This document shows positions 1 to 55,452 of a stretch of DNA of 55,452 bases, one piece after another (within the stretch, counting starts at the first letter, position 1; the number at the start of each line of letters is the position of its first letter). The notes under the pieces are model-generated. The model did not search any database. It had not been told where the DNA came from and worked only from the letters and a program-made list of their open reading frames with translations. Source of the stretch: Natronospirales bacterium (GTDB taxonomy: Bacteria > Pseudomonadota > Gammaproteobacteria > Natronospirales > REEB76); contig JAKAXB010000012.1 of assembly GCA_021816765.1 (NCBI GenBank), positions 7,501-62,952 on the forward strand, written 5' to 3'. The position numbers and the translations under genes are program-made.

Positions 1-49
1 AGGCATGCCGCCAGCGTTCAATCTGAGCCAGGATCAAACTCTTCAATTA
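1..49 (-). rRNA. rrs: 16S ribosomal RNA, 5' end only
   Basis: Read on the minus strand, this is the start of a 16S gene. It contains the universal 5' primer region AGAGTTTGATCCTGGCTCAG, followed by the ATTGAACGCTGGCGGCATGCC context typical of Gammaproteobacteria. Alignment by eye to the E. coli start places the mature 5' end near base 49. The rest of the gene lies outside the window, so the rRNA operon is transcribed leftwards. Confidence 0.97.
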
Positions 50-188
50 AAGCTAGTAAAACTAGCGATTACTTGAGTTGAACCCGAAATCTTTGAACTA
101 CTGTTCTCAATTTTGGGCCACTCTATCGTCTTAAGGTTTGCATACTCAAACCCTGACGCGAGCGCCCACACAAGTTACTTGATTATGC

Positions 189-200
189 TGTTAAAGAGCG
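189..200 (-). promoter_or_regulatory. boxA antitermination site in the rRNA leader
   Basis: The minus strand reads CGCTCTTTAACA, which matches the core of the E. coli rRNA boxA element (GCTCTTTAACA). It sits between the P2 promoter and the mature 16S start, as expected. In the family, NusB/NusE bind this RNA and make the elongating polymerase resistant to Rho. Confidence 0.85.
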
Positions 201-229
201 GGCCTGGAAATGCTCCAAGCAGACCGGCC

Positions 230-257
230 ATTATACAGGTCGGCCATGACCGGTCAA
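230..257 (-). promoter_or_regulatory. rRNA operon promoter P2
   Basis: On the minus strand the -35 box TTGACC and a perfect -10 box TATAAT are separated by 16 bp, the short spacer characteristic of rRNA promoters. An A/T-rich stretch just upstream (AAAATCCTTTAAAA) could act as an UP element. Transcription would start near base 222 and run into boxA and 16S. Confidence 0.85.
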
Positions 258-320
258 CGGGGTTTTAAAGGATTTTCGCTCCACCGACGCCCCCAGCCCA
301 GTGGAGAAGCGCGGGATTAG

Positions 321-348
321 ACTATACGGGTGCCGTTCAGCGGGTCAA
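321..348 (-). promoter_or_regulatory. rRNA operon promoter P1
   Basis: A second sigma-70 promoter lies about 90 bp upstream of P2. Its -35 box is the same (TTGACC), its spacer is also 16 bp, and its -10 box is TATAGT. The discriminator that follows is C/G-rich, as in rRNA promoters under stringent (ppGpp/DksA) control. Tandem P1/P2 promoters are the usual arrangement in enteric rRNA operons. Confidence 0.75.
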
Positions 349-467
349 CCTCTTGACACGTCCGCCGACAGGTACCTGAAAAAAGACGGTTTTTGCGCAG
401 TTTCATTTACGCCGCCGCCGGGTTTGTGCACACTAGACTCAGACCGAAACAGACATGGGCGCTAAGG

Positions 468-1142
468 ATGGCGATCAAAGATTGGCCGGTGGATGAGCGG
501 CCGCGGGAAAAGCTGCTTGCGCGGGGTCCGCAGGCCCTTTCCGACGCAGAGCTGCTGGCCATTTTTCTGCGCAGCGGTGTGCGCGGCAAAACCGCAGTGG
601 ATCTGGCACGGGAGTTGCTGACCGGGTTCGACGGCCTGCGAGGCCTATTCGCTGCCGACCGCACCCGGTTGTATGCCGCCACCGGTCTCGGTCCCGCCAA
701 ATACGCCCAACTGCAAGCCGTGCTGGAAATGGCCCGCCGGCACTTGGGTGAAAGCCTGAAACGCGGTAATCCTCTGGTGGACCCCCAAACCACTCGAAGC
801 TATCTCATCTCCCGGTTGCGGGATCTGCCCCAGGAAGTATTCTGCTGCCTGTATCTGGACAACCGCCACCGGGTGATTGCCCTCGAAGAACTGTTCCGTG
901 GCACCTTGGACGGCGCCAGTGTCCACCCACGGGTAGTGGTCCGCAAGGCACTGGAGCATAACGCCGCTGCTCTCATCTTTGCTCACAACCATCCCAGCGG
1001 TATAGCCGAGCCCAGCGATGCGGACCGGCGGCTCACCCAGCGGCTCAAAGACGCCCTGGCCCTGGTGGATATCCGGGTGTTGGACCATTTCGTGGTGGGC
1101 GATGGCGAGGCGGTCTCGTTCGCGGAACGCGGTCTTTTATAG
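468..1142 (+). CDS. radC: RadC family JAMM/MPN+ protein
   Basis: A 224-residue protein, the usual RadC length. It has an N-terminal UPF0758 helical domain with a helix-hairpin-helix-like region (about residues 1-100) and a C-terminal JAB/MPN domain. The metal site is intact: H173 and H175 in HNHPSG, and D186. The ATG at 468 gives the family-typical start MAIKDWP. The frame stays open upstream to a TTG at 393, but that extension does not resemble RadC. RadC was once linked to DNA repair, but its biochemical role remains unclear. It lies just upstream of rpmB-rpmG, as in E. coli, and diverges from the rRNA operon. No convincing promoter was found, and the AAGGA just before the ATG is too close to be a normal ribosome site. 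Confidence 0.93.
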
Positions 1143-1231
1143 CAGCCCGCGGCTTGCGAAATCGGGGCCGGCTGCTAGAATACCGCCCCTTTCGCCCCTC
1201 TGGGCGAGCTGATGTCCATGAGGTTTCCGCC

Positions 1232-1468
1232 ATGTCTAGAGTCTGCCAAGTCACAGGCAAGGCCCCGGTCACCGGTAACAATGTCTCGCACGCCAACAAT
1301 AAAACGCGGCGCCGCTTCCTGCCGAACCTGCACATCCACCGCTTCTGGCTGGATAGCGAGAAACGCTTCGTGCGCCTGCGCGTATCCTCCAAGGGCATGC
1401 GTATCATCGACAAGCTTGGTATTGAGCAGGTGGTTGCGGAAATCCGTGCCCGCGGCGAAAGGATCTGA
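1232..1468 (+). CDS. rpmB: 50S ribosomal protein L28
   Basis: A 78-residue protein, the normal L28 length. It starts [10 protein letters not shown] and contains the family signature [14 protein letters not shown] (about residues 15-28). L28 is a small protein of the 50S subunit. The rpmG gene follows 10 bp downstream, forming the conserved rpmB-rpmG pair. The start is fixed by homology to the family N-terminus. Confidence 0.97.
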
Positions 1469-1478
1469 GGGTTAAACC

Positions 1479-1634
1479 ATGCGCGAAAAGATCAAACTGG
1501 TTTCCAGTGCCGACACCGGCCATTATTACACCACCACCAAAAACCGCCGTCTCCATCCGGACAAGATGGAAATCAAGAAATTTGATCCAGTGGTGCGCAA
1601 GCACGTGAGCTACAAGGAAGCAAAAATCAAATAG
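1479..1634 (+). CDS. rpmG: 50S ribosomal protein L33
   Basis: A 51-residue frame starting [14 protein letters not shown] and ending KEAKIK. It contains TKNRR and [13 protein letters not shown]-type segments typical of L33. Length and sequence match the family. No CxxC zinc pairs are visible, so this is the zinc-free form of L33. The gene lies 10 bp after rpmB and is followed by a strong terminator that ends the operon. Confidence 0.97.
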
Positions 1635-1672
1635 GGATATTGGCCGGAAGCTACGCGTGCATGCGAAACAAG

Positions 1673-1699
1673 AAACCCGCCTTTTGGCGGGTTTTTATT
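1673..1699 (+). terminator. Rho-independent terminator of the rpmBG operon
   Basis: A perfect 9-bp stem (AAACCCGCC / GGCGGGTTT) with a TTTT loop runs into a T-rich tail. It lies 38 bp after the rpmG stop codon. Confidence 0.93.
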
Positions 1700-1749
1700 T
1701 CCAGAAGGAAGCCTCTGAATAAATCAAAGGTTTCTGAATTCAAGCCTGC

Positions 1750-3036
1750 TTACATGGGTTGCAGAGTGTAGCCGCGCAGACGCAGAGCGAATTCCCGCAA
1801 GGTAGCCACGCCGGTGGTTTCTGCCTGAGCGCACCACTCTTTAAACTGCTGCAACAGGTTTTCATTGGAAAGTGTGCTGTTCCCCCACAGCGCCTGCAGG
1901 CGCTGGCGAAACTCATACACTGTCCGCAATGTTGGGCTTTGTGCCAGCGTTTTCTGCAAACGTGCGCGGCTTAACGCATCCAGTAGTGTCTCGTCACGCG
2001 TGAGCAACCGACGGGCTCTTGCAAAGAGGTTACGGTGTGCAATATCTACCGTGTGTTTTTCCGATGCCACCACCGGCCGGATGACATCGCGGCTATAATA
2101 CCGCAATACATGCAGGCGATTGACAATGACCGCCTGCACCGTGTCGAGATCGACGTGCCGGCGACTCTCGCTGATCACGGGCGTAGGCGCAACGCGGCGT
2201 ATGTTTGCGAGCTGGAAAAATTCCAATACACGGATATACCACCAACCGAGGTCTACCTCCCAGGGTCGCAGGGAAAATTTCGCTGAACTCGGAAAGGCGT
2301 GATGGTTGTTGTGCAGTTCTTCGCCGCCCACGAGCAATCCCCATGGGGACACATTGGTGGCCGCGTCCTTGGTCTCGAAATTGCGGTAGCCCCAGTAATG
2401 CCCAATGCCGTTGATGACACCGGCAGCCAAAAAAGGGATCGTCAGCATCTGCACCGCCCATACCGTGATGCCCAGCACCCCCATGAACAGTACATCAATG
2501 ATAAGCATCAGACCCACACCGAAGATCGGGTGGCGACTGTAAATGTGCCGTTCAATCCAGTCGTTCGGCGTGCCGCGACCATATTTCTTGATCGTCTCCG
2601 CGTTCTTGGCTTCGATCCGATACAGCTCAGCGCCTTCGAACAGCACCTTGCGCAATCCTTTCACCTGTGGGCTATGAGGGTCACTCTCGGTCTCACAATG
2701 GGCGTGATGTTTACGATGGATCGCGACCCACTCGCGTGTCACCATGCCGGTGGTCATCCACAACCAGAAGCGAAATACGTGCCTGACAACAGGATGCAAG
2801 TCCAAGCCGCGATGCGTTTGGTCGCGGTGCAGGTAGAGTGTGACCGCCAGGATGGTGAGATGCAGGAAAATGGGGGTAATGATGAAATATCCCCACAGCG
2901 GCAGGTGCAGAAGACCATGAATCAGGAACAATGGATATGACCTCGGGAAGAGCGTGGGCTGCGGAAAACTATAGAGGATTCCCGCCCCCGAGTCCATTGG
3001 GGAAAGCCCAAGACTTGCAATTACAACGGCCGGCAC
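1750..3036 (-). CDS. Membrane fatty acid desaturase (stearoyl-CoA/DesA type)
   Basis: An integral-membrane diiron desaturase. Three histidine boxes are complete: HRDQTH (from residue 70), HRKHH (from 107) and HNNHH (from 242). Hydrophobic segments lie near residues 45-68, 85-100 and 172-207. In bacteria such enzymes introduce a delta-9-type double bond into acyl-CoA or lipid-bound acyl chains using O2, which tunes membrane fluidity. A C-terminal extension of about 130 residues follows the catalytic core. The start is uncertain: M14 (2997), or a TTG near the 'HGLLHLPLWGY' segment where homologues tend to begin, are alternatives. The gene is monocistronic and points towards the rpmG terminator. 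Substrate and regioselectivity cannot be read from the sequence. Confidence 0.9.
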   Translation of the reverse strand: MPAVVIASLGLSPMDSGAGILYSFPQPTLFPRSYPLFLIHGLLHLPLWGYFIITPIFLHLTILAVTLYLHRDQTHRGLDLHPVVRHVFRFWLWMTTGMVTREWVAIHRKHHAHCETESDPHSPQVKGLRKVLFEGAELYRIEAKNAETIKKYGRGTPNDWIERHIYSRHPIFGVGLMLIIDVLFMGVLGITVWAVQMLTIPFLAAGVINGIGHYWGYRNFETKDAATNVSPWGLLVGGEELHNNHHAFPSSAKFSLRPWEVDLGWWYIRVLEFFQLANIRRVAPTPVISESRRHVDLDTVQAVIVNRLHVLRYYSRDVIRPVVASEKHTVDIAHRNLFARARRLLTRDETLLDALSRARLQKTLAQSPTLRTVYEFRQRLQALWGNSTLSNENLLQQFKEWCAQAETTGVATLREFALRLRGYTLQPM

Positions 3037-3190
3037 TTAAAACTGCCCATACCGTATTTGAAAAGGTCATTACCGGGGAACTTTTGGGCCGTGCATGCGA
3101 CTATATGGCGTCGGCATCTGCTTCGGCGGATGCCATGAGCAAAACGGGGCAGTTGCGCTTTCCACCCAATTTAGTCATGTGATTTATGCC

Positions 3191-4147
3191 ATGAGCAATA
3201 ATGACCTGCTTGTGAAAGTGGAAAACCTGTACCGCTATTATGATGATCACTGCGCGGTACAGGACCTCAGCTTCGAGCTCCGCAAGGGCGAGATACTGGG
3301 TTTCCTGGGGCCCAACGGCGCCGGCAAATCCACCACCATGCAGATGCTGTCCGGTAACCTTGCCCCCAGCGCCGGCCGGATTCTCATCAACGGTGTGGAC
3401 CTTCTCGACGAGCCCAAACGCGCCAAAAGTGCCATCGGCTACCTGCCGGAACAGCCGCCGGTCTATGCCGACCTGACAGTGGACGAATACCTCAACTACT
3501 GCGCACGCCTGAACCGCGTACCGCGTAATAAGCTCTCGAATGCGCGGCAAGACGCCAAGGAACGCTGCGGCCTCAAAGAGGTAGGCCACAGACTCATCGG
3601 CAACTTGTCCAAGGGTTACCAGCAGCGTGTCGGCATCGCCCAGGCCATCATCCACTCACCTGCGGTCGTGATTCTTGACGAACCCACCGTGGGGCTCGAT
3701 CCCATCCAGATTCGCGAGATCCGTACGCTCATCACCGAACTCGGCAAAGAGCATGGCGTGATTCTGTCCACCCATATCCTGCCGGAAGTGCAGACCATCT
3801 GCAGCCGCGTGCAGATTATTCACAAAGGCCGTTTGCTGTATAACGATACCCTGTCAGGTCTTACGCAGCGTATGCAATCCACAAGCTTGGTGCTCGCCTG
3901 CCGGCTGGCGCCTGAAATGAAATTCATTAACGCGCTGCCGGATGTCAAGAGTGTGGAAACACTGGACGAACATCGTCTGCGCATCACTTTCATCGCGCAT
4001 ACCAATCCGGCCGAGGCCGTCGCAGCAGAAGTGGTTAAACGCGGCTGGGGACTCCTGGAACTCACGCCGGAGCGCAAATCCCTGGAACAGATTTTTGTGG
4101 ACCTTACCGCCGCCGATGAGGCGGTTCCGGAGGAACAAGCGGCATGA
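3191..4147 (+). CDS. ABC transporter ATP-binding protein, GldA/CcmA type
   Basis: A 318-residue nucleotide-binding subunit of an ABC-2 exporter. Walker A GPNGAGKST lies at residues 40-48, the signature LSKGYQQR near 139-146 and Walker B ILDEP at 161-165. An accessory C-terminal region of about 90 residues follows, as in GldA-type ATPases. The ATG at 3191 gives the normal short N-terminus. The stop codon overlaps the start of the permease gene (ATGA), so the two are translationally coupled. With the next three genes it forms a four-gene unit like gldA-gldF-gldG, known from gliding Bacteroidetes but common in non-gliding proteobacteria, where the substrate is unknown. Confidence 0.9.
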   Translation: MSNNDLLVKVENLYRYYDDHCAVQDLSFELRKGEILGFLGPNGAGKSTTMQMLSGNLAPSAGRILINGVDLLDEPKRAKSAIGYLPEQPPVYADLTVDEYLNYCARLNRVPRNKLSNARQDAKERCGLKEVGHRLIGNLSKGYQQRVGIAQAIIHSPAVVILDEPTVGLDPIQIREIRTLITELGKEHGVILSTHILPEVQTICSRVQIIHKGRLLYNDTLSGLTQRMQSTSLVLACRLAPEMKFINALPDVKSVETLDEHRLRITFIAHTNPAEAVAAEVVKRGWGLLELTPERKSLEQIFVDLTAADEAVPEEQAA

Positions 4148-4899
4148 TGACCTTCACTATCGCCGGACGCGAGCTCAGACACCTGTTCCTGTCACCGCTT
4201 GCATGGTGCGTGCTCGCCGTCATTCAGTTCATTGTTGCCTGGATGTTCCTCATCCAGGTTGATAACTTCCTCAAGTTTGCGCCGTCACTCGCCGGCATGG
4301 CCAATGCTCCGGGCGTGACCGATGCGGTCGCTGCACCGCTGTTCAGTACCGCGAGTGTGATATTGCTCATGGTGGTGCCCATCATGAGCATGCGACTCGT
4401 TTCCGAGGAGCGCCGCAGCGGCACACTCAGTCTGCTCATGTCCGCGCCGGTAAGCATGACCGAGATCGTGCTGGGTAAATATCTGGGCTTGTTGATCTTT
4501 CTGCTTGTCATGCTCGGGCTCATCACTCTCATGCCGTTGTCACTTATGGTTGGCACGCACCTCGACTACGGCAAACTGTTTTCCGGCGTCCTGGGGTTGG
4601 GCCTGTTGCTGGGCGCCTTCGCTGCGGCGGGTCTGTTCATGTCCACGTTGACCAAACAACCAGTCGTGGCGGCGATCAGCAGTTTCGGCCTGTTGCTGTT
4701 GTTGTGGATCATCAGCTGGGCCGGTAGTGGCGATGCCCGCTTCAGCCCGGTGTTCCATTACCTTTCACTGCTGGACCATTACGGCTCACTGCTGCGCGGC
4801 ACGTTCAATACGGCGGACGTGATCTATTACCTGCTGTTCATTATCACGTTCCTGGTATTCAGCATCCGCCAGCTGGATGCTTACCGCCTGCAACACTGA
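4144..4899 (+). CDS. ABC-2 permease subunit, GldF-like
   Basis: A 251-residue membrane protein with about six hydrophobic segments and the ABC-2 layout. A conserved cytoplasmic motif with SEERRSGTLSLLMSAPVS lies at about residues 88-105, typical of GldF/NosY-type permeases. Its start overlaps the ATPase stop by 4 bp. It presumably forms the membrane channel for the ATPase encoded just upstream. The substrate is unknown. Confidence 0.88.
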   Translation: MMTFTIAGRELRHLFLSPLAWCVLAVIQFIVAWMFLIQVDNFLKFAPSLAGMANAPGVTDAVAAPLFSTASVILLMVVPIMSMRLVSEERRSGTLSLLMSAPVSMTEIVLGKYLGLLIFLLVMLGLITLMPLSLMVGTHLDYGKLFSGVLGLGLLLGAFAAAGLFMSTLTKQPVVAAISSFGLLLLLWIISWAGSGDARFSPVFHYLSLLDHYGSLLRGTFNTADVIYYLLFIITFLVFSIRQLDAYRLQH

Positions 4900-4920
4900 C
4901 TAGAGACAGGTTGAATCAGC

Positions 4921-6318
4921 ATGCGTGTCACCCGTAAATCCCGCCTGTACATCCGCATCCAGAACTGGGGATTCATTATTCTGTTCCTGGCAGTCATCGT
5001 TCTGCTTGCCTGGCTCAGTACCCAGTATGTATACCGGGCGGACTGGACTTATGGTCACCGTAATTCCCTGTCACCCGCCAGCGTCGCCCTGCTCAAGACC
5101 CTCAAGGACCCTCTCAGTTTCACTGCCTTCACGCCTGAGAACCCGTCACTGCGCGATGCCATCCGCCGCTTCGTGGGTAAATATCAGGCGGTAAAGCAGG
5201 ACACCGCCCTGACATTCGTGGACCCGGATACCCATCCGCAGGAAACCCGCCGCATGGGCATCACCACGGACGGCGAGCTGGTTATCGGTTATCAAGGTCG
5301 CACGGAGAAAATCACGCAGATTAATGAAGTCAATGTGACCAACGCCATCGAACGCATCGCGCGCGCGGCGGACCGTTACGTGGTGTTCCTCACCGGCGAT
5401 GGCGAGCGTGACCCTCATGGCCAGCACAATTTCGACCTGGGTGACTTCGGCAACCAGCTCACGCAGAAGGGTTTCAAAATCGAGACCCTGAATCTCGCCG
5501 CCACGCCGGCCATCCCCACCAACACCTCGGTTCTGGTGATCGCCGGACCCCAGGCTAACCTGCTGCCGGGCACCGTCAACATCATCTGCGGCTACGTGAA
5601 ACGCGGTGGCAATCTCCTGTGGCTCGGTGATCCGGGTCCGCTCTACGGCCTCGAGCCGCTGGCGCAGGATCTGGGAGTCACCTTTGACAAGGGCACCATC
5701 GTTGATCCGGATTCACAGCTCTTCGGCATCACCAATCCCACCATCATCTTGGTGGCCAAGTACAACCCGCACGATGCCATCACGCGGGATTTCAATACCG
5801 CCACCCTGTTCGCCGGCGCCACCGCCATTGAGACCGATACCAGGCATGGCTGGCAGGTGAATGCATTCCTCAAAACCCTGCCGCGCAGCTGGCTCGAAAC
5901 CGGCAAACTGCAGGGCGACATCAAGTACGATCCGGCCCGCGGCGACAAAAAGGGACCGCTTGCCATCGGCGTGAGCCTGACGCGTGAAGTGAAGGTGGCG
6001 GTTATCAATGACGGCAAGAAATCCGCTGATACAGCCCAGAAGAGCATGGAACAGCGCGTGGTAGTGACGGGCGACGGTGATTTCCTTTCCAACGCCTATC
6101 TCAACAACGGCGGCAACCTGAACCTTGGCCTGAATATTCTTAACTGGCTCACCCACGACGACAGATTCATCAACATCAATCCGCGGCCGGCGCCAGACCT
6201 GACGCTCACTCTGTCCAAAATGGCCGAATCGGTCATCAGTCTGGGCTTCCTGTTCGCTTTGCCGCTGTTCCTGCTCGCCTGCGGCATCCTCATCTGGTCG
6301 CGCCGGCGGCGGGCCTGA
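4921..6318 (+). CDS. GldG family protein, ABC-associated
   Basis: A 465-residue protein with one transmembrane helix near each end (about residues 14-34 and 438-458). Between them lies a large extracytoplasmic region of the GldG/ABC_transp_aux family; segments such as VVFLTGDGERD and GGNLLWLGDPGP are typical of this Rossmann-like domain. It follows the permease by 21 bp. In the family it is thought to act as a periplasmic partner of the GldA-GldF exporter. The function outside Bacteroidetes is not established. Confidence 0.85.
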   Translation: MRVTRKSRLYIRIQNWGFIILFLAVIVLLAWLSTQYVYRADWTYGHRNSLSPASVALLKTLKDPLSFTAFTPENPSLRDAIRRFVGKYQAVKQDTALTFVDPDTHPQETRRMGITTDGELVIGYQGRTEKITQINEVNVTNAIERIARAADRYVVFLTGDGERDPHGQHNFDLGDFGNQLTQKGFKIETLNLAATPAIPTNTSVLVIAGPQANLLPGTVNIICGYVKRGGNLLWLGDPGPLYGLEPLAQDLGVTFDKGTIVDPDSQLFGITNPTIILVAKYNPHDAITRDFNTATLFAGATAIETDTRHGWQVNAFLKTLPRSWLETGKLQGDIKYDPARGDKKGPLAIGVSLTREVKVAVINDGKKSADTAQKSMEQRVVVTGDGDFLSNAYLNNGGNLNLGLNILNWLTHDDRFININPRPAPDLTLTLSKMAESVISLGFLFALPLFLLACGILIWSRRRRA

Positions 6319-6335
6319 AAATTTTCCCCACAGCC

Positions 6336-7352
6336 ATGAAGTCACGTCTTTGGCTCAACCTCGCCCTCGTCGTCGTCATCGCCGTCCTGGCGGCACTGGT
6401 TTACTTCAAGCCGGGCATCAAGAAACCCGTGCCACCTGCGACTCTTACCCATCTCAGAGCGGCGGATATTACTTCCATCAGGATCTCCCGCGTCCACACC
6501 CCCACCGTGGAGTTGGTACGCGACGGCGCGAGCTGGCGGATGACCGCACCGTTAGATATACAGGCCGACCAGTATCTGGTGAAAAACCTGCTGGATGACA
6601 TGAACGAGAGCGTCAAAAGCAGTTTCCCGGCAAAGCAGGCTGATCTCGGCAAATACGGCCTTAATCCGCCGCCTATCCGCCTGTGGCTGAACCGCACGGA
6701 ATTCGATTTCGGCGCTACCGAACCCATCAACGACTATCGCTACGTAAAGACCGGTGACAGCATCCGGCTTACCCCGGGCCTGCTCTACTTCCGCCTCATC
6801 CATAGCCCCATGTGGTGGGTAAGCAAACGCCTGCTGCCGAAGGACGCGCATATCATTGGCCTGCAACTCCCGCATGCGACGCTGACACTCAAGAACGACA
6901 AATGGCAACTGGCCCCGGCCAACCCGGCCTTGTCCGCCGACGCCATCCAGAATCTGGTGACGGCCTGGAGCACGGCCCAGGCCATCAGCGTGGGCAAACT
7001 TGGCCCCGGCAAGCCCGAGGGCGAGGTGGCAATTGAACTTGCGCACGTGGCGAAACCCTTGCGCTTTGCCATCCTCAAAGAGCCCGGGTTCCTGGTACTG
7101 GCCCGCCCGGACCTCGGCTTGCAATACAATCTCGACCGCTATCAGCGGACATCATTACTGGAACTCAAAAACCCCGCCAGGACTCCTGCTGCCACTCCGG
7201 CAAAGCCGGCCGCGTTGAGTAACCCCCGTCAACCGGCGCACACTATCCACAAGGAACCACCGCATGCCGGAACTGCCGGAAGTCGAAACCACCCGCCGCG
7301 GAATCGAGCCGCATCTTCTCAATCGCACGGTCAGCGCGGTGGTGGTGCGTGA
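6336..7352 (+). CDS. DUF4340 domain protein
   Basis: A 338-residue protein with an N-terminal signal anchor (about residues 5-23) followed by a DUF4340 region (about 30-280). The partnership of GldG-like and DUF4340 genes is common in this exporter cluster. The final 60 residues are low-complexity (Ala/Pro/His/Arg) and are read through the start of mutM in a different frame, giving an 89-bp overlap. In the alternative frame there is a stop at 7216-7218, before mutM. The extended C-terminus may therefore be a sequencing or mutational frameshift rather than real protein. Function unknown. Confidence 0.8.
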
Positions 7353-8079
7353 CAAACGTCTGCGCTGGCCGGTACCGCGTGCGCTGATCGAAACTCTGCC
7401 GGGGCAGCGCATCGATTCCGTCACCCGCCGCGGAAAATATCTGTTGCTGCATACCGCTGCCGGAACCGTGATTCTCCATCTCGGCATGTCCGGCAGTCTC
7501 AGGATCGTGCCAGCGGACACGACGGCTGAAAAACATGATCACGTGGACATCGCACTTGACAGCGGACGTGTCGTGCGATTGCGCGATCCACGCCGTTTCG
7601 GTGCCTTGCTCTGGACAGCGAAGGATCCGGCTGCACACAAGCTGCTAAAGCAGCTCGGTCCGGAACCGTTGGACGGGGATTTCGACGGCGACTATCTGTT
7701 TCACCAGACTCGCGGCCTGAAGGTGGCGGTGAAATCATTCCTGATGAACAGTCATAGGGTAGTCGGTGTAGGCAACATCTACGCCAGCGAAACTTTGTTC
7801 CTGGCGCGCATCCATCCACAACGTGCCGCCGGCCGTATCTCGAATGCCCGCTATGCAGAGCTGGCGGGGTCCATCAAAAAAGTGCTCACCGCAGCCATCG
7901 CCGCTGGCGGCACAACCCTGCGGGATTTTATCCGCGAGGATGGCGAGCCCGGTTATTTCCGCCAGCACCTGCGGGTCTATGGTCGCGGTGGCAAGCCTTG
8001 CGAACGCTGCGGTACAACCATCGTCGTGCGTGTCACCGGTCAACGCTCCACGTATTACTGCCCCCACTGCCAACACTGA
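7264..8079 (+). CDS. mutM: Formamidopyrimidine-DNA glycosylase
   Basis: A 271-residue base-excision repair enzyme that removes 8-oxoguanine and formamidopyrimidines and cuts the abasic site. The N-terminus is PELPEVETT after Met removal, with catalytic Pro2 and Glu3. The family RGKYLLL lysine segment lies near residue 58. The C-terminal zinc finger is intact (CERCG ... CPHCQ). In E. coli mutM directly follows rpmG; here five genes intervene. Its start lies inside the 3' end of the DUF4340 frame. Confidence 0.96.
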
Positions 8080-8252
8080 CTCAAACCTGCTGCGCTTGGC
8101 ATGGCGGCGTTGGGGCGTGCCCGGAACCCTCATGTACTGGCCGTGTACATCCCGGTTCCTCACCCGCCGCTTTTTGCCCTGCCTGCACGCGCGACGGTTT
8201 GAAAACGGTTTTATGGTTACAATTTCGGTCTACTGCACCACGGGGAAATCCA

Positions 8253-8807
8253 ATGGGCAACCGCCTGAGCAAGATCTACACCCGCACCGGTGACGACGGC
8301 GGCACCGGGCTCGGCGATGGCACGCGCGTGGCGAAGGATGATGCCCGCGTGGAAGCCTACGGAACACTCGACGAACTCAACAGCGTCATCGGCCTGCTCC
8401 TGGCCGAGCCGTTGCCGCAAAATATGGCCGCCACGTTGCAACCCATTCAGCACGAACTCTTCGATCTCGGCAGCGAATTCTGTCTGCCGGGCTACACCGC
8501 CATCACCATGGAACACGTGCAACGCCTGGAAACCACGCTCGACAAATTCAACGAATCCCTGCCGCCCCTCAAGGAATTTATCCTACCGGGCGGCAACCGC
8601 GCCGCAGCGGTATGTCACGTAGCGCGCACAGTGTGTCGCCGTGCCGAACGCCGTGCCTGGACCCTGCATAAGCAGCACCCGCAGAATCCTGAGAGCATCA
8701 AATATCTCAACCGGCTCTCGGATTTACTGTTCGTGCTGGCGCGGATCATCGCGCGCCATGAGCGCGGTGCGGAAGTGCTATGGAAACATCAACGCAAAAA
8801 AAAATAG
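8253..8807 (+). CDS. Cob(I)alamin adenosyltransferase, PduO type
   Basis: A 184-residue enzyme that transfers adenosyl from ATP to cob(I)alamin, making coenzyme B12. The N-terminal ATP-binding motif YTRTGDDGGTGLGDG and the later PGGNRAAA, RRAER and YLNRLSDLLF motifs are all present. The start is ATG 8253, with a GGGGAAA ribosome site upstream. The gene is convergent with a BtuF-like gene whose stop lies 5 bp away. Together they suggest B12 salvage rather than synthesis. No cobalamin riboswitch was recognised in the 170 bp upstream. Confidence 0.94.
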   Translation: MGNRLSKIYTRTGDDGGTGLGDGTRVAKDDARVEAYGTLDELNSVIGLLLAEPLPQNMAATLQPIQHELFDLGSEFCLPGYTAITMEHVQRLETTLDKFNESLPPLKEFILPGGNRAAAVCHVARTVCRRAERRAWTLHKQHPQNPESIKYLNRLSDLLFVLARIIARHERGAEVLWKHQRKKK

Positions 8808-8811
8808 GGGG

Positions 8812-9696
8812 TTAGTGCTCACCGGTACCAGTACGTACGCTGTCCAGATCCCGGCAGATCTCCGCACCACCTCCAAGAATCCGCGGCGTGGCGCGCGCAG
8901 TGAGATCGGAACTCACAATAAACAGATGGCCATGGCGCACAGCCGTCATCTCCCGGAATTGTCGCCAGGCGGCAAGACGCGATCGCGCATCGCCATCATC
9001 CCCGGTAAAGATCACCTGCGGATCGCGCGCCACCACGGCTGCAAGGCTGACCGGTACCGCCAGTTGCGTCAGTTCCGCAAAGATATTCTTTCCGCCACAC
9101 AACGCGATCAGACGGCTGATGCTCTGCTGCCCCCCCACCGTGAACAGCGGCGTGGCGGAAATCTCGTAGAACACGCTCACCGGTACGCGCCCGGCATACT
9201 GCTTGCGCAATTTTCCGAGCCCGGTGAGAAATGCCCGTGCGGCGGTACGGGCCATAACTTCGTGACCCGTGGCCTGACCGATGAGTTCGAGATTTCGGGC
9301 GATGTCTGTGAGCGCGTGCGTGCCCAGCACCACCACCGGCAGATGCAGGGCGCGCAAGCGTCCGATAAGTGAAACCGGCGTCCCCCCGCGCCAGGCGAGG
9401 ATCAGGTCGGGCTGCAGGGCCACCAGTCTTTCCAGGTCAACGCTGAAGGCATCGCCGATGCGCGGCAGTTTCCTCGCTGCCGGCGGGTAATCGCTGTAAC
9501 TCACCGTGCCTACCACGTCTTGGCCCGCCCCGGCATCGTAGGCAAGTTCCGTGAGGTCGGGCGCGAGACTCACGATGCGCGTAGCCGGGGCGGCAAGCAC
9601 GATGATCCGGCCGGTATCGTCCGTGAGCCTGATGGCAGCCGGTGCCGCAAGCGGCAACAAGGCCAGCAACACAAACACAAAAACGCGATTCACCAT
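8812..9696 (-). CDS. BtuF-like periplasmic cobalamin-binding protein
   Basis: A 294-residue substrate-binding protein of the BtuF/FepB (TroA-like) fold. A signal peptide (about residues 1-20, MVNRVFVFVLLALLPLAAPA) precedes RIVSLAPDLTELAYDAGAG, which strongly resembles the BtuF N-terminal region. Members deliver vitamin B12 or other corrinoids to an ABC importer. No BtuC/BtuD permease or ATPase is in the window. The start overlaps the ampE-like stop by 7 bp, implying coupling. The neighbouring adenosyltransferase supports a corrinoid substrate, though a siderophore is possible. Confidence 0.82.
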   Translation of the reverse strand: MVNRVFVFVLLALLPLAAPAAIRLTDDTGRIIVLAAPATRIVSLAPDLTELAYDAGAGQDVVGTVSYSDYPPAARKLPRIGDAFSVDLERLVALQPDLILAWRGGTPVSLIGRLRALHLPVVVLGTHALTDIARNLELIGQATGHEVMARTAARAFLTGLGKLRKQYAGRVPVSVFYEISATPLFTVGGQQSISRLIALCGGKNIFAELTQLAVPVSLAAVVARDPQVIFTGDDGDARSRLAAWRQFREMTAVRHGHLFIVSSDLTARATPRILGGGAEICRDLDSVRTGTGEH

Positions 9697-10556
9697 GTCC
9701 AGCCGAAGAGCGCGGTCAGCCCGTACACTACCAGCCAGATGACGAGTGTGCGCCATACCAGCATGAGCGCCGAGCGCACCCGTACCGTACCCGCTTCCGC
9801 AGCGCTGCTGTGCAGTGCCCCGAGCCCGGCGCATGTCAACACGTCGTTGTTCACCTGGAAAAAACGCAGCGTGCAGTTAGCATAGTAACCCTTGATATCC
9901 GAAACCGCTTCTTCGAAGCTGCCGGCGAACGCGTAGCCTATGGCAACAAGATGTGCCGGAATCCAGGCAAGCACGCCATACAGACGCGCCACGGCAGCGG
10001 TGAATTCATGGGAATGACCCGCTTCCGCAGGCAAGCGGTGCAGAAAATCCGCGCTGCGGTACAGCACCGCGCCGGCGGGGCCGAGCACTGCAAACCAGAA
10101 GAGTATGCCGAACAGCCGGTCGTTGGCCTCACACAGCACTGCCCGGGTAATGGCTTCCGAGCACGCGGCATCTTCCGGCGGCGGTTCAGTCCCCAGCAAC
10201 TCGCGCGCCAGTTCGTTGGCGCGGCTGGCATTACCGGACTGCACAGCCTCAATATAATCATCGGCCTGGGCATGCAGATCCTGCGGACCCAGGGTAACCA
10301 GCAGGATGAGCACCGCATAAGCAAACCCGAATACGCCCCAGATGTGGTCTAGCAGGTGGCCGAGAAACAGCACCACCACCGTGGGCACCAACACGATCAC
10401 CAACACACCAGCGGTGGCGTGCCAGAAACCGCGGCTGTGGGCGAAGAACCCCAGACTCTCAATATAGGCGTGGAACCAGCGTGGCCCGCGCAGGAACTGC
10501 AGATGACGCAGTGTCCGGTCCAGCAGAAGGCTCAGGATAACGGCAATAAAACTCAT
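9690..10556 (-). CDS. ampE: AmpE-like inner membrane protein
   Basis: A 288-residue membrane protein with about four hydrophobic segments (near 1-10, 45-75, 150-175 and 265-285). It has the AmpE layout, a distant relative of the CbiB/CobD membrane family. It lies downstream of ampD in the same direction, as in the enterobacterial ampDE pair. AmpE is described as a membrane sensor in beta-lactamase induction, but its activity is unknown. Because a B12-binding protein gene is fused to its 3' end, a CbiB-like role was considered. The ampD neighbour and overall pattern favour AmpE. Confidence 0.8.
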   Translation of the reverse strand: MSFIAVILSLLLDRTLRHLQFLRGPRWFHAYIESLGFFAHSRGFWHATAGVLVIVLVPTVVVLFLGHLLDHIWGVFGFAYAVLILLVTLGPQDLHAQADDYIEAVQSGNASRANELARELLGTEPPPEDAACSEAITRAVLCEANDRLFGILFWFAVLGPAGAVLYRSADFLHRLPAEAGHSHEFTAAVARLYGVLAWIPAHLVAIGYAFAGSFEEAVSDIKGYYANCTLRFFQVNNDVLTCAGLGALHSSAAEAGTVRVRSALMLVWRTLVIWLVVYGLTALFGWTW

Positions 10557-10634
10557 GATGAACGCCCGTTAGTCTCCGTTATTTAAGGTCTGCTGACGCC
10601 CCGCCGCTTGCGTAGTAAAGCCGTCTGCGACACG

Positions 10635-11177
10635 TTAAGCAAGCCGCCGCCGGAAATGCCCCCAGTCAAAGGCTGGTCCGGGGTCGGTCTTGCGCCCCGG
10701 GGCGATATCGGCATGCCCCACGATACGCGCAGGCGTGATATCCGGATATGCCTCCATCAGGGCGCTTGTTACCATGGCGAGCTCCGCGTATTGCGCGTCC
10801 GTGTAGGGCAGTTCGTCGCAGCCCTCAAGCTCGATGCCGATGGAAAAATCGTTACACGCCTCGCGTCCCTCGAAAACAGACACGCCCGCATGCCAGGCGC
10901 GCCGGCGAAACGGCACGAATTGGACCAGCTCGCCGTCGCGGCGGATGAGCAGATGCGGGGTGACCTTGAGGCCCGCGATTTGCGCAAAATAGGCATGCAC
11001 CCCCGCCGGAAGCCTGCCGAGAAACAACTGCTCAATCCACGGACCGCCAAATTCGCCGGGGGGCAGACTGATACCATGGATAACCAGGAGATCAACCGGC
11101 GTACCCACCGGCCGGTCATCGCAATGGGGCGAAGGCGTCTGTCGCGCACCGCGCATAAGCCCGGTGGCGTGATCCAC
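10635..11177 (-). CDS. ampD: 1,6-anhydro-N-acetylmuramyl-L-alanine amidase AmpD
   Basis: A cytosolic zinc amidase that cleaves anhydromuropeptides during cell-wall recycling. It matches AmpD throughout: PSPHCDDRP, LLVIHGISLPPGEFGGPWI (zinc His in VIHG), HAGVS, CNDFSIGIELEG, and the C-terminal GHADIAPGRKTDPGPAFDW carrying the zinc ligands. The start is uncertain. GTG 11177 is chosen because it gives about the N-terminal length of E. coli AmpD; ATG 11156 and ATG 11219 are alternatives. None has a strong ribosome site. The gene diverges from bioA. By removing muropeptides that activate AmpR, AmpD represses beta-lactamase in species that carry AmpR/AmpC; neither is seen here. Confidence 0.93.
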   Translation of the reverse strand: MDHATGLMRGARQTPSPHCDDRPVGTPVDLLVIHGISLPPGEFGGPWIEQLFLGRLPAGVHAYFAQIAGLKVTPHLLIRRDGELVQFVPFRRRAWHAGVSVFEGREACNDFSIGIELEGCDELPYTDAQYAELAMVTSALMEAYPDITPARIVGHADIAPGRKTDPGPAFDWGHFRRRLA

Positions 11178-11306
11178 ATGCCGCTCTGCCGCAGACACGC
11201 TGACATACTGTTTCCGCATGGCGTCATGTTGCCGGGAATTGCGCAAATGCGCAAAATGCCGCTTGTACCCCACACACCGGCTCGAAAACGGGAATCCATC
11301 CTTTCC

Positions 11307-12662
11307 ATGAGTGCGAACCGCGACTTCGTCCGCCGTGATCTTGCCGTACTGTGGCACCCCTGCACCCAGATGAAGGACCATGAGTGGCTGCCGCTGGTAC
11401 CCATCCGCCGCGGCCGGGGCGTATGGCTGGAGGATTTCGACGGCAAAAAGTATCTGGATGCCATCAGCTCCTGGTGGGTAAACCTGTTCGGTCACGCCAA
11501 CCCGCGCATCAACGCAGCCCTCACCCGGCAGATGGACGAGCTGGAGCACGTAATCCTCGCGGGCTTCAGTCACGAGGCGGTAGTCGAGCTGTCGGAACGT
11601 CTGGTAGCGATCACGCCACCCGGCCTCACACGCTGTTTTTATGCCGACAACGGCTCCTCGGCGGTGGAGGTGGCGGTGAAGATGAGTTTCCACTACTGGC
11701 GCAATCGCGGCCAGACCCGAAAAACCCGTTTTATCACCCTCACTAACAGCTACCACGGCGAAACCCTGGGGGCCTTGGCCATGGGCAACGTGCCGCTTTA
11801 CAAGGAGACCTATGCACCACTGCTCATGGAGGTGATTTCCGTAGCCAGCCCCGATTGCCATGGACGGGAAACCGGCGAGAGCTGGGAATCCCACACACGC
11901 GAGATGTTTGCGCATATGCAACGGGCACTGGAACAGCACCACGAGGAAACCTGCGCGGTCATTCTGGAACCGCTGGTGCAATGCGCCGGCAACATGCGTA
12001 TGTACCATCCCATCTATCTTAGGCTGCTGCGCGAGGCCTGTAATCGCTACGGGGTACATCTGATTGCCGATGAGATCGCCGTGGGCTTTGGCCGTACGGG
12101 CACGTTGTTCGCTTGCGAGCAGGCGGGCATCACCCCGGATTTCCTGCTGCTCTCCAAGGGGCTCACCGGCGGCTACCTGCCGCTGTCAGTCGTACTTACC
12201 CGCGATGACATTTACCAGGCGTTTTACGACGACTACAGTAAACTCACGGCCTTCCTGCATTCCCACAGCTACACCGGCAATGCGTTGGGTTGCCGCGCGG
12301 CACTGGCGACACTGAATATCTTCCGCGATGACGGCGTGATCGAAAATAACCGCATGCTGGCTGAATACATGCGCAAGGCGGCAGCATCACTGGCGGATCA
12401 TCCGCATGTGGGGGAAATACGCCAGCACGGCATGATCCTCGCCATGGAGATGGTGAAGCGCAAAAAGAACCGTGCACCCTATCCCTGGCAGGAACGCCGT
12501 GGCCTGACGGTTTATCAGCACGCCCTCAAACGGGGTGTGCTACTCAGGCCGCTGGGCAATGTGGTGTACTGCATGCCACCCTATGTCATCACACCGGAGG
12601 AAATCGGCCTGATGGTACGGGTGGCAGCGGAAGGGATTGAACTGGCAACACGTGAGGAGTGA
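11307..12662 (+). CDS. bioA: Adenosylmethionine-8-amino-7-oxononanoate aminotransferase
   Basis: A 451-residue class III PLP aminotransferase of the biotin pathway. It converts KAPA to DAPA with S-adenosylmethionine as amino donor. Typical BioA segments are WHPCTQMKDH near the N-terminus, GSSAVEVAVKM, SYHGETLGA, ADEIAVGFGRTG, and the PLP lysine in LLSKGLTGGYLPLS. The start is ATG 11307; the frame is open far upstream but that stretch overlaps ampD on the other strand. No other bio genes are nearby. rsmE follows after 80 bp. Confidence 0.95.
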   Translation: MSANRDFVRRDLAVLWHPCTQMKDHEWLPLVPIRRGRGVWLEDFDGKKYLDAISSWWVNLFGHANPRINAALTRQMDELEHVILAGFSHEAVVELSERLVAITPPGLTRCFYADNGSSAVEVAVKMSFHYWRNRGQTRKTRFITLTNSYHGETLGALAMGNVPLYKETYAPLLMEVISVASPDCHGRETGESWESHTREMFAHMQRALEQHHEETCAVILEPLVQCAGNMRMYHPIYLRLLREACNRYGVHLIADEIAVGFGRTGTLFACEQAGITPDFLLLSKGLTGGYLPLSVVLTRDDIYQAFYDDYSKLTAFLHSHSYTGNALGCRAALATLNIFRDDGVIENNRMLAEYMRKAAASLADHPHVGEIRQHGMILAMEMVKRKKNRAPYPWQERRGLTVYQHALKRGVLLRPLGNVVYCMPPYVITPEEIGLMVRVAAEGIELATREE

Positions 12663-12742
12663 GGGGTGCAAAAGCATGCTTGTGTCTCAAGCTCGATCAA
12701 GATTTCTTGGTCCCGTGCACCTCGCCCTGATTTTCTTTGACC

Positions 12743-13486
12743 ATGCGTATCCCACGCATTTATACGCCCCAGCCGCTCGCGGTCCAAGATTCCGTTACCC
12801 TGGAAAGGGCGGCTTCGCAACACCTGCTCACCGTGCTGCGGCTCAAACCCGGTGCGGCGCTGGTCCTCTTTGATGGTTCCGGCTGCGAGTTCGAAGCGCG
12901 TCTGGATGCTGACGACAACCGTCGTGCACGCATCCTGGTAACCGCTGAATGCAGCCGCCACAGTGAATCGCCGCTCAGGATCAGCCTCGCTCAGGGTATC
13001 TCGCGCGGTGAGCGCATGGATTACACTCTGCAAAAGGCCGTGGAACTGGGTATTACGGAAATTGTGCCGGTCGTGACAGAACGCAGCGTGGTACGCCTCA
13101 ACGCGGAACACGCGCAACGCAAGCGGGAACACTGGCAGCGGCTGGTCATCAGCGCCTGCGAGCAATCCGGACGCGTACGCATACCCCCGGTACATGTGCC
13201 ATTGTCATACACGGATTTCCTGCGTCAACCGACCGATGCCGCGCACAAGCTGCTGCTGGATCCCGAGGGCTCGCTGACACTCAACATGCTGGAACGACCC
13301 GCAAACGCTTTGATACACCTGTTGGTGGGGCCGGAAGGTGGCCTGAGCAAAGCAGAAAAGGCGCGGGCGTTGGCAACGGGTTATGCGGGTGTGCGCCTCG
13401 GGCCTCGCATCCTGCGCACGGAAACTGCCGCGCTGGTGGCCTTAAGCCTGCTACAGGGCTCATGGGGCGATCTGGTCGGGGATTGA
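12743..13486 (+). CDS. rsmE: 16S rRNA (uracil1498-N3)-methyltransferase
   Basis: A 247-residue SPOUT-class methyltransferase that methylates U1498 of 16S rRNA. It has an N-terminal PUA-like domain (MRIPRIYTP, then HLLTVLRLKPG) and a C-terminal trefoil-knot domain with LVGPEGGLSKAE and LGPRILRTETA, which bind S-adenosylmethionine. The ATG at 12743 is preferred to an in-frame TTG two codons upstream. It converges on chpC, with stops 4 bp apart. Confidence 0.95.
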   Translation: MRIPRIYTPQPLAVQDSVTLERAASQHLLTVLRLKPGAALVLFDGSGCEFEARLDADDNRRARILVTAECSRHSESPLRISLAQGISRGERMDYTLQKAVELGITEIVPVVTERSVVRLNAEHAQRKREHWQRLVISACEQSGRVRIPPVHVPLSYTDFLRQPTDAAHKLLLDPEGSLTLNMLERPANALIHLLVGPEGGLSKAEKARALATGYAGVRLGPRILRTETAALVALSLLQGSWGDLVGD

Positions 13487-13489
13487 GGT

Positions 13490-13978
13490 TCAGGAACTGG
13501 CGCTGGTGCGCCGGTGGGGCATGGCTTCCAGTAGTTTTGCCTCGATCTCTTCCAGGTCAGGAATCACCGGCCGTTCATTCGCCATGCGCAGGCGATTCAA
13601 CACCGGGGATTCCTCGCTATATGCATTTTCCGGATCCACGCTCAGCACCGCGACATTGACACGCACCAGATAGGGATAGCCTTGGGTCATCACGGCAAAC
13701 ACCGGCGGCTCCATCTGCCCACCGATGGCGAACATGACGGCAATGCGCGTGCGGTTGGAGCGTTCGGGAATCTTGCGCCCGCACAGCCCTTCGAAGGAAA
13801 TCAGCGGGATTTCCTGGCCTTGCCAGTTGATCAGCCCGAGCAGCCATTGGGGCGCACTGCGTAACGGCCGCGGACGCGTATAACCCATGACTTCCGCCAC
13901 GGTTATCCGCGGGACGATCAATTTGCCGCCCGCGAACGGGATCAGCAGACTGTAGACCTCTTCAAATGTCTGTGACAT
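13490..13978 (-). CDS. chpC: CheW-like protein ChpC
   Basis: A 162-residue single CheW domain: IPFAGGKLIVPRITVAEVMGY, LGLINWQGQEIPLISFE and VMTQGYPYLVRV fit the fold. CheW proteins couple chemoreceptors to the histidine kinase. It is the last gene of the pil-chp operon, 7 bp after chpA, a position and type matching ChpC of Pseudomonas. It may let ChpA receive signals from receptors other than PilJ (inference from the family). Confidence 0.85.
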   Translation of the reverse strand: MSQTFEEVYSLLIPFAGGKLIVPRITVAEVMGYTRPRPLRSAPQWLLGLINWQGQEIPLISFEGLCGRKIPERSNRTRIAVMFAIGGQMEPPVFAVMTQGYPYLVRVNVAVLSVDPENAYSEESPVLNRLRMANERPVIPDLEEIEAKLLEAMPHRRTSASS

Positions 13979-13984
13979 GGAACG

Positions 13985-16900
13985 TCAATCCCAGCGGGTA
14001 CGTTGCGGGTGAAAGCGGCCTACCAGGCCCTGGATGTGTTCCAGGAGCTCGGTTTCCTGATAGGGCTTGCCGAGATATTTGTCCACGCCGATTTCCATGG
14101 CGCGGTTGCGGTGCTTCTCTCCGGTGCGTGAAGTAATCATGATAATGGGTACCTTCCTGAAACGCTCGTCGTTGCGCATGTGTTGTGCCAGCTCATAGCC
14201 ATCCATACGCGGCATTTCTATGTCCAGCAGCATCACATCGGGAATGTTCTCCTGCAACAGCGCCAGCGCATCCACACCGTCCTTTGCGGTGATGACGCGC
14301 ATGCCGTAGCGCTCCAGCAAACGCTGGGTCACGCGGCGTACGGTGATGGAGTCGTCCACCACCATGGCAAAAATGCGTGTGTCCTGCTGTGGAGCTTCGC
14401 GTTCCAGTACTTCACGCGGTGCTTCCTCTGTCTGTGCCACACCGCGCGTCAACGTGGTCACGTCTAGAATCAGGAGAATGCTGCCATCGCCCAGAATGGT
14501 GGCGCCGGAAATGCCGCGAATGCTGCTTACCTGCGGTCCCACGGATTTCACCACGACCTCGCGGCTGCCCTGCATGCCTTCGGTAATAAGCGCGATGTTT
14601 GCGTCCCCGGCACGGACCAGGAGCAGCGGTACGGTGATAAGCTCATCAGGGAACTGCGGTGCACCGATGCCGAGCAGTACGGACAGATGCTGCAGTTGGT
14701 AGGGGCGGCCACCGTAGAGATAGGCGGGATTCTCGTTGGCCATCAGCCGTTCAAGCTCGGCACGCGGAATGCGCGCGATACCCTCGATGCTCGGCAAAGG
14801 GATGGCATAAGGCTGTTCCGCCATGGTTACCAGCAGCGCCTGAGTGATGGCAAGCGTGAACGGCAGGCGGATGGTGAATTTGGCGCCTTTACCCGGCGTG
14901 GAATCCATCCTGAGCGTACCGCTGAGTTGTTTGATCTCGTTTGCCACCACGTCCATACCCACACCACGGCCGGCTGTCTGGGTAACCTGCTCGGCGGTGG
15001 AGAACCCCGGCTCGAGAATGAACGCCATAATCTCGCGCTCACTGAGTTTCACGTCCGGCTGCACCAAGCCCATTTTTTCCGCCTTGCTGCGGATGGCGCG
15101 CAGGTCAAGACCGCCGCCGTCATCCATCACTTCGATGACCACTTCGGATCCTTCGCGGTTGAGCGTGATGGTGACTGTCCCCAGCGGCGGTTTCTTGCGC
15201 TGTTTGCGCATCTCGGGCTTTTCAATGCCGTGTACCACAGAATTGCGCAGCATGTGCTCGAGGGGTGCCAGCACCCGCTCCAGCACCTGCCGGTCCATTT
15301 CACCTTCGGCGCCAAGAAATCTGATTTCCACCTGCTTGTGCGCTTCTTCGGCGGTTTGACGCACCACGCGCCGCAAGCGCTGGGCATGACGTGCGAACGG
15401 CACCATGCGCGTGCGCATGAGGCCATCCTGCAATTCGGTTGTGACCCGCGACTGCTGCAACAACAGCGTCTCCGCCTCGCGCGCCTGATTAAGCAGCAGT
15501 GACTGCAGGCTCACCAGGTCTCCCACGGATTCCGCCAGTGCACGCGACAGCTGCTGCAGCAGGGAGTAGCGATCCAGCTCCAGCGGATCGAACTCCGGGT
15601 GTCCTTTGTCGCCGCCTTCCTGCTGCCACTGATGCAAAATTTGCGCCTCGGTTTCGATATCGAGCTTGCGCAACTGATCGCGCAGACGCACCACCGTCTG
15701 CTCCAGTTCACTCAGGTTGAAATTGATGGAGTGGACCTGCTGTTCGAGACGCGCGCGGTAAATACCCACTTCGCCAGCGTAGTTCAGCACGCTTTCCAGC
15801 AGGTCCGCGCGCACACGTACCAGCTCGTGCTGGATACGCGACGCCGTACGCCGATTTGCCGCACCGCCCAGTGCCGCTTCCGCGGTAACGGCGTCTTTCT
15901 CGCCCTCCGCTTCCGCTTCCGCTTCCGCCTCGGCTTCGGACAGGTACATCGTGTATTCGGCGTCAGCGGGCTGCGGCGGCGCCTGGGGTACCGTCTCAAA
16001 CCGGTCTTCGGCATGCTCCAGCTCATCCTCCACGCTATGGCCGTGCACGCGTCTGAGATCCGTCACCAGATCACCGGCATCCGCGATGGGGTTACTGCTG
16101 TAGCCCTGCTCCAGCATACGGTGCAGCCGATCCACGGAGCGGTTAAGCAGCGCCAGCAGTTCGGTGGATACCACGATGCGGCCGTCCACCACGTCGGTGA
16201 GCACGGTTTCCATTTCATGGCTCAAATCCCCCATGGGGGTGATACCGGCCATGCGCGCACCACCTTTCAAGGTATGCAGATTGCGCTGCAACTGCATGAC
16301 CATCTCCGCGTCATTGCGCTTCTGCGACCAGTGATGCAGGGTGCTGTCAGTGGATTCCAAAAGTTCTGTGGCTTCCTCAAAGAAAATCGCAGCCAGATCC
16401 GCATCGAAATCCCTGAGTTCGGACAGCTGCACATATTTGAGTGGCCGCTGCGGCTGGGGAGCGGCGGATCGCCGGATGGTCTCGGCGGAAGGCTCCTCCT
16501 GGCCCGTCCCGGGCAGCGGTGGCATGTCACGCATGCGCTTCAGTAATGCGGCGTCGGGCGGTTCAATATCGGCGCCGGTGTTGAGCGCATTGACCATGGA
16601 GCGGGCCGCGAGCAGCACCTCGGCCAGCAACGCCAAGTGTTCCTCCGACAACAACGCATCGCGGGCGCTCAGCTCCATGAGATGGCGCTGTACCGGTTCC
16701 ATCAGTGCCGCCAGTGCCACGACACCGGCCATGGAAGCGCTGCCATGCAGGGTGTGCATGGCGCGCACCAAGTCTTCATCGGGTATGCGCTTTTCCTTAT
16801 CCCGGCGTGCGGAATCCAGGAATGCGGACAGTACCCCCAGGTGACCTTCGGCTTCACGGGTAAAGATGCCGTGGAGTTGCGCATCCATGCTGCCCGGGGC

Positions 16901-19360
16901 GGTACCCGCTGCGTCGGTCAATGATGGTTGCTGCCCCGGCGCTGGCGAATCCGCGCCAGCCGTACCGGAGCGGGTCACGTGGATTTCGGCGCCTGCCACC
17001 ATGGCAGGCAGCGGGGGGTGTTCACCGCGACTGAAGGCAAGGGCGGTATCCATGAGCGGCTGAATGTCATTGCGCGGCGCGGTGCCTACTTCCAGCTGTT
17101 CCACCAGTTCCGGCAAGGTCGAGATGGCCCGTTCCAGTAATGTGAACATGTCGTCCGACGGTTCAATGGTCTGATCGATCACCCGGTTGAGCATGGTCTC
17201 GAAAGACCAGGCGAACTCGCCGATGAGACGCGCGCCCACCATACGACCGCTGCCCTTCAGGGTATGCAACGAGCGCCGCACTGTGGTGAGCGCTTCCCAG
17301 TCCGCGGGGTTGGAACGCCAACGCGGAAAGTTCTCGCGCAGCGAGCTCATCTCTTCCTGGGCTTCTTCCAGGAAGATTTCCAGAATCTCCGGATCCACCT
17401 CGGCCATAGGCACCACCGCCGGACCCGCAGCCGAGGGTACGGCGGGCTTGCTGGTGACGGCCGGTATCGGTGGTACCAGGGCGCGCGGTGTGGAAACCGG
17501 TTGGCGTGGCACTGCCGGCACAACAGTTTCCAATGCCAGGGTTTCAACGCTGCCATCGGAAGGGCCGATAACGATACGTTCACCTTCCACCTCGGATGTT
17601 TCCAGGCCGGCTGTGGATACCATGGTGTCGGCACTGCCGACCGCCTCCCCGCCCTCGTCCGTGTACGCCTGACCCACGGGGAAGCCCAGGGTGGCGACGC
17701 AGGCTTCGGCATTGTCCAGCATGGACAACGGATTGCCGCGCCCCTGCTGGATGGCTTCGAGATAGAACTCCACACTCACGATGGCGTCCGCCATGCGATC
17801 CAGCTCGTTCTGCGTGGGCATGCCCTTCTTCGCCAGCAGGCGCTGGCGGATGAACTGGCGCACGCTTTCCAGCAGCACCACCACGCGATCCAACTGCAAA
17901 AACCGCAGGCTCGCCTGGATCTCGCGGATGCGCTGTGGCAACGGTTTCAGGCTGTCTGCATGGGACGGATCATTGACGAATTCGACGATAGACTCCTTGA
18001 TGTGCGCCAGATTGATGATGGATTCGCGGATCACCGCATTCTGGATTTCACGCAATTCCGAGCGCTCGCCGGCCGTTTCGGCAGCACCCCGGTCGCCCGC
18101 CTTGGGTGTCACCAGCTCCACCATGTCCTCGTCGAGCTGGGTTTCCACGCGCACGATGCCGCTGGCGATTTCCATGAGGGTGGCTTCGTCCGGCGCGCGT
18201 TTGCCATCGAGAATTTTCTTGAGCCGAACGCGCTCGGCTTCGAGTAACTCGCACAGTTTCGGCAACCCCAGGACAGCCAGAGTGTCGCCTACTTTTTTCA
18301 GCAAGCCATCCAGGGAAGCAAGTTCAGTCACTTCGGACTTGCCCATGCGCACAAAGATATCAAGAGTATCCTTGATGCGGGTGATATCTTCCTTGATGGC
18401 AGCGGACACGGTGCGCATCAGGTTGATGTTGGGGCCGGAAAGTTTGTCGCGGGCGTCCTCGACCTCGCCCTCGCCGGGCAGCAGCTCGCCGAGCTTGAAG
18501 GATGCCTTGATGGCGGCGATGCGCTCGCCGCCGGTAGTGGCACGCCCGATGTAATAAAGAAGATTGTTGACCAGATTTTTGGCCGGGTCCTCGGCCACCT
18601 GCGCTTCACCCTGATCCATGAGCCGCTTGATCTGTCGGTCCACTTGGCCGAGCAGCTGTTTGAGACTCACGTCCGCCTGGATACCGCCTTCGCGCAGGCC
18701 CTCAATGATGCCGCCCACAATCCACCACAGCTCGAATACCGCCGGCGTGGTGGCAGCCTGTTCGAGTTTCTCCGTGGAATCGGCGAGGATCTTGAGATGC
18801 TTTTCCGCTTGATCGCCCTTGTACCAGCCGAGCAGCGCCATCTGGAACTTGGGCCTGAGTTTGCCGGCCAAACCTCTGATATCCACCGGTTTGACGGGGA
18901 CCGCCTTGCCCATGGCGCTGGCGGCGCGGCCCGCCAGGTTGTAGGCGAACAGCGCACTTTCCGAGAGCAACGGCTGGCCGCGCACCGCGCGTAAATCATT
19001 CAGCAGCGACAACAGCGCCAGCGGCATGTCGCGCCGTCCACCGATGACCCGCTCCAGGTAATCGGGCAGCTGCAGCATAGCGCGCATGAGCACTTCAAAC
19101 GCGGCATCGTTGCGCTGCAGTTCACCGGACCTGAGGCCGCGCACCACCGATTCCATTTCCTCGGCGAGCATGGCAGCACCATAAACCTCGACGATGCGCA
19201 GCGTACCCTGCACCTGGTGCAAGAACTCCAGGCACTGGCCGAGCGCCTCGCCGCCGTCCGGATGCTCGACATAGGCCTCAAGCGCCTGCCGTGCGCGCAC
19301 CAGCGTGTGATCAAGTTCGTTCTTGATCCACAACAGCGAATCGGAAGCGACCTGGCTCAT
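13985..19360 (-). CDS. chpA: ChpA, hybrid chemotaxis-type histidine kinase of type IV pili
   Basis: A 1791-residue CheA-like hybrid kinase. The first 600 residues are helical, with degenerate Hpt-like modules (HQVQG near 48-52; AHIKES near 452). Three recognisable Hpt domains follow, with histidines at 699 (HTLKGS), 869 (HTLHGS, the usual Lys replaced by His) and 1029 (HTLKGG). An acidic (Glu-Ala)n linker lies near 1141-1152, then dimerisation and HATPase regions with the N box near 1370-1380 (LRNSVVHG), G1 DDGGG and G2 GRGVGMD near 1465. A CheW domain spans about 1505-1640, and a receiver domain about 1665-1785 with phospho-acceptor Asp1713. It phosphorylates PilG and PilH to control twitching and pilus-dependent surface responses. 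It lies 28 bp after pilJ. Confidence 0.95.
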   Translation of the reverse strand: MSQVASDSLLWIKNELDHTLVRARQALEAYVEHPDGGEALGQCLEFLHQVQGTLRIVEVYGAAMLAEEMESVVRGLRSGELQRNDAAFEVLMRAMLQLPDYLERVIGGRRDMPLALLSLLNDLRAVRGQPLLSESALFAYNLAGRAASAMGKAVPVKPVDIRGLAGKLRPKFQMALLGWYKGDQAEKHLKILADSTEKLEQAATTPAVFELWWIVGGIIEGLREGGIQADVSLKQLLGQVDRQIKRLMDQGEAQVAEDPAKNLVNNLLYYIGRATTGGERIAAIKASFKLGELLPGEGEVEDARDKLSGPNINLMRTVSAAIKEDITRIKDTLDIFVRMGKSEVTELASLDGLLKKVGDTLAVLGLPKLCELLEAERVRLKKILDGKRAPDEATLMEIASGIVRVETQLDEDMVELVTPKAGDRGAAETAGERSELREIQNAVIRESIINLAHIKESIVEFVNDPSHADSLKPLPQRIREIQASLRFLQLDRVVVLLESVRQFIRQRLLAKKGMPTQNELDRMADAIVSVEFYLEAIQQGRGNPLSMLDNAEACVATLGFPVGQAYTDEGGEAVGSADTMVSTAGLETSEVEGERIVIGPSDGSVETLALETVVPAVPRQPVSTPRALVPPIPAVTSKPAVPSAAGPAVVPMAEVDPEILEIFLEEAQEEMSSLRENFPRWRSNPADWEALTTVRRSLHTLKGSGRMVGARLIGEFAWSFETMLNRVIDQTIEPSDDMFTLLERAISTLPELVEQLEVGTAPRNDIQPLMDTALAFSRGEHPPLPAMVAGAEIHVTRSGTAGADSPAPGQQPSLTDAAGTAPGSMDAQLHGIFTREAEGHLGVLSAFLDSARRDKEKRIPDEDLVRAMHTLHGSASMAGVVALAALMEPVQRHLMELSARDALLSEEHLALLAEVLLAARSMVNALNTGADIEPPDAALLKRMRDMPPLPGTGQEEPSAETIRRSAAPQPQRPLKYVQLSELRDFDADLAAIFFEEATELLESTDSTLHHWSQKRNDAEMVMQLQRNLHTLKGGARMAGITPMGDLSHEMETVLTDVVDGRIVVSTELLALLNRSVDRLHRMLEQGYSSNPIADAGDLVTDLRRVHGHSVEDELEHAEDRFETVPQAPPQPADAEYTMYLSEAEAEAEAEAEGEKDAVTAEAALGGAANRRTASRIQHELVRVRADLLESVLNYAGEVGIYRARLEQQVHSINFNLSELEQTVVRLRDQLRKLDIETEAQILHQWQQEGGDKGHPEFDPLELDRYSLLQQLSRALAESVGDLVSLQSLLLNQAREAETLLLQQSRVTTELQDGLMRTRMVPFARHAQRLRRVVRQTAEEAHKQVEIRFLGAEGEMDRQVLERVLAPLEHMLRNSVVHGIEKPEMRKQRKKPPLGTVTITLNREGSEVVIEVMDDGGGLDLRAIRSKAEKMGLVQPDVKLSEREIMAFILEPGFSTAEQVTQTAGRGVGMDVVANEIKQLSGTLRMDSTPGKGAKFTIRLPFTLAITQALLVTMAEQPYAIPLPSIEGIARIPRAELERLMANENPAYLYGGRPYQLQHLSVLLGIGAPQFPDELITVPLLLVRAGDANIALITEGMQGSREVVVKSVGPQVSSIRGISGATILGDGSILLILDVTTLTRGVAQTEEAPREVLEREAPQQDTRIFAMVVDDSITVRRVTQRLLERYGMRVITAKDGVDALALLQENIPDVMLLDIEMPRMDGYELAQHMRNDERFRKVPIIMITSRTGEKHRNRAMEIGVDKYLGKPYQETELLEHIQGLVGRFHPQRTRWD

Positions 19361-19388
19361 GCACGTCTCATCTGTGTGCTAACCGCTG

Positions 19389-21476
19389 TCAGGCCACGCT
19401 GCCCGCTTGCTGAGGCGGAGCGATGACCATGGTTTCCTGGTTGACTGTACTCGGCAGCTTGAAGCCGGCCACTGACTTGCGCATTTCCGTGGCGAGTGCC
19501 GCAAGCTTGCCGATGGACTGGGCCGTGGCCATGGTGCCTTCGGTGGTCTGGGTCGTAATCTCGCGAATCACGTTCATGCTGCGCGTCATTTCACCGGCCG
19601 TCTGCGCCTGCTGGCGGGCAGCGTTGGAAATGCTCTGCACCAGGGTGGCGATGTTGTTGGCCACTTTTTCAATTTCATCCAGAGAGGTGCCGGCGTTCTC
19701 GGCCAATTGCGCGCCGCTCACCACGCCCGCGGTGGATTGCTCCATGGAAATCACCGCTTCGTTGGTATCGGTTTGAATGGCCTTGACCAGCGCTTCGATC
19801 TGGCGCGTGGCGTTGGCGGAACGTTCGGCGAGGCGTTGCACTTCATCCGCCACCACCGCGAAACCGCGGCCCGCTTCACCGGCCATGGACGCCTGAATGG
19901 CGGCGTTCAAGGCCAGAATGTTGGTCTGTTCGGCGATGTCGTTGATGAGTTCCACGATGTCGCCGATCTCCTGGGAGGATTCCCCCAGTCGCTTGATGCG
20001 TTTTGAAGTCTCCTGAATGGTTTCACGGATATTGTTCATGCCATCGATGGTGCGCCGCACCGCCTCACCACCCTTATGGGCAATGTCCACCGATTGCTGC
20101 GCCACTTTCGCGGAGCGATCGGCGTTGACGGACACCTGCTCAATGGAATGCGCCATCTGGGTAATGGACGTGGAAGCGGTATTGATCTGCTTGCTCTGGT
20201 TCTTGGACGCTTCGGCAAGATGGGTGGCGGTGGCCTGTGTCTGGCGGGCGGCGGCGTCCACCTGCACAGCGGTGTCGTTGATGGTGCGCACCAGGCCGCG
20301 CAGTGCCTCCAGGGCGTAGTTGATGGAGTCCGCGATGGCGCCGGTGATGTCCTCGGTCACCGTGGCCTGCACCGTCAGGTCGCCGTCGGCGAGAGAGCCC
20401 AGTTCGTCCAGCAGTCGCAGAATGGCCTGCTGGTTGCGTTCGTTCTGCTCCTGCTGCATGTGCGCGGTACGGCGCGCATCGCCGCCCAGAACGTACATCC
20501 ACAGAATGATCAGCAGCAGCAACAGGCCGGCAGCGCCCAGAATGTACGCCACCACCGGACGGAACATACGGCTGTTTATCTGCCGCTGGTAGCTGGTAGT
20601 GATGGCCTGGGCCGTGGTAAGCAACTGATTGCTGAGATTGTGAATCGTCTGGTTGGCTTTCTGCACATTCACCAGCAAATTGAGCAACGGTGTCACGGAA
20701 CCGAGGTTGTTGTTCACCTTGCCGAACAGCTGGTTGATGTTGCGCAGCGGGTTCAAGAGAGTCGGGTTGGTCACCGCAGTGATGCCGAGCTGTACATCGC
20801 CGTCCAGCATGCCGCGGGTAATGCGGGCGAAGGTTTGAATGGTGTCAGGAAGCTCCTGCGCCACCGAAGCGGCATCCCCATGGCCACCGGTCACCAGCAA
20901 GTTCACATCGCGCTGGATGAGTTGGCCGTAGTAAGGCTGTTTGGCGGCGTAAACGATGACACTGAGGCCGGTTTTGCGTGTGGCGAGATCGTTGGTAAAG
21001 CCATTCCAGGCCTTGATGAGGTCCGGCATGGTCTGGTTGATGCCGGCCGCCGCCTGATTGGCCGCCATGATGGAATCGTGTGCGACGAGAATGGTTTGCA
21101 CCGCTGCACGGACTTGATTCCACTGGCCCTGCAGCACATTCACTTCCGACAGGACATCGCCGCGGGCCGCGGGCATCAGGGTCCGCGGATCGCCGTTACC
21201 CATGCGGTTGATGGAGTGGTCGAATTCCTCGCGGCCGTTGAGCAGATCCTGGAAGGCCTGGTTCTTGCCGGCCACTGCCTGGTCGGCGGAGTGCACCATA
21301 CGCTGGGAGAGCAGCGATTGCTGTGCGGCGAGCGACAGAAACTCGTTGTCATGGGCCGAGTAGCGCCCTACCTCGAATATGTCCACAACCGCGAGTACGA
21401 TCAGAATCAGCGCCAGTATCAGCAGTAGATACAAGGCTTTGTTGGAACGTTTCTGCATCTCAGCCATGTTTGTCAC
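19389..21476 (-). CDS. pilJ: PilJ, type IV pilus methyl-accepting chemoreceptor
   Basis: A 695-residue chemoreceptor. Transmembrane helices lie at about 14-36 and 308-328. Two PilJ-type helical sensor modules lie between them (each with LSLAAQQSLLSQRM-like or related helices), followed by a HAMP region and a long cytoplasmic coiled coil. The highly conserved hairpin tip contains DIVELINDIAEQTNILALNA and GRGFAVVADEVQRLAERS. In Pseudomonas PilJ senses pilin/surface contact and feeds the Chp kinase. The operon has no adjacent methyltransferase or methylesterase gene. 65 bp separate it from pilI. Confidence 0.95.
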   Translation of the reverse strand: MTNMAEMQKRSNKALYLLLILALILIVLAVVDIFEVGRYSAHDNEFLSLAAQQSLLSQRMVHSADQAVAGKNQAFQDLLNGREEFDHSINRMGNGDPRTLMPAARGDVLSEVNVLQGQWNQVRAAVQTILVAHDSIMAANQAAAGINQTMPDLIKAWNGFTNDLATRKTGLSVIVYAAKQPYYGQLIQRDVNLLVTGGHGDAASVAQELPDTIQTFARITRGMLDGDVQLGITAVTNPTLLNPLRNINQLFGKVNNNLGSVTPLLNLLVNVQKANQTIHNLSNQLLTTAQAITTSYQRQINSRMFRPVVAYILGAAGLLLLLIILWMYVLGGDARRTAHMQQEQNERNQQAILRLLDELGSLADGDLTVQATVTEDITGAIADSINYALEALRGLVRTINDTAVQVDAAARQTQATATHLAEASKNQSKQINTASTSITQMAHSIEQVSVNADRSAKVAQQSVDIAHKGGEAVRRTIDGMNNIRETIQETSKRIKRLGESSQEIGDIVELINDIAEQTNILALNAAIQASMAGEAGRGFAVVADEVQRLAERSANATRQIEALVKAIQTDTNEAVISMEQSTAGVVSGAQLAENAGTSLDEIEKVANNIATLVQSISNAARQQAQTAGEMTRSMNVIREITTQTTEGTMATAQSIGKLAALATEMRKSVAGFKLPSTVNQETMVIAPPQQAGSVA

Positions 21477-21541
21477 CCTAGAAAGTCGGTTTTCAGATCA
21501 GGTCTCTGCAGACCAGTCCAAGTCAAGCCTCTGCCCCCTAC

Positions 21542-22096
21542 TCAACGAGCGGCGTGCAGGAACACGGAACTTTCCACCAGTCCATGCATACCCAGCACGC
21601 CCCAAACTTCATCGCCCGCACTGTAGGCACCGGCGATGTACGGTGTCATTCCCGGCAGCAGTTCCGGCAGCGCTTCCACCCGCTCCGAAGGCACAAAGCG
21701 GCGGAATCCGCGTACCTCATCCACCAGCAGGCCGGCCGGAATGTCCGCATGGTTCACCATGAGCACGCGCGCGGTGCGGCCGATATCCGCGGCCGGTCCG
21801 CCGAAAAATACGCTCAGATCGGTGATCGGCAGCAATTGGCCGCGCACGTTGGCAAGACCCATCAACCACGGTTTCGCACCCGGCAACCTGGTAACGCCGG
21901 GAAACGGCAGTACTTCGCGTACTTCTTCACGGGATGCCACCAGATAGGTGCGCCCCACGCGAAAACCCACACCCACCCATTCCTCCTGGTGAGCCGCCTC
22001 GCGTCCGCGGCCCGAAGCCGCTTCCCGGCTGCGCCGCTCGAGCTCCTGCAGGAGTGCGAAAGGTTGGGTGCGAAGTTCTGCGAGTGACGCCGCCAT
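21542..22096 (-). CDS. pilI: PilI, CheW-like adaptor
   Basis: A 184-residue CheW-domain protein that couples PilJ to ChpA. Core motifs are VGFRVGRTYLVASREEVREVL, LMGLANVRGQLLPITDLSVFFG and VDEVRGFRRF. The ATG at 22096 gives MAASLAELRTQPF and lies 2 bp from the pilH stop codon. An upstream extension of the frame runs into pilH and is rejected. The C-terminus is normal for the family. Confidence 0.93.
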   Translation of the reverse strand: MAASLAELRTQPFALLQELERRSREAASGRGREAAHQEEWVGVGFRVGRTYLVASREEVREVLPFPGVTRLPGAKPWLMGLANVRGQLLPITDLSVFFGGPAADIGRTARVLMVNHADIPAGLLVDEVRGFRRFVPSERVEALPELLPGMTPYIAGAYSAGDEVWGVLGMHGLVESSVFLHAAR

Positions 22097-22098
22097 AC

Positions 22099-22464
22099 TC
22101 AGCCGTTGGTCACTTCGCGGATCTTGTCCACCACCTGCTTCTCGGTAACCGGTTTGGGCAGATAGGCGACCGCGCCCTGACGCATGCCCCAAATCTTGTC
22201 GGTCTCCTGATCCTTGGTGGTCACCATCACCACCGGAATGCTGGAGGTTTCAGGATCCTTGGAGAGCTGGCGCGTGGCCTGGAAACCGCTCATCCCGGGC
22301 ATGACCACGTCCATGATGATGGCATCGGGCTTCTCGCTCTTTGCCTTCTGGATGCCTTCTTCACCGCTCTCGGCGGTAACGGTGTCGAAGCCGTTCTTCT
22401 CCAGCCACGTTTTGAGCACGTGGATTTCCGTCGGGGAATCATCGATGATCAGTATGGTTGCCAT
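22099..22464 (-). CDS. pilH: PilH, single-domain response regulator
   Basis: A 121-residue CheY-like receiver: IIDDSPTE acidic pocket at residues 7-9, phospho-acceptor Asp in IIMDVVMPGMSG (about residue 52), Thr in VMVTTKD and Lys in YLPKPVTE. In Pseudomonas PilH is a ChpA substrate that counteracts PilG output and modulates pilus retraction. The gene is 18 bp from pilG and nearly touches pilI. Confidence 0.95.
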   Translation of the reverse strand: MATILIIDDSPTEIHVLKTWLEKNGFDTVTAESGEEGIQKAKSEKPDAIIMDVVMPGMSGFQATRQLSKDPETSSIPVVMVTTKDQETDKIWGMRQGAVAYLPKPVTEKQVVDKIREVTNG

Positions 22465-22482
22465 CTTGAACTTTCCTCCAAA

Positions 22483-22914
22483 TCAGCCATTGCCGGAAAT
22501 ACTTGCGCTGCCTGCGCTCTTGCGCACGTGATGCTGTATCGCATCCACCAGCTCATCCTTGGTAAAAGGTTTCGTCAGGTACTGCTCGGAACCGACAATG
22601 CGCCCGCGGGCGCGATCAAACAGACCGTCCTTGCTGGACAGCATGATCACAGGTGTATGCCTGAAAGTGTGGTTGTGCTTGATCAAGGCGCAGGTCTGAT
22701 AACCATCCAGGCGCGGCATCATGATGTCCACAAAGATGATGTCCGGCTTATGATCGGCAATCTTGGAAAGCGCCTCGAATCCGTCCACCGCCGTGAGCAC
22801 CTCGCAACCCTCCTTGGAGAGCAGCGTCTCGGCGGTGCGGCGGATGGTCTTGCTATCATCGATCACCAGGACCTTCAGGCCCCTGAGATCGCCGTTGGGT
22901 TGTTCGCTGGCCAC
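22483..22914 (-). CDS. pilG: PilG, single-domain response regulator
   Basis: A 143-residue CheY-like receiver with VIDDSKT acidic pocket, phospho-acceptor in IIFVDIMMPRLDG, and Lys in YLTKPFTKDE. Start choice: GTG 22914 has a perfect GGAGG five bases upstream (22920-22924), better than any ATG in frame. It is the first gene of the pilGHIJ-chpAC operon. In Pseudomonas, phosphorylated PilG stimulates pilus extension and the cAMP/Vfr surface response. Confidence 0.94.
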   Translation of the reverse strand: MASEQPNGDLRGLKVLVIDDSKTIRRTAETLLSKEGCEVLTAVDGFEALSKIADHKPDIIFVDIMMPRLDGYQTCALIKHNHTFRHTPVIMLSSKDGLFDRARGRIVGSEQYLTKPFTKDELVDAIQHHVRKSAGSASISGNG

Positions 22915-23186
22915 TCTAACCTCCACCCACTGACTCCTGATCCGGGCCGCTGGAGCCGGCCGACGGCGCCATCTTAACCCGCTTAAGGCGTTCAGACCCC
23001 TTGGTACCACCCTACAGACCGGCCCGCCGCGTGGAAACGGGTCCAGTAAAATTCTTGTCCGCCGCAACCCCGGGTAGCAGCCTGATTGAAGGTTTTAGCA
23101 TAAAATCCATGCTTAATCCATTGAAAGCAATAAGACTTCAAGCGGCCCAAGCGGCCTGACCCGGTAGGAGGTTCCCGCCCCCAATC

Positions 23187-24158
23187 ATGCTCCAGGAAAC
23201 CGTCAAACTCGGCGTGCTCATGGACCCCATCGAGTCCATCAAGCCCGCCAAAGACACCACACTGGCCATGCTGCTCGCCGCCCAAGCGCGCGGTTGGGAG
23301 CTGCATTATCTGGAGCAGACAGATCTGTACTTGCGGGACGGAGAGGCGCGGGCGCGGGTACAGCGGCTCACGGTCTGGGATACGCTCCAAGGCTGGTTCC
23401 AGTTCGGCGAGGCAAGCGACATCCCGCTTGCCGCCCTGGATGTGATCCTGATGCGCAAGGATCCACCCTTTGATATGGAGTATGTGTACAGCACCTACAT
23501 CCTGGAACGGGCTGAACAGGCGGGCACCCTGGTAATCAACAGTCCGCAAGCCCTGCGGGACGCCAACGAAAAAGCCTATACCGCCTGGTTCCCGCAATGC
23601 TGTCCGCCCACTCTCATGACCCGCAGCATGAGTCGTATCCGCGCTTTCCTCGACGAACACGGCAAAATCGTGGTGAAACCCCCGGATGGCATGGGCGGCG
23701 CGTCGGTGTTCGTGTTGACGCGCGGCGATGCGAATGTTTCGGTGGTGCTGGAAACCCTGACGCAGAGAGGCACGCGTCTCGTGGTGGCACAGAAATATAT
23801 TCCGGAAATCGCCGCGGGCGACAAGCGTATTCTCCTGATTGACGGCGAACCGATCGCCTACGCGCTGGCACGCGTGCCGGCGCCGGGAGAATCCCGCGGC
23901 AATCTCGCCGCTGGTGGTCAGGGTATGGGTGTACCGCTCACAAAACGCGATCATTGGATCTGTAAACAGGTGGCGCCTGCGTTACGGGAAAAAGGTTTGC
24001 TGTTCACGGGACTGGATGTGATCGGCGATTATTTGACCGAAATCAATGTCACCAGTCCCACCTGCGCGCGCGAACTGGACAAGCTCTACGGTCTTAATAT
24101 CGCTGCGCAGTTTCTCGACACGGTGGCGCGCAGACTGGCGCAGAGAACACGCGCATGA
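23187..24158 (+). CDS. gshB: Glutathione synthetase
   Basis: A 323-residue ATP-grasp enzyme that joins glycine to gamma-glutamylcysteine. Family segments are GVLMDPIESIKPAKDTTLAML at the N-terminus, RKDPPFDMEYVYSTYILE, KPPDGMGGASVF, RNLAAGGQG and the metal-binding TEINVTSPT. It diverges from pilG and overlaps the following TonB-like gene by 4 bp (ATGA). The order gshB-tonB-yqgE-ruvX matches Pseudomonas. Confidence 0.96.
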   Translation: MLQETVKLGVLMDPIESIKPAKDTTLAMLLAAQARGWELHYLEQTDLYLRDGEARARVQRLTVWDTLQGWFQFGEASDIPLAALDVILMRKDPPFDMEYVYSTYILERAEQAGTLVINSPQALRDANEKAYTAWFPQCCPPTLMTRSMSRIRAFLDEHGKIVVKPPDGMGGASVFVLTRGDANVSVVLETLTQRGTRLVVAQKYIPEIAAGDKRILLIDGEPIAYALARVPAPGESRGNLAAGGQGMGVPLTKRDHWICKQVAPALREKGLLFTGLDVIGDYLTEINVTSPTCARELDKLYGLNIAAQFLDTVARRLAQRTRA

Positions 24159-25102
24159 GCGCAGTTGCGCCGCGCGTGCCCACTATCAGCTCCCGCGACC
24201 GGCTGATAACCACACTCCTCTTTGCCCTGCTGATCCATGGCATCATCATCCTTGGCATAACTTTCACACCCGGCAAGCCGGGCAGCGGTTCCACGCTCGA
24301 AGTCACGCTGGTACAGACACGCAGCGTGGTACCGCCGCAGCAGGCGGATTACATCGCCCAGGCAAACCAACGGGGCGAGGGCAACACCCAAAAACTGGTG
24401 CGGCCGCAAAGCCCCCTGTCCATGCCCTCGGCGGTAAATCATTCCGGCCTGCCGGATGGTGAAGACTTGGTGAGCAATTCCGGCCGGGGGGTGGCGGCAA
24501 GCACCAGCAAGGGGCTGAATGATACGGCGGCCGCCGACCAGTATGCGATAGTCACCACCCGCACCCACACCGGCCAGTTCGCCAACGCACGTTCCGCACC
24601 CTCTCCCCAGAGCGCCAGCTCACGCGTGCTGATCGCGCGTCTGCTCACTGAAGGCGATGACGCACTCATGCCCACCGATGATCCGGTGCGGCTGCCGCAA
24701 GCCACAAGTCCCGACCCGCATGCAGCCTTCGTATCGGTGAACGCGCGCAACTCGCGTTATGCCGAATATCTCGATACTTGGCGCCGCAAAGTAGAACACA
24801 TCGGCAATCTGAATTTCCCGCCGCAGATCCGTGCCGAGCACCTGTCAGGCTCGCTGGCACTGGAAGTGTCGCTCAATGCCGACGGCAGCATCCGCGATCT
24901 CATCCTGCGCCGGCCTTCACCGTATCCGCTGCTGGACCAGTCCGCAATCCGCATCGTGAAAATGGCCGCTCCGTTTGCAGCGTTCCCGGCAAGCTTCCGC
25001 AAGGACACGGATGTATTGCGCTTCGTGTACGTGTGGCGCTTCAACGGCGGCCGCATGGACACCCGGCATGGCGGCGTCGAGATGCCCGCGGGCACACGCT
25101 GA
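24155..25102 (+). CDS. TonB-like energy transducer protein
   Basis: A 315-residue protein with a cytoplasmic N-terminal tail, one transmembrane helix (about residues 21-42), a long low-complexity periplasmic linker, and a C-terminal TonB domain (about 205-300) containing YLDTWRRKVEHIGNLNFP and LEVSLNADGSIRDLILRRPS. TonB proteins pass proton-motive energy to outer-membrane receptors, but this gshB-linked paralogue has no receptor or ExbBD genes nearby. In Pseudomonas the homologue at this position (TonB3) has been linked to twitching and pilus assembly. That link is suggestive here given the flanking pil genes, but not shown. Confidence 0.87.
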   Translation: MSAVAPRVPTISSRDRLITTLLFALLIHGIIILGITFTPGKPGSGSTLEVTLVQTRSVVPPQQADYIAQANQRGEGNTQKLVRPQSPLSMPSAVNHSGLPDGEDLVSNSGRGVAASTSKGLNDTAAADQYAIVTTRTHTGQFANARSAPSPQSASSRVLIARLLTEGDDALMPTDDPVRLPQATSPDPHAAFVSVNARNSRYAEYLDTWRRKVEHIGNLNFPPQIRAEHLSGSLALEVSLNADGSIRDLILRRPSPYPLLDQSAIRIVKMAAPFAAFPASFRKDTDVLRFVYVWRFNGGRMDTRHGGVEMPAGTR

Positions 25103-25149
25103 AATCAATCAGGCTTGTGCTGTGCCCGAGACCTGCGGATACTATTGTC

Positions 25150-25710
25150 ATGGCCCAGGATTTTCTTACCAATCAGTTCCTGGTGGCGATGCCCTCGCTC
25201 AGTGACCCCAATTTCCAGCAGAGTGTGACCTACATTTGTGAACACAATGCCCAAGGTGCACTCGGCATCGTCATCAACCGCCCCACCAACGTGGTGCTGG
25301 GCGACATCTTCAAGCAGCTCTCCATTAAACCCGATGACCAGCGCACGCAGCAGCTACCGGTGTTTCAGGGTGGACCGGTGCAAACCGAGCGCGGCTTTGT
25401 CATCCACGAGCCGGCCGGCGAATGGGATGCCACGCTCAAACTCGGCGACAATCTGGGCGTCACCACCTCGCGTGACGTGCTCGCCGCCATCGCCCGCGGT
25501 GCGGGACCGAAAAAGACTTTCATTGCCCTGGGTTATGCCGGCTGGGGCGCGGGGCAGTTGGAGGCGGAGCTGGCCAGCAACTCCTGGCTAAGCACGCCGG
25601 CGGACATGCACATCGTCTTTGAAACCTCCGTGGAACAGCGCTGGCAAGCGGCCGCGCGTCTCATCGGCGTGGACCTCTCCCTGCTCTCGGGCGATACGGG
25701 GCATGCCTGA
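25150..25710 (+). CDS. yqgE: YqgE/AlgH family protein (UPF0301)
   Basis: A 186-residue protein with the family marks FLVAMPSL, YICEHNAQGALGIVINRP, VFQGGPVQTERGFVIH and GYAGWGAGQLEAEL. Its function is not settled; the P. aeruginosa homologue AlgH has been linked to alginate regulation. The start is ATG 25150. Its 3' end overlaps ruvX by 8 bp. Confidence 0.94.
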   Translation: MAQDFLTNQFLVAMPSLSDPNFQQSVTYICEHNAQGALGIVINRPTNVVLGDIFKQLSIKPDDQRTQQLPVFQGGPVQTERGFVIHEPAGEWDATLKLGDNLGVTTSRDVLAAIARGAGPKKTFIALGYAGWGAGQLEAELASNSWLSTPADMHIVFETSVEQRWQAAARLIGVDLSLLSGDTGHA

Positions 25711-26161
25711 GGACGCTGCCGTCAGCGCTCTTGCATTTGATTTCGGTCTGCGGCGCATTGGTGTGGCCGCCGGACAGAGCATCACCGGCAGCGCTGCGCC
25801 GCTGGCTGTGGTGCCTGCCCAGGATGGTTCCCCGGACTGGGCGGCGCTCGACCGCCTGGTAAAAGAATGGGCGCCGGACCGGCTGGTGGTGGGTCTCCCG
25901 TATAATATGGACGGCAGCGAGCAGGACATCACCCGTCGCGCGCGCCGCTTCGCCGAAGAACTGGGACGACGCTATCCGCAGTCCGTGCACACCGTTGATG
26001 AACGCTTGTCTTCACGGGAAGCGGAAACGCGCCTCAAGGAGCTGCGTCAGCGGGGACGGCGGCGCATCACGCGCGCGGATGTCGACTGTACCGCTGCCTG
26101 CGTGATACTGGAAAGCTGGTTTCACGCGCAAGACAACCACGCCACGCGGAAGCCCGCATGA
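25703..26161 (+). CDS. ruvX: RuvX/YqgF RNase H-like Holliday junction resolvase family protein
   Basis: A 152-residue YqgF protein with acidic RNase H-fold residues in LAFDFGLRRIGVA and VDERLSS, and the family segment VVGLPYNMDGSEQ. Members are proposed Holliday-junction resolvases or 16S rRNA 3'-end processing nucleases. The gene overlaps yqgE by 8 bp and pyrB by 4 bp (ATGA). The pyrR regulator that often lies between ruvX and pyrB in Pseudomonas is absent. Confidence 0.93.
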   Translation: MPEDAAVSALAFDFGLRRIGVAAGQSITGSAAPLAVVPAQDGSPDWAALDRLVKEWAPDRLVVGLPYNMDGSEQDITRRARRFAEELGRRYPQSVHTVDERLSSREAETRLKELRQRGRRRITRADVDCTAACVILESWFHAQDNHATRKPA

Positions 26162-27096
26162 CAAGCAGCCAGTTCAACGCCAAGGGCCGCCTGCATCACC
26201 TGCTGACTCTCGCAGACCTGCCCCGCGACAGCCTGCTGGCCTTGCTGGATCGCGCCGATCGCTTTGCCGTGAAACCCGGTGCAGCGGCACCGCGGTTCGA
26301 TTTACTCACCGGAATCACCGTTGCCAACCTGTTTTTCGAGCCCAGTACGCGTACCCGCACATCATTTGAACTGGCTGCGCGACGGCTGGGCGCCGATATC
26401 ATCACGCTGGACCTCGCCTTCTCATCCACGGTGAAGGGTGAATCGCTGGTGGACAGTCTTTACACGCTGGAGGCCATGAACATGGATCTGTTCGTGGTAC
26501 GCCACAGGGAACCGGGGGTGCCGGAGACGCTGGCGCAACATGCGTTGCCGCACGTGCATATCATCAGTGCCGGCGAAGCCCACGTCTCACATCCCACCCA
26601 GGGACTGCTTGATGCGCTTACTATCCGTCAGCATAAAAAGGATTTTGGGAAACTCGCTGTGGCCATTGTCGGTGACATCCGCCACTCGCGCGTGGCGCGC
26701 TCTGCGGTACAGGCACTTGCCCTCCTCGGCACCCGCGACATCCGTTTCGCCGGCCCGGCCGAGTTGCTGCCGGACGATCTGGCAGGAGAGAAGTTCACCA
26801 ACATGGACAAGGCCCTTGAGGGGGCAGACGTGGTGATGATGCTGCGCATCCAGAAAGAACGCATGCGGGCCGGGTTGATTCCCGATGAGCGTGAATACTC
26901 ACGCCGCTACGGCCTCGATGGCGCACGCTTGAGACTCGCGAAACCCGATGCCATCGTCATGCATCCGGGTCCCATGAACCGTGGCGTGGAAATCACCTCC
27001 GAGATAGCCGATGGGCCGCAATCCGTGATCCGTGAACAGGTAAGTAACGGCGTTGCCGTGCGCATGGCGGTCATGGCGATACTGATGTCGAAATGA
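26158..27096 (+). CDS. pyrB: Aspartate carbamoyltransferase, catalytic subunit
   Basis: A 312-residue enzyme of pyrimidine synthesis that makes carbamoyl-aspartate. The carbamoyl-phosphate site STRTR lies at 63-67 in FFEPSTRTRTSFE, with HVSHPTQGLLD and the C-terminal HPGPMNRGVEI also present. It lacks the N-terminal extension of the 334-residue Pseudomonas enzyme. Neither a pyrI regulatory subunit nor the pseudo-dihydroorotase pyrC', needed for the Pseudomonas holoenzyme, is adjacent. This raises the possibility of a simple trimer or an unlinked partner (inference). Confidence 0.96.
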   Translation: MTSSQFNAKGRLHHLLTLADLPRDSLLALLDRADRFAVKPGAAAPRFDLLTGITVANLFFEPSTRTRTSFELAARRLGADIITLDLAFSSTVKGESLVDSLYTLEAMNMDLFVVRHREPGVPETLAQHALPHVHIISAGEAHVSHPTQGLLDALTIRQHKKDFGKLAVAIVGDIRHSRVARSAVQALALLGTRDIRFAGPAELLPDDLAGEKFTNMDKALEGADVVMMLRIQKERMRAGLIPDEREYSRRYGLDGARLRLAKPDAIVMHPGPMNRGVEITSEIADGPQSVIREQVSNGVAVRMAVMAILMSK

Positions 27097-27141
27097 TCCA
27101 TACCCTTCAGTTGCAAATCTGAAGTTACAAAAGCAGACTGC

Positions 27142-28029
27142 ATGCATCCCAAACCGCACCGCGGCACGATCTTTCTCGAGGACGCCGAAGTCCTGATGCA
27201 AGAACGCTTTCCCGGCGAGCAATATGTGCTGCGTATGCGTGCGCCCCAGTGTGCCGCCAGCGCCCTGCCAGGCAGTTTCATCCATGTCACCTGCGACGCG
27301 ACGCTGCCCATGCGCCGGCCCATGTCCATCATGCGCGTCTCAAATAAAGACGGCTGGGTGGAGTGCCTGTATAAGGTGGTGGGCGAAGGCAGCCGTATGC
27401 TGGCGAGCCGCCAGCGCGGCGATATCGTGAGCAGCCTGGGGCCCATCGGTCAGCCCTTTGTACTACACCCTGAGCGGCCCCGGTTGTTGCTCATCGGCGG
27501 TGGCGTAGGTATCCCGCCCATGATCTTCCTGGCCGATGTCTTGCGGCACGATGCGCGCGTGCAATGGAACCCACTGGTGCTCATGGGCTCGGAAGTACCG
27601 TTTCCGTTCAAGACCCGCCCCTCTACCATCCTCCTGCCCGGCATGCCAGACGGCGTTATCGGATGCATGCCGCTCATGGAAGATTGGAACATCCCCAGCC
27701 GGCTCGCCAGCCAACAGGATTTCCCGGGCTGCTACAGCGGTTTTGTCACCGATCTCGCACGCCACTGGCTACAGCCCCTCGATAAAAATGCGCTCGCTGA
27801 AGTGGAAGTTTTCGCCTGCGGACCCACCCCCATGCTGAAAGCCGTCGCATACCTTGCCCAGAAATTGGGCGTACCCAGTCAGGTGTCACTGGAGGAATTC
27901 ATGGCTTGCGCCGTGGGCGGCTGCGCCGGCTGCACGGTGGAAGTACGCACCGAAAACGGCCCGGCCATGAAACGCGTATGCGTGGACGGCCCGGTGTTCG
28001 ACGGCGCCAGCGTGTTTCCCTTGAGCTGA
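27142..28029 (+). CDS. PyrK-like dihydroorotate dehydrogenase electron-transfer subunit
   Basis: A 295-residue ferredoxin-reductase-fold flavoprotein. An FAD-binding segment MRRPMSIMRV lies near residue 57, a nucleotide-binding stretch LLIGGGVGIPPMIFLADVL near 113-131, and a C-terminal 2Fe-2S site with spacing C-x4-C-x2-C then a distant Cys (CAVGGCAGC ... RVCVDGP). This is the PyrK pattern. PyrK pairs with class 1B PyrD to pass electrons from dihydroorotate to NAD+. No pyrD is adjacent, and gammaproteobacteria normally use a quinone-linked class 2 PyrD. The gene follows pyrB by 45 bp. It could serve an unlinked partner or another oxidoreductase. Confidence 0.82.
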   Translation: MHPKPHRGTIFLEDAEVLMQERFPGEQYVLRMRAPQCAASALPGSFIHVTCDATLPMRRPMSIMRVSNKDGWVECLYKVVGEGSRMLASRQRGDIVSSLGPIGQPFVLHPERPRLLLIGGGVGIPPMIFLADVLRHDARVQWNPLVLMGSEVPFPFKTRPSTILLPGMPDGVIGCMPLMEDWNIPSRLASQQDFPGCYSGFVTDLARHWLQPLDKNALAEVEVFACGPTPMLKAVAYLAQKLGVPSQVSLEEFMACAVGGCAGCTVEVRTENGPAMKRVCVDGPVFDGASVFPLS

Positions 28030-28086
28030 ATACGCGTTGCAAAAAGACACCTTACCACGCGCCTGGATGCGGACCATCCCGGTGGA

Positions 28087-30078
28087 TTAATGTTTTACTG
28101 CCCGCGCTCCAATGTTCTGTTTGAAGAAATCCAGCATTTTGGTATACAGCACCACGCGGTGATCCAGCTTGAAAAAACCGTGACCTTCGTTGGGGAAATA
28201 AATCCAGCCATATTTCTTCCCGGCCCTGTCCAGCGCCGAGCGCAGTTCGTCCGCTTGCGCGATTGGAACGGTTTTGTCCGCGCCGCCGTGAGCGAGCAGC
28301 AGCGCCGCCTTGATGCGCCGCACGTGATCTACCGGCGATGCCGCCTCGAGTTTTTCTGGGTTATTGCCCAGCGTGTTGCCAAGGTATGCTTCCAAGCCGT
28401 GCATGCGAAAATACATCTCCTCTCCGCGATCATGTAACAGCACCAGGTCATACACGCCGGCATAGCCGACCGCGCATTTGTACAAATCCGGCTCCTTGAC
28501 TACCGCCTCCAGCGCGGCATACCCGCCGTAGCTGCCGCCATAAATGCACACCCGGTTCGGATCAGCAATACCCTGCTGTATTGCCCAGCGGGTGGCATCC
28601 GTCAGGTCGTTCTGCATGGTTCCGCCCCACTGCTTGTACCCGGCTTCCTGGAAGGGAGCACCGTAGCCTCCCGAACCGCGATAGTTGACCTGCAATACGG
28701 CGTACCCATGATAAGCGAGGAACTGAACTTCCGGGTCAAAATTCCAGAAATCCCGGATGCCAAAGGGTCCACCATGGGGATTGACAATGAGCGGCAAGTT
28801 CTTCCTCTTGCTCTTGGGCAGGGTGAGATACCCATGAATGATCGTGCCGTCGCGTGCCTGGAAACTCACCGGCCGCATCCGCGACATCGCCGATGGTTTG
28901 ATCCCTGGCAGCACGCTGAACAGGTATTGGACCTTCCCGCTCGCGCCGTCATATAGATAGTAATCCCCCGGGTTGCGGTCGCTGGACACAAACACCACGG
29001 CCTTCTGTCCACTGTCATCCATGCTGGTGATATCCACGTTTTGTCCCAAAAAGGCGTCTTCCAGGCTGGCAAGCAACTTGGCCTCCGGGGCATGGGGGTG
29101 GATCAGAATCCACTGCGGCATGTCGGTCCAGTATTCAAAGCCGATGAGCGTCCTGTGATCCGGTCCCGTCAGCCAAGTGGTGGGGGCAAAAATATTGTCT
29201 ATATCGTAATGCGGGTCACTGTACAGGAGCGTCTTCTTCAAGGTCTGCGGATTGATTAGATACAGACCGAGAGTGCCATCGGGCGTGTAACCTTCGTAAT
29301 AGAACTCCCGATTGTCCGGAGTAAACATCACCGGACCTGCGGCCGTATACACTGGTTCTTTGTCCACCAGAGCGTCCAGATTCTTCCACTGCACCGACCC
29401 GGGTTCGCGATACTTCAGTTCTGGCATGAACGTCTTCATGTTCTCGCCGTAGGCAAGGCGCACATGCCCGGCATGGTCCGTGAACAGCTCTGCGTGCTTC
29501 ATGGGACTGATCAGTACCTGATGTCGCTCCCCGGTATTGACATTCACGCGATAGACTACTGAATTCACATTGCTGCTCAGAATATCGTCGGAGATGAGTA
29601 TGTATTCTGGATGGTTCGGGGAGGCATACAGCACCTGATTGTAATGAAACTGGTAGGCAATACCGGAACGAAAATGGTAGGCAAGCGTCTTGACGTTGCC
29701 GCCATCAGCATTCATGGCCCAGACGTCACCAGTGAGCAATGGCTGATCGAGGCTGCCGGTCTGGGTGGCGGTACTAAACACTACTCGCCGATCACTCACC
29801 CACCATAGCCGCGCCACCTGCTGTTCGCCGACGAGCTTGTAATGCCCCGTGACGCGCATGTTGCCGAGGTCAATAAAACTCAGCTGATTGGGCGATTCAC
29901 TTCCGTGCGGAACACTCACCACCGCGAGGTAATGGCCGTCAGGGGAGATCTTGACCTGCGAGAACTCGGTATGCCTGAAAAATGCCTGTACGGGAATCGA
30001 TTTATCACCCGTACCTGCAAGAGCCGTTGTGGTAACGAGTAGGAACAAAAACAGTATGCGACTCAACATTTTCAGCAT
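28087..30078 (-). CDS. Secreted S9 family (prolyl oligopeptidase-like) serine peptidase
   Basis: A 663-residue protein. A signal peptide (about residues 1-21) is followed by a beta-propeller-type region (about 30-395) and an alpha/beta hydrolase domain (about 400-660). The nucleophile is Ser516 in GGSYGGYAAL; Asp601 (GGADKTVP) and His633 (EGHGFFK) complete the triad. It resembles DPP4/AAP-type S9 enzymes that cut oligopeptides in the periplasm. It lies between pyrB/pyrK and the pil ATPase genes on the minus strand. Its composition looks less GC-rich by eye than its neighbours. The substrate is unknown. Confidence 0.9.
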   Translation of the reverse strand: MLKMLSRILFLFLLVTTTALAGTGDKSIPVQAFFRHTEFSQVKISPDGHYLAVVSVPHGSESPNQLSFIDLGNMRVTGHYKLVGEQQVARLWWVSDRRVVFSTATQTGSLDQPLLTGDVWAMNADGGNVKTLAYHFRSGIAYQFHYNQVLYASPNHPEYILISDDILSSNVNSVVYRVNVNTGERHQVLISPMKHAELFTDHAGHVRLAYGENMKTFMPELKYREPGSVQWKNLDALVDKEPVYTAAGPVMFTPDNREFYYEGYTPDGTLGLYLINPQTLKKTLLYSDPHYDIDNIFAPTTWLTGPDHRTLIGFEYWTDMPQWILIHPHAPEAKLLASLEDAFLGQNVDITSMDDSGQKAVVFVSSDRNPGDYYLYDGASGKVQYLFSVLPGIKPSAMSRMRPVSFQARDGTIIHGYLTLPKSKRKNLPLIVNPHGGPFGIRDFWNFDPEVQFLAYHGYAVLQVNYRGSGGYGAPFQEAGYKQWGGTMQNDLTDATRWAIQQGIADPNRVCIYGGSYGGYAALEAVVKEPDLYKCAVGYAGVYDLVLLHDRGEEMYFRMHGLEAYLGNTLGNNPEKLEAASPVDHVRRIKAALLLAHGGADKTVPIAQADELRSALDRAGKKYGWIYFPNEGHGFFKLDHRVVLYTKMLDFFKQNIGARAVKH

Positions 30079-30147
30079 CCATTGACATGGTGGAAAGATA
30101 CATTCATGGCAGATGATTCGCCATGCAGCGGGTCCGCGTGTGCTGCT

Positions 30148-31203
30148 TCAGCCGAAATTGATCTTGGCCTCCAGATTGGCGCGCGAATCGGCGTTGCGCA
30201 GTGCTTCTTCGAGGGTGACCCTGCTGTCCTTGTAAAGGCGGTGCAACGCCTCGTCGAAGGATTGCATGCCGGGCTCAGAGCTTTCTTCCATAGCCTCGCG
30301 GATGCGGTCAATCTGACCCTTGAGAATGAGATCGGCAATATGCGGCGTGTTCAGCATGACTTCCACCGCTGCGAGGCGCCGGCCGTTTTTTCCCATCACC
30401 AAGCGCTGCGAAATGATGGCGCGCAAATTGATGGACAAATCCATGAGCAGCTGCTTGTGCATCTGGTCCGGAAACATATTGATGATGCGATCCATGGTCT
30501 GGTGTGCATTATTGGCATGCAGCGTGGAAATGGCGAGCTGACCGGTACCGGCCAGCTGAATGGACGCTTCCATGGTCTCGCGATCGCGGCACTCGCCGAT
30601 CACGATGATATCCGGCGCTTCACGTAGCGATTGCTTGAGGGCGTTGGCGTAGGAAAGCGTATCCTGGCCGATTTCACGCTGGTTGATGATGGATAGGGCA
30701 TTGGGATGGTTGTACTCGATGGGATCCTCGATGGTGAGGATGTGCGAAGCTTCTTGTTCGTTGCGATGCCGTATCATGGCCGCGATGGTGGTGGACTTGC
30801 CCGAACCGGTGGCCCCCACCACCAGCATCAGGCCGCGCCTGTGCATGATGAGACCCTTGAGAACCTCCGGCAACCCGAGTTCCGAGAGCTGCGGAACCTC
30901 GGAAGGAATATAGCGCAGCACTATCGCCACCTGGCCACGCTGCAGAAACACGTTCACGCGGAAACGGCCCACTCCCGGCTCGGCGATGGCGAAGTCTGAT
31001 TCATGCTTCACCTCGAAGGATCGGGCCTGCTTTTCGTTCATGATGCCGTAAGCTGCTTCCCGGACCATATCGGCGGTAAGCAGTGTTTTCCCGACGGGCA
31101 TCTGCCGGCCTTCGATCTTGATCTTGACGGGGGCGTCGCTGGTGAAATAAAGGTCGGAAGCCTTCTTTTCAACCATGAGTTTCAGGTACGGGCTGATATC
31201 CAT
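30148..31203 (-). CDS. PilT/PilU-family ATPase, third copy
   Basis: A 351-residue hexameric secretion-type ATPase. An N-terminal PAS-like domain (KKASDLYFTSDAPV) is followed by the RecA-like core with Walker A GATGSGKST (130-138), Asp box ILTIEDPIEY, Walker B DIIVIGECRD and His box STLHANNAHQT. It is closer to PilU than PilT: the exact AIRNLIRE motif of PilT is replaced by a weaker IADLILK segment. It follows a second PilU-like gene and PilT, making three retraction-type ATPases in a row. In known systems PilT drives retraction and PilU boosts it; the role of a third is not known. Confidence 0.9.
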   Translation of the reverse strand: MDISPYLKLMVEKKASDLYFTSDAPVKIKIEGRQMPVGKTLLTADMVREAAYGIMNEKQARSFEVKHESDFAIAEPGVGRFRVNVFLQRGQVAIVLRYIPSEVPQLSELGLPEVLKGLIMHRRGLMLVVGATGSGKSTTIAAMIRHRNEQEASHILTIEDPIEYNHPNALSIINQREIGQDTLSYANALKQSLREAPDIIVIGECRDRETMEASIQLAGTGQLAISTLHANNAHQTMDRIINMFPDQMHKQLLMDLSINLRAIISQRLVMGKNGRRLAAVEVMLNTPHIADLILKGQIDRIREAMEESSEPGMQSFDEALHRLYKDSRVTLEEALRNADSRANLEAKINFG

Positions 31204-31247
31204 CGGTTGTCCGCACTAGGTTGGATTTGGCAAAAAATTACGACGGT

Positions 31248-32405
31248 TCAGAATCTCTTTCCCTGACCGCTGTCCACGATGCGCAGATCTTCAATGCCCT
31301 CACCCACCGCCCGTTGGTCGCGTTTACTTTCCAGCTTGATGCGCAGACGCAACTCATTCTGCGAGTCCGCGTTGCGGATCGCGTCTTCATAGGCGACGAG
31401 GCCCTTCTCGTACAGGTCAAACAGGGATTGATCGAATGTTTGCATGCCGTGCTGGGTGGATTTCGCCATGATTTCCTTGATTTGGGCCACCTCACCCTTG
31501 AAAACCAGGTCAGCAATCAGCGGGGAATTCAGCATGATTTCCACCGCCGGTACGCGCCCCTTGCCGCCCTGCCGTCTCACCAGGCGTTGCGAAATGAAGG
31601 CACGTATATTGAGCGACAAATCCATGAGCAGCTGTTGACGCCGTTCCGGGGGGAAAAAGTTGATGATGCGGTCCAGAGCCTGATTGGCGCTATTGGCATG
31701 TAGCGTGGACAGCACCAGGTGGCCGGTTTCAGCGAAGGCCACGGCGTAATCCATCGTGTTGCGATCGCGAATCTCGCCGATGAAGATCACATCCGGCGCC
31801 TGACGCAGGGTGTTCTTCAGAGCCACGTCCCAGGAATCAGTGTCCACCCCCACCTCGCGCTGGGTAATGACGCAATTGATATGCGGATGCACGAACTCGA
31901 TGGGATCCTCGATGGTGACGATATGGTCCTTGGAGTTCTTGTTGCGATGGCCAACCATGGAAGCGATGGAGGTGGATTTGCCGGAACCCGTGGCGCCAAC
32001 GAAGATCACGATGCCGCGCTTGGCCATCACCACATCTTTCAGCACGGGCGGCAGCCCCAGCTTGTCGAAATCAGGAATCTCGGTATTGAGGGTACGCAGC
32101 ACGGCACCGATGCGTCCCTGCTGCACGAAAGCGCTGACGCGAAAGCGCCCGATACCCGGCGGGCTGATGGCGAACTGACATTCCTTGGTGGAGTCGAATT
32201 CCTTGGTCTGCCGGTCATTCATGATGGCGCGCACCAGCAGGCCGCTCTGTTCTGCCGTCAACGGCTTGTCGGTAGCAGCAGCGATTTGTCCATCCACCTT
32301 GATGGCGGGCGGAAACCCCGCGGTGATGAACAGGTCAGATCCTTTGCGTGACACCATGGAGCGCAGCAGATCCTGAATGAACTTGATTGCCTGGTCTCTT
32401 TCCAT
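31248..32405 (-). CDS. pilU: PilU, type IV pilus retraction-assisting ATPase
   Basis: A 385-residue PilT-family ATPase. N-terminal KGSDLFITAGFPPAIKVDG, Walker A GATGSGKST (137-145), Asp box IVTIEDPIEFVHP, Walker B DVIFIGEIRD and His box STLHANSANQAL are present. Length, the LIADLVFKG segment in place of AIRNLIRE, and the extended C-terminus favour PilU. It follows pilT by 37 bp, the standard pilT-pilU order. In Vibrio and Acinetobacter PilU needs PilT to retract pili, raising force. Confidence 0.93.
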   Translation of the reverse strand: MERDQAIKFIQDLLRSMVSRKGSDLFITAGFPPAIKVDGQIAAATDKPLTAEQSGLLVRAIMNDRQTKEFDSTKECQFAISPPGIGRFRVSAFVQQGRIGAVLRTLNTEIPDFDKLGLPPVLKDVVMAKRGIVIFVGATGSGKSTSIASMVGHRNKNSKDHIVTIEDPIEFVHPHINCVITQREVGVDTDSWDVALKNTLRQAPDVIFIGEIRDRNTMDYAVAFAETGHLVLSTLHANSANQALDRIINFFPPERRQQLLMDLSLNIRAFISQRLVRRQGGKGRVPAVEIMLNSPLIADLVFKGEVAQIKEIMAKSTQHGMQTFDQSLFDLYEKGLVAYEDAIRNADSQNELRLRIKLESKRDQRAVGEGIEDLRIVDSGQGKRF

Positions 32406-32442
32406 TATCAGCTCCGCCGCGCCGTGAGCGCGGTTTCATTGT

Positions 32443-33486
32443 TCAGAGGAAAGCGTCCTTGTTCACCGCATACACACGGGCTTCATCCTTGGTAATCATG
32501 CCCTTGCGCACGAAATCCGTGAGGTTCTGATCGAGGGTCTGCATGCCGGACGCCTGCCCCGTCTGGATGGCGGAATACATCTGCGCGATCTTGTTCTCGC
32601 GGATCAGGTTGCGGATGGCGGGTGTGCCAAGCATGATCTCATGTACCGCTATCCGGCCGCCGCCGATCTTCTTGCACAACGACTGGGAAATTACCGCACG
32701 CAGTGACTCCGAAAGCATGGCACGCACCATGTCCTTTTCCGCCGCCGGGAATACATCCACCACACGATCGATGGTCTTGGCCGCGGAACTGGTGTGCAGG
32801 GTAGCGAACACCAGGTGACCGGTCTCGGCGCCGGTGAGCGCGAGACGAATGGTTTCGAGATCGCGCATTTCACCCACCAGGATGGTGTCCGGATCCTCGC
32901 GCAGGGCGGAGCGCAATGCTTCATTGAAGCCCAGGGTATCGCGATGTACTTCACGCTGGTTGACAAGGCACTTCTTGCTCTCGTGCACAAACTCGATGGG
33001 GTCCTCGATAGTAAGGATGTGGCCAAAATCATTTTCGTTGACATAGTTGACCATCGCCGCCAAGGTGGTGGATTTGCCGGAACCGGTCGGCCCGGTTACC
33101 AGTACCAAGCCGCGCGGCTGATTGGCGATGTCCATGAATATCTTGGGCGCGTTCAGCTCATCCAGCGTCAATACCTTGTCGGGAATGGTGCGGAATACGG
33201 CGCCCGCACCGCGGTTCTGGTTGAAGGCGTTCACGCGAAAACGCGCTAATTTGGGAATCTCGAATGAAAAGTCGCATTCCAGGAATTCCTCGTAATCCTT
33301 GCGCTGCTTGTCGTTCATGATGTCGTACACCATGTCATACACATCCTTGTGTTCCATGGCCGGCATGTTGATACGCCGCATGTCCCCATCCACCCGAATC
33401 ATGGGCGGCACGCCCGAAGACAGGTGCAGGTCGGACGCCTTATTCTTGACGCTGAAGGCCAGCAATTGGGAAATATCAAAGGCCAT
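32443..33486 (-). CDS. pilT: PilT, type IV pilus retraction ATPase
   Basis: A 347-residue hexameric ATPase that drives pilus retraction for twitching. Walker A GPTGSGKST lies at 132-140, the Asp box ILTIEDPIEFVH follows, Walker B is ILVGEMRD (202-209) and the His box is FATLHTSSA. The C-terminal AIRNLIRE motif (about 290-297), diagnostic of PilT and needed for retraction, is intact. ATG 33486 has a good GGGGAGA ribosome site. The gene diverges from yggS, exactly as in Pseudomonas. Confidence 0.97.
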   Translation of the reverse strand: MAFDISQLLAFSVKNKASDLHLSSGVPPMIRVDGDMRRINMPAMEHKDVYDMVYDIMNDKQRKDYEEFLECDFSFEIPKLARFRVNAFNQNRGAGAVFRTIPDKVLTLDELNAPKIFMDIANQPRGLVLVTGPTGSGKSTTLAAMVNYVNENDFGHILTIEDPIEFVHESKKCLVNQREVHRDTLGFNEALRSALREDPDTILVGEMRDLETIRLALTGAETGHLVFATLHTSSAAKTIDRVVDVFPAAEKDMVRAMLSESLRAVISQSLCKKIGGGRIAVHEIMLGTPAIRNLIRENKIAQMYSAIQTGQASGMQTLDQNLTDFVRKGMITKDEARVYAVNKDAFL

Positions 33487-33628
33487 ATCTCTCCCCTGCA
33501 CACAACATGGGCGTTTTCGCCGCGAGGGCAACGCTGCAACCACCAGGCTGCGCTTGAAGGTAGTATAACGAAACCCTGCCCGACCGATTCCCGGACACCG
33601 GCCTGCCGACCACGATACCCACTCAAGC

Positions 33629-34342
33629 ATGACTAACGCAACCCTGGAGTCTATCGCCCTGAACATCGCCACGGTGCGTGCACGCATGGTCGCTGCCGCA
33701 GCACAGGCCGGCCGTGATCCCGCCGGCATCCGGCTGCTGGCCGTGAGCAAAGCCCAACCGGTCGCGGCCATCGAGGCGGCCTGTGAAGCGGGCCAGATGG
33801 AATATGGAGAAAATTACCTGCAGGAGGCCCTGCCCAAGCTGGATGCGCTCCGCCGTCGTCAGGAACTCGCGTGGCACTTCATCGGCAGCCTGCAGGGCAA
33901 CAAAACCCGTACGGTGGCGGAGCGCTTCGCCTGGGTGCATACCGTGGACCGGGAACGGATTGCGCGCCGCCTCCACGAACACCGGCCGCCAGCCTTGCCG
34001 CCTCTCAACGTGTGCATAGAGGTACGGCTTTCCGACGAGCCGAACAAGAGCGGTATCCCGCCGGAGGAAGCGGCTGCACTGGCGCAGCGCATCTCCGCCA
34101 TGCCGCGCCTGCGTTTGCGCGGTCTCATGACCATCCCGCCGCCCGCGAAGGATGCCGACGCACAACGGCTGCCGTTCCGCCGGCTGGGGAAATTATTCGA
34201 CTCGCTGAATGCACAGGGCTACACCCTCGATACCTTGTCCATGGGCATGTCGGGCGATTTTGCGGCGGCCATCGCCGAAGGCGCCACCCTGGTACGGGTG
34301 GGCACGGCGATTTTCGGGCGACGCGCGCAGGAACATTCCTAA
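33629..34342 (+). CDS. yggS: YggS family PLP homeostasis protein (PLPBP)
   Basis: A 237-residue fold-type III PLP-binding protein. Lys41 in AVSKAQP holds the cofactor, followed by YGENYLQE, WHFIGSLQGNK and the C-terminal LSMGMSGDF and VRVGTAIFG phosphate-binding motifs. It has no known catalytic activity and buffers PLP and amino-acid pools. It starts an operon with proC, yggT and yggU, diverging from pilT. Confidence 0.96.
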   Translation: MTNATLESIALNIATVRARMVAAAAQAGRDPAGIRLLAVSKAQPVAAIEAACEAGQMEYGENYLQEALPKLDALRRRQELAWHFIGSLQGNKTRTVAERFAWVHTVDRERIARRLHEHRPPALPPLNVCIEVRLSDEPNKSGIPPEEAAALAQRISAMPRLRLRGLMTIPPPAKDADAQRLPFRRLGKLFDSLNAQGYTLDTLSMGMSGDFAAAIAEGATLVRVGTAIFGRRAQEHS

Positions 34343-34396
34343 AGATGCGCGCGCCCGGTATCCTTAAGCCCGCCATTCTATCTACAGGAGTCAATT

Positions 34397-35233
34397 GTGC
34401 CCGGTGATCTGTGCATTGCGTTCATCGGCGGCGGCAACATGGCGCGCAGCCTCATTGGTGGTTTGTTGCACAAAGGTTTCGCCGCAACCCGCATCCATGT
34501 GGCCGATCCCAGCGCCGCGCAGCTCGAACTCCTGCGTCAGCATTACTCCGTACACACCACCAGCGACAACGCCAATGCAGTGCAAAGCACGCAGATGGTG
34601 GTGTTCGCCGTGAAACCGCAGGCATTCCGCGATGCGGTGCGTCCGCTGGCGGCCGCGCTCACAAAGACGCGGCCACTGATTATTTCCATCGCCGCCGGTA
34701 TCGCCGAACCGGACATCCGCCGCTGGCTCGGTTACGACGCCGCCATCGTGCGCGTTATGCCCAACACACCCGCACTCCACAGCGCCGGTGCCGCCGCACT
34801 CTACGCCAATCATTTTGTCAGCGTGGAACAGCGCGTGCTCGCCGAGAATCTGTTCAAGGCCGTGGGCATCGCCCTGTGGGTGGACGACGAACGTCACATG
34901 GACGCCATCACCGCGGTGTCCGGCAGCGGCCCGGCCTATTTCTTTCTGCTGATGGAAATACTCGAGGCTGCCGCCGGCGAGTTGGGGTTACCGCCGGAAA
35001 TCGCGTGCAAACTTGTACAGCAGACCGCCTACGGTGCCGCACGCATGGCGCTTGAAAGCAAGGAGGATGCCGCGACGCTCCGCAAACAGGTCACATCTCC
35101 CGGCGGTACCACCGCCGCCGCCCTGAGTGTGCTGCAAGAGGCGCAACTGCGGGGAATTTTTCTCCGGGCGCTCACCGCGGCGCGCGACCGTGGCGCAGAA
35201 TTGTCGCGGGAATTCGGCCGGGAGTCAGCATGA
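34397..35233 (+). CDS. proC: Pyrroline-5-carboxylate reductase
   Basis: A 278-residue enzyme for the last step of proline synthesis. The NAD(P)-binding motif IAFIGGGNMARSLIGG is at the N-terminus, followed by VRVMPNTPA, and the active-site region AVSGSGPAYFFLL. The C-terminal SPGGTTAAAL segment is typical. The start is GTG 34397 with AGGAG six bases upstream. Its stop overlaps the yggT start (ATGA). Confidence 0.96.
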   Translation: MPGDLCIAFIGGGNMARSLIGGLLHKGFAATRIHVADPSAAQLELLRQHYSVHTTSDNANAVQSTQMVVFAVKPQAFRDAVRPLAAALTKTRPLIISIAAGIAEPDIRRWLGYDAAIVRVMPNTPALHSAGAAALYANHFVSVEQRVLAENLFKAVGIALWVDDERHMDAITAVSGSGPAYFFLLMEILEAAAGELGLPPEIACKLVQQTAYGAARMALESKEDAATLRKQVTSPGGTTAAALSVLQEAQLRGIFLRALTAARDRGAELSREFGRESA

Positions 35234-35787
35234 TCGGCCGCGGTCTTTATGCTCTGGTATTCCTTCTGAATACACTGTTCGGTTTGTACACCGCTGCGGT
35301 GATGCTGCGCTTCCTGCTGCAATGGGCGCGGGCGGACTTCTACAATCCCCTCTGCCAAGCCATCGTGAAGATCACCAACCCGCTGCTGCTGCCGTTACGG
35401 CGCGTCATCCCCGGCTGGCGGGGCCTGGACTTCGCCGCGGTGGCGCTGGTGGTAATCATCCAGATCATCAACGTGGCGGCGGTGGCGGTCATCACCGGCC
35501 TGCCGCTGCAGCCACTGGATGTGGCGATCTGGACGGTGCTCAAGCTCATCTTTGTGCTGGTGAACCTCTACTTCATCAGCATACTGGTGGAAGCCGTTTT
35601 GAGCTGGACCAGCCCGGGGCAGCGTAATCCGCTCGCGAATATCCTCTGGAGCCTCAACGCACCCCTGCTGCAACCGGCGCGCAGGCTGATCCCGCCCTTG
35701 GGCGGGCTGGATTTCTCGCCTTTGGTGGTTTTGATCCTGCTGCAGGTGATCAATATCCTGCTGCCGCTGCAATGGCCATTGCGATGA
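35230..35787 (+). CDS. yggT: YggT family membrane protein
   Basis: A 185-residue protein with two YggT repeats, each with a transmembrane hairpin (about residues 8-30 and 60-85; 97-120 and 155-180). The repeats carry conserved FYNPL / RNPLANILW and RRVIP / RRLIPPLGG segments. The family has been linked to osmotic and cation tolerance and, in related bacteria, to the envelope. Its precise role is unknown. It is coupled to proC upstream and yggU downstream by 4-bp overlaps. Confidence 0.93.
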   Translation: MIGRGLYALVFLLNTLFGLYTAAVMLRFLLQWARADFYNPLCQAIVKITNPLLLPLRRVIPGWRGLDFAAVALVVIIQIINVAAVAVITGLPLQPLDVAIWTVLKLIFVLVNLYFISILVEAVLSWTSPGQRNPLANILWSLNAPLLQPARRLIPPLGGLDFSPLVVLILLQVINILLPLQWPLR

Positions 35788-36077
35788 CGGAAACGCCGTT
35801 TTTCCGCTACGAGGCGGACCGTCTGGTACTGCAGGTGCGGGTCCAGCCGGGCGCGCGCGACACGCGAATCACCGGGGTCATCGATGGTGAATTGCGCCTG
35901 CGGCTGCAGGCTCCCGCAAGCGATGGGCGCGCCAATCAAGCCTTGCAGGACTTTCTTGCGGAACGCCTTGGTACCGCGCGCTCACGGGTGGTAATCATCC
36001 GTGGACACGCCAGCCGCAGCAAAACCATCAGTGTGCGCTGTGCAACGCGGCCGCCCGAGATGCTGCTGATGCGCTGA
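35784..36077 (+). CDS. yggU: YggU/DUF167 family protein
   Basis: A 97-residue DUF167 protein with LQVRVQPGARDTRI, LRLRLQAPASDGRAN and VVIIRGHASRSKTI. The function is unknown; it is a small basic alpha/beta fold. ATG 35784 overlaps the yggT stop (ATGA) and is preferred to ATG 35772. Confidence 0.92.
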   Translation: MTETPFFRYEADRLVLQVRVQPGARDTRITGVIDGELRLRLQAPASDGRANQALQDFLAERLGTARSRVVIIRGHASRSKTISVRCATRPPEMLLMR

Positions 36078-36113
36078 CCGCCCTGCCGGCCGGCTCCGCC
36101 GATAGCCGCTTTT

Positions 36114-36135
36114 ACAGGCAAAAACCCTGTTTTTT
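36114..36135 (+). terminator. Possible weak terminator after yggU
   Basis: ACAGG and CCTGT form a 5-bp stem around a 7-nt A-rich loop, followed by TTTTT. The stem is short, so this is tentative. It would separate the yggS-yggU operon from the HU-like gene. Confidence 0.4.
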
Positions 36136-36217
36136 AGCGGAAAACCCTCACATTTTTCCCGCGCCTGTGCTAGATTTCGCGGCGTGTATTCTGCATCGCC
36201 ATCCAGAGGAGACCTAA

Positions 36218-36598
36218 ATGGCTGCAAAGAAAAAGGCTGTATCCAAGGCTAAAACGGTTGCCAAGACCACCAAGGCCCCGACGATCTCGGCGGATAAGCC
36301 GTTGACCAAGTCGGAAACCTACGCGTATCTCGCCCACGCCACCGACTTGAGCCGCAAACAGGTGGCGGCGGTGTTCGAGGGGCTTGCGGGTCTTGTGGGC
36401 AAGAGTATCGGCAAAAAAGGACCGGGCGTTTACGTGGTTCCCGGGCTGATGAAGATCCGCGTGGTGCGCAAACCGGCCACAAAAGCACGCGAGGGCATCA
36501 ACCCGTTCACGGGCCAGCCCACCATCTTCAAAGCCAAGCCCGCCCGCAACGTGGTCAAAATTCAGGCCCTGAAAGCCCTGAAGGAAATGGCGAAATAG
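36218..36598 (+). CDS. HU-like DNA-binding protein with basic N-terminal tail
   Basis: A 126-residue protein. The first 25 residues are a Lys/Ala-rich tail (AAKKKAVSKAKTVAKTTKAP) resembling eukaryotic H1-type tails. An HU-fold body follows: helices TKSETYAYLAHATDLSRKQVAAVFEGL, then VPGLMKIRVVRKPATKAREGINPFTGQ, where the NP turn matches the DNA-intercalating Pro of HU/IHF, and a final KIQALKALKEMAK. HU proteins bend and compact DNA. The tail is an extra DNA/RNA contact (inference). A good AGAGGAGA ribosome site lies upstream. It is a single-gene unit ended by a strong hairpin. Confidence 0.88.
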   Translation: MAAKKKAVSKAKTVAKTTKAPTISADKPLTKSETYAYLAHATDLSRKQVAAVFEGLAGLVGKSIGKKGPGVYVVPGLMKIRVVRKPATKAREGINPFTGQPTIFKAKPARNVVKIQALKALKEMAK

Positions 36599-36606
36599 GC
36601 CGTTCC

Positions 36607-36638
36607 GGTCCGGAGCCGCGACAATGCGGCTCCGGACC
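36607..36638 (+). terminator. Strong hairpin after the HU-like gene
   Basis: A perfect 13-bp stem (GGTCCGGAGCCGC / GCGGCTCCGGACC) with a GACAAT loop starts 9 bp after the stop codon. The tail (TGTCATC) lacks a proper T-run, so it may be an mRNA-stabilising hairpin as well as, or instead of, a terminator. The TerB-like gene ends 52 bp away on the other strand and could share it. Confidence 0.7.
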
Positions 36639-36689
36639 TGTCATCGGGGTCAGGGATATTTCTTTTCCCCGGCATCCCGTCGGAAGTTC

Positions 36690-37148
36690 TTATTTTGCCG
36701 TCCGGGCTTTTTCTTTCGCCAGCATCAATGCTGCAATCGGCACATACAAGAGCTCCGCCAGCTTGTGCATCAGGGCATCCTCGTATTTGTCGAGGGTGCC
36801 GTCCTCATAGGCCACCCGCCACAACATCTCCAGCAGGGCAAGCTTTTCCGGCTCGTCAAGATGGTCATTCAGCAGGCGGGTGAAGCGGTAAAGCGACACG
36901 GCCTGGTCCGATTCCGCCTGACCGGCAACAATGAGCGCCTGAGCTTCCTCATCCGCGAGTGAAAAACGTTGCGCCAGCATCTTCCTGGCGCGTTCCAGTT
37001 CCTGCGGTTTCTCCTGCATGTCCGCGCGTGCCATCTCCACGCACAACGCCGCCATGGCAAGCCGCAGTGCTGGCTGCGGATCTGCAGCAGCACGCGTACG
37101 TTTTTCACCCAAATTCTGTTCAATGAATTCGACAAATGAATTAAACAT
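36690..37148 (-). CDS. TerB-like tellurite resistance family protein
   Basis: A 152-residue all-helical protein. It has the COG4103/TerB-like layout, with acidic helix pairs LAMAALCVEMARAD and MLWRVAYEDGTLDKYEDALM, each carrying the conserved Asp/Glu that can bind metal. Function unknown; TerB relatives occur in stress and membrane-associated systems. ATG 37148 is chosen over an upstream frame extension. It converges on the HU-like gene. Confidence 0.82.
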   Translation of the reverse strand: MFNSFVEFIEQNLGEKRTRAAADPQPALRLAMAALCVEMARADMQEKPQELERARKMLAQRFSLADEEAQALIVAGQAESDQAVSLYRFTRLLNDHLDEPEKLALLEMLWRVAYEDGTLDKYEDALMHKLAELLYVPIAALMLAKEKARTAK

Positions 37149-37240
37149 TGCGCTCCAACCGGGGATACCCCTTTCCGCTACCCAGTCCCCTTTGACCATG
37201 GACAACCGCAATCTGTTCCACCGCCGCAGCCCATCAACTC

Positions 37241-37957
37241 TCAGAACCCGAAACCCAGTTTGACGCTATAGGTATTATTGCCGGCGATACGGTCGGCCTC
37301 CAGGGCCAAATGCATCACCACGAAACTCATGGACAGGCCCATGAAAACCTCGCTGCTGCCGAAGCTCTCGCTGCTGAGGCCGGTGGAAGCGCCCGGATCA
37401 CTGTTCACCCACACGCGGCCGATGCCGGCGTAGGGAGTAAACGGACCGAAGCCCTTGGAAATGGACAGGTCTAGGCTTTTGGTATCGAAGGAGAGCTGAT
37501 TCACGCCGGTGAGCCGGCTGTAGGCGGCGCGGATGCCGACCGCGGGTGACAGCGCGCCACCGTCCAGGATCGCGTAGCGGATGTCGCCACCGTACGCCTT
37601 GACATTGGTGTTGGGTGCGGCCGTATAGAAACCGCCCACGTCGAAACCGAAGGGCAAGCCCTTGCTGACGCGCAGGCGCGCCATGGGGATGGTGCTCACG
37701 TTGCTGCCGCCGGTGGCGGTGTTCCAGGCGGACGCATGTGCCACGTTGGTGGCGCTCACATCAAAGCCCACATCGAAGCCGGTGAGGCCCTCGGGTGCCG
37801 TCGAACTGAGTTGCTTGTAGGTGATGATCGCGCCCAGATCCGTGGAGAGATCCAGGAACTGGCTCTGGGTAAGGGCCGGAAGATTGTTGATGTTGTTATT
37901 GGCAAAAACGCCGGTGGATAAACCCAGCAATACAGCGGCTAACAGGATACGACGCAT
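37241..37957 (-). CDS. Outer membrane beta-barrel protein
   Basis: A 238-residue protein with a signal peptide (MRRILLAAVLLGLSTGVFA, cleavage near residue 19) and alternating hydrophobic and polar strands such as IRYAILDG, VGIRAAYSRLTG and SVKLGFGF. The C-terminal Phe is the typical outer-membrane barrel signature. About ten strands are plausible. Function unknown. Confidence 0.8.
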   Translation of the reverse strand: MRRILLAAVLLGLSTGVFANNNINNLPALTQSQFLDLSTDLGAIITYKQLSSTAPEGLTGFDVGFDVSATNVAHASAWNTATGGSNVSTIPMARLRVSKGLPFGFDVGGFYTAAPNTNVKAYGGDIRYAILDGGALSPAVGIRAAYSRLTGVNQLSFDTKSLDLSISKGFGPFTPYAGIGRVWVNSDPGASTGLSSESFGSSEVFMGLSMSFVVMHLALEADRIAGNNTYSVKLGFGF

Positions 37958-38018
37958 GGCGGAAACTCCCTGGGTGGTGTATTTGCCGTCGCGGACGGTT
38001 GGGAAAGTCTAGCAGACA

Positions 38019-38654
38019 TCAGGCGGGTTCCGGATAACCGGAAAAATACGTTGCCACCGTCTGGCGCAGTTCATTCAAGCGTCCATGGAAGAAATGCCCG
38101 GCACCCTGGAGCACCCTGAGCCGGGGCGGCTGTGAAAGCCCCGCCATCCAGCGGTATACCGCCTGCGGCGACACCACCTCATCGGCATCGCCCTGAATCA
38201 GCAGCCATGGACACACCGGCGGGATGATAGCCGTCGTGGTGAAGCGCTCTACCGCCGGCGCCACCGTCACCAGCCGCAAGACCGGCCGCTCACTCTGGGC
38301 GCGCAGCGCCACGTAGGCACCGAAGGAAAAACCGCCCAGCCACAGTGGCAGGCCGGGATAGCGTGCACTCAGCCAGTCCATCGCTGCCAGGGCATCGGCA
38401 GTTTCGCCCACGCCGTCATCGAAACTGCCTGCGCTGTTGCCCACGCCGCGGAAATTGAAACGCAGGCTCACCGCGCCCAGATCGTTGAAGGCGCGCGCCA
38501 GGATGTAAGCCACCTTGTTGGTCATGGCGCCCTGTTGCAGCGGATGCGGATGACACACGACTGCGATGGCACGCGCTTTATCCAGCGGCGCATCCAGCAA
38601 GCCCTCCAATTGGCCTGCAGAACCCTGAAAAATCACAGCTTCACTGGCGGCCAC
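38019..38654 (-). CDS. Alpha/beta hydrolase (COG2945-type)
   Basis: A 211-residue hydrolase without a signal peptide. It has VVCHPHPLQQGAMTNKVAY near the start, the oxyanion/FNFRGVGNSAGSFDDG stretch typical of this family, nucleophile Ser in GGFSFGAYVA, Asp in GDADEVVSP and His in GAGHFFHG. The substrate is unknown. It diverges from the ornithine aminotransferase gene. Confidence 0.88.
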   Translation of the reverse strand: MAASEAVIFQGSAGQLEGLLDAPLDKARAIAVVCHPHPLQQGAMTNKVAYILARAFNDLGAVSLRFNFRGVGNSAGSFDDGVGETADALAAMDWLSARYPGLPLWLGGFSFGAYVALRAQSERPVLRLVTVAPAVERFTTTAIIPPVCPWLLIQGDADEVVSPQAVYRWMAGLSQPPRLRVLQGAGHFFHGRLNELRQTVATYFSGYPEPA

Positions 38655-38723
38655 GATTTACTTTCCCTTGCTGGAATAAAATCCGTAAAAACAAATCAAA
38701 CTTAACTGGTTGAGCAGCCTATT

Positions 38724-38752
38724 TTGGGCGGAAAATTTCACTTTGGTATGAT
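38724..38752 (+). promoter_or_regulatory. Possible sigma-70 promoter of the ornithine aminotransferase gene
   Basis: TTGGGC and TATGAT are separated by 17 bp, in an A/T-rich stretch about 60 bp before the start codon. The -10 box is good; the -35 box matches only in its TTG. Confidence 0.5.
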
Positions 38753-38813
38753 ACCCAGTTTCCCGGTCACGCGACCTCATGTTGAGGCCGGCGTTTGTTA
38801 TGAGGATAGCGTC

Positions 38814-40031
38814 ATGCACCCTGCCATCGAGCTTGAAAACCGCTATTGCGCGCATAACTATCATCCGCTGCCAGTGGTACTGACCCGTGGCGCAGGTGTG
38901 TACGTGTGGGACGATGCCGGTAACAAATACCTGGACATGATGAGCGCTTATTCGGCAGTGAGTCACGGCCACGCACACCCGCGCCTGGTGAAAGCGCTCA
39001 CTTTGCAAGCGCAGCAACTCGCTATCTGTTCGCGTGCGTTCCACACCGATAAGCTCGGCCCGTTCCTGAAGAAGGTCTGTGAACTCACGGGCATGGAGGT
39101 GGCGCTGCCCATGAACACCGGCGCCGAAGGTGTGGAGACCGCGCTCAAAGCCGCGCGCAAATGGGCCTACAAAGTGAAAGGCGTGGCAGCGGACAAAGCC
39201 GAGATCATTGCCTGCACCGGCAACTTTCACGGCCGCACCATCGCCATCGTCGCCATGTCCAGCGAAGCCCAGTACCAGGACGGCTTCGGCCCCTTCCCGC
39301 CGGGCATGAAACTCATCCCGTACGGTGACGCGGCGGCGCTGGAACAAGCCATTACCCCGAACACCGCCGCATTCCTAGTGGAACCCATCCAGGGCGAGGG
39401 CGGCATCATTATTCCGCTGGCCGGTTATCTGGCGAAATGTGTGGAGATTTGCAAAAAACACAACGTGCTGCTCATCGCCGACGAGATCCAGACGGGACTC
39501 GGCCGCACCGGCAAACTGCTGGCTTGCCAGCACGACAACGTGAAGCCCGACGGATTGATCCTCGGCAAGGCGCTGGGCGGTGGCCTGCTGCCGGTATCCA
39601 TGTTCCTGGCGCGTCGCGAGGTGATGAATGTGTTCACGCCCGGCGATCACGGCAGCACTTTCGGCGGCAATCCGCTGGCCGCCGCCGTCGGACTCGAAGC
39701 CCTCAATGTGCTGATGGAAGAAAAACTCGCGGAACGCTCCGCCGAGATGGGCGCTTATCTGCTGGATAAACTCCACCTACTCAAGAGTCCGTTTATCAAG
39801 GCGCTACGCGGCAAGGGACTTTTCATCGGAATCGAGATTGATCCGCGCAAAGCCAAAGCGCGCGAAGTCTGCGAACAGTTGATGGCCCACGGCATCCTCA
39901 GCAAGGAAACCCACGAAACCGTGGTGCGCCTCGCACCGCCGCTGGTCATCACTCGCGAGCAGATTGACTGGGCGGTGGAGCGGATAGATTCGGTGCTGAA
40001 GGAAATGGGCAAGCTGCGCGCGACGGGCTAA
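38814..40031 (+). CDS. rocD: Ornithine aminotransferase
   Basis: A 405-residue class III PLP aminotransferase. The segments ENRYCAHNYHPLPVVL at the N-terminus, YLDMMSAYSAVSHGHAHP, MNTGAEGVETALK, GNFHGRTIAIV, DEIQTGLGRTG and the PLP lysine in LILGKALGGG match RocD closely. It converts ornithine and 2-oxoglutarate to glutamate semialdehyde, the immediate precursor of the proC substrate. An ArgD-type acetylornithine activity is less likely from the NYHPLP start. The start is ATG 38814, after a GAGGAT ribosome site. Confidence 0.93.
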   Translation: MHPAIELENRYCAHNYHPLPVVLTRGAGVYVWDDAGNKYLDMMSAYSAVSHGHAHPRLVKALTLQAQQLAICSRAFHTDKLGPFLKKVCELTGMEVALPMNTGAEGVETALKAARKWAYKVKGVAADKAEIIACTGNFHGRTIAIVAMSSEAQYQDGFGPFPPGMKLIPYGDAAALEQAITPNTAAFLVEPIQGEGGIIIPLAGYLAKCVEICKKHNVLLIADEIQTGLGRTGKLLACQHDNVKPDGLILGKALGGGLLPVSMFLARREVMNVFTPGDHGSTFGGNPLAAAVGLEALNVLMEEKLAERSAEMGAYLLDKLHLLKSPFIKALRGKGLFIGIEIDPRKAKAREVCEQLMAHGILSKETHETVVRLAPPLVITREQIDWAVERIDSVLKEMGKLRATG

Positions 40032-40082
40032 TGTTTGCCGCATTACCCGACGGAGAGGTTTGATACAGAAAAATATATGAAG

Positions 40083-40433
40083 TCAAGATTTCGTATCTTG
40101 ATTCTGCTGCACACATGCGGGCATGGGCTTGTCGTCGGCGAGACAGATCAGGCCGCGGATGTGGCGGTAAATGTACCAAACCCAGGTAACCAGCAAGACT
40201 ATCCAGCCCACGAACAAGAACCAGGTTATCGCGCCGATGATGCACCACAGGATCGCCCACCAGAAGGTGTGGATCATCCAGGTATGGTGACTGTCCATGA
40301 CCGCGCCGTCGTCGCCGCGTTTCACGTAATTGATGATGAGCGCCACGACGCTCAGGATGCCGGTGATGGCGCCCAGGAGATGCAGGATATACGCTGCGAT
40401 GGTGACGCCGTGGCCTTTTTGCTGATCTGTCAT
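40083..40433 (-). CDS. DUF4870-like small membrane protein
   Basis: A 116-residue protein with three or four hydrophobic segments (about residues 11-34, 52-70 and 72-90) and a short His-containing loop with a conserved-looking DSHHTWMIHTFWW. It resembles the DUF4870/Tic20-like family, whose function is unknown. It is convergent with the aminotransferase gene. Confidence 0.75.
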   Translation of the reverse strand: MTDQQKGHGVTIAAYILHLLGAITGILSVVALIINYVKRGDDGAVMDSHHTWMIHTFWWAILWCIIGAITWFLFVGWIVLLVTWVWYIYRHIRGLICLADDKPMPACVQQNQDTKS

Positions 40434-40559
40434 GACAAGGGCTCCAAGTTAACCGTCTAAGTTCTAAGTTCTGTGTGCTGCGTGAAGATTGGGATGACGC
40501 TATTTTCCATCTTTCCGCAGCGCCCGGCACGCAGTACGGATGAAAGAGCAAGGGCGCGC

Positions 40560-41288
40560 TCAGTCTGCATGGGATGATGTGGCGCCGGGGAATTCCAGAC
40601 GCACGCGCCGGTTCTGGCGGCCTTTCTTTTCGATCTTGCTGATGGTCACCGCGCCGATTTCGCCGATACGCGCCACATGCGTTCCTCCACAGGGTTGCAG
40701 GTCCACGCCTTCGATATTGACGAGCCGCACGCGGCCCACACCCCGCGGCGGCTGCACCGACATGGTTTTCACCAGCTCGGGATGCGCATCCAGTTCCGTG
40801 TCGGTGATCCAGCGGAACGATACCGGCGCGTCGGAACGCACCAGCGCATTGAGTTTCTCGTTCACTTCATCCTTGTCGGGTGTCTCCGGCAGATCGAAGT
40901 CCAGCCGCCCGTAACCATCGCCCACCTGGCCGCCGGTGACCGGCGCGATGATGATGGCGGACAAAAGATGCAGACAGGTATGCATGCGCATGAGCCGGTG
41001 GCGCCGCGCCCAATCAATTTCCGCCGTGACGCGCAAGCCGGGCCACAGCCAGTCAGCAGCTTCCGCCGGGATATGCAGTATCTCGCCCGGTTGTGCGCCT
41101 TTGCGGGTATCGGTGATACGCAGCTCGCGGCCGTCCGCGGAACGCAACAAACCCGTGTCGCCGGGCTGGCCGCCGCCCTCCGGATAGAACACGCTGCGAT
41201 CCAGTTGCACGCCGCGCCCGTCCACCGCCAGCACCTCGGCTTCACAGGACTTGGCATAGGCGTCCGCGCGGAACAATGCTTCCATCAT
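40560..41288 (-). CDS. Alanyl-tRNA editing protein AlaX
   Basis: A 242-residue free-standing editing domain related to the AlaRS C-terminal half. It carries YPEGGGQPGD (39-ish), zinc ligands in HTCLH (H103 and H107) and CGGTH (C200 and H204). It hydrolyses Ser-tRNA(Ala) or Gly-tRNA(Ala) in trans. It starts inside the msrB stop codon (ATGA), and doxX-msrB-alaX form one tight operon. The linkage to an oxidised-methionine repair enzyme suggests a stress response, but this is inference. Confidence 0.92.
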   Translation of the reverse strand: MMEALFRADAYAKSCEAEVLAVDGRGVQLDRSVFYPEGGGQPGDTGLLRSADGRELRITDTRKGAQPGEILHIPAEAADWLWPGLRVTAEIDWARRHRLMRMHTCLHLLSAIIIAPVTGGQVGDGYGRLDFDLPETPDKDEVNEKLNALVRSDAPVSFRWITDTELDAHPELVKTMSVQPPRGVGRVRLVNIEGVDLQPCGGTHVARIGEIGAVTISKIEKKGRQNRRVRLEFPGATSSHAD

Positions 41289-41707
41289 TTTGATTTCTTG
41301 TGGTCCGCCGGCTCGAAGGCAAGCGCCAAGGAGTTGATGCAGTAACGCAGGCCCGCCGGTGCGGGGCCGTCCTCGAACACATGACCCAGGTGCGCATCGC
41401 AGCGCGCGCACACCACTTCCACCCGCTGCACGCCATGGCTGCTGTCTGTATGACGCTCCAGGTTTGCCTCCTCTGCCGGTGCCGAAAAACTCGGCCAGCC
41501 GCAGTGGGATTCAAACTTGGCGTCCGAGGTAAAGACCGGATTACCGCAACACACGCAGCGGTACAGGCCCGCCGCGTGGTTGTGGAGATATTCGCCGGTG
41601 CCGGGCCGCTCCGTGGCCTGCTTGCGGGTTACCGCGTACTGTTCCGGCGTAAGTTCGGCGCGCCAGACATCATCGGTTTTGCGGATCTTGTCCAAGCCGG
41701 TCACCAC
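41285..41707 (-). CDS. msrB: Peptide-methionine (R)-S-oxide reductase
   Basis: A 140-residue MsrB that reduces methionine R-sulfoxide. Two CxxC zinc pairs (CVCCG and CARCD) are present, with catalytic Cys in RYCINS and GWPSF/HLGHVF motifs intact. The N-terminus lacks a secretion signal. Its start lies inside the doxX 3' end (7-bp overlap), and it runs into alaX. Confidence 0.96.
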   Translation of the reverse strand: MVTGLDKIRKTDDVWRAELTPEQYAVTRKQATERPGTGEYLHNHAAGLYRCVCCGNPVFTSDAKFESHCGWPSFSAPAEEANLERHTDSSHGVQRVEVVCARCDAHLGHVFEDGPAPAGLRYCINSLALAFEPADHKKSK

Positions 41708-42177
41708 AGCAGCAGGTTGGGCTTTTTCCTGGCCAGAAAATAATCAATGCCCAGAACGCGGCCGGCGCCGGCGAACAGCAGCGCAAACAGGATCAGAATG
41801 AACAGACTGTCATGGTTCTGCGGATCCCAGAACGTCGCGCCCTTCATGAACCAGAAATTGAGCACCATGAAAAGGCCCACCGCCGCGGCGAAACGCGTGA
41901 CCGCGCCCAGCACCAGCGCGATGCCGACGCACAATTCGCCGATGGGCACCAGCCAGGCAAAAATCATGTAATGATCCGCGGCGAAACCGAGAAAGCCCCG
42001 GTAGAAGCCGAAAGCGGTCTTGGCGGAAGCCTCCAGATAGCCGTGCAAACCGACAGGCCACTGGCTCAAATGTTCGAGTTTGCCGCTCACCGCCACCAGC
42101 CACATGACGCCGAGCCCGATACGCAGCAGCGCAACGGGCCAGCCAACCACGCGATTGTCGAAAAAACCCTGGGTCAT
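41701..42177 (-). CDS. DoxX family membrane protein
   Basis: A 158-residue four-helix membrane protein. It has LRIGLGVMWLVAVSGKLEH, FAWLVPIGELCVGIALVLG and FMVLNFWFMKGATFW, matching the DoxX/SURF4-like fold. Family members form part of a thiosulfate:quinone oxidoreductase in Acidianus and of a membrane redox complex in mycobacteria. Here it heads an operon with msrB and alaX, and no sulfur-oxidation gene is adjacent. The start is ATG 42177. Confidence 0.9.
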   Translation of the reverse strand: MTQGFFDNRVVGWPVALLRIGLGVMWLVAVSGKLEHLSQWPVGLHGYLEASAKTAFGFYRGFLGFAADHYMIFAWLVPIGELCVGIALVLGAVTRFAAAVGLFMVLNFWFMKGATFWDPQNHDSLFILILFALLFAGAGRVLGIDYFLARKKPNLLLW

Positions 42178-42412
42178 GTTTTTCTCCCGGTTGTGTGGAA
42201 GTTCAGAGCTTGGGTTCGCCGTGGCAAGCGCGGCAAAATCGCACCGGCACGGAAAACAGACGTAATGAGTATGCCCCAAGTCCTGCCGATGGTCATGCTC
42301 CGCCGACCGTTGCTTCGGACTGCCCGGGGAGCAGCATTCCAGCAGTCATTCTGGTAACCTATGCGCCACTTCCGGTACCGTTTTCAACCTTAGGATTCAT
42401 GGGAGACCATCG

Positions 42413-42754
42413 ATGCGGAGCCGCATTGTTGCCATTATCCTTGCCTGCGCCGCAGTCACGGTGACGCTGGCCGCCCGGGCGGACGGCGATATCGCCAAGG
42501 GCAAAGTGGAGTCCCAGACCTGTCTCGGCTGTCACGGCATTCCCGACTACACCAACGTCTATCCCACCTACCGGGTGCCCAGGCTCGCGGGCCAGAGTGC
42601 CGCTTATATCGTGCACGCCCTGCAGGAATACAAAGACGGCGACCGCAGTTTCCAGACCATGCATGCCCAGGCTTCTTCACTGACCGAGCAGCAGATGGAG
42701 AATATCGCCGCGTATTTCCAGAGTCTGGGCAAAAAACAGGACAAAGATCGTTGA
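42413..42754 (+). CDS. Class I cytochrome c, monohaem
   Basis: A 113-residue exported protein with a signal peptide (about 1-23), one haem site CLGCH, and a C-terminal axial-methionine candidate in FQTMHAQAS. It has the cytochrome c4/c553-like layout with IAAYFQSL. It probably carries electrons in the periplasm. A good GGGAGACC ribosome site is present. It pairs with a second monohaem cytochrome 13 bp downstream. Confidence 0.9.
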   Translation: MRSRIVAIILACAAVTVTLAARADGDIAKGKVESQTCLGCHGIPDYTNVYPTYRVPRLAGQSAAYIVHALQEYKDGDRSFQTMHAQASSLTEQQMENIAAYFQSLGKKQDKDR

Positions 42755-42767
42755 GAGGGCAGCCGTG

Positions 42768-43154
42768 ATGAACCGCGCATCGCATATCGGGATTTTGGCT
42801 TCGGCGCTCTTCGCCGTTGCCGCGCTCGCCGCGGGGCCGGCGTCCGCCATCCCACCCGCCGCCTCCCCCGCATGGGCCGCCCGGCACTTCAAGAACACCT
42901 GCTCCTCGTGCCACGGCGCCGATGGCGCGCATCCGATCCCGCTGCCGGGCAATCCGCCGCCCATCCTCGCGGGCCAATACGAGGATTATCTGGTTCAGGC
43001 GCTCAACGAATACCGTGACGGCCAGCGCAAGAACGTCATCATGGCGCCCCAGGCAAAAGCCCTCACGGAGGCTCAGATCAAAGCGCTGGCTGCCTACATT
43101 TCCAGCCTGCCCGGCCCGCTGCATACGCTGCCGCGGCCGGATTTCGGCCACTGA
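42768..43154 (+). CDS. Class I cytochrome c, monohaem, second copy
   Basis: A 128-residue exported protein with a signal peptide (about 1-28), one haem site CSSCH and an axial Met candidate in NVIMAPQAKALT. It is similar in layout to the preceding gene. Each protein resembles one half of the dihaem cytochrome c4. The partner oxidase or reductase is not in the window. ATG 42768 is preferred to an adjacent GTG. Confidence 0.88.
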   Translation: MNRASHIGILASALFAVAALAAGPASAIPPAASPAWAARHFKNTCSSCHGADGAHPIPLPGNPPPILAGQYEDYLVQALNEYRDGQRKNVIMAPQAKALTEAQIKALAAYISSLPGPLHTLPRPDFGH

Positions 43155-43170
43155 AGCCACACACATCCCC

Positions 43171-43204
43171 ACGCCCCGCCCGACAGCGGGGCGTTTTCGT
43201 TTTA
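43171..43204 (+). terminator. Rho-independent terminator after the cytochrome pair
   Basis: A perfect 9-bp stem ACGCCCCGC / GCGGGGCGT with a 6-nt loop is followed by TTTCGTTTT. Confidence 0.9.
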
Positions 43205-43214
43205 GCATAGGGCT

Positions 43215-44036
43215 GTGCAACCACTCCGTGGCAAAACCGTCATCCTCACCGGCGCTTCCCAGGGCCTCGGTGCCGTCATCGCCCGCGCGCTGGCCGCTGC
43301 CGGCGCACAACTGGCACTGGCGGCGCGCTCGCAGGAGAAACTGGACGCGGTTACGCGAGAACTGGAACAACAGGGCAGCCACGTGCTCAGCGTCCCCTGC
43401 GATGTCACCCGCGAACCGGATCGTGACGCGCTCATCGGACGCACGCTGGATGCTTTCGGACGCATTGATGTACTGGTGAATAACGCCGGGGTCGAGGAGA
43501 TCCGCGCCTATGCGGAACAGGACCCCGCCACAGTGACCCGCATCATCGAGACCAATCTGCTCGCGCCCATGCTGCTGACACGCGCGGTGCTGCCGCTGAT
43601 GCTCGCGCAAAAACACGGCTGCGTCGTGAACATCGCGTCACTGGCGGGCCGGACCGGCATGCCCTACGGGGCGGCCTACGCCGGCAGCAAGGGCGGACTT
43701 GCGGAGTGGAGTATTTCCCTGGCGGCGGAACTGCAAGGCAACGGCGTGACGCTGTCGGTCATCTGCCCGGGCTTCGTAGCCGGCACCGGCATGTTCGCGC
43801 GCAAACAGACCCAAGCGCCCCGTTCCCTCGGCACCTCGCAACCGGAACAAGTGGCGGCGGCGGTATTGAGGGCGCTCTCAGGCGGCCAAATGGAAATCGT
43901 GGTAAACCCGAAACCGGTGCGCCTGCTCATGGCTCTGAAAGCGCTGTCGCCGCGGCTGGCCATCGCCCTCGGCCGGCGTCTTGGACTGATGGCGTTTCTG
44001 CGCCGGCTGGCGCAACCCGGCCGGCATATTTCTTAA
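43215..44036 (+). CDS. Short-chain dehydrogenase/reductase
   Basis: A 273-residue classical SDR. NAD(P)-binding TGASQGLG is near residue 12, NNAG near 90, catalytic Ser in NIASLAG, and YAGSK supplies the Tyr and Lys. The C-terminal tail has basic and hydrophobic stretches. Substrate unknown; a lipid or steroid-like ketone is possible from the family but not shown. The start is GTG 43215, right after the terminator of the cytochrome pair. Confidence 0.88.
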   Translation: MQPLRGKTVILTGASQGLGAVIARALAAAGAQLALAARSQEKLDAVTRELEQQGSHVLSVPCDVTREPDRDALIGRTLDAFGRIDVLVNNAGVEEIRAYAEQDPATVTRIIETNLLAPMLLTRAVLPLMLAQKHGCVVNIASLAGRTGMPYGAAYAGSKGGLAEWSISLAAELQGNGVTLSVICPGFVAGTGMFARKQTQAPRSLGTSQPEQVAAAVLRALSGGQMEIVVNPKPVRLLMALKALSPRLAIALGRRLGLMAFLRRLAQPGRHIS

Positions 44037-44052
44037 GGCAGATCTACGGCAT

Positions 44053-44769
44053 TCAGTTGGCGCCGAGAGCCAGCGATATTTTGCCGGTGTTGACCGTGAG
44101 GCGGATGGTATCGTGGCCGTGGCCCCGGTAACTCACCTGACTGCCGGCACCGGCCTTCTCCCGATCACCGGCGGACGCGCCATTCACTTTCAGTTGCGCA
44201 TCGCCCACGTCTGCATTCAGCGTTACGTTGCCGTAGTTCAGGGTATGGGTCCGAGCTTTGATCTTGCCCACATTGGCGGAAACCTTCATGGCGCCGCCGG
44301 GCAGATCCAACATCACCTTACCTACGTTTAGGTCAGCATCCACGCCACCCGTGATACCGCTCACCTGCAACTTGCCGATGTTAATGTGAGTGTTGATATG
44401 CAGACCGGGCGGTACCGCCACGGTCCAACGTTCCTCTACGTCGCCGGCATGCGTGTTGCCGGGGTATTGCATCGCAAGCTTGAGCACGCCATCGCTCACT
44501 GCATGACGGATGGCTGCTGCCTTGATGGCGTCCTGCCCGCCGAAGCTGATTATCCCCATAAAACTTTTGGACGGCCTCAGCGCTACGGTCACATGCACGC
44601 TGGCATCACGGCTGGGCGTGATGGTCACCGCGCCGATGTTGGCCGCGAGAGTCAGCCCCGACACCCCGCTGCCGGGCAGCTCCATTTCCAGGGTACGGGC
44701 GGGCTGCTGCTGCACCGAACAGGCAGCCAACGGTAACAGCAACAGAAAAAGCACTGCATTGCGGCGCAT
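44053..44769 (-). CDS. DUF4097 family lipoprotein
   Basis: A 238-residue protein with a lipoprotein signal (LLLPLAAC, Cys near 17) and a repetitive beta-helix-like body. Repeats such as HINIGKLQVSGITGG, DLNVGKVMLDLPGG and NYGNVTLNADVGD fit the DUF4097 (adhesin-like) fold. Function unknown. The start is ATG 44769. Confidence 0.82.
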   Translation of the reverse strand: MRRNAVLFLLLLPLAACSVQQQPARTLEMELPGSGVSGLTLAANIGAVTITPSRDASVHVTVALRPSKSFMGIISFGGQDAIKAAAIRHAVSDGVLKLAMQYPGNTHAGDVEERWTVAVPPGLHINTHINIGKLQVSGITGGVDADLNVGKVMLDLPGGAMKVSANVGKIKARTHTLNYGNVTLNADVGDAQLKVNGASAGDREKAGAGSQVSYRGHGHDTIRLTVNTGKISLALGAN

Positions 44770-44905
44770 GTCGTCCTCCGGATGGATATGTCCGCCCACA
44801 GGGGGCGACCAATAATCAACTGTTCCAGGTGCCGCCGCAAGCTGGCGTCTTTACAAGACTAGCGCCGCGCGCGATGCTGCCGAAACCACATTGGGAATAT
44901 CGCTT

Positions 44906-45769
44906 ATGTCCGATCAGCCCGCCATCCGCCATGTATCCGATACGGCCTTATGGGTGGCGGTGTACCGCGCCATGGAAAGCGAGCGGCCGGATGCGCTGTT
45001 CCACGATCCGTTCGCACGCCGGCTTGCGGGCGAACGCGGCGCACAGATCGTCAACGAGCTGCCCCGGGCCAAAAGCTATTCCTGGCCGATGGTGGTACGC
45101 ACGCAAGTACTGGATGAATTGATTTTCGATGCGCTGGAAAAGGATGGCTACGATACCGTGCTCAATCTTGCCGCGGGTCTGGACACACGCCCTTATCGTC
45201 TCGCACTGCCCGCCTCCCTGCGCTGGATTGAGGCGGATCTGCCGGAGATGATCGAATACAAAAATACCGCGCTCAAGGAGGTCCGCGCCTTCTGCCGGCT
45301 GGAACGCCATGCCGTGGACCTCGCTGATCAGAGCGCACGCTGCGCGCTATTCTCCCGCGTCAGCGCCGCCGCCAATCGAGTGCTGATTATCACTGAAGGT
45401 TTGCTCATCTATCTCAACGCCGATCAGGTCAAGGCGCTTGCCGCCGACCTGCATCAGCAGGCACCGTTCAAGCGTTGGCTCACGGACCTGATTTCACCGC
45501 GCACTCTCGGAATCATGCAGCGTTATTACGGCAAGAAGCACACCGCGAACAGCGTGCGCTTCCAATTCGCGCCGGTGGAACACATGGAATTCTTCCGGCC
45601 GCTCGGCTGGAAACCGGCGGCCTTCCATTCCATGTGGGATGAGGCGAAACGCCTCAAGCGCCGCGAGATCCCGTTCGCCTGGCTGGTACAGACACAGCTT
45701 GCCCTGATGCCGGGCAAGCGCGAAGAAGTACGCAAGATGGGTGGCATGGCGGTACTGGAAAGGGAATAG
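44906..45769 (+). CDS. Class I SAM-dependent methyltransferase, TIGR00027/LCMT-like
   Basis: A 287-residue methyltransferase. The cofactor loop LNLAAGLDTRPYRL lies near residue 85, the acidic EADLPEMIEYK follows, and IITEGLLIYL is the conserved substrate-side motif of the leucine carboxyl methyltransferase-like family. The substrate is unknown. ATG 44906 is preferred to an in-frame TTG 15 bp upstream. Confidence 0.87.
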   Translation: MSDQPAIRHVSDTALWVAVYRAMESERPDALFHDPFARRLAGERGAQIVNELPRAKSYSWPMVVRTQVLDELIFDALEKDGYDTVLNLAAGLDTRPYRLALPASLRWIEADLPEMIEYKNTALKEVRAFCRLERHAVDLADQSARCALFSRVSAAANRVLIITEGLLIYLNADQVKALAADLHQQAPFKRWLTDLISPRTLGIMQRYYGKKHTANSVRFQFAPVEHMEFFRPLGWKPAAFHSMWDEAKRLKRREIPFAWLVQTQLALMPGKREEVRKMGGMAVLERE

Positions 45770-45778
45770 CAGGGATAT

Positions 45779-46525
45779 TCAGCGGCGCGCGGCCGCCTCG
45801 ATGCCGTCCAGATAATCACTGCCCAGTTGCCCCATCTGATCCAGTATCCAGGCCTGCCGTCGCTTGAGATAGGCGGACGGATCCGTCACGGTGAAGCGGT
45901 CCGGCGCCGGCAGGGCCGCCGCCAGCAGCGCGGCCTCGCCAGGCGTAAGCTCGGCCGGGATTTTGCCAAACAGATGCTGTGCCGCCGCGTCCACGCCGAA
46001 TACATCGCTGTCGAACTGGGCGATGTTCAGATACATCTCCAGAATGCGTTCCTTGGGCCATTCCATGTTCATAAGCGCGGTGAAATACGCTTCCATCGCC
46101 TTGCGGAAATAGCTGCGTGCTCCCCACAGATACAGGTTCTTGGCGGTCTGCTGGGTAATGGTGCTGCCGCCGCGGATATGCCGGCTCACGCGGTTGTGCT
46201 GCAGTGCCTCCTTCATGGCTGCCCAATCGAAACCATCGTTATAGGGAAAGTCCTGGTCTTCCGACGCCACCACCGCGAGATGCATGGCAGGCGCCATGTC
46301 CCGGTAACTCACCCAGCGGTAATCAATGCGCGCATGCGCATAGCCCTGCGCATGCAGATACAGCAGACGCTGCTGCATGAACGCGGTGGTGGACGGATTC
46401 ACCACACCGCGAAACGCCACCCCCGTCACGCTCGCGAGCAACGATAACCAGAGAATTGTCAGCACCCGCCACCCCAGCCGGCGCCCCAGGCTGACTGTCG
46501 GTGGAGTCTGCGCAATCTCAACCAT
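45779..46525 (-). CDS. mtgA: Monofunctional peptidoglycan glycosyltransferase
   Basis: A 248-residue GT51 enzyme that polymerises glycan strands from lipid II. It has an N-terminal membrane anchor (about 20-40), catalytic Glu89 in SEDQDF and the GGSTITQQ motif at 119-126, then KRRILE-type motif III (ERILEMYLN). No transpeptidase domain follows. Its start overlaps the DUF2891 gene by 8 bp. Confidence 0.94.
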   Translation of the reverse strand: MVEIAQTPPTVSLGRRLGWRVLTILWLSLLASVTGVAFRGVVNPSTTAFMQQRLLYLHAQGYAHARIDYRWVSYRDMAPAMHLAVVASEDQDFPYNDGFDWAAMKEALQHNRVSRHIRGGSTITQQTAKNLYLWGARSYFRKAMEAYFTALMNMEWPKERILEMYLNIAQFDSDVFGVDAAAQHLFGKIPAELTPGEAALLAAALPAPDRFTVTDPSAYLKRRQAWILDQMGQLGSDYLDGIEAAARR

Positions 46526-47564
46526 GCGGCGCCAGCCCGCGACGCGTCAGCAGATACACGGCAAAGCTCGGCAACCAGTGGCTGCCTTCATAATGTTCCG
46601 CCGTCACTGCCGCCAGACCCGTTTCCCCGTGAACACGCGCCGTGGCGAGCAGCACAGCCCGGCGCCCGTCGTTCACGGGCAACGCATCGGCGATGCCTTC
46701 CAGCATCCAGGCGCGGCTGAGATTCAGCCCGTCCAGGTGCGCGAGCTTGCCGTCGGAGGGATCGCGTGACATAACCGGCTGCAGCCAGGCGTCACGCTCT
46801 TCATCCGGAATCTGCGGCAGGAATTTTCCCAGCCAGTTTATAAATTCTCTCTGTGGCAATACGCGTCGCATAAGATCGGCTTCCGCCAGCGCGGGAGAAA
46901 GAAAATCGTGACCGGAAGGTTCATAAGCGAGTGGTGCATTCACGTCACGCAGGTAAAAATCCCGGCTGCGGGATTCCACCAGACTCGCCAGGTTCGCATC
47001 CCCCGTAGTTTGCGCCCAATCATGCACTAGTCCCAGTGCAAACGCTGTCTGGGAATGTTCGCCGCCGCGCACCGGATGGCTGAGTTTCGACAGCCATCCC
47101 GCAAACCGCGACACCACCAGCTCCATAAGTGGCGCCAGTACTGCGCGCCAGCCCAGGGCCTGCGACGTGCCCCACTCCGCCAGTTCCGCGTCCAGTTGCA
47201 ACAACCATGCGAGGCCGTAAGGCCGTTCAAAGCCGGCCCGATGTGGCGATTCGAAATAATGCCGTTCCGCCATGATATTCCGCCGCGTGAGATGCCGCTC
47301 CAGTAACGCATCGATCTCAGCAGAGAAAGCCGCCTGCGGGAACAGGCGCAGCAGACGCGCCAGCAGCCAGTGGCTGTGCACCGCCGAATGCCAGTCGTAG
47401 CTGCCGTAAAACGCCGGATGCAGCGTACGCGGCGGCAAGGCATCCGCGTCGCTGTTCAACAGGTGTGTGATGTGGCTGGGGTATTCGCGGCGCACATTGT
47501 CGAGCACCATGTGAGCGAAACGCGTGGCGGTCTTTGCATTGAGTCGCAATGCAGCGGCAGTCAT
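46518..47564 (-). CDS. DUF2891 family protein
   Basis: A 348-residue protein with no signal peptide or membrane helix. HPAFYGSYDWHSAVHSHWLLARL near residue 50 and ERPYGLAWLLQL near 115 are typical of DUF2891, and the helical pattern suggests an alpha/alpha toroid like glycoside hydrolases or lyases. Its activity is unknown. It overlaps murI by 4 bp upstream and mtgA by 8 bp downstream, so the three genes are translated as a unit. That context suggests a cell-wall or glycan role (inference). Confidence 0.86.
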   Translation of the reverse strand: MTAAALRLNAKTATRFAHMVLDNVRREYPSHITHLLNSDADALPPRTLHPAFYGSYDWHSAVHSHWLLARLLRLFPQAAFSAEIDALLERHLTRRNIMAERHYFESPHRAGFERPYGLAWLLQLDAELAEWGTSQALGWRAVLAPLMELVVSRFAGWLSKLSHPVRGGEHSQTAFALGLVHDWAQTTGDANLASLVESRSRDFYLRDVNAPLAYEPSGHDFLSPALAEADLMRRVLPQREFINWLGKFLPQIPDEERDAWLQPVMSRDPSDGKLAHLDGLNLSRAWMLEGIADALPVNDGRRAVLLATARVHGETGLAAVTAEHYEGSHWLPSFAVYLLTRRGLAPHG

Positions 47565-48409
47565 AAATCCGCCAGCTCCACATCCTGCGCCGCCAGCCGC
47601 TCACCCAAGAACAGACTGCCCACGCGCGCAAAGCGTTCGGCACCGTCGGTGGCAAGAAAGTGTGCATCGCCCTTGGCATCCCGACTGCGTATGAGCTTCT
47701 GTTCAACGAGCAGTTCCTCCACGACGAGCGCCACGGTTTCTCCGGAATCTACCAGTATCACCCCCGATCCCGCCACGTGGGCGATGGTTTCTTGCAGCAA
47801 CGGGAAATGGGTGCAGCCCAGCACCAGGCAATCGAGACCGTCGCGTTTTTTTTCCTCCAGCAGCGGATGCAGGTACTCGCGCGCCACGGCTTCCACCAGC
47901 GGACCGCGGGTCCAGCCTTCCTCCGCCAGTGCCACGAACAGCGAACAGGCCTGGGAAAACACGCGTGCATCCGGGCGGCGCGCAGCAATGGCGCGTGCAT
48001 AGGCGCCGCCGCGCACAGTGCTTTCGGTGGCCAGCACGGCGATGTGGCCGCTCTTCGAGGTACGCACCGCGGCCTCGGCGCCCGCTTCCACCACGCCGAT
48101 GACCGGCAGCGGTGCGAATTCCCGGACGAGCGCCGGCATGGCGATCGCGGAAGCGGTGTTGCAGGCGATGACCAGCATCTTCACGCCGCGCTCCGCCAGG
48201 TGGGAAGCGGCCTGCAGCGCGTAGCGGGTCACGGATTCCGCGCTCTTGGTGCCATAGGGCAGACGCGCGGTGTCACCGAGATACAAAAGATGTTCGCCAG
48301 GCAGGCGCGCGCGTAAGGCCTTGAAAACCGTGAGGCCGCCCACGCCGGAATCAAAGATGCCGATGGGACGCTCCGCATGCCCCCGGTTCAGCGATCTGGA
48401 AATATTCAT
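47561..48409 (-). CDS. murI: Glutamate racemase
   Basis: A 282-residue racemase making D-glutamate for peptidoglycan. It has FDSGVGGLTV near residue 20, the two catalytic cysteines in VIACNTASA and LGCTHFPLL, and PYGTKS substrate loop residues. ATG 48409 is selected; an upstream ATG near 48442 would add 11 residues. Neither has a strong ribosome site. The gene heads the murI-DUF2891-mtgA operon. Confidence 0.95.
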   Translation of the reverse strand: MNISRSLNRGHAERPIGIFDSGVGGLTVFKALRARLPGEHLLYLGDTARLPYGTKSAESVTRYALQAASHLAERGVKMLVIACNTASAIAMPALVREFAPLPVIGVVEAGAEAAVRTSKSGHIAVLATESTVRGGAYARAIAARRPDARVFSQACSLFVALAEEGWTRGPLVEAVAREYLHPLLEEKKRDGLDCLVLGCTHFPLLQETIAHVAGSGVILVDSGETVALVVEELLVEQKLIRSRDAKGDAHFLATDGAERFARVGSLFLGERLAAQDVELADL

Positions 48410-48812
48410 GGGGAGCGGTCCGGGAGAAGGCGTGCGGTCCATCATCGCATACCAGTGCGCGGGGCGAAATGCTGTGCATTGTCCGTTCCACCGCGCGCAT
48501 GCACATTCATGGCGGGATCGGTATGGATGACGTTCTGCCGGTTGCATGGCTGTGTGATTGGCATCCGGATTGCATGTATTTCCCCCCGGGGAGACGCGGG
48601 ACAGGTGCGCGCCGGCCGGCTACCACGGCCGGCAGCGCCCTGCCTGGGCGGCAGGCGCGCCCGGATACGGCGCCCGGCGGGAGCCTGCGGGAATGCGCTG
48701 CGGTGTCCGTCAGAACTGCGTCGGCTGACAAAAGTTGTCAGTACTGCCAAGACCGGTCACTCACACTGACTGCATTACGTCGCCAGAGATCAAAGCGCGA
48801 CACGGAGACAGG
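48410..48812. other. Gene-free interval between murI and pepE
   Basis: About 400 bp with no supportable gene on either strand. It contains very GC-rich overlapping palindromes near 48611-48660 (GCCGGC ... GCCGGC and CTGCC-TGGGC-GGCAG) that could fold into stable hairpins. Closer to pepE lies a short inverted repeat (see separate entry). The divergent promoters of murI and pepE must lie here but no clear sigma-70 boxes stand out. Confidence 0.6.
48725..48741. repeat. Inverted repeat CTGACAA-AAG-TTGTCAG upstream of pepE
   Basis: A perfect 7-bp inverted repeat around an AAG centre, about 70 bp before the pepE start and within the divergent control region. The size and position fit a dimeric repressor or activator site, but no regulator is encoded beside it. 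Confidence 0.45.
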
Positions 48813-49550
48813 ATGACGAATCACAACAAATGCCGCTTGCTGCTGCTCAGCAGTTCCCGCACGGTGGGCACGGAGTACCTGGAACATGCCCATGGTTACC
48901 TGCGCAGCTTTCTCAACGCGCGGGCACGGACTGTGCTGTTCGTGCCTTACGCGCGCGTGTCCAGGAACTACGACGATTATCTGGAACGTGTGCGCGCCAA
49001 CTTTACGGCCATCGGCTATGAAGCGGTGGGGCTGCACAGCTTCGGTGATCCCGCGCGCGCGGTATTGCAGGCAGAGGCGCTGGTGGTGGGCGGGGGTAAC
49101 ACATTTCATCTGTTACGTGAACTTTACGCCAACAAACTGATCTCGGTCATCCGCCAGCGGGTGCTGGCCGGCATGCCGTACATCGGCTGGAGCGCGGGCG
49201 CCAACGTGGCTTGCCCGACCATTTGCACCAGCAACGACATGCCGGTGGTCTGGCCGGAGCGCTGTGAGTCCCTTAACCTGATACCGTTCCAGATCAACCC
49301 GCATTACACCGACACGCGCCTGCCCGGTCACCAGGGCGAGACGCGTGCCGAGCGACTGCAGGAATACGTGCGTGCCAATCCAAAAGTCCCGGTGCTGGGT
49401 CTGCGCGAAGGCAGCGCTCTGCGCATCGACGGAAATGATATCCAGCTGCTGGGACTGTACACAGCCCGGCTGTTCACATATGAGTCTGCGCGCGAAATCA
49501 CACCGCGCGAGTCCCTCGATTTCCTCATATCGGGAAACCTGGCTGCATAA
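48813..49550 (+). CDS. pepE: Alpha-aspartyl dipeptidase (peptidase E)
   Basis: A 245-residue S51-family serine peptidase that cleaves Asp-X dipeptides. Nucleophile Ser127 lies in GWSAGANV, His164 in NPHYTD, and both are offset by 7 residues from E. coli PepE (Ser120 and His157). GGGNTFHLLREL near 93-104 is a family motif. The start is ATG 48813 with GGAGACAGG upstream. Confidence 0.94.
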   Translation: MTNHNKCRLLLLSSSRTVGTEYLEHAHGYLRSFLNARARTVLFVPYARVSRNYDDYLERVRANFTAIGYEAVGLHSFGDPARAVLQAEALVVGGGNTFHLLRELYANKLISVIRQRVLAGMPYIGWSAGANVACPTICTSNDMPVVWPERCESLNLIPFQINPHYTDTRLPGHQGETRAERLQEYVRANPKVPVLGLREGSALRIDGNDIQLLGLYTARLFTYESAREITPRESLDFLISGNLAA

Positions 49551-49710
49551 GACTGCTTCCCGCTCAATCCGTTTGTTGAACAAGGTCAGCCGCGGTTTTT
49601 TCAACTCGCTGCGGCGCGGTTTGGTTGCGGGCTCCCGCCGGCAGGCCGCTGCTTGACGCCGGCCGCGTCAGCCACGTGCTCAGCCGGACGCCAATCAATA
49701 TATTCCGGTT

Positions 49711-49738
49711 TTAACCGTGCCCGGCCCGCCACGGTTAA
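49711..49738 (-). terminator. Hairpin after the ribosomal protein THX gene
   Basis: On the minus strand TTAACCGTG and CACGGTTAA form a perfect 9-bp stem around a GC-rich 10-nt loop, starting directly after the THX stop codon. The tail is A-rich rather than U-rich, so terminator activity is uncertain. Confidence 0.5.
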
Positions 49739-49741
49739 GCA

Positions 49742-49888
49742 TCAACCGGATTTCCCGGATACCCTCTTTTTCTTGGCAAATCCGCCGGCTACCACCGCAG
49801 ATTTTGTCTTTATGTGATGAGGGCGCGATTTGCCATAGCTGCCACGCCAGATCTTGCCCCGCGCCGTTTTCTTGTCGCCCTTGCCCAT
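49742..49888 (-). CDS. 30S ribosomal protein THX
   Basis: A 48-residue, strongly basic small protein. It starts [20 protein letters not shown], the hallmark of bacterial THX (bTHX), which fills a cavity at the top of the 30S head. It continues with a Lys/Arg-rich tail ([12 protein letters not shown]) longer than in Thermus Thx. An AAGGAG ribosome site lies upstream. It is a single-gene unit between pepE and an ABC exporter operon. Confidence 0.9.
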
Positions 49889-50035
49889 GTCGTTCTCCTT
49901 CAACTGCTGTGATGTGGTGGCATCCTGGAAAGTCCATTATAACGATCCCGGAAAGTTTCAGCGCGCCGGGATATCTCGCAGACGCGATCAACCTGATAAT
50001 CCGGATACCCCGAATTTTCAACTGCCCGGCGGTGG

Positions 50036-51136
50036 TCAGTCCAATCGCTTGTGGAAGTTGAGCACCGCCAGTGCCATGAACACGGCAAAAAACGCCAGCA
50101 GCGCGTAGATGTCCGCGGGCATGTCCGCGAGTGAAGCGCCGCGCAGCACGATGCCGCGTACCAGCCGCACGAAGTGGGTGAGCGGCAGAAGCTCGCCCAG
50201 CCAGCGCGCGAAGCGCGGCATGCCGTCAAAGGGGAACATGAACCCCGAAAGCAGAATCGACGGCAGGAAGGTGAACACCGTGAGCTGCACCGCCTGGAAT
50301 TGGGTCCGGGCGAGCGTCGAGACAAACAGTCCCAGACTCAGCCCGGCGGCGATGAACAGCAACGAGGCGAGATACAGATTCAGGAGGCTGCCGCGCAGCG
50401 GCACGTGGAACAGCCATACGCCCACCAGCAGCACCAGCGTCACCTGCACCAGTCCGATGACGATGTAAGGCAGTATCTTGCCGCTCATAAGCTCCAGTGT
50501 GCTCACCGGCGTGGTGATCAGCAGCTCCAGGTTGCCGCGCTCGCGCTCGCGCACGATGGCGATGGCGGTGAACAGCACCATGGTGAAATTCAGGATCACA
50601 CCGATGAGCGCCGGCACGATATCCACCGCCGAGCGGTGCTCGGGGTTGTAATCATCGTGCACTGCGAACAGCGGCGCGGCCGCGAATGCCGGCCGGTAAC
50701 GGCTCGGCAGACTGAGGCCGGTTAGCCCTTCGGCGATTCCCAGGATCGTGGGGTCGCTGCCGTCCACCAGCAACTGCGCCGCCGGGCGGCGCGCGTTTTC
50801 TACGCGCCGGTCGAAATCCGGCGGAATATAAATGCCCACGGCGATCTTGCCGTCCCGCAACAACCGTTCCAGTGCCTGCACCGACGCAACCCGCGTACGG
50901 ATATTCACCACCTGGCTCGCCTGCGCATCGGCAATCAGCTCGCGCGAGAGTTCGGTGTTGGCCATGTCCGCCACCCCTGCTGGCAGGTGACGCACGTCCA
51001 GATTGATGGCGTAGCCGAAAAGCAAGATCTGCAGCAGCGGAATGCCGATGATCATGCCGAGCGACAACCGGTCGCGGCTGAGCTGGCGGACTTCCTTGAC
51101 AGCGATGGCGGCGAGCCGCCCCAGGCGCTCACCCAT
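50036..51136 (-). CDS. ABC-2 permease, YbhR/YhhJ type
   Basis: A 366-residue membrane subunit. One N-terminal helix (about residues 25-45) is followed by a periplasmic domain (about 55-170) and five C-terminal helices. The cytoplasmic motif RERERGNLELLITTPVS at about 214-230 is typical of ABC-2 drug exporters. ATG 51136 overlaps the ATPase stop by 8 bp. Only one permease gene is present, whereas E. coli ybhFSR has two, so it may act as a homodimer. Confidence 0.88.
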   Translation of the reverse strand: MGERLGRLAAIAVKEVRQLSRDRLSLGMIIGIPLLQILLFGYAINLDVRHLPAGVADMANTELSRELIADAQASQVVNIRTRVASVQALERLLRDGKIAVGIYIPPDFDRRVENARRPAAQLLVDGSDPTILGIAEGLTGLSLPSRYRPAFAAAPLFAVHDDYNPEHRSAVDIVPALIGVILNFTMVLFTAIAIVRERERGNLELLITTPVSTLELMSGKILPYIVIGLVQVTLVLLVGVWLFHVPLRGSLLNLYLASLLFIAAGLSLGLFVSTLARTQFQAVQLTVFTFLPSILLSGFMFPFDGMPRFARWLGELLPLTHFVRLVRGIVLRGASLADMPADIYALLAFFAVFMALAVLNFHKRLD

Positions 51137-52082
51137 GGCCGGCTGCTCCGTCGCCACGGTTGAAACCGGTGGCCGCCACGAACACATCCTCCAGGTTGGC
51201 CGCCGTCTGTTCCACCCGCGCCTCGATTCCTGCCGCCGCCAGCCGCCGGCGCACGGCTTCCAGCGGCTGTACGGCGTCGCGGGCAACGAGCGCGTGCAGG
51301 CGCGTGCCGAGTTGCGCCACGCTGCCTACCCACGGCTCGGCGCGCAGCAGCTCGCCGGCACGATGCGGGTCGGGCGTTTCAATCTCCAGCACCACAGCAG
51401 CAATATCGCGCATCAACGCCCGCGGCGGGCCCTCGGCCACCAGCCGGCCGCGGTCGAGGATGGCGAGCCGGTGGCAGCGCTCAGCCTCATCCATGTAGTG
51501 GGTGGATACCAAGATGGTGGTGCCGGTGGCGGTGAGCGTGAACAGGTTGTCCCAGAAGTCGCGCCGGCTCTGCGGATCCACGGCACTGGTGGGCTCATCC
51601 AGGAACAGCAGTGGCGGGTTGTGGAGTGTGGCGGCGGCGAGCGCCAGGCGCTGTTTTTCCCCGCCGCTCAGATTAACGACGCGCCGCCGTGCAAGAGACT
51701 CCAGGCGGTAGTGGCGCAACGTTGTGTCGAGACGCCCGTCGCGCGCGCTCCGTGGCAGCGAGAAAATCCGCGCCATGAACCGCAGATTCTCTTCCACCGA
51801 GAGATCCTCGTAGAGCGAAAACCGCTGCGTCATGTAGCCGATCTTGTGCCGCAGCGCTTCGGCCTCGCGCGGCACGGCATGGCCGAGCACGCTCACTTCG
51901 CCTGCGCTCGGCTTGAGCAGGCCGCAGAGCATGCGGATGGTGGTGGATTTTCCGGAACCGTTGGGCCCGAGGAAACCGTAGATCTGGCCGTGTGGTATTG
52001 CCAGTGTCACCCGGTTAACCGCCGTCAACGCGCCGAAGCGGCGCGTCAGTCCTTCGGCACGAATGGCGAAATCCGGGTTCAC
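51129..52082 (-). CDS. ABC transporter ATP-binding protein
   Basis: A 317-residue single ABC domain. Walker A is GPNGSGKST (about 39-47), the signature LSGGEKQRLALA and Walker B LLFLDEPTSAVD follow, then a C-terminal accessory region. It corresponds to half of E. coli YbhF, which has two ABC domains. It follows the HlyD-like gene by 4 bp. Confidence 0.92.
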   Translation of the reverse strand: MNPDFAIRAEGLTRRFGALTAVNRVTLAIPHGQIYGFLGPNGSGKSTTIRMLCGLLKPSAGEVSVLGHAVPREAEALRHKIGYMTQRFSLYEDLSVEENLRFMARIFSLPRSARDGRLDTTLRHYRLESLARRRVVNLSGGEKQRLALAAATLHNPPLLFLDEPTSAVDPQSRRDFWDNLFTLTATGTTILVSTHYMDEAERCHRLAILDRGRLVAEGPPRALMRDIAAVVLEIETPDPHRAGELLRAEPWVGSVAQLGTRLHALVARDAVQPLEAVRRRLAAAGIEARVEQTAANLEDVFVAATGFNRGDGAAGHG

Positions 52083-52086
52083 GGCG

Positions 52087-52950
52087 TCAGCGGTGCAGTG
52101 ACGGAAAATCCACGCTCACCGGTGCGCCGGTGGGAAGATTCGCCGCATCCACGCCGACGAAATACACCTTGGCAAGGTAAGCGAGACGGCTGCGATCGCG
52201 CTCGGTCAGGGCATAGTAGGGCGTGAACGCGGCATCCGCGGAAATGAAGCGCAGTGTGCCGGGGTAACTGCGTGCGCTGCCATCAATGCGGATCACCGCC
52301 GGCATTCCGGGTCGCATCCGGGCACGCAGTGGTTCCGGCACGTACACGCGGGCGTAAGCGCTCTTGGCATCCAGCAACACCGCCACCACAGCATGCGCCG
52401 GCGGGCGCTCGCCCAGGTGAAACGGCAGCGCGTCCACGGTGGCGGCGCGCGGCGCGCGTACCGTGAGCCGATGGAGGGTGAGTTCCGCACCGGCAACCGC
52501 GGCCTGGGCTTCCGCCCGCGCCGCTTCGGCGGCCGCCACATCCGCGCGCCGGCTGTCGAACGTCGCCCGGACCCGATCCAGCTCCGCCTCGCTGCGCACC
52601 CTGCGGCGCACCAGCACTGCAGTGCGGGTGAAATCCTTGCGCGCCTGGGTGAGCATGGCCTGGGCCGCAGCCAGTCGCGCCTTCGCCTGATCGCGTATGG
52701 CCCGCGCCTCGGCGAGCAGGGTCCGCTGGCGGCGGTCATCGAGTTGCAGGATCACCTGCCCCGCGTGCACCCGATCGCCCTCCTGTACGTTAATCCGCAC
52801 GATGGGTTCCTGGGCTTCGGCCACCAGGTCCATGCGGTCGCGCTCCAGCGTGCCCACCAGTGGCAGCGGGTTGGTGCGGCTGCAATCGGAGAGCATCAGG
52901 ACCGTGAGCGCTGCCGTCAGAATCCGGATAGGGAGTACGCGGCGCTTCAT
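52087..52950 (-). CDS. HlyD/YbhG family membrane fusion protein
   Basis: A 287-residue periplasmic adaptor. An N-terminal membrane anchor or lipoprotein-like signal (with MLSDCSR near residue 20) is followed by a biotinyl-lipoyl-like domain (PIVRINVQEGDRVHAGQVILQLD), a coiled-coil hairpin (about 75-155) and the beta-barrel domain. It links an inner-membrane exporter to an outer-membrane channel. It overlaps the TetR gene by 4 bp. Confidence 0.9.
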   Translation of the reverse strand: MKRRVLPIRILTAALTVLMLSDCSRTNPLPLVGTLERDRMDLVAEAQEPIVRINVQEGDRVHAGQVILQLDDRRQRTLLAEARAIRDQAKARLAAAQAMLTQARKDFTRTAVLVRRRVRSEAELDRVRATFDSRRADVAAAEAARAEAQAAVAGAELTLHRLTVRAPRAATVDALPFHLGERPPAHAVVAVLLDAKSAYARVYVPEPLRARMRPGMPAVIRIDGSARSYPGTLRFISADAAFTPYYALTERDRSRLAYLAKVYFVGVDAANLPTGAPVSVDFPSLHR

Positions 52951-53597
52951 GGAGCGGTTCCCTCGCGGAGCAGGCGTCCGGTGTGGGCAATGAACTGTTC
53001 CAGGCGCCGGCCGCAGGTGCGCATGCCGAACACCGTGGAGGTGACCGGCAGGGCCGCGAACGGGAAGGCCGCGAGGCTCACCAGGGAAAGTGCGGTGAGC
53101 CGCGGATCGAGGTCGGGCCGCAGGCGCCCCGCGGCCTGCTCGTGGCGGATGAGCCGTGTAAGCAGACCGCCGCCACGGGCCGCGAACTGCCGGATGAACC
53201 AGGAGCGTATGGGGCCGTCCTCGGCGAGGACTTCGCGCAGGATGAGCGGCGGCAGCCAGGGGCTTGCCGCCAGGGTACGCACATAGAGCTCCAGCAGGTC
53301 ACGCAGGGTGAAGCCACCGCCTCCGCGCGCGGCCAGCATGACATTGAGACGCTCCACCACCGGGGACAGGGTCTCGGCGATGACGGCTTCGTACAGCCCG
53401 CGTTTGCTGGCGAAGTAATAGTGCACCATGGCCGGATTCACCTCGGCCGCGGCGGCGATGGCGCGCAGTGAAACGGCGGCGTAACCGCGCTCGGCGAACA
53501 GGCGCCGCGCCACCTCCACCAGCCGGGCACGTACCGCCGCCCTGACCGCCCCGGCAGGACGGCCCACGGTGCGAGAGGTGCGCGCGGGATTTGCCAT
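52947..53597 (-). CDS. TetR/AcrR family repressor
   Basis: A 216-residue regulator. The N-terminal helix-turn-helix (about 18-65: RLVEVARRLFAERGYAAVSLRAIAAAAEVNPAMVHYYF) is classical, and the C-terminal ligand domain resembles the CecR (YbiH) type found before ybhGFSR. It is the first gene of the operon and is probably autoregulated through the palindrome just upstream. The ligand is unknown. Confidence 0.92.
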   Translation of the reverse strand: MANPARTSRTVGRPAGAVRAAVRARLVEVARRLFAERGYAAVSLRAIAAAAEVNPAMVHYYFASKRGLYEAVIAETLSPVVERLNVMLAARGGGGFTLRDLLELYVRTLAASPWLPPLILREVLAEDGPIRSWFIRQFAARGGGLLTRLIRHEQAAGRLRPDLDPRLTALSLVSLAAFPFAALPVTSTVFGMRTCGRRLEQFIAHTGRLLREGTAP

Positions 53598-53604
53598 GTC
53601 AGAA

Positions 53605-53626
53605 TTTAATCATACGGTTAATTAAA
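53605..53626. promoter_or_regulatory. Probable TetR operator upstream of the export operon
   Basis: A 22-bp imperfect palindrome, TTTAAT-N10-ATTAAA, with 8 of 11 base pairs matching. It overlaps a TATGAT -10-like box (minus strand) and ends 8 bp before the repressor start codon. Transcription would therefore start almost at the start codon. Size and position fit a TetR dimer site. Confidence 0.65.
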
Positions 53627-53656
53627 AAGAAACAATGACCATTACACGCCGGCGCG

Positions 53657-53680
53657 CAAAATACCGGGGCGGGACCCCGG
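53657..53680 (-). terminator. Probable terminator after the ferritin-like gene
   Basis: On the minus strand CCGGGG-TCCCG-CCCCGG is followed by TATTTT. It lies about 25 bp after the stop codon, between this gene and the TetR operator. Confidence 0.65.
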
Positions 53681-53703
53681 CTTTTATCTCAAAAGCAGTG
53701 ACT

Positions 53704-54540
53704 TCACGCCACCATGTACCGCGCCAGTCCCTGCAGGATCGGCGCCGCCACCTGTTCCACTCGCGGGTTCAGGTCCAGAGGCTTGAGCAGCATTTTGATG
53801 CTCATCTCGTGGGGGAAATAGCGTCCCGCCACCCGCCGGCAGCGCTTCTGCACCTGCCGGTACACATGGATATCGAAAGGCGCATCGGGATGCAGGGCGC
53901 CATACACATGCTTGCAGGCGATGAGGCCGTCCTCGCCGTCAATCATGCGCAGGCGATGCCACAGGGCTCGCAGCGTGCGGGTACGGCCCGCGCTTTCCAG
54001 CTTGCGGTAATGACGGAAGTAACGGTAGAAATACTTGTAGTGATGCACCTCGTCTTCGCGGATGTGCCAGGTAAGTACGCTGAGTACCGGATCGGGACTC
54101 AGGCGGCTTAAAGCCGTGTAGAAACTGGCCGTGCCCATCTCCACCACGCAACGCGCCGCCATCTCCATGCTGCGCGTGGGTTCGAGCGCGTCCAGCTTGC
54201 AGCAGGCGGCGTATTCGCGCAGATATCCCTTGTAGGTAGTCTCCCAATCGAATTCCGGCCAGGCGGTTTGTACATAACGTTTGAGGGCCTCACCGTGCTG
54301 CAGTTCCTCGTGCAGCCAGTGCTGCTCGAGCCAGGCGGTGACTTCATCATCACCGGCGAAATATCCTATGAGGTTGCGCGTGTAAAGATCGGTGGTGATC
54401 TCGACAAAGGAGGCGGTGGAAACAAAATAAAAAAGCTCTTCCTGATGCGCCACTTTGTCACGCCGGATGGCATGCCAGGGAATATCATCCAGCGTCCAAC
54501 GCTGGTGGGTACTGGAAATCCGGTCAGTCGCAGGCATCAT
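53704..54540 (-). CDS. Ferritin-like diiron domain protein
   Basis: A 278-residue soluble helical protein. Carboxylate and histidine ligands for a diiron centre are arranged as in ferritin-like oxidases: FVEITTDLY (first Glu), HEELQHGEAL (EExxH), MAARCVVEMGTASFY and REDEVHHYKYF (ExxH). It resembles diiron oxygenases or iron-storage-like proteins of unassigned function. No partner gene is adjacent. Confidence 0.8.
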   Translation of the reverse strand: MMPATDRISSTHQRWTLDDIPWHAIRRDKVAHQEELFYFVSTASFVEITTDLYTRNLIGYFAGDDEVTAWLEQHWLHEELQHGEALKRYVQTAWPEFDWETTYKGYLREYAACCKLDALEPTRSMEMAARCVVEMGTASFYTALSRLSPDPVLSVLTWHIREDEVHHYKYFYRYFRHYRKLESAGRTRTLRALWHRLRMIDGEDGLIACKHVYGALHPDAPFDIHVYRQVQKRCRRVAGRYFPHEMSIKMLLKPLDLNPRVEQVAAPILQGLARYMVA

Positions 54541-54727
54541 CGCCTCTCATTATCGTTCGCATATCCAGGTTGCAGTTTAGCGCGAACAAGCGCAAATGCC
54601 GACTCCAACGTTGACCGCCGGCGTGCCTCAATGGTTTCGGATGACGCAGCCGCTTCACCGCGTTAAAGTAAACATAACTTGGAAGCGTCAGGAGTCTGCC
54701 TGTGTATCACAGTCCACCCGTGGTGCG

Positions 54728-55213
54728 ATGATGATGCTCGCCGGCCTGTGCCTGTTGTTGGCGAGTTGTACGACCAATCCCTATAAAGCACCTGCGGATG
54801 TGGCCGCACCGCCACGAGCCGCCCGCATGCTGCCAGACGGCCTCGCCTACCAGGTGCTGCAGCCCGGCACCGGCACGGTGCACCCCAGCGCCGCTTCCAT
54901 CATCACCGTAAACTACACCGGCTGGACCACGGACGGCAGGAAGTTTGACAGCACACGTGATCCCGATGGCAAGCGTACTCCGGCCAGCTTTCCGCTCAAC
55001 AAACTCATCCAGGGCTGGCAGGAAGTCGTGCCGCTCATGGTCGCCGGGGAAAAAATACGCGTGTGGATTCCGGGTAAACTCGCGTATGACAATCGCAACC
55101 GTCCCGGGGCGCCGCACGGCATGCTGGTTTTTGATATCGAACTGCTGAACTTCAAGGAATCCATGGAAAACCCATCCCCGGGATTTTTCAGAGTCGAAAA
55201 CCCCGAAAAATAG
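54728..55213 (+). CDS. FKBP-type peptidyl-prolyl isomerase lipoprotein
   Basis: A 161-residue protein with a lipobox LLLASC (Cys about residue 14), a short spacer and a FKBP domain (VNYTGWTTDGRKFDST, FPLNKLIQGWQEVVPLMVAGEK, WIPGKLAYDNR, LVFDIELL). It should isomerise Xaa-Pro bonds at the outer-membrane face. The start codon is uncertain: three ATG codons in a row begin at 54728, and the n-region lacks the usual positive charge. A good AGGAG at 54690-54694 is not followed by an in-frame start codon. Confidence 0.85.
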   Translation: MMMLAGLCLLLASCTTNPYKAPADVAAPPRAARMLPDGLAYQVLQPGTGTVHPSAASIITVNYTGWTTDGRKFDSTRDPDGKRTPASFPLNKLIQGWQEVVPLMVAGEKIRVWIPGKLAYDNRNRPGAPHGMLVFDIELLNFKESMENPSPGFFRVENPEK

Positions 55214-55280
55214 TTTCGTGGTTTTCTCCACTTTTCAAGCGTGCAACCACTCGAAAAATGCCGACACATCCCTGTCCTGC

Positions 55281-55309
55281 GGGAAGCTCTGAACAAAACA
55301 GAGCTTCCC
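55281..55309. repeat. Perfect inverted repeat downstream of the FKBP gene
   Basis: GGGAAGCTCTG and CAGAGCTTCCC form an 11-bp perfect stem around an AACAAAA loop, 68 bp after the FKBP stop. No T-run follows on either strand. It may be a factor-independent pause or a protein site. Confidence 0.6.
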
Positions 55310-55371
55310 CAAACAAATTGATCCCGGAGAAATGGTATGGACGCCTCCCACCCCCGAGCGCTGAACACGAC

Positions 55372-55434
55372 TTATCCACCGCGCCGGGCACCTCTGGTCA
55401 TAGAGGGACCGCCGGTACCCGGCGCCGTGGATAA
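55372..55434. repeat. Large imperfect inverted repeat with DnaA-box-like ends
   Basis: Two 21-bp arms (55372-55392 and 55414-55434) are inverted copies matching at 19 of 21 positions, separated by 21 bp that contains a further GGTC/GACC pair. Each arm begins with TTATCCAC, an 8-of-9 match to the DnaA box TTATNCACA. The window ends 18 bp later, so the context on the right is unseen. Confidence 0.8.
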
Positions 55435-55452
55435 ATCTGCGGCGGTGGATGG

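What the first reader, a model, noticed from the sequence alone, without database searches (positions are those of the whole stretch)
55372..55434. 63-bp inverted repeat bounded by DnaA-box-like sequences at the window edge
Two 21-bp arms match at 19/21 in inverted orientation and each starts TTATCCAC. The element is far more regular than chance in this GC-rich DNA. It could be a repeated extragenic element, a strong transcript hairpin, a DnaA-titration site or the end of a mobile element just outside the window.
Basis: seen in the sequence. Interest (0 to 1): 0.5.

Follow-up and report, generated by a model that had tools for sequence, protein, structure and literature searches.

The report
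Left end of RNA-guided insertion sequence
The hairpin at the window edge lies inside the left end of a repeated bacterial jumping element whose relatives appear to use a guide RNA to insert between the ribosome-binding site and the start codon of host genes; the hairpin is a conserved extra piece of that left end, probably restraining the element's own transposase.

Summary
The inverted repeat is real (55372-55434, 21-bp arms, 19/21). The window stops there because the assembly contig stops: the repeat is part of the left end of a multicopy insertion sequence (IS). Three contig ends share this left end and three others the matching right end, linked by a 14-bp subterminal inverted repeat, TATGGACGCCTCCC. 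A complete relative occurs 11 times in another genome (G142): IS110 family, IS1111 group, IS884-like, 341-aa transposase. In relatives the right end encodes a bridge/seekRNA-like RNA whose two guide segments match each element's own flanks: usually a Shine-Dalgarno sequence on the left, and the bases before the start codon on the right. In the window the element separates an FKBP gene from the beta-lactamase-fold gene that follows it in 8 of 10 congeners. The hairpin is a covarying module present in only part of the clade, upstream of a conserved stem that hides the transposase Shine-Dalgarno sequence. I think it acts in the transposase leader, damping expression from host read-through; this is inferred, and relatives without it are also multicopy. 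DnaA-titration and REP readings are rejected. IS900 is the precedent for this target. The element's interior was never seen in this genome.

The parts
54731..55213 (+). Host FKBP-type peptidyl-prolyl isomerase gene, upstream of the insertion
   Evidence: PF00254, 69.3 bits; orthologues in 10 of 10 other congeners searched
55326..55329 (+). GGAG, left half of the target: Shine-Dalgarno sequence of the host gene that now lies beyond the element (on contig C9)
   Evidence: Present at 3 of 3 left ends in G000; GGAG precedes the same gene in 7 of 8 uninterrupted congeners
55330..55330 (+). Core base (A) that recurs at the right junction; the element starts here or at the next base
   Evidence: Same purine at both junctions in 32 of 32 relatives scored
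55331..55335 (+). Left terminal extension AATGG outside the subterminal repeat
   Evidence: Shared by 3 of 3 left ends in G000; AAT within the last bases of the left ends of relatives
55336..55349 (+). Left subterminal inverted repeat TATGGACGCCTCCC
   Evidence: Exactly 6 copies in G000, all at contig ends, 3 left and 3 right ends
55337..55450 (+). Possible left-end reading frame from an ATG 7 nt after GGAG (MDASHPRALNTTYPP...), still open at the contig end; not conserved, probably not a protein gene
   Evidence: Translation; frame and length vary among relatives; no Pfam or NCBIfam match
55372..55392 (+). Left arm of the hairpin (the finding)
   Evidence: covariation in relatives
55393..55413 (+). 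Apical part with a small inner stem
   Evidence: Folds; inner helix columns 68-70/80-83
55414..55434 (+). Right arm of the hairpin (the finding)
   Evidence: covariation in relatives
55435..55452 (+). Further left-end sequence up to the contig end; the leader stem and transposase expected next are missing from the assembly
   Evidence: Contig C8 ends at 62952 = window 55452; order taken from the G142 relative

Best explanation
Identity (shown through relatives): from 55330/55331 to the window end lies the left end of an IS110-family, IS1111-group, IS884-like insertion sequence, present in at least three copies in this genome and missing from the assembly apart from its ends. Targeting (supported by covariation, not by experiment): the right end of this clade encodes a bridge/seekRNA-like RNA. 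One guide equals the left flank, usually a Shine-Dalgarno sequence such as AGGAG; the other is complementary to the bases just before the start codon. The element therefore lands between ribosome-binding site and start codon, with the transposase reading the same way as the gene it splits. Hairpin (inferred): the 63-bp inverted repeat is an accessory module of the transposase 5' leader. It lies downstream of both expected transcription starts (host read-through, and a promoter formed when the two ends meet in the excised circle) and upstream of a conserved stem GGACCCTC/GAGGGTCC that buries the transposase Shine-Dalgarno sequence. Its most likely job is to act as an RNA hairpin that blocks or sheds ribosomes loaded at the captured host site before they open the leader stem, so that transposase output stays low while the element sits in an expressed gene.
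For: Three left and three right ends with a shared 14-bp subterminal repeat, all at contig ends. Complete 1503-1504-bp relative in 11 copies with homologous left end and hairpin, transposase with PF01548, PF02371, NF033542. Host ATG 9-12 nt past 14 of 14 right ends in G000 and G142. Window copy: FKBP on C8 and the beta-lactamase-fold gene on C9 are neighbours in 8 of 10 congeners, 7 of 8 with GGAG before the second gene. Guide-flank agreement 159/196 and 116/156, 0 of 20000 permutations as high in either test. Hairpin: 97.4% of cells paired, 5 pairs changed on both sides, covariation 0.158 against 0.098, 0 of 500 shuffles. Leader stem: 98.8% paired, 6 double-change cells, 0 of 500. Junction promoter-like TTGGCA-17-TAAAAT in G000, 0 of 5000 shuffles as good.
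Against: The interior of the element (transposase, leader, guides) was not seen in G000; one search finds no match there at E 1e-40 and one search finds the 127 bases in none of 94 other genomes. Elements without the hairpin are also multicopy (L138/L139, L154/L155), so it is dispensable. The G-U versus A-C test, which could favour RNA over DNA, was neutral for the hairpin (11 against 13 cells) though lopsided for the right-end RNA (7 to 1). Two of the 11 G142 left flanks lack GGAG, and 6 of 36 relatives show no Shine-Dalgarno-like tetramer at the left flank. The permutation tests do not correct for relatedness, and the anchor of the second one was chosen after looking at the alignment.
Confidence: 0.6

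Rival explanations
1. Same IS left end, but the repeat acts as DNA: a cruciform or folded strand near the left end that helps or limits the DEDD (Holliday-junction type) transposase during excision.
For: Pairing is conserved with compensation, and the G-U/A-C count does not favour RNA. The repeat lies 22 bp inside the subterminal repeat.
Against: No counterpart was seen at the right end (A3), and relatives without it are multicopy.
Confidence: 0.15
2. Same IS left end, with the repeat a passenger: a palindrome that entered an ancestor of part of the clade and is being lost, with no function.
For: Patchy presence: 11 of 31 rows of the transposase tree, 5 changes needed; remnant in L132 and absence in L138/L139.
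Against: Five pairs with changes on both sides, and 97.4% of cells still paired; presence is clustered on the tree, 1 of 500 shuffles as low.
Confidence: 0.2
3. The repeat is part of a functional guide RNA carried in the left end, as in the IS110 group.
For: The left end is unusually long for the group (sTIR to transposase about 204 nt in L114) and structured.
Against: Both guide segments that match the flanks are in the right end, and the hairpin is absent from relatives that carry those guides.
Confidence: 0.04
4. DnaA-binding or titration site.
For: Both arms begin TTATCCAC, 8 of 9 letters of the E. coli DnaA box (box recalled, not from a call).
Against: The octamer is kept in the left arm of 4 of 12, the right arm of 9 of 12; the neighbours are an FKBP gene and an IS.
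Confidence: 0.01

Closest known systems
IS884-like elements (IS110 family, IS1111 group), as annotated on the Cupriavidus necator H16 megaplasmid
   Same: Transposase 69.9% identical to the G142 relative over 98% of the query
   Different: IS884's own ends, hairpin and target were not examined here; no paper with the name was found in the held library
IS1111-group elements with seekRNA (ISEc11, ISKpn4, ISPa11; PMC11187229, sections 6, 9, 13 and passages read)
   Same: 341-aa DEDD transposase, subterminal repeats, longer noncoding region downstream of the transposase, guide segments matching both sides of the target
   Different: Those have other targets; this clade mostly aims at Shine-Dalgarno/start-codon gaps, and part of it has a long hairpin-bearing left end
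IS900 (IS110 family, Mycobacterium avium subsp. paratuberculosis; PMC8141618, passages read)
   Same: Target motif CATGNNNNNNTCTCCTT, i.e. AAGGAGA-N6-CATG, the same gap between Shine-Dalgarno sequence and start codon
   Different: Mycobacterial element; described with a second frame (hed) on the strand opposite the transposase. Relation of the two transposases was not tested
Bridge RNA of IS621 and other IS110 elements (PMC11208160, passages read)
   Same: Two target-matching segments in one structured noncoding RNA; for the IS1111 group the paper places the RNA in the right end, as here
   Different: IS621 is in the IS110 group, with its RNA in the left end

Membership tests
IS110 family, IS1111 group | DEDD transposase with PF01548 and PF02371, 330-350 aa | tested here: met
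   In the G142 relative: both domains, NF033542 at 340.7 bits, 341 aa. The transposase of the G000 copies is missing from the assembly
IS110 family, IS1111 group | GL-P----S(t)G motif of IS1111-type transposases (PMC11187229, section 6) | tested here: met
   GLVPRQVGTG at residues 251-260 of the G142 relative
IS110 family, IS1111 group | Subterminal inverted repeats of 7-17 bp with short terminal extensions (PMC11208160, passage) | tested here: met
   14-bp TATGGACGCCTCCC at both ends in G000 itself
IS110 family, IS1111 group | Longer noncoding region downstream of the transposase | tested here: met
   In L114, 272 nt to the repeat downstream against about 204 nt upstream; both are long. Not visible in G000
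IS110 family, IS1111 group | seekRNA/bridge RNA with guides to the target | tested here: met
   Guides covary with flanks in relatives; in G000 only one partial guide (GGATATAA) lies in the 127 bases available. RNA itself not testable here
IS900-type target choice | Insertion between Shine-Dalgarno sequence and start codon | tested here: met
   GGAG left of 3 of 3 G000 and 9 of 11 G142 left ends; ATG right of 14 of 14 right ends. Likeness of target only
IS900 lineage | Close transposase relationship to IS900 | not tested
   No IS900 sequence was compared
DnaA box cluster | Conserved DnaA boxes | tested here: not met
   Both arms keep TTATCCAC in 3 of 12 hairpins
REP/BIME extragenic repeat | Many dispersed intergenic copies | tested here: not met
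   Only the IS contig ends match in the genome
Intrinsic terminator | GC-rich stem followed by a T run | tested here: not met
   Scan lists no terminator at the hairpin

The most novel reading that the evidence does not exclude
An RNA-guided transposon that aims at translation start sites in order to borrow them. The captured host Shine-Dalgarno sequence stands 6-7 nt before an ATG in the element's own subterminal repeat (G142 and G000), so host ribosomes would translate a short left-end frame. Where that frame stops, relative to the stem that hides the transposase Shine-Dalgarno sequence, would set transposase output, and the hairpin is the gate. In 10 of 10 hairpin-bearing elements scored the frame ends 84-183 nt before the transposase start, i.e. 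before the leader stem, while in 8 of 22 others it runs past the transposase start (positions are approximate where the match did not begin at residue 1).
Probability: 0.12. Interest if true: 0.65.

Novelty: new variant of a known kind. Interest (0 to 1): 0.45.

Why it matters
It turns an unexplained contig-edge palindrome into part of an RNA-guided IS clade whose guide RNA mostly spells a Shine-Dalgarno sequence and the bases before a start codon. That gives natural guide-target pairs (28 and 26 distinct elements) for testing guide rules in the IS1111 group, and it raises a testable question: how an element that lands in expressed 5' leaders restrains its own transposase.

Tried and rejected
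Left-end frame MDASHP... as a conserved protein: no Pfam or NCBIfam match, no plasmid match, best match outside G000 E 0.0099 in a search of 95 genomes, frame and length not conserved.

Loop-to-leader pairing (hairpin loop GAGGG with leader CCCTC, as an on/off switch): considered from alignments A1 and A2. The one informative change (L143) is equally explained by the inner stem of the hairpin, so it is not claimed.

RNA versus DNA hairpin by counting G-U against A-C: inconclusive.

Rfam: one match in the window region, a miRNA model at 23.6 bits against a gathering score of 90, and three sub-threshold matches in the L114 stretch, none over the gathering score. Terminator: none listed at the hairpin. 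Exact-pattern scans of genome contigs and viral contigs and a blastn of plasmids gave nothing.

Literature. In the listings and in the papers I looked into (PMC11187229: abstract, sections 6, 9, 13, passages; PMC11208160, PMC8141618, PMC7823733: passages) I found no IS1111-group element described as aimed at Shine-Dalgarno/start codons and no such left-end hairpin. Figures and supplements, including target logos, were not readable, and other listed papers were not opened, so this is a weak negative.

Full report
Observation. It folds strongly as RNA on either strand.

Why it lies at the edge. The window is the tail of contig C8. Its last 127 bases are identical to the start of contig C19 in reverse, and C30 ends inside the first arm. 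Many pairs of contig ends in this genome share exactly 127 bases, which suggests a k=127 assembly broken at repeats (inference). The shortest contig held is 2775 bases, so collapsed short insertion sequences would be missing. Left of GGAGAAATGG the three flanks are unrelated, so a repeated element begins there. The 127 bases have no match in 94 other genomes, ten of them congeners.

The other end. A second family of contig ends (C9, C10, C33) reads TA-TATGGACGCCTCCC followed by different sequence. TATGGACGCCTCCC occurs exactly six times in G000, all near contig ends, three of each kind. These are read as the two ends of one element with 14-bp subterminal inverted repeats.

The complete relative. 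The motif occurs in 3 of 144 genomes searched: G000, G019 (2 places) and G142 (11 places, single contig). All 11 in G142 are right ends of a 1503-1504-bp element whose left end aligns with the window, hairpin included. It encodes a 341-aa transposase with PF01548, PF02371 and NF033542 at 340.7 bits. Of 309 relatives found in genome contigs the best 80 (63-92% identity) were kept; a relative annotated IS884 family has 69.9% identity. I analysed 36 of these 80, taken mostly by rank, plus the G142 element. In a sample of 369 genomes of the class, 43 have a transposase match at E 1e-40; G000 has none, since the interior of its copies is not in the assembly. Two other IS110-type transposases are present in G000 elsewhere.

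Targeting. In G000 and G142, 14 of 14 right ends are followed by a host ATG at position 9-12. The frame from it is at least 90 codons in 10 of 14 and shorter in four (60, 52, 28 and 21). The left flank carries GGAG in 3 of 3 and 9 of 11. Among relatives 30 of 33 right flanks have an ATG in the stretch scanned; L151, L152 and L203 do not. At the left flank 16 of 36 have GGAG and 30 of 36 have GGAG, AGGA, GAGG or GGGA; L140, L149, L150, L152, L164 and L203 have none. In the window the gene upstream is FKBP. The gene beyond the right end on C9 has a beta-lactamase fold (PF00144, 200 bits), and it follows FKBP directly in 8 of 10 congeners; 7 of those 8 have GGAG a few bases before its start, L246 does not. 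So C8 and C9 very probably flank one copy, sitting between Shine-Dalgarno sequence and start codon. The other two copies were not paired.

Guide RNA. The right-end noncoding region of 16 relatives folds into a stem-bounded loop with an inner hairpin (38 pairs predicted, 10 with at least one double change). One strand of the loop holds a segment like the left flank, e.g. AGGAGAATG, GGTGGAATG, CTAGAAATG, CACGCAAATG. Over 28 distinct elements 159 of 196 bases match the element's own flank, against 83.7 (sd 7.8) after permutation, 0 of 20000 as high. The other strand holds a segment complementary to the six bases before the ATG: 116 of 156 in 26 distinct elements, permuted mean 56.4 (sd 5.7), 0 of 20000. 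Poor fits are kept in these counts (L140 scores 0, L141 1, L138 2). Of 37 rows, nine were unused in the first test and eleven in the second (seven without a guide or ATG, four duplicates). Relatedness is not corrected for, and the anchors were set after looking at the sequences. The base after GGATATA in the right end equals the first variable flank base in 29 of 29, and the core base is the same at both junctions in 32 of 32. This is the kind of anatomy published for seekRNA and bridge RNA (PMC11187229, sections 6, 9, 13 and passages; PMC11208160, passages).

The hairpin. Twelve left ends were aligned (G000, G142, L127-L131, L133, L134, L141, L143, L144; L135-L137 are further copies like L134). 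On a structure derived from the same alignment, 97.4% of cells form pairs, five pairs show changes on both sides, covariation is 0.158 against 0.098 shuffled (0 of 500), further pair types 13 against 11.3 (30 of 500), and slid controls pair in at most 45.6% of cells. It is missing from L138/L139, a remnant in L132, and not seen in the more distant relatives listed. On a 31-row transposase tree its presence needs five changes, against 9.4 for shuffled labels, 1 of 500 as low. It is thus kept with compensation, yet dispensable.

The leader. Between hairpin and transposase, relatives share GGACCCTC...GAGGGTCC, which would bury the transposase Shine-Dalgarno sequence. On 21 aligned sequences 98.8% of cells pair, with six double-change cells (0 of 500 shuffles as many) in two pairs (41 of 500 as many). 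This part is beyond the window and was not seen in G000.

Likely working. The element lands just after a host Shine-Dalgarno sequence and reads with the host gene, so host transcription and ribosomes would run into its left end. A modelled circle junction also gives a promoter-like TTGGCA-17-TAAAAT in G000 (0 of 5000 shuffles as good); among 32 relatives 26 have at most 3 of 12 mismatches and six have 4 or 5. Both transcripts would pass the hairpin and then the SD-hiding stem. I infer that the hairpin limits transposase expression at the RNA level. The G-U/A-C count did not favour RNA over DNA, and no experiment was possible, so this step carries most of the uncertainty.

Novelty. The IS group and RNA guidance are known, and IS900 is a known Shine-Dalgarno/start-codon targeter by its motif (PMC8141618, passages). 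In the searches made I did not find an IS1111-group clade whose guides spell this target, nor the covarying left-end hairpin and SD-hiding leader. I rate it a new variant of a known kind.

Noticed in passing
window 55280-55309: A second, shorter inverted repeat (CGGGAAGCTCTG...CAGAGCTTCCC) in the intergenic stretch between the FKBP gene and the insertion; host sequence, perhaps a terminator-like hairpin.
   Followed up: no
G000 contig ends (C4/C26/C31, C20/C28/C43, C33/C34/C37/C41, C21/C22 and others): Several other families of shared contig ends, probably other collapsed insertion sequences; some have short TA-rich junctions.
   Followed up: no
L114 533-615 and homologues (alignment A2): Conserved structured leader of the transposase in this IS clade, with a covarying stem over the Shine-Dalgarno sequence; no Rfam family reached its threshold there.
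   Followed up: partly
L143 1310-1425: A relative in which no left subterminal repeat was found within 260 nt of the transposase, but whose hairpin is a perfect 24-bp stem (fold -62.2 kcal/mol).
   Followed up: no
L097 1501-1514 (G019): TATGGACGCCTCCC with a GGACATA flank but different inner sequence, perhaps a truncated end of a related element.
   Followed up: no
G000 C34:8592-8837 and C4:11863-12105: Two other IS110-family transposase genes in the same genome, not at the contig ends studied here.
   Followed up: no
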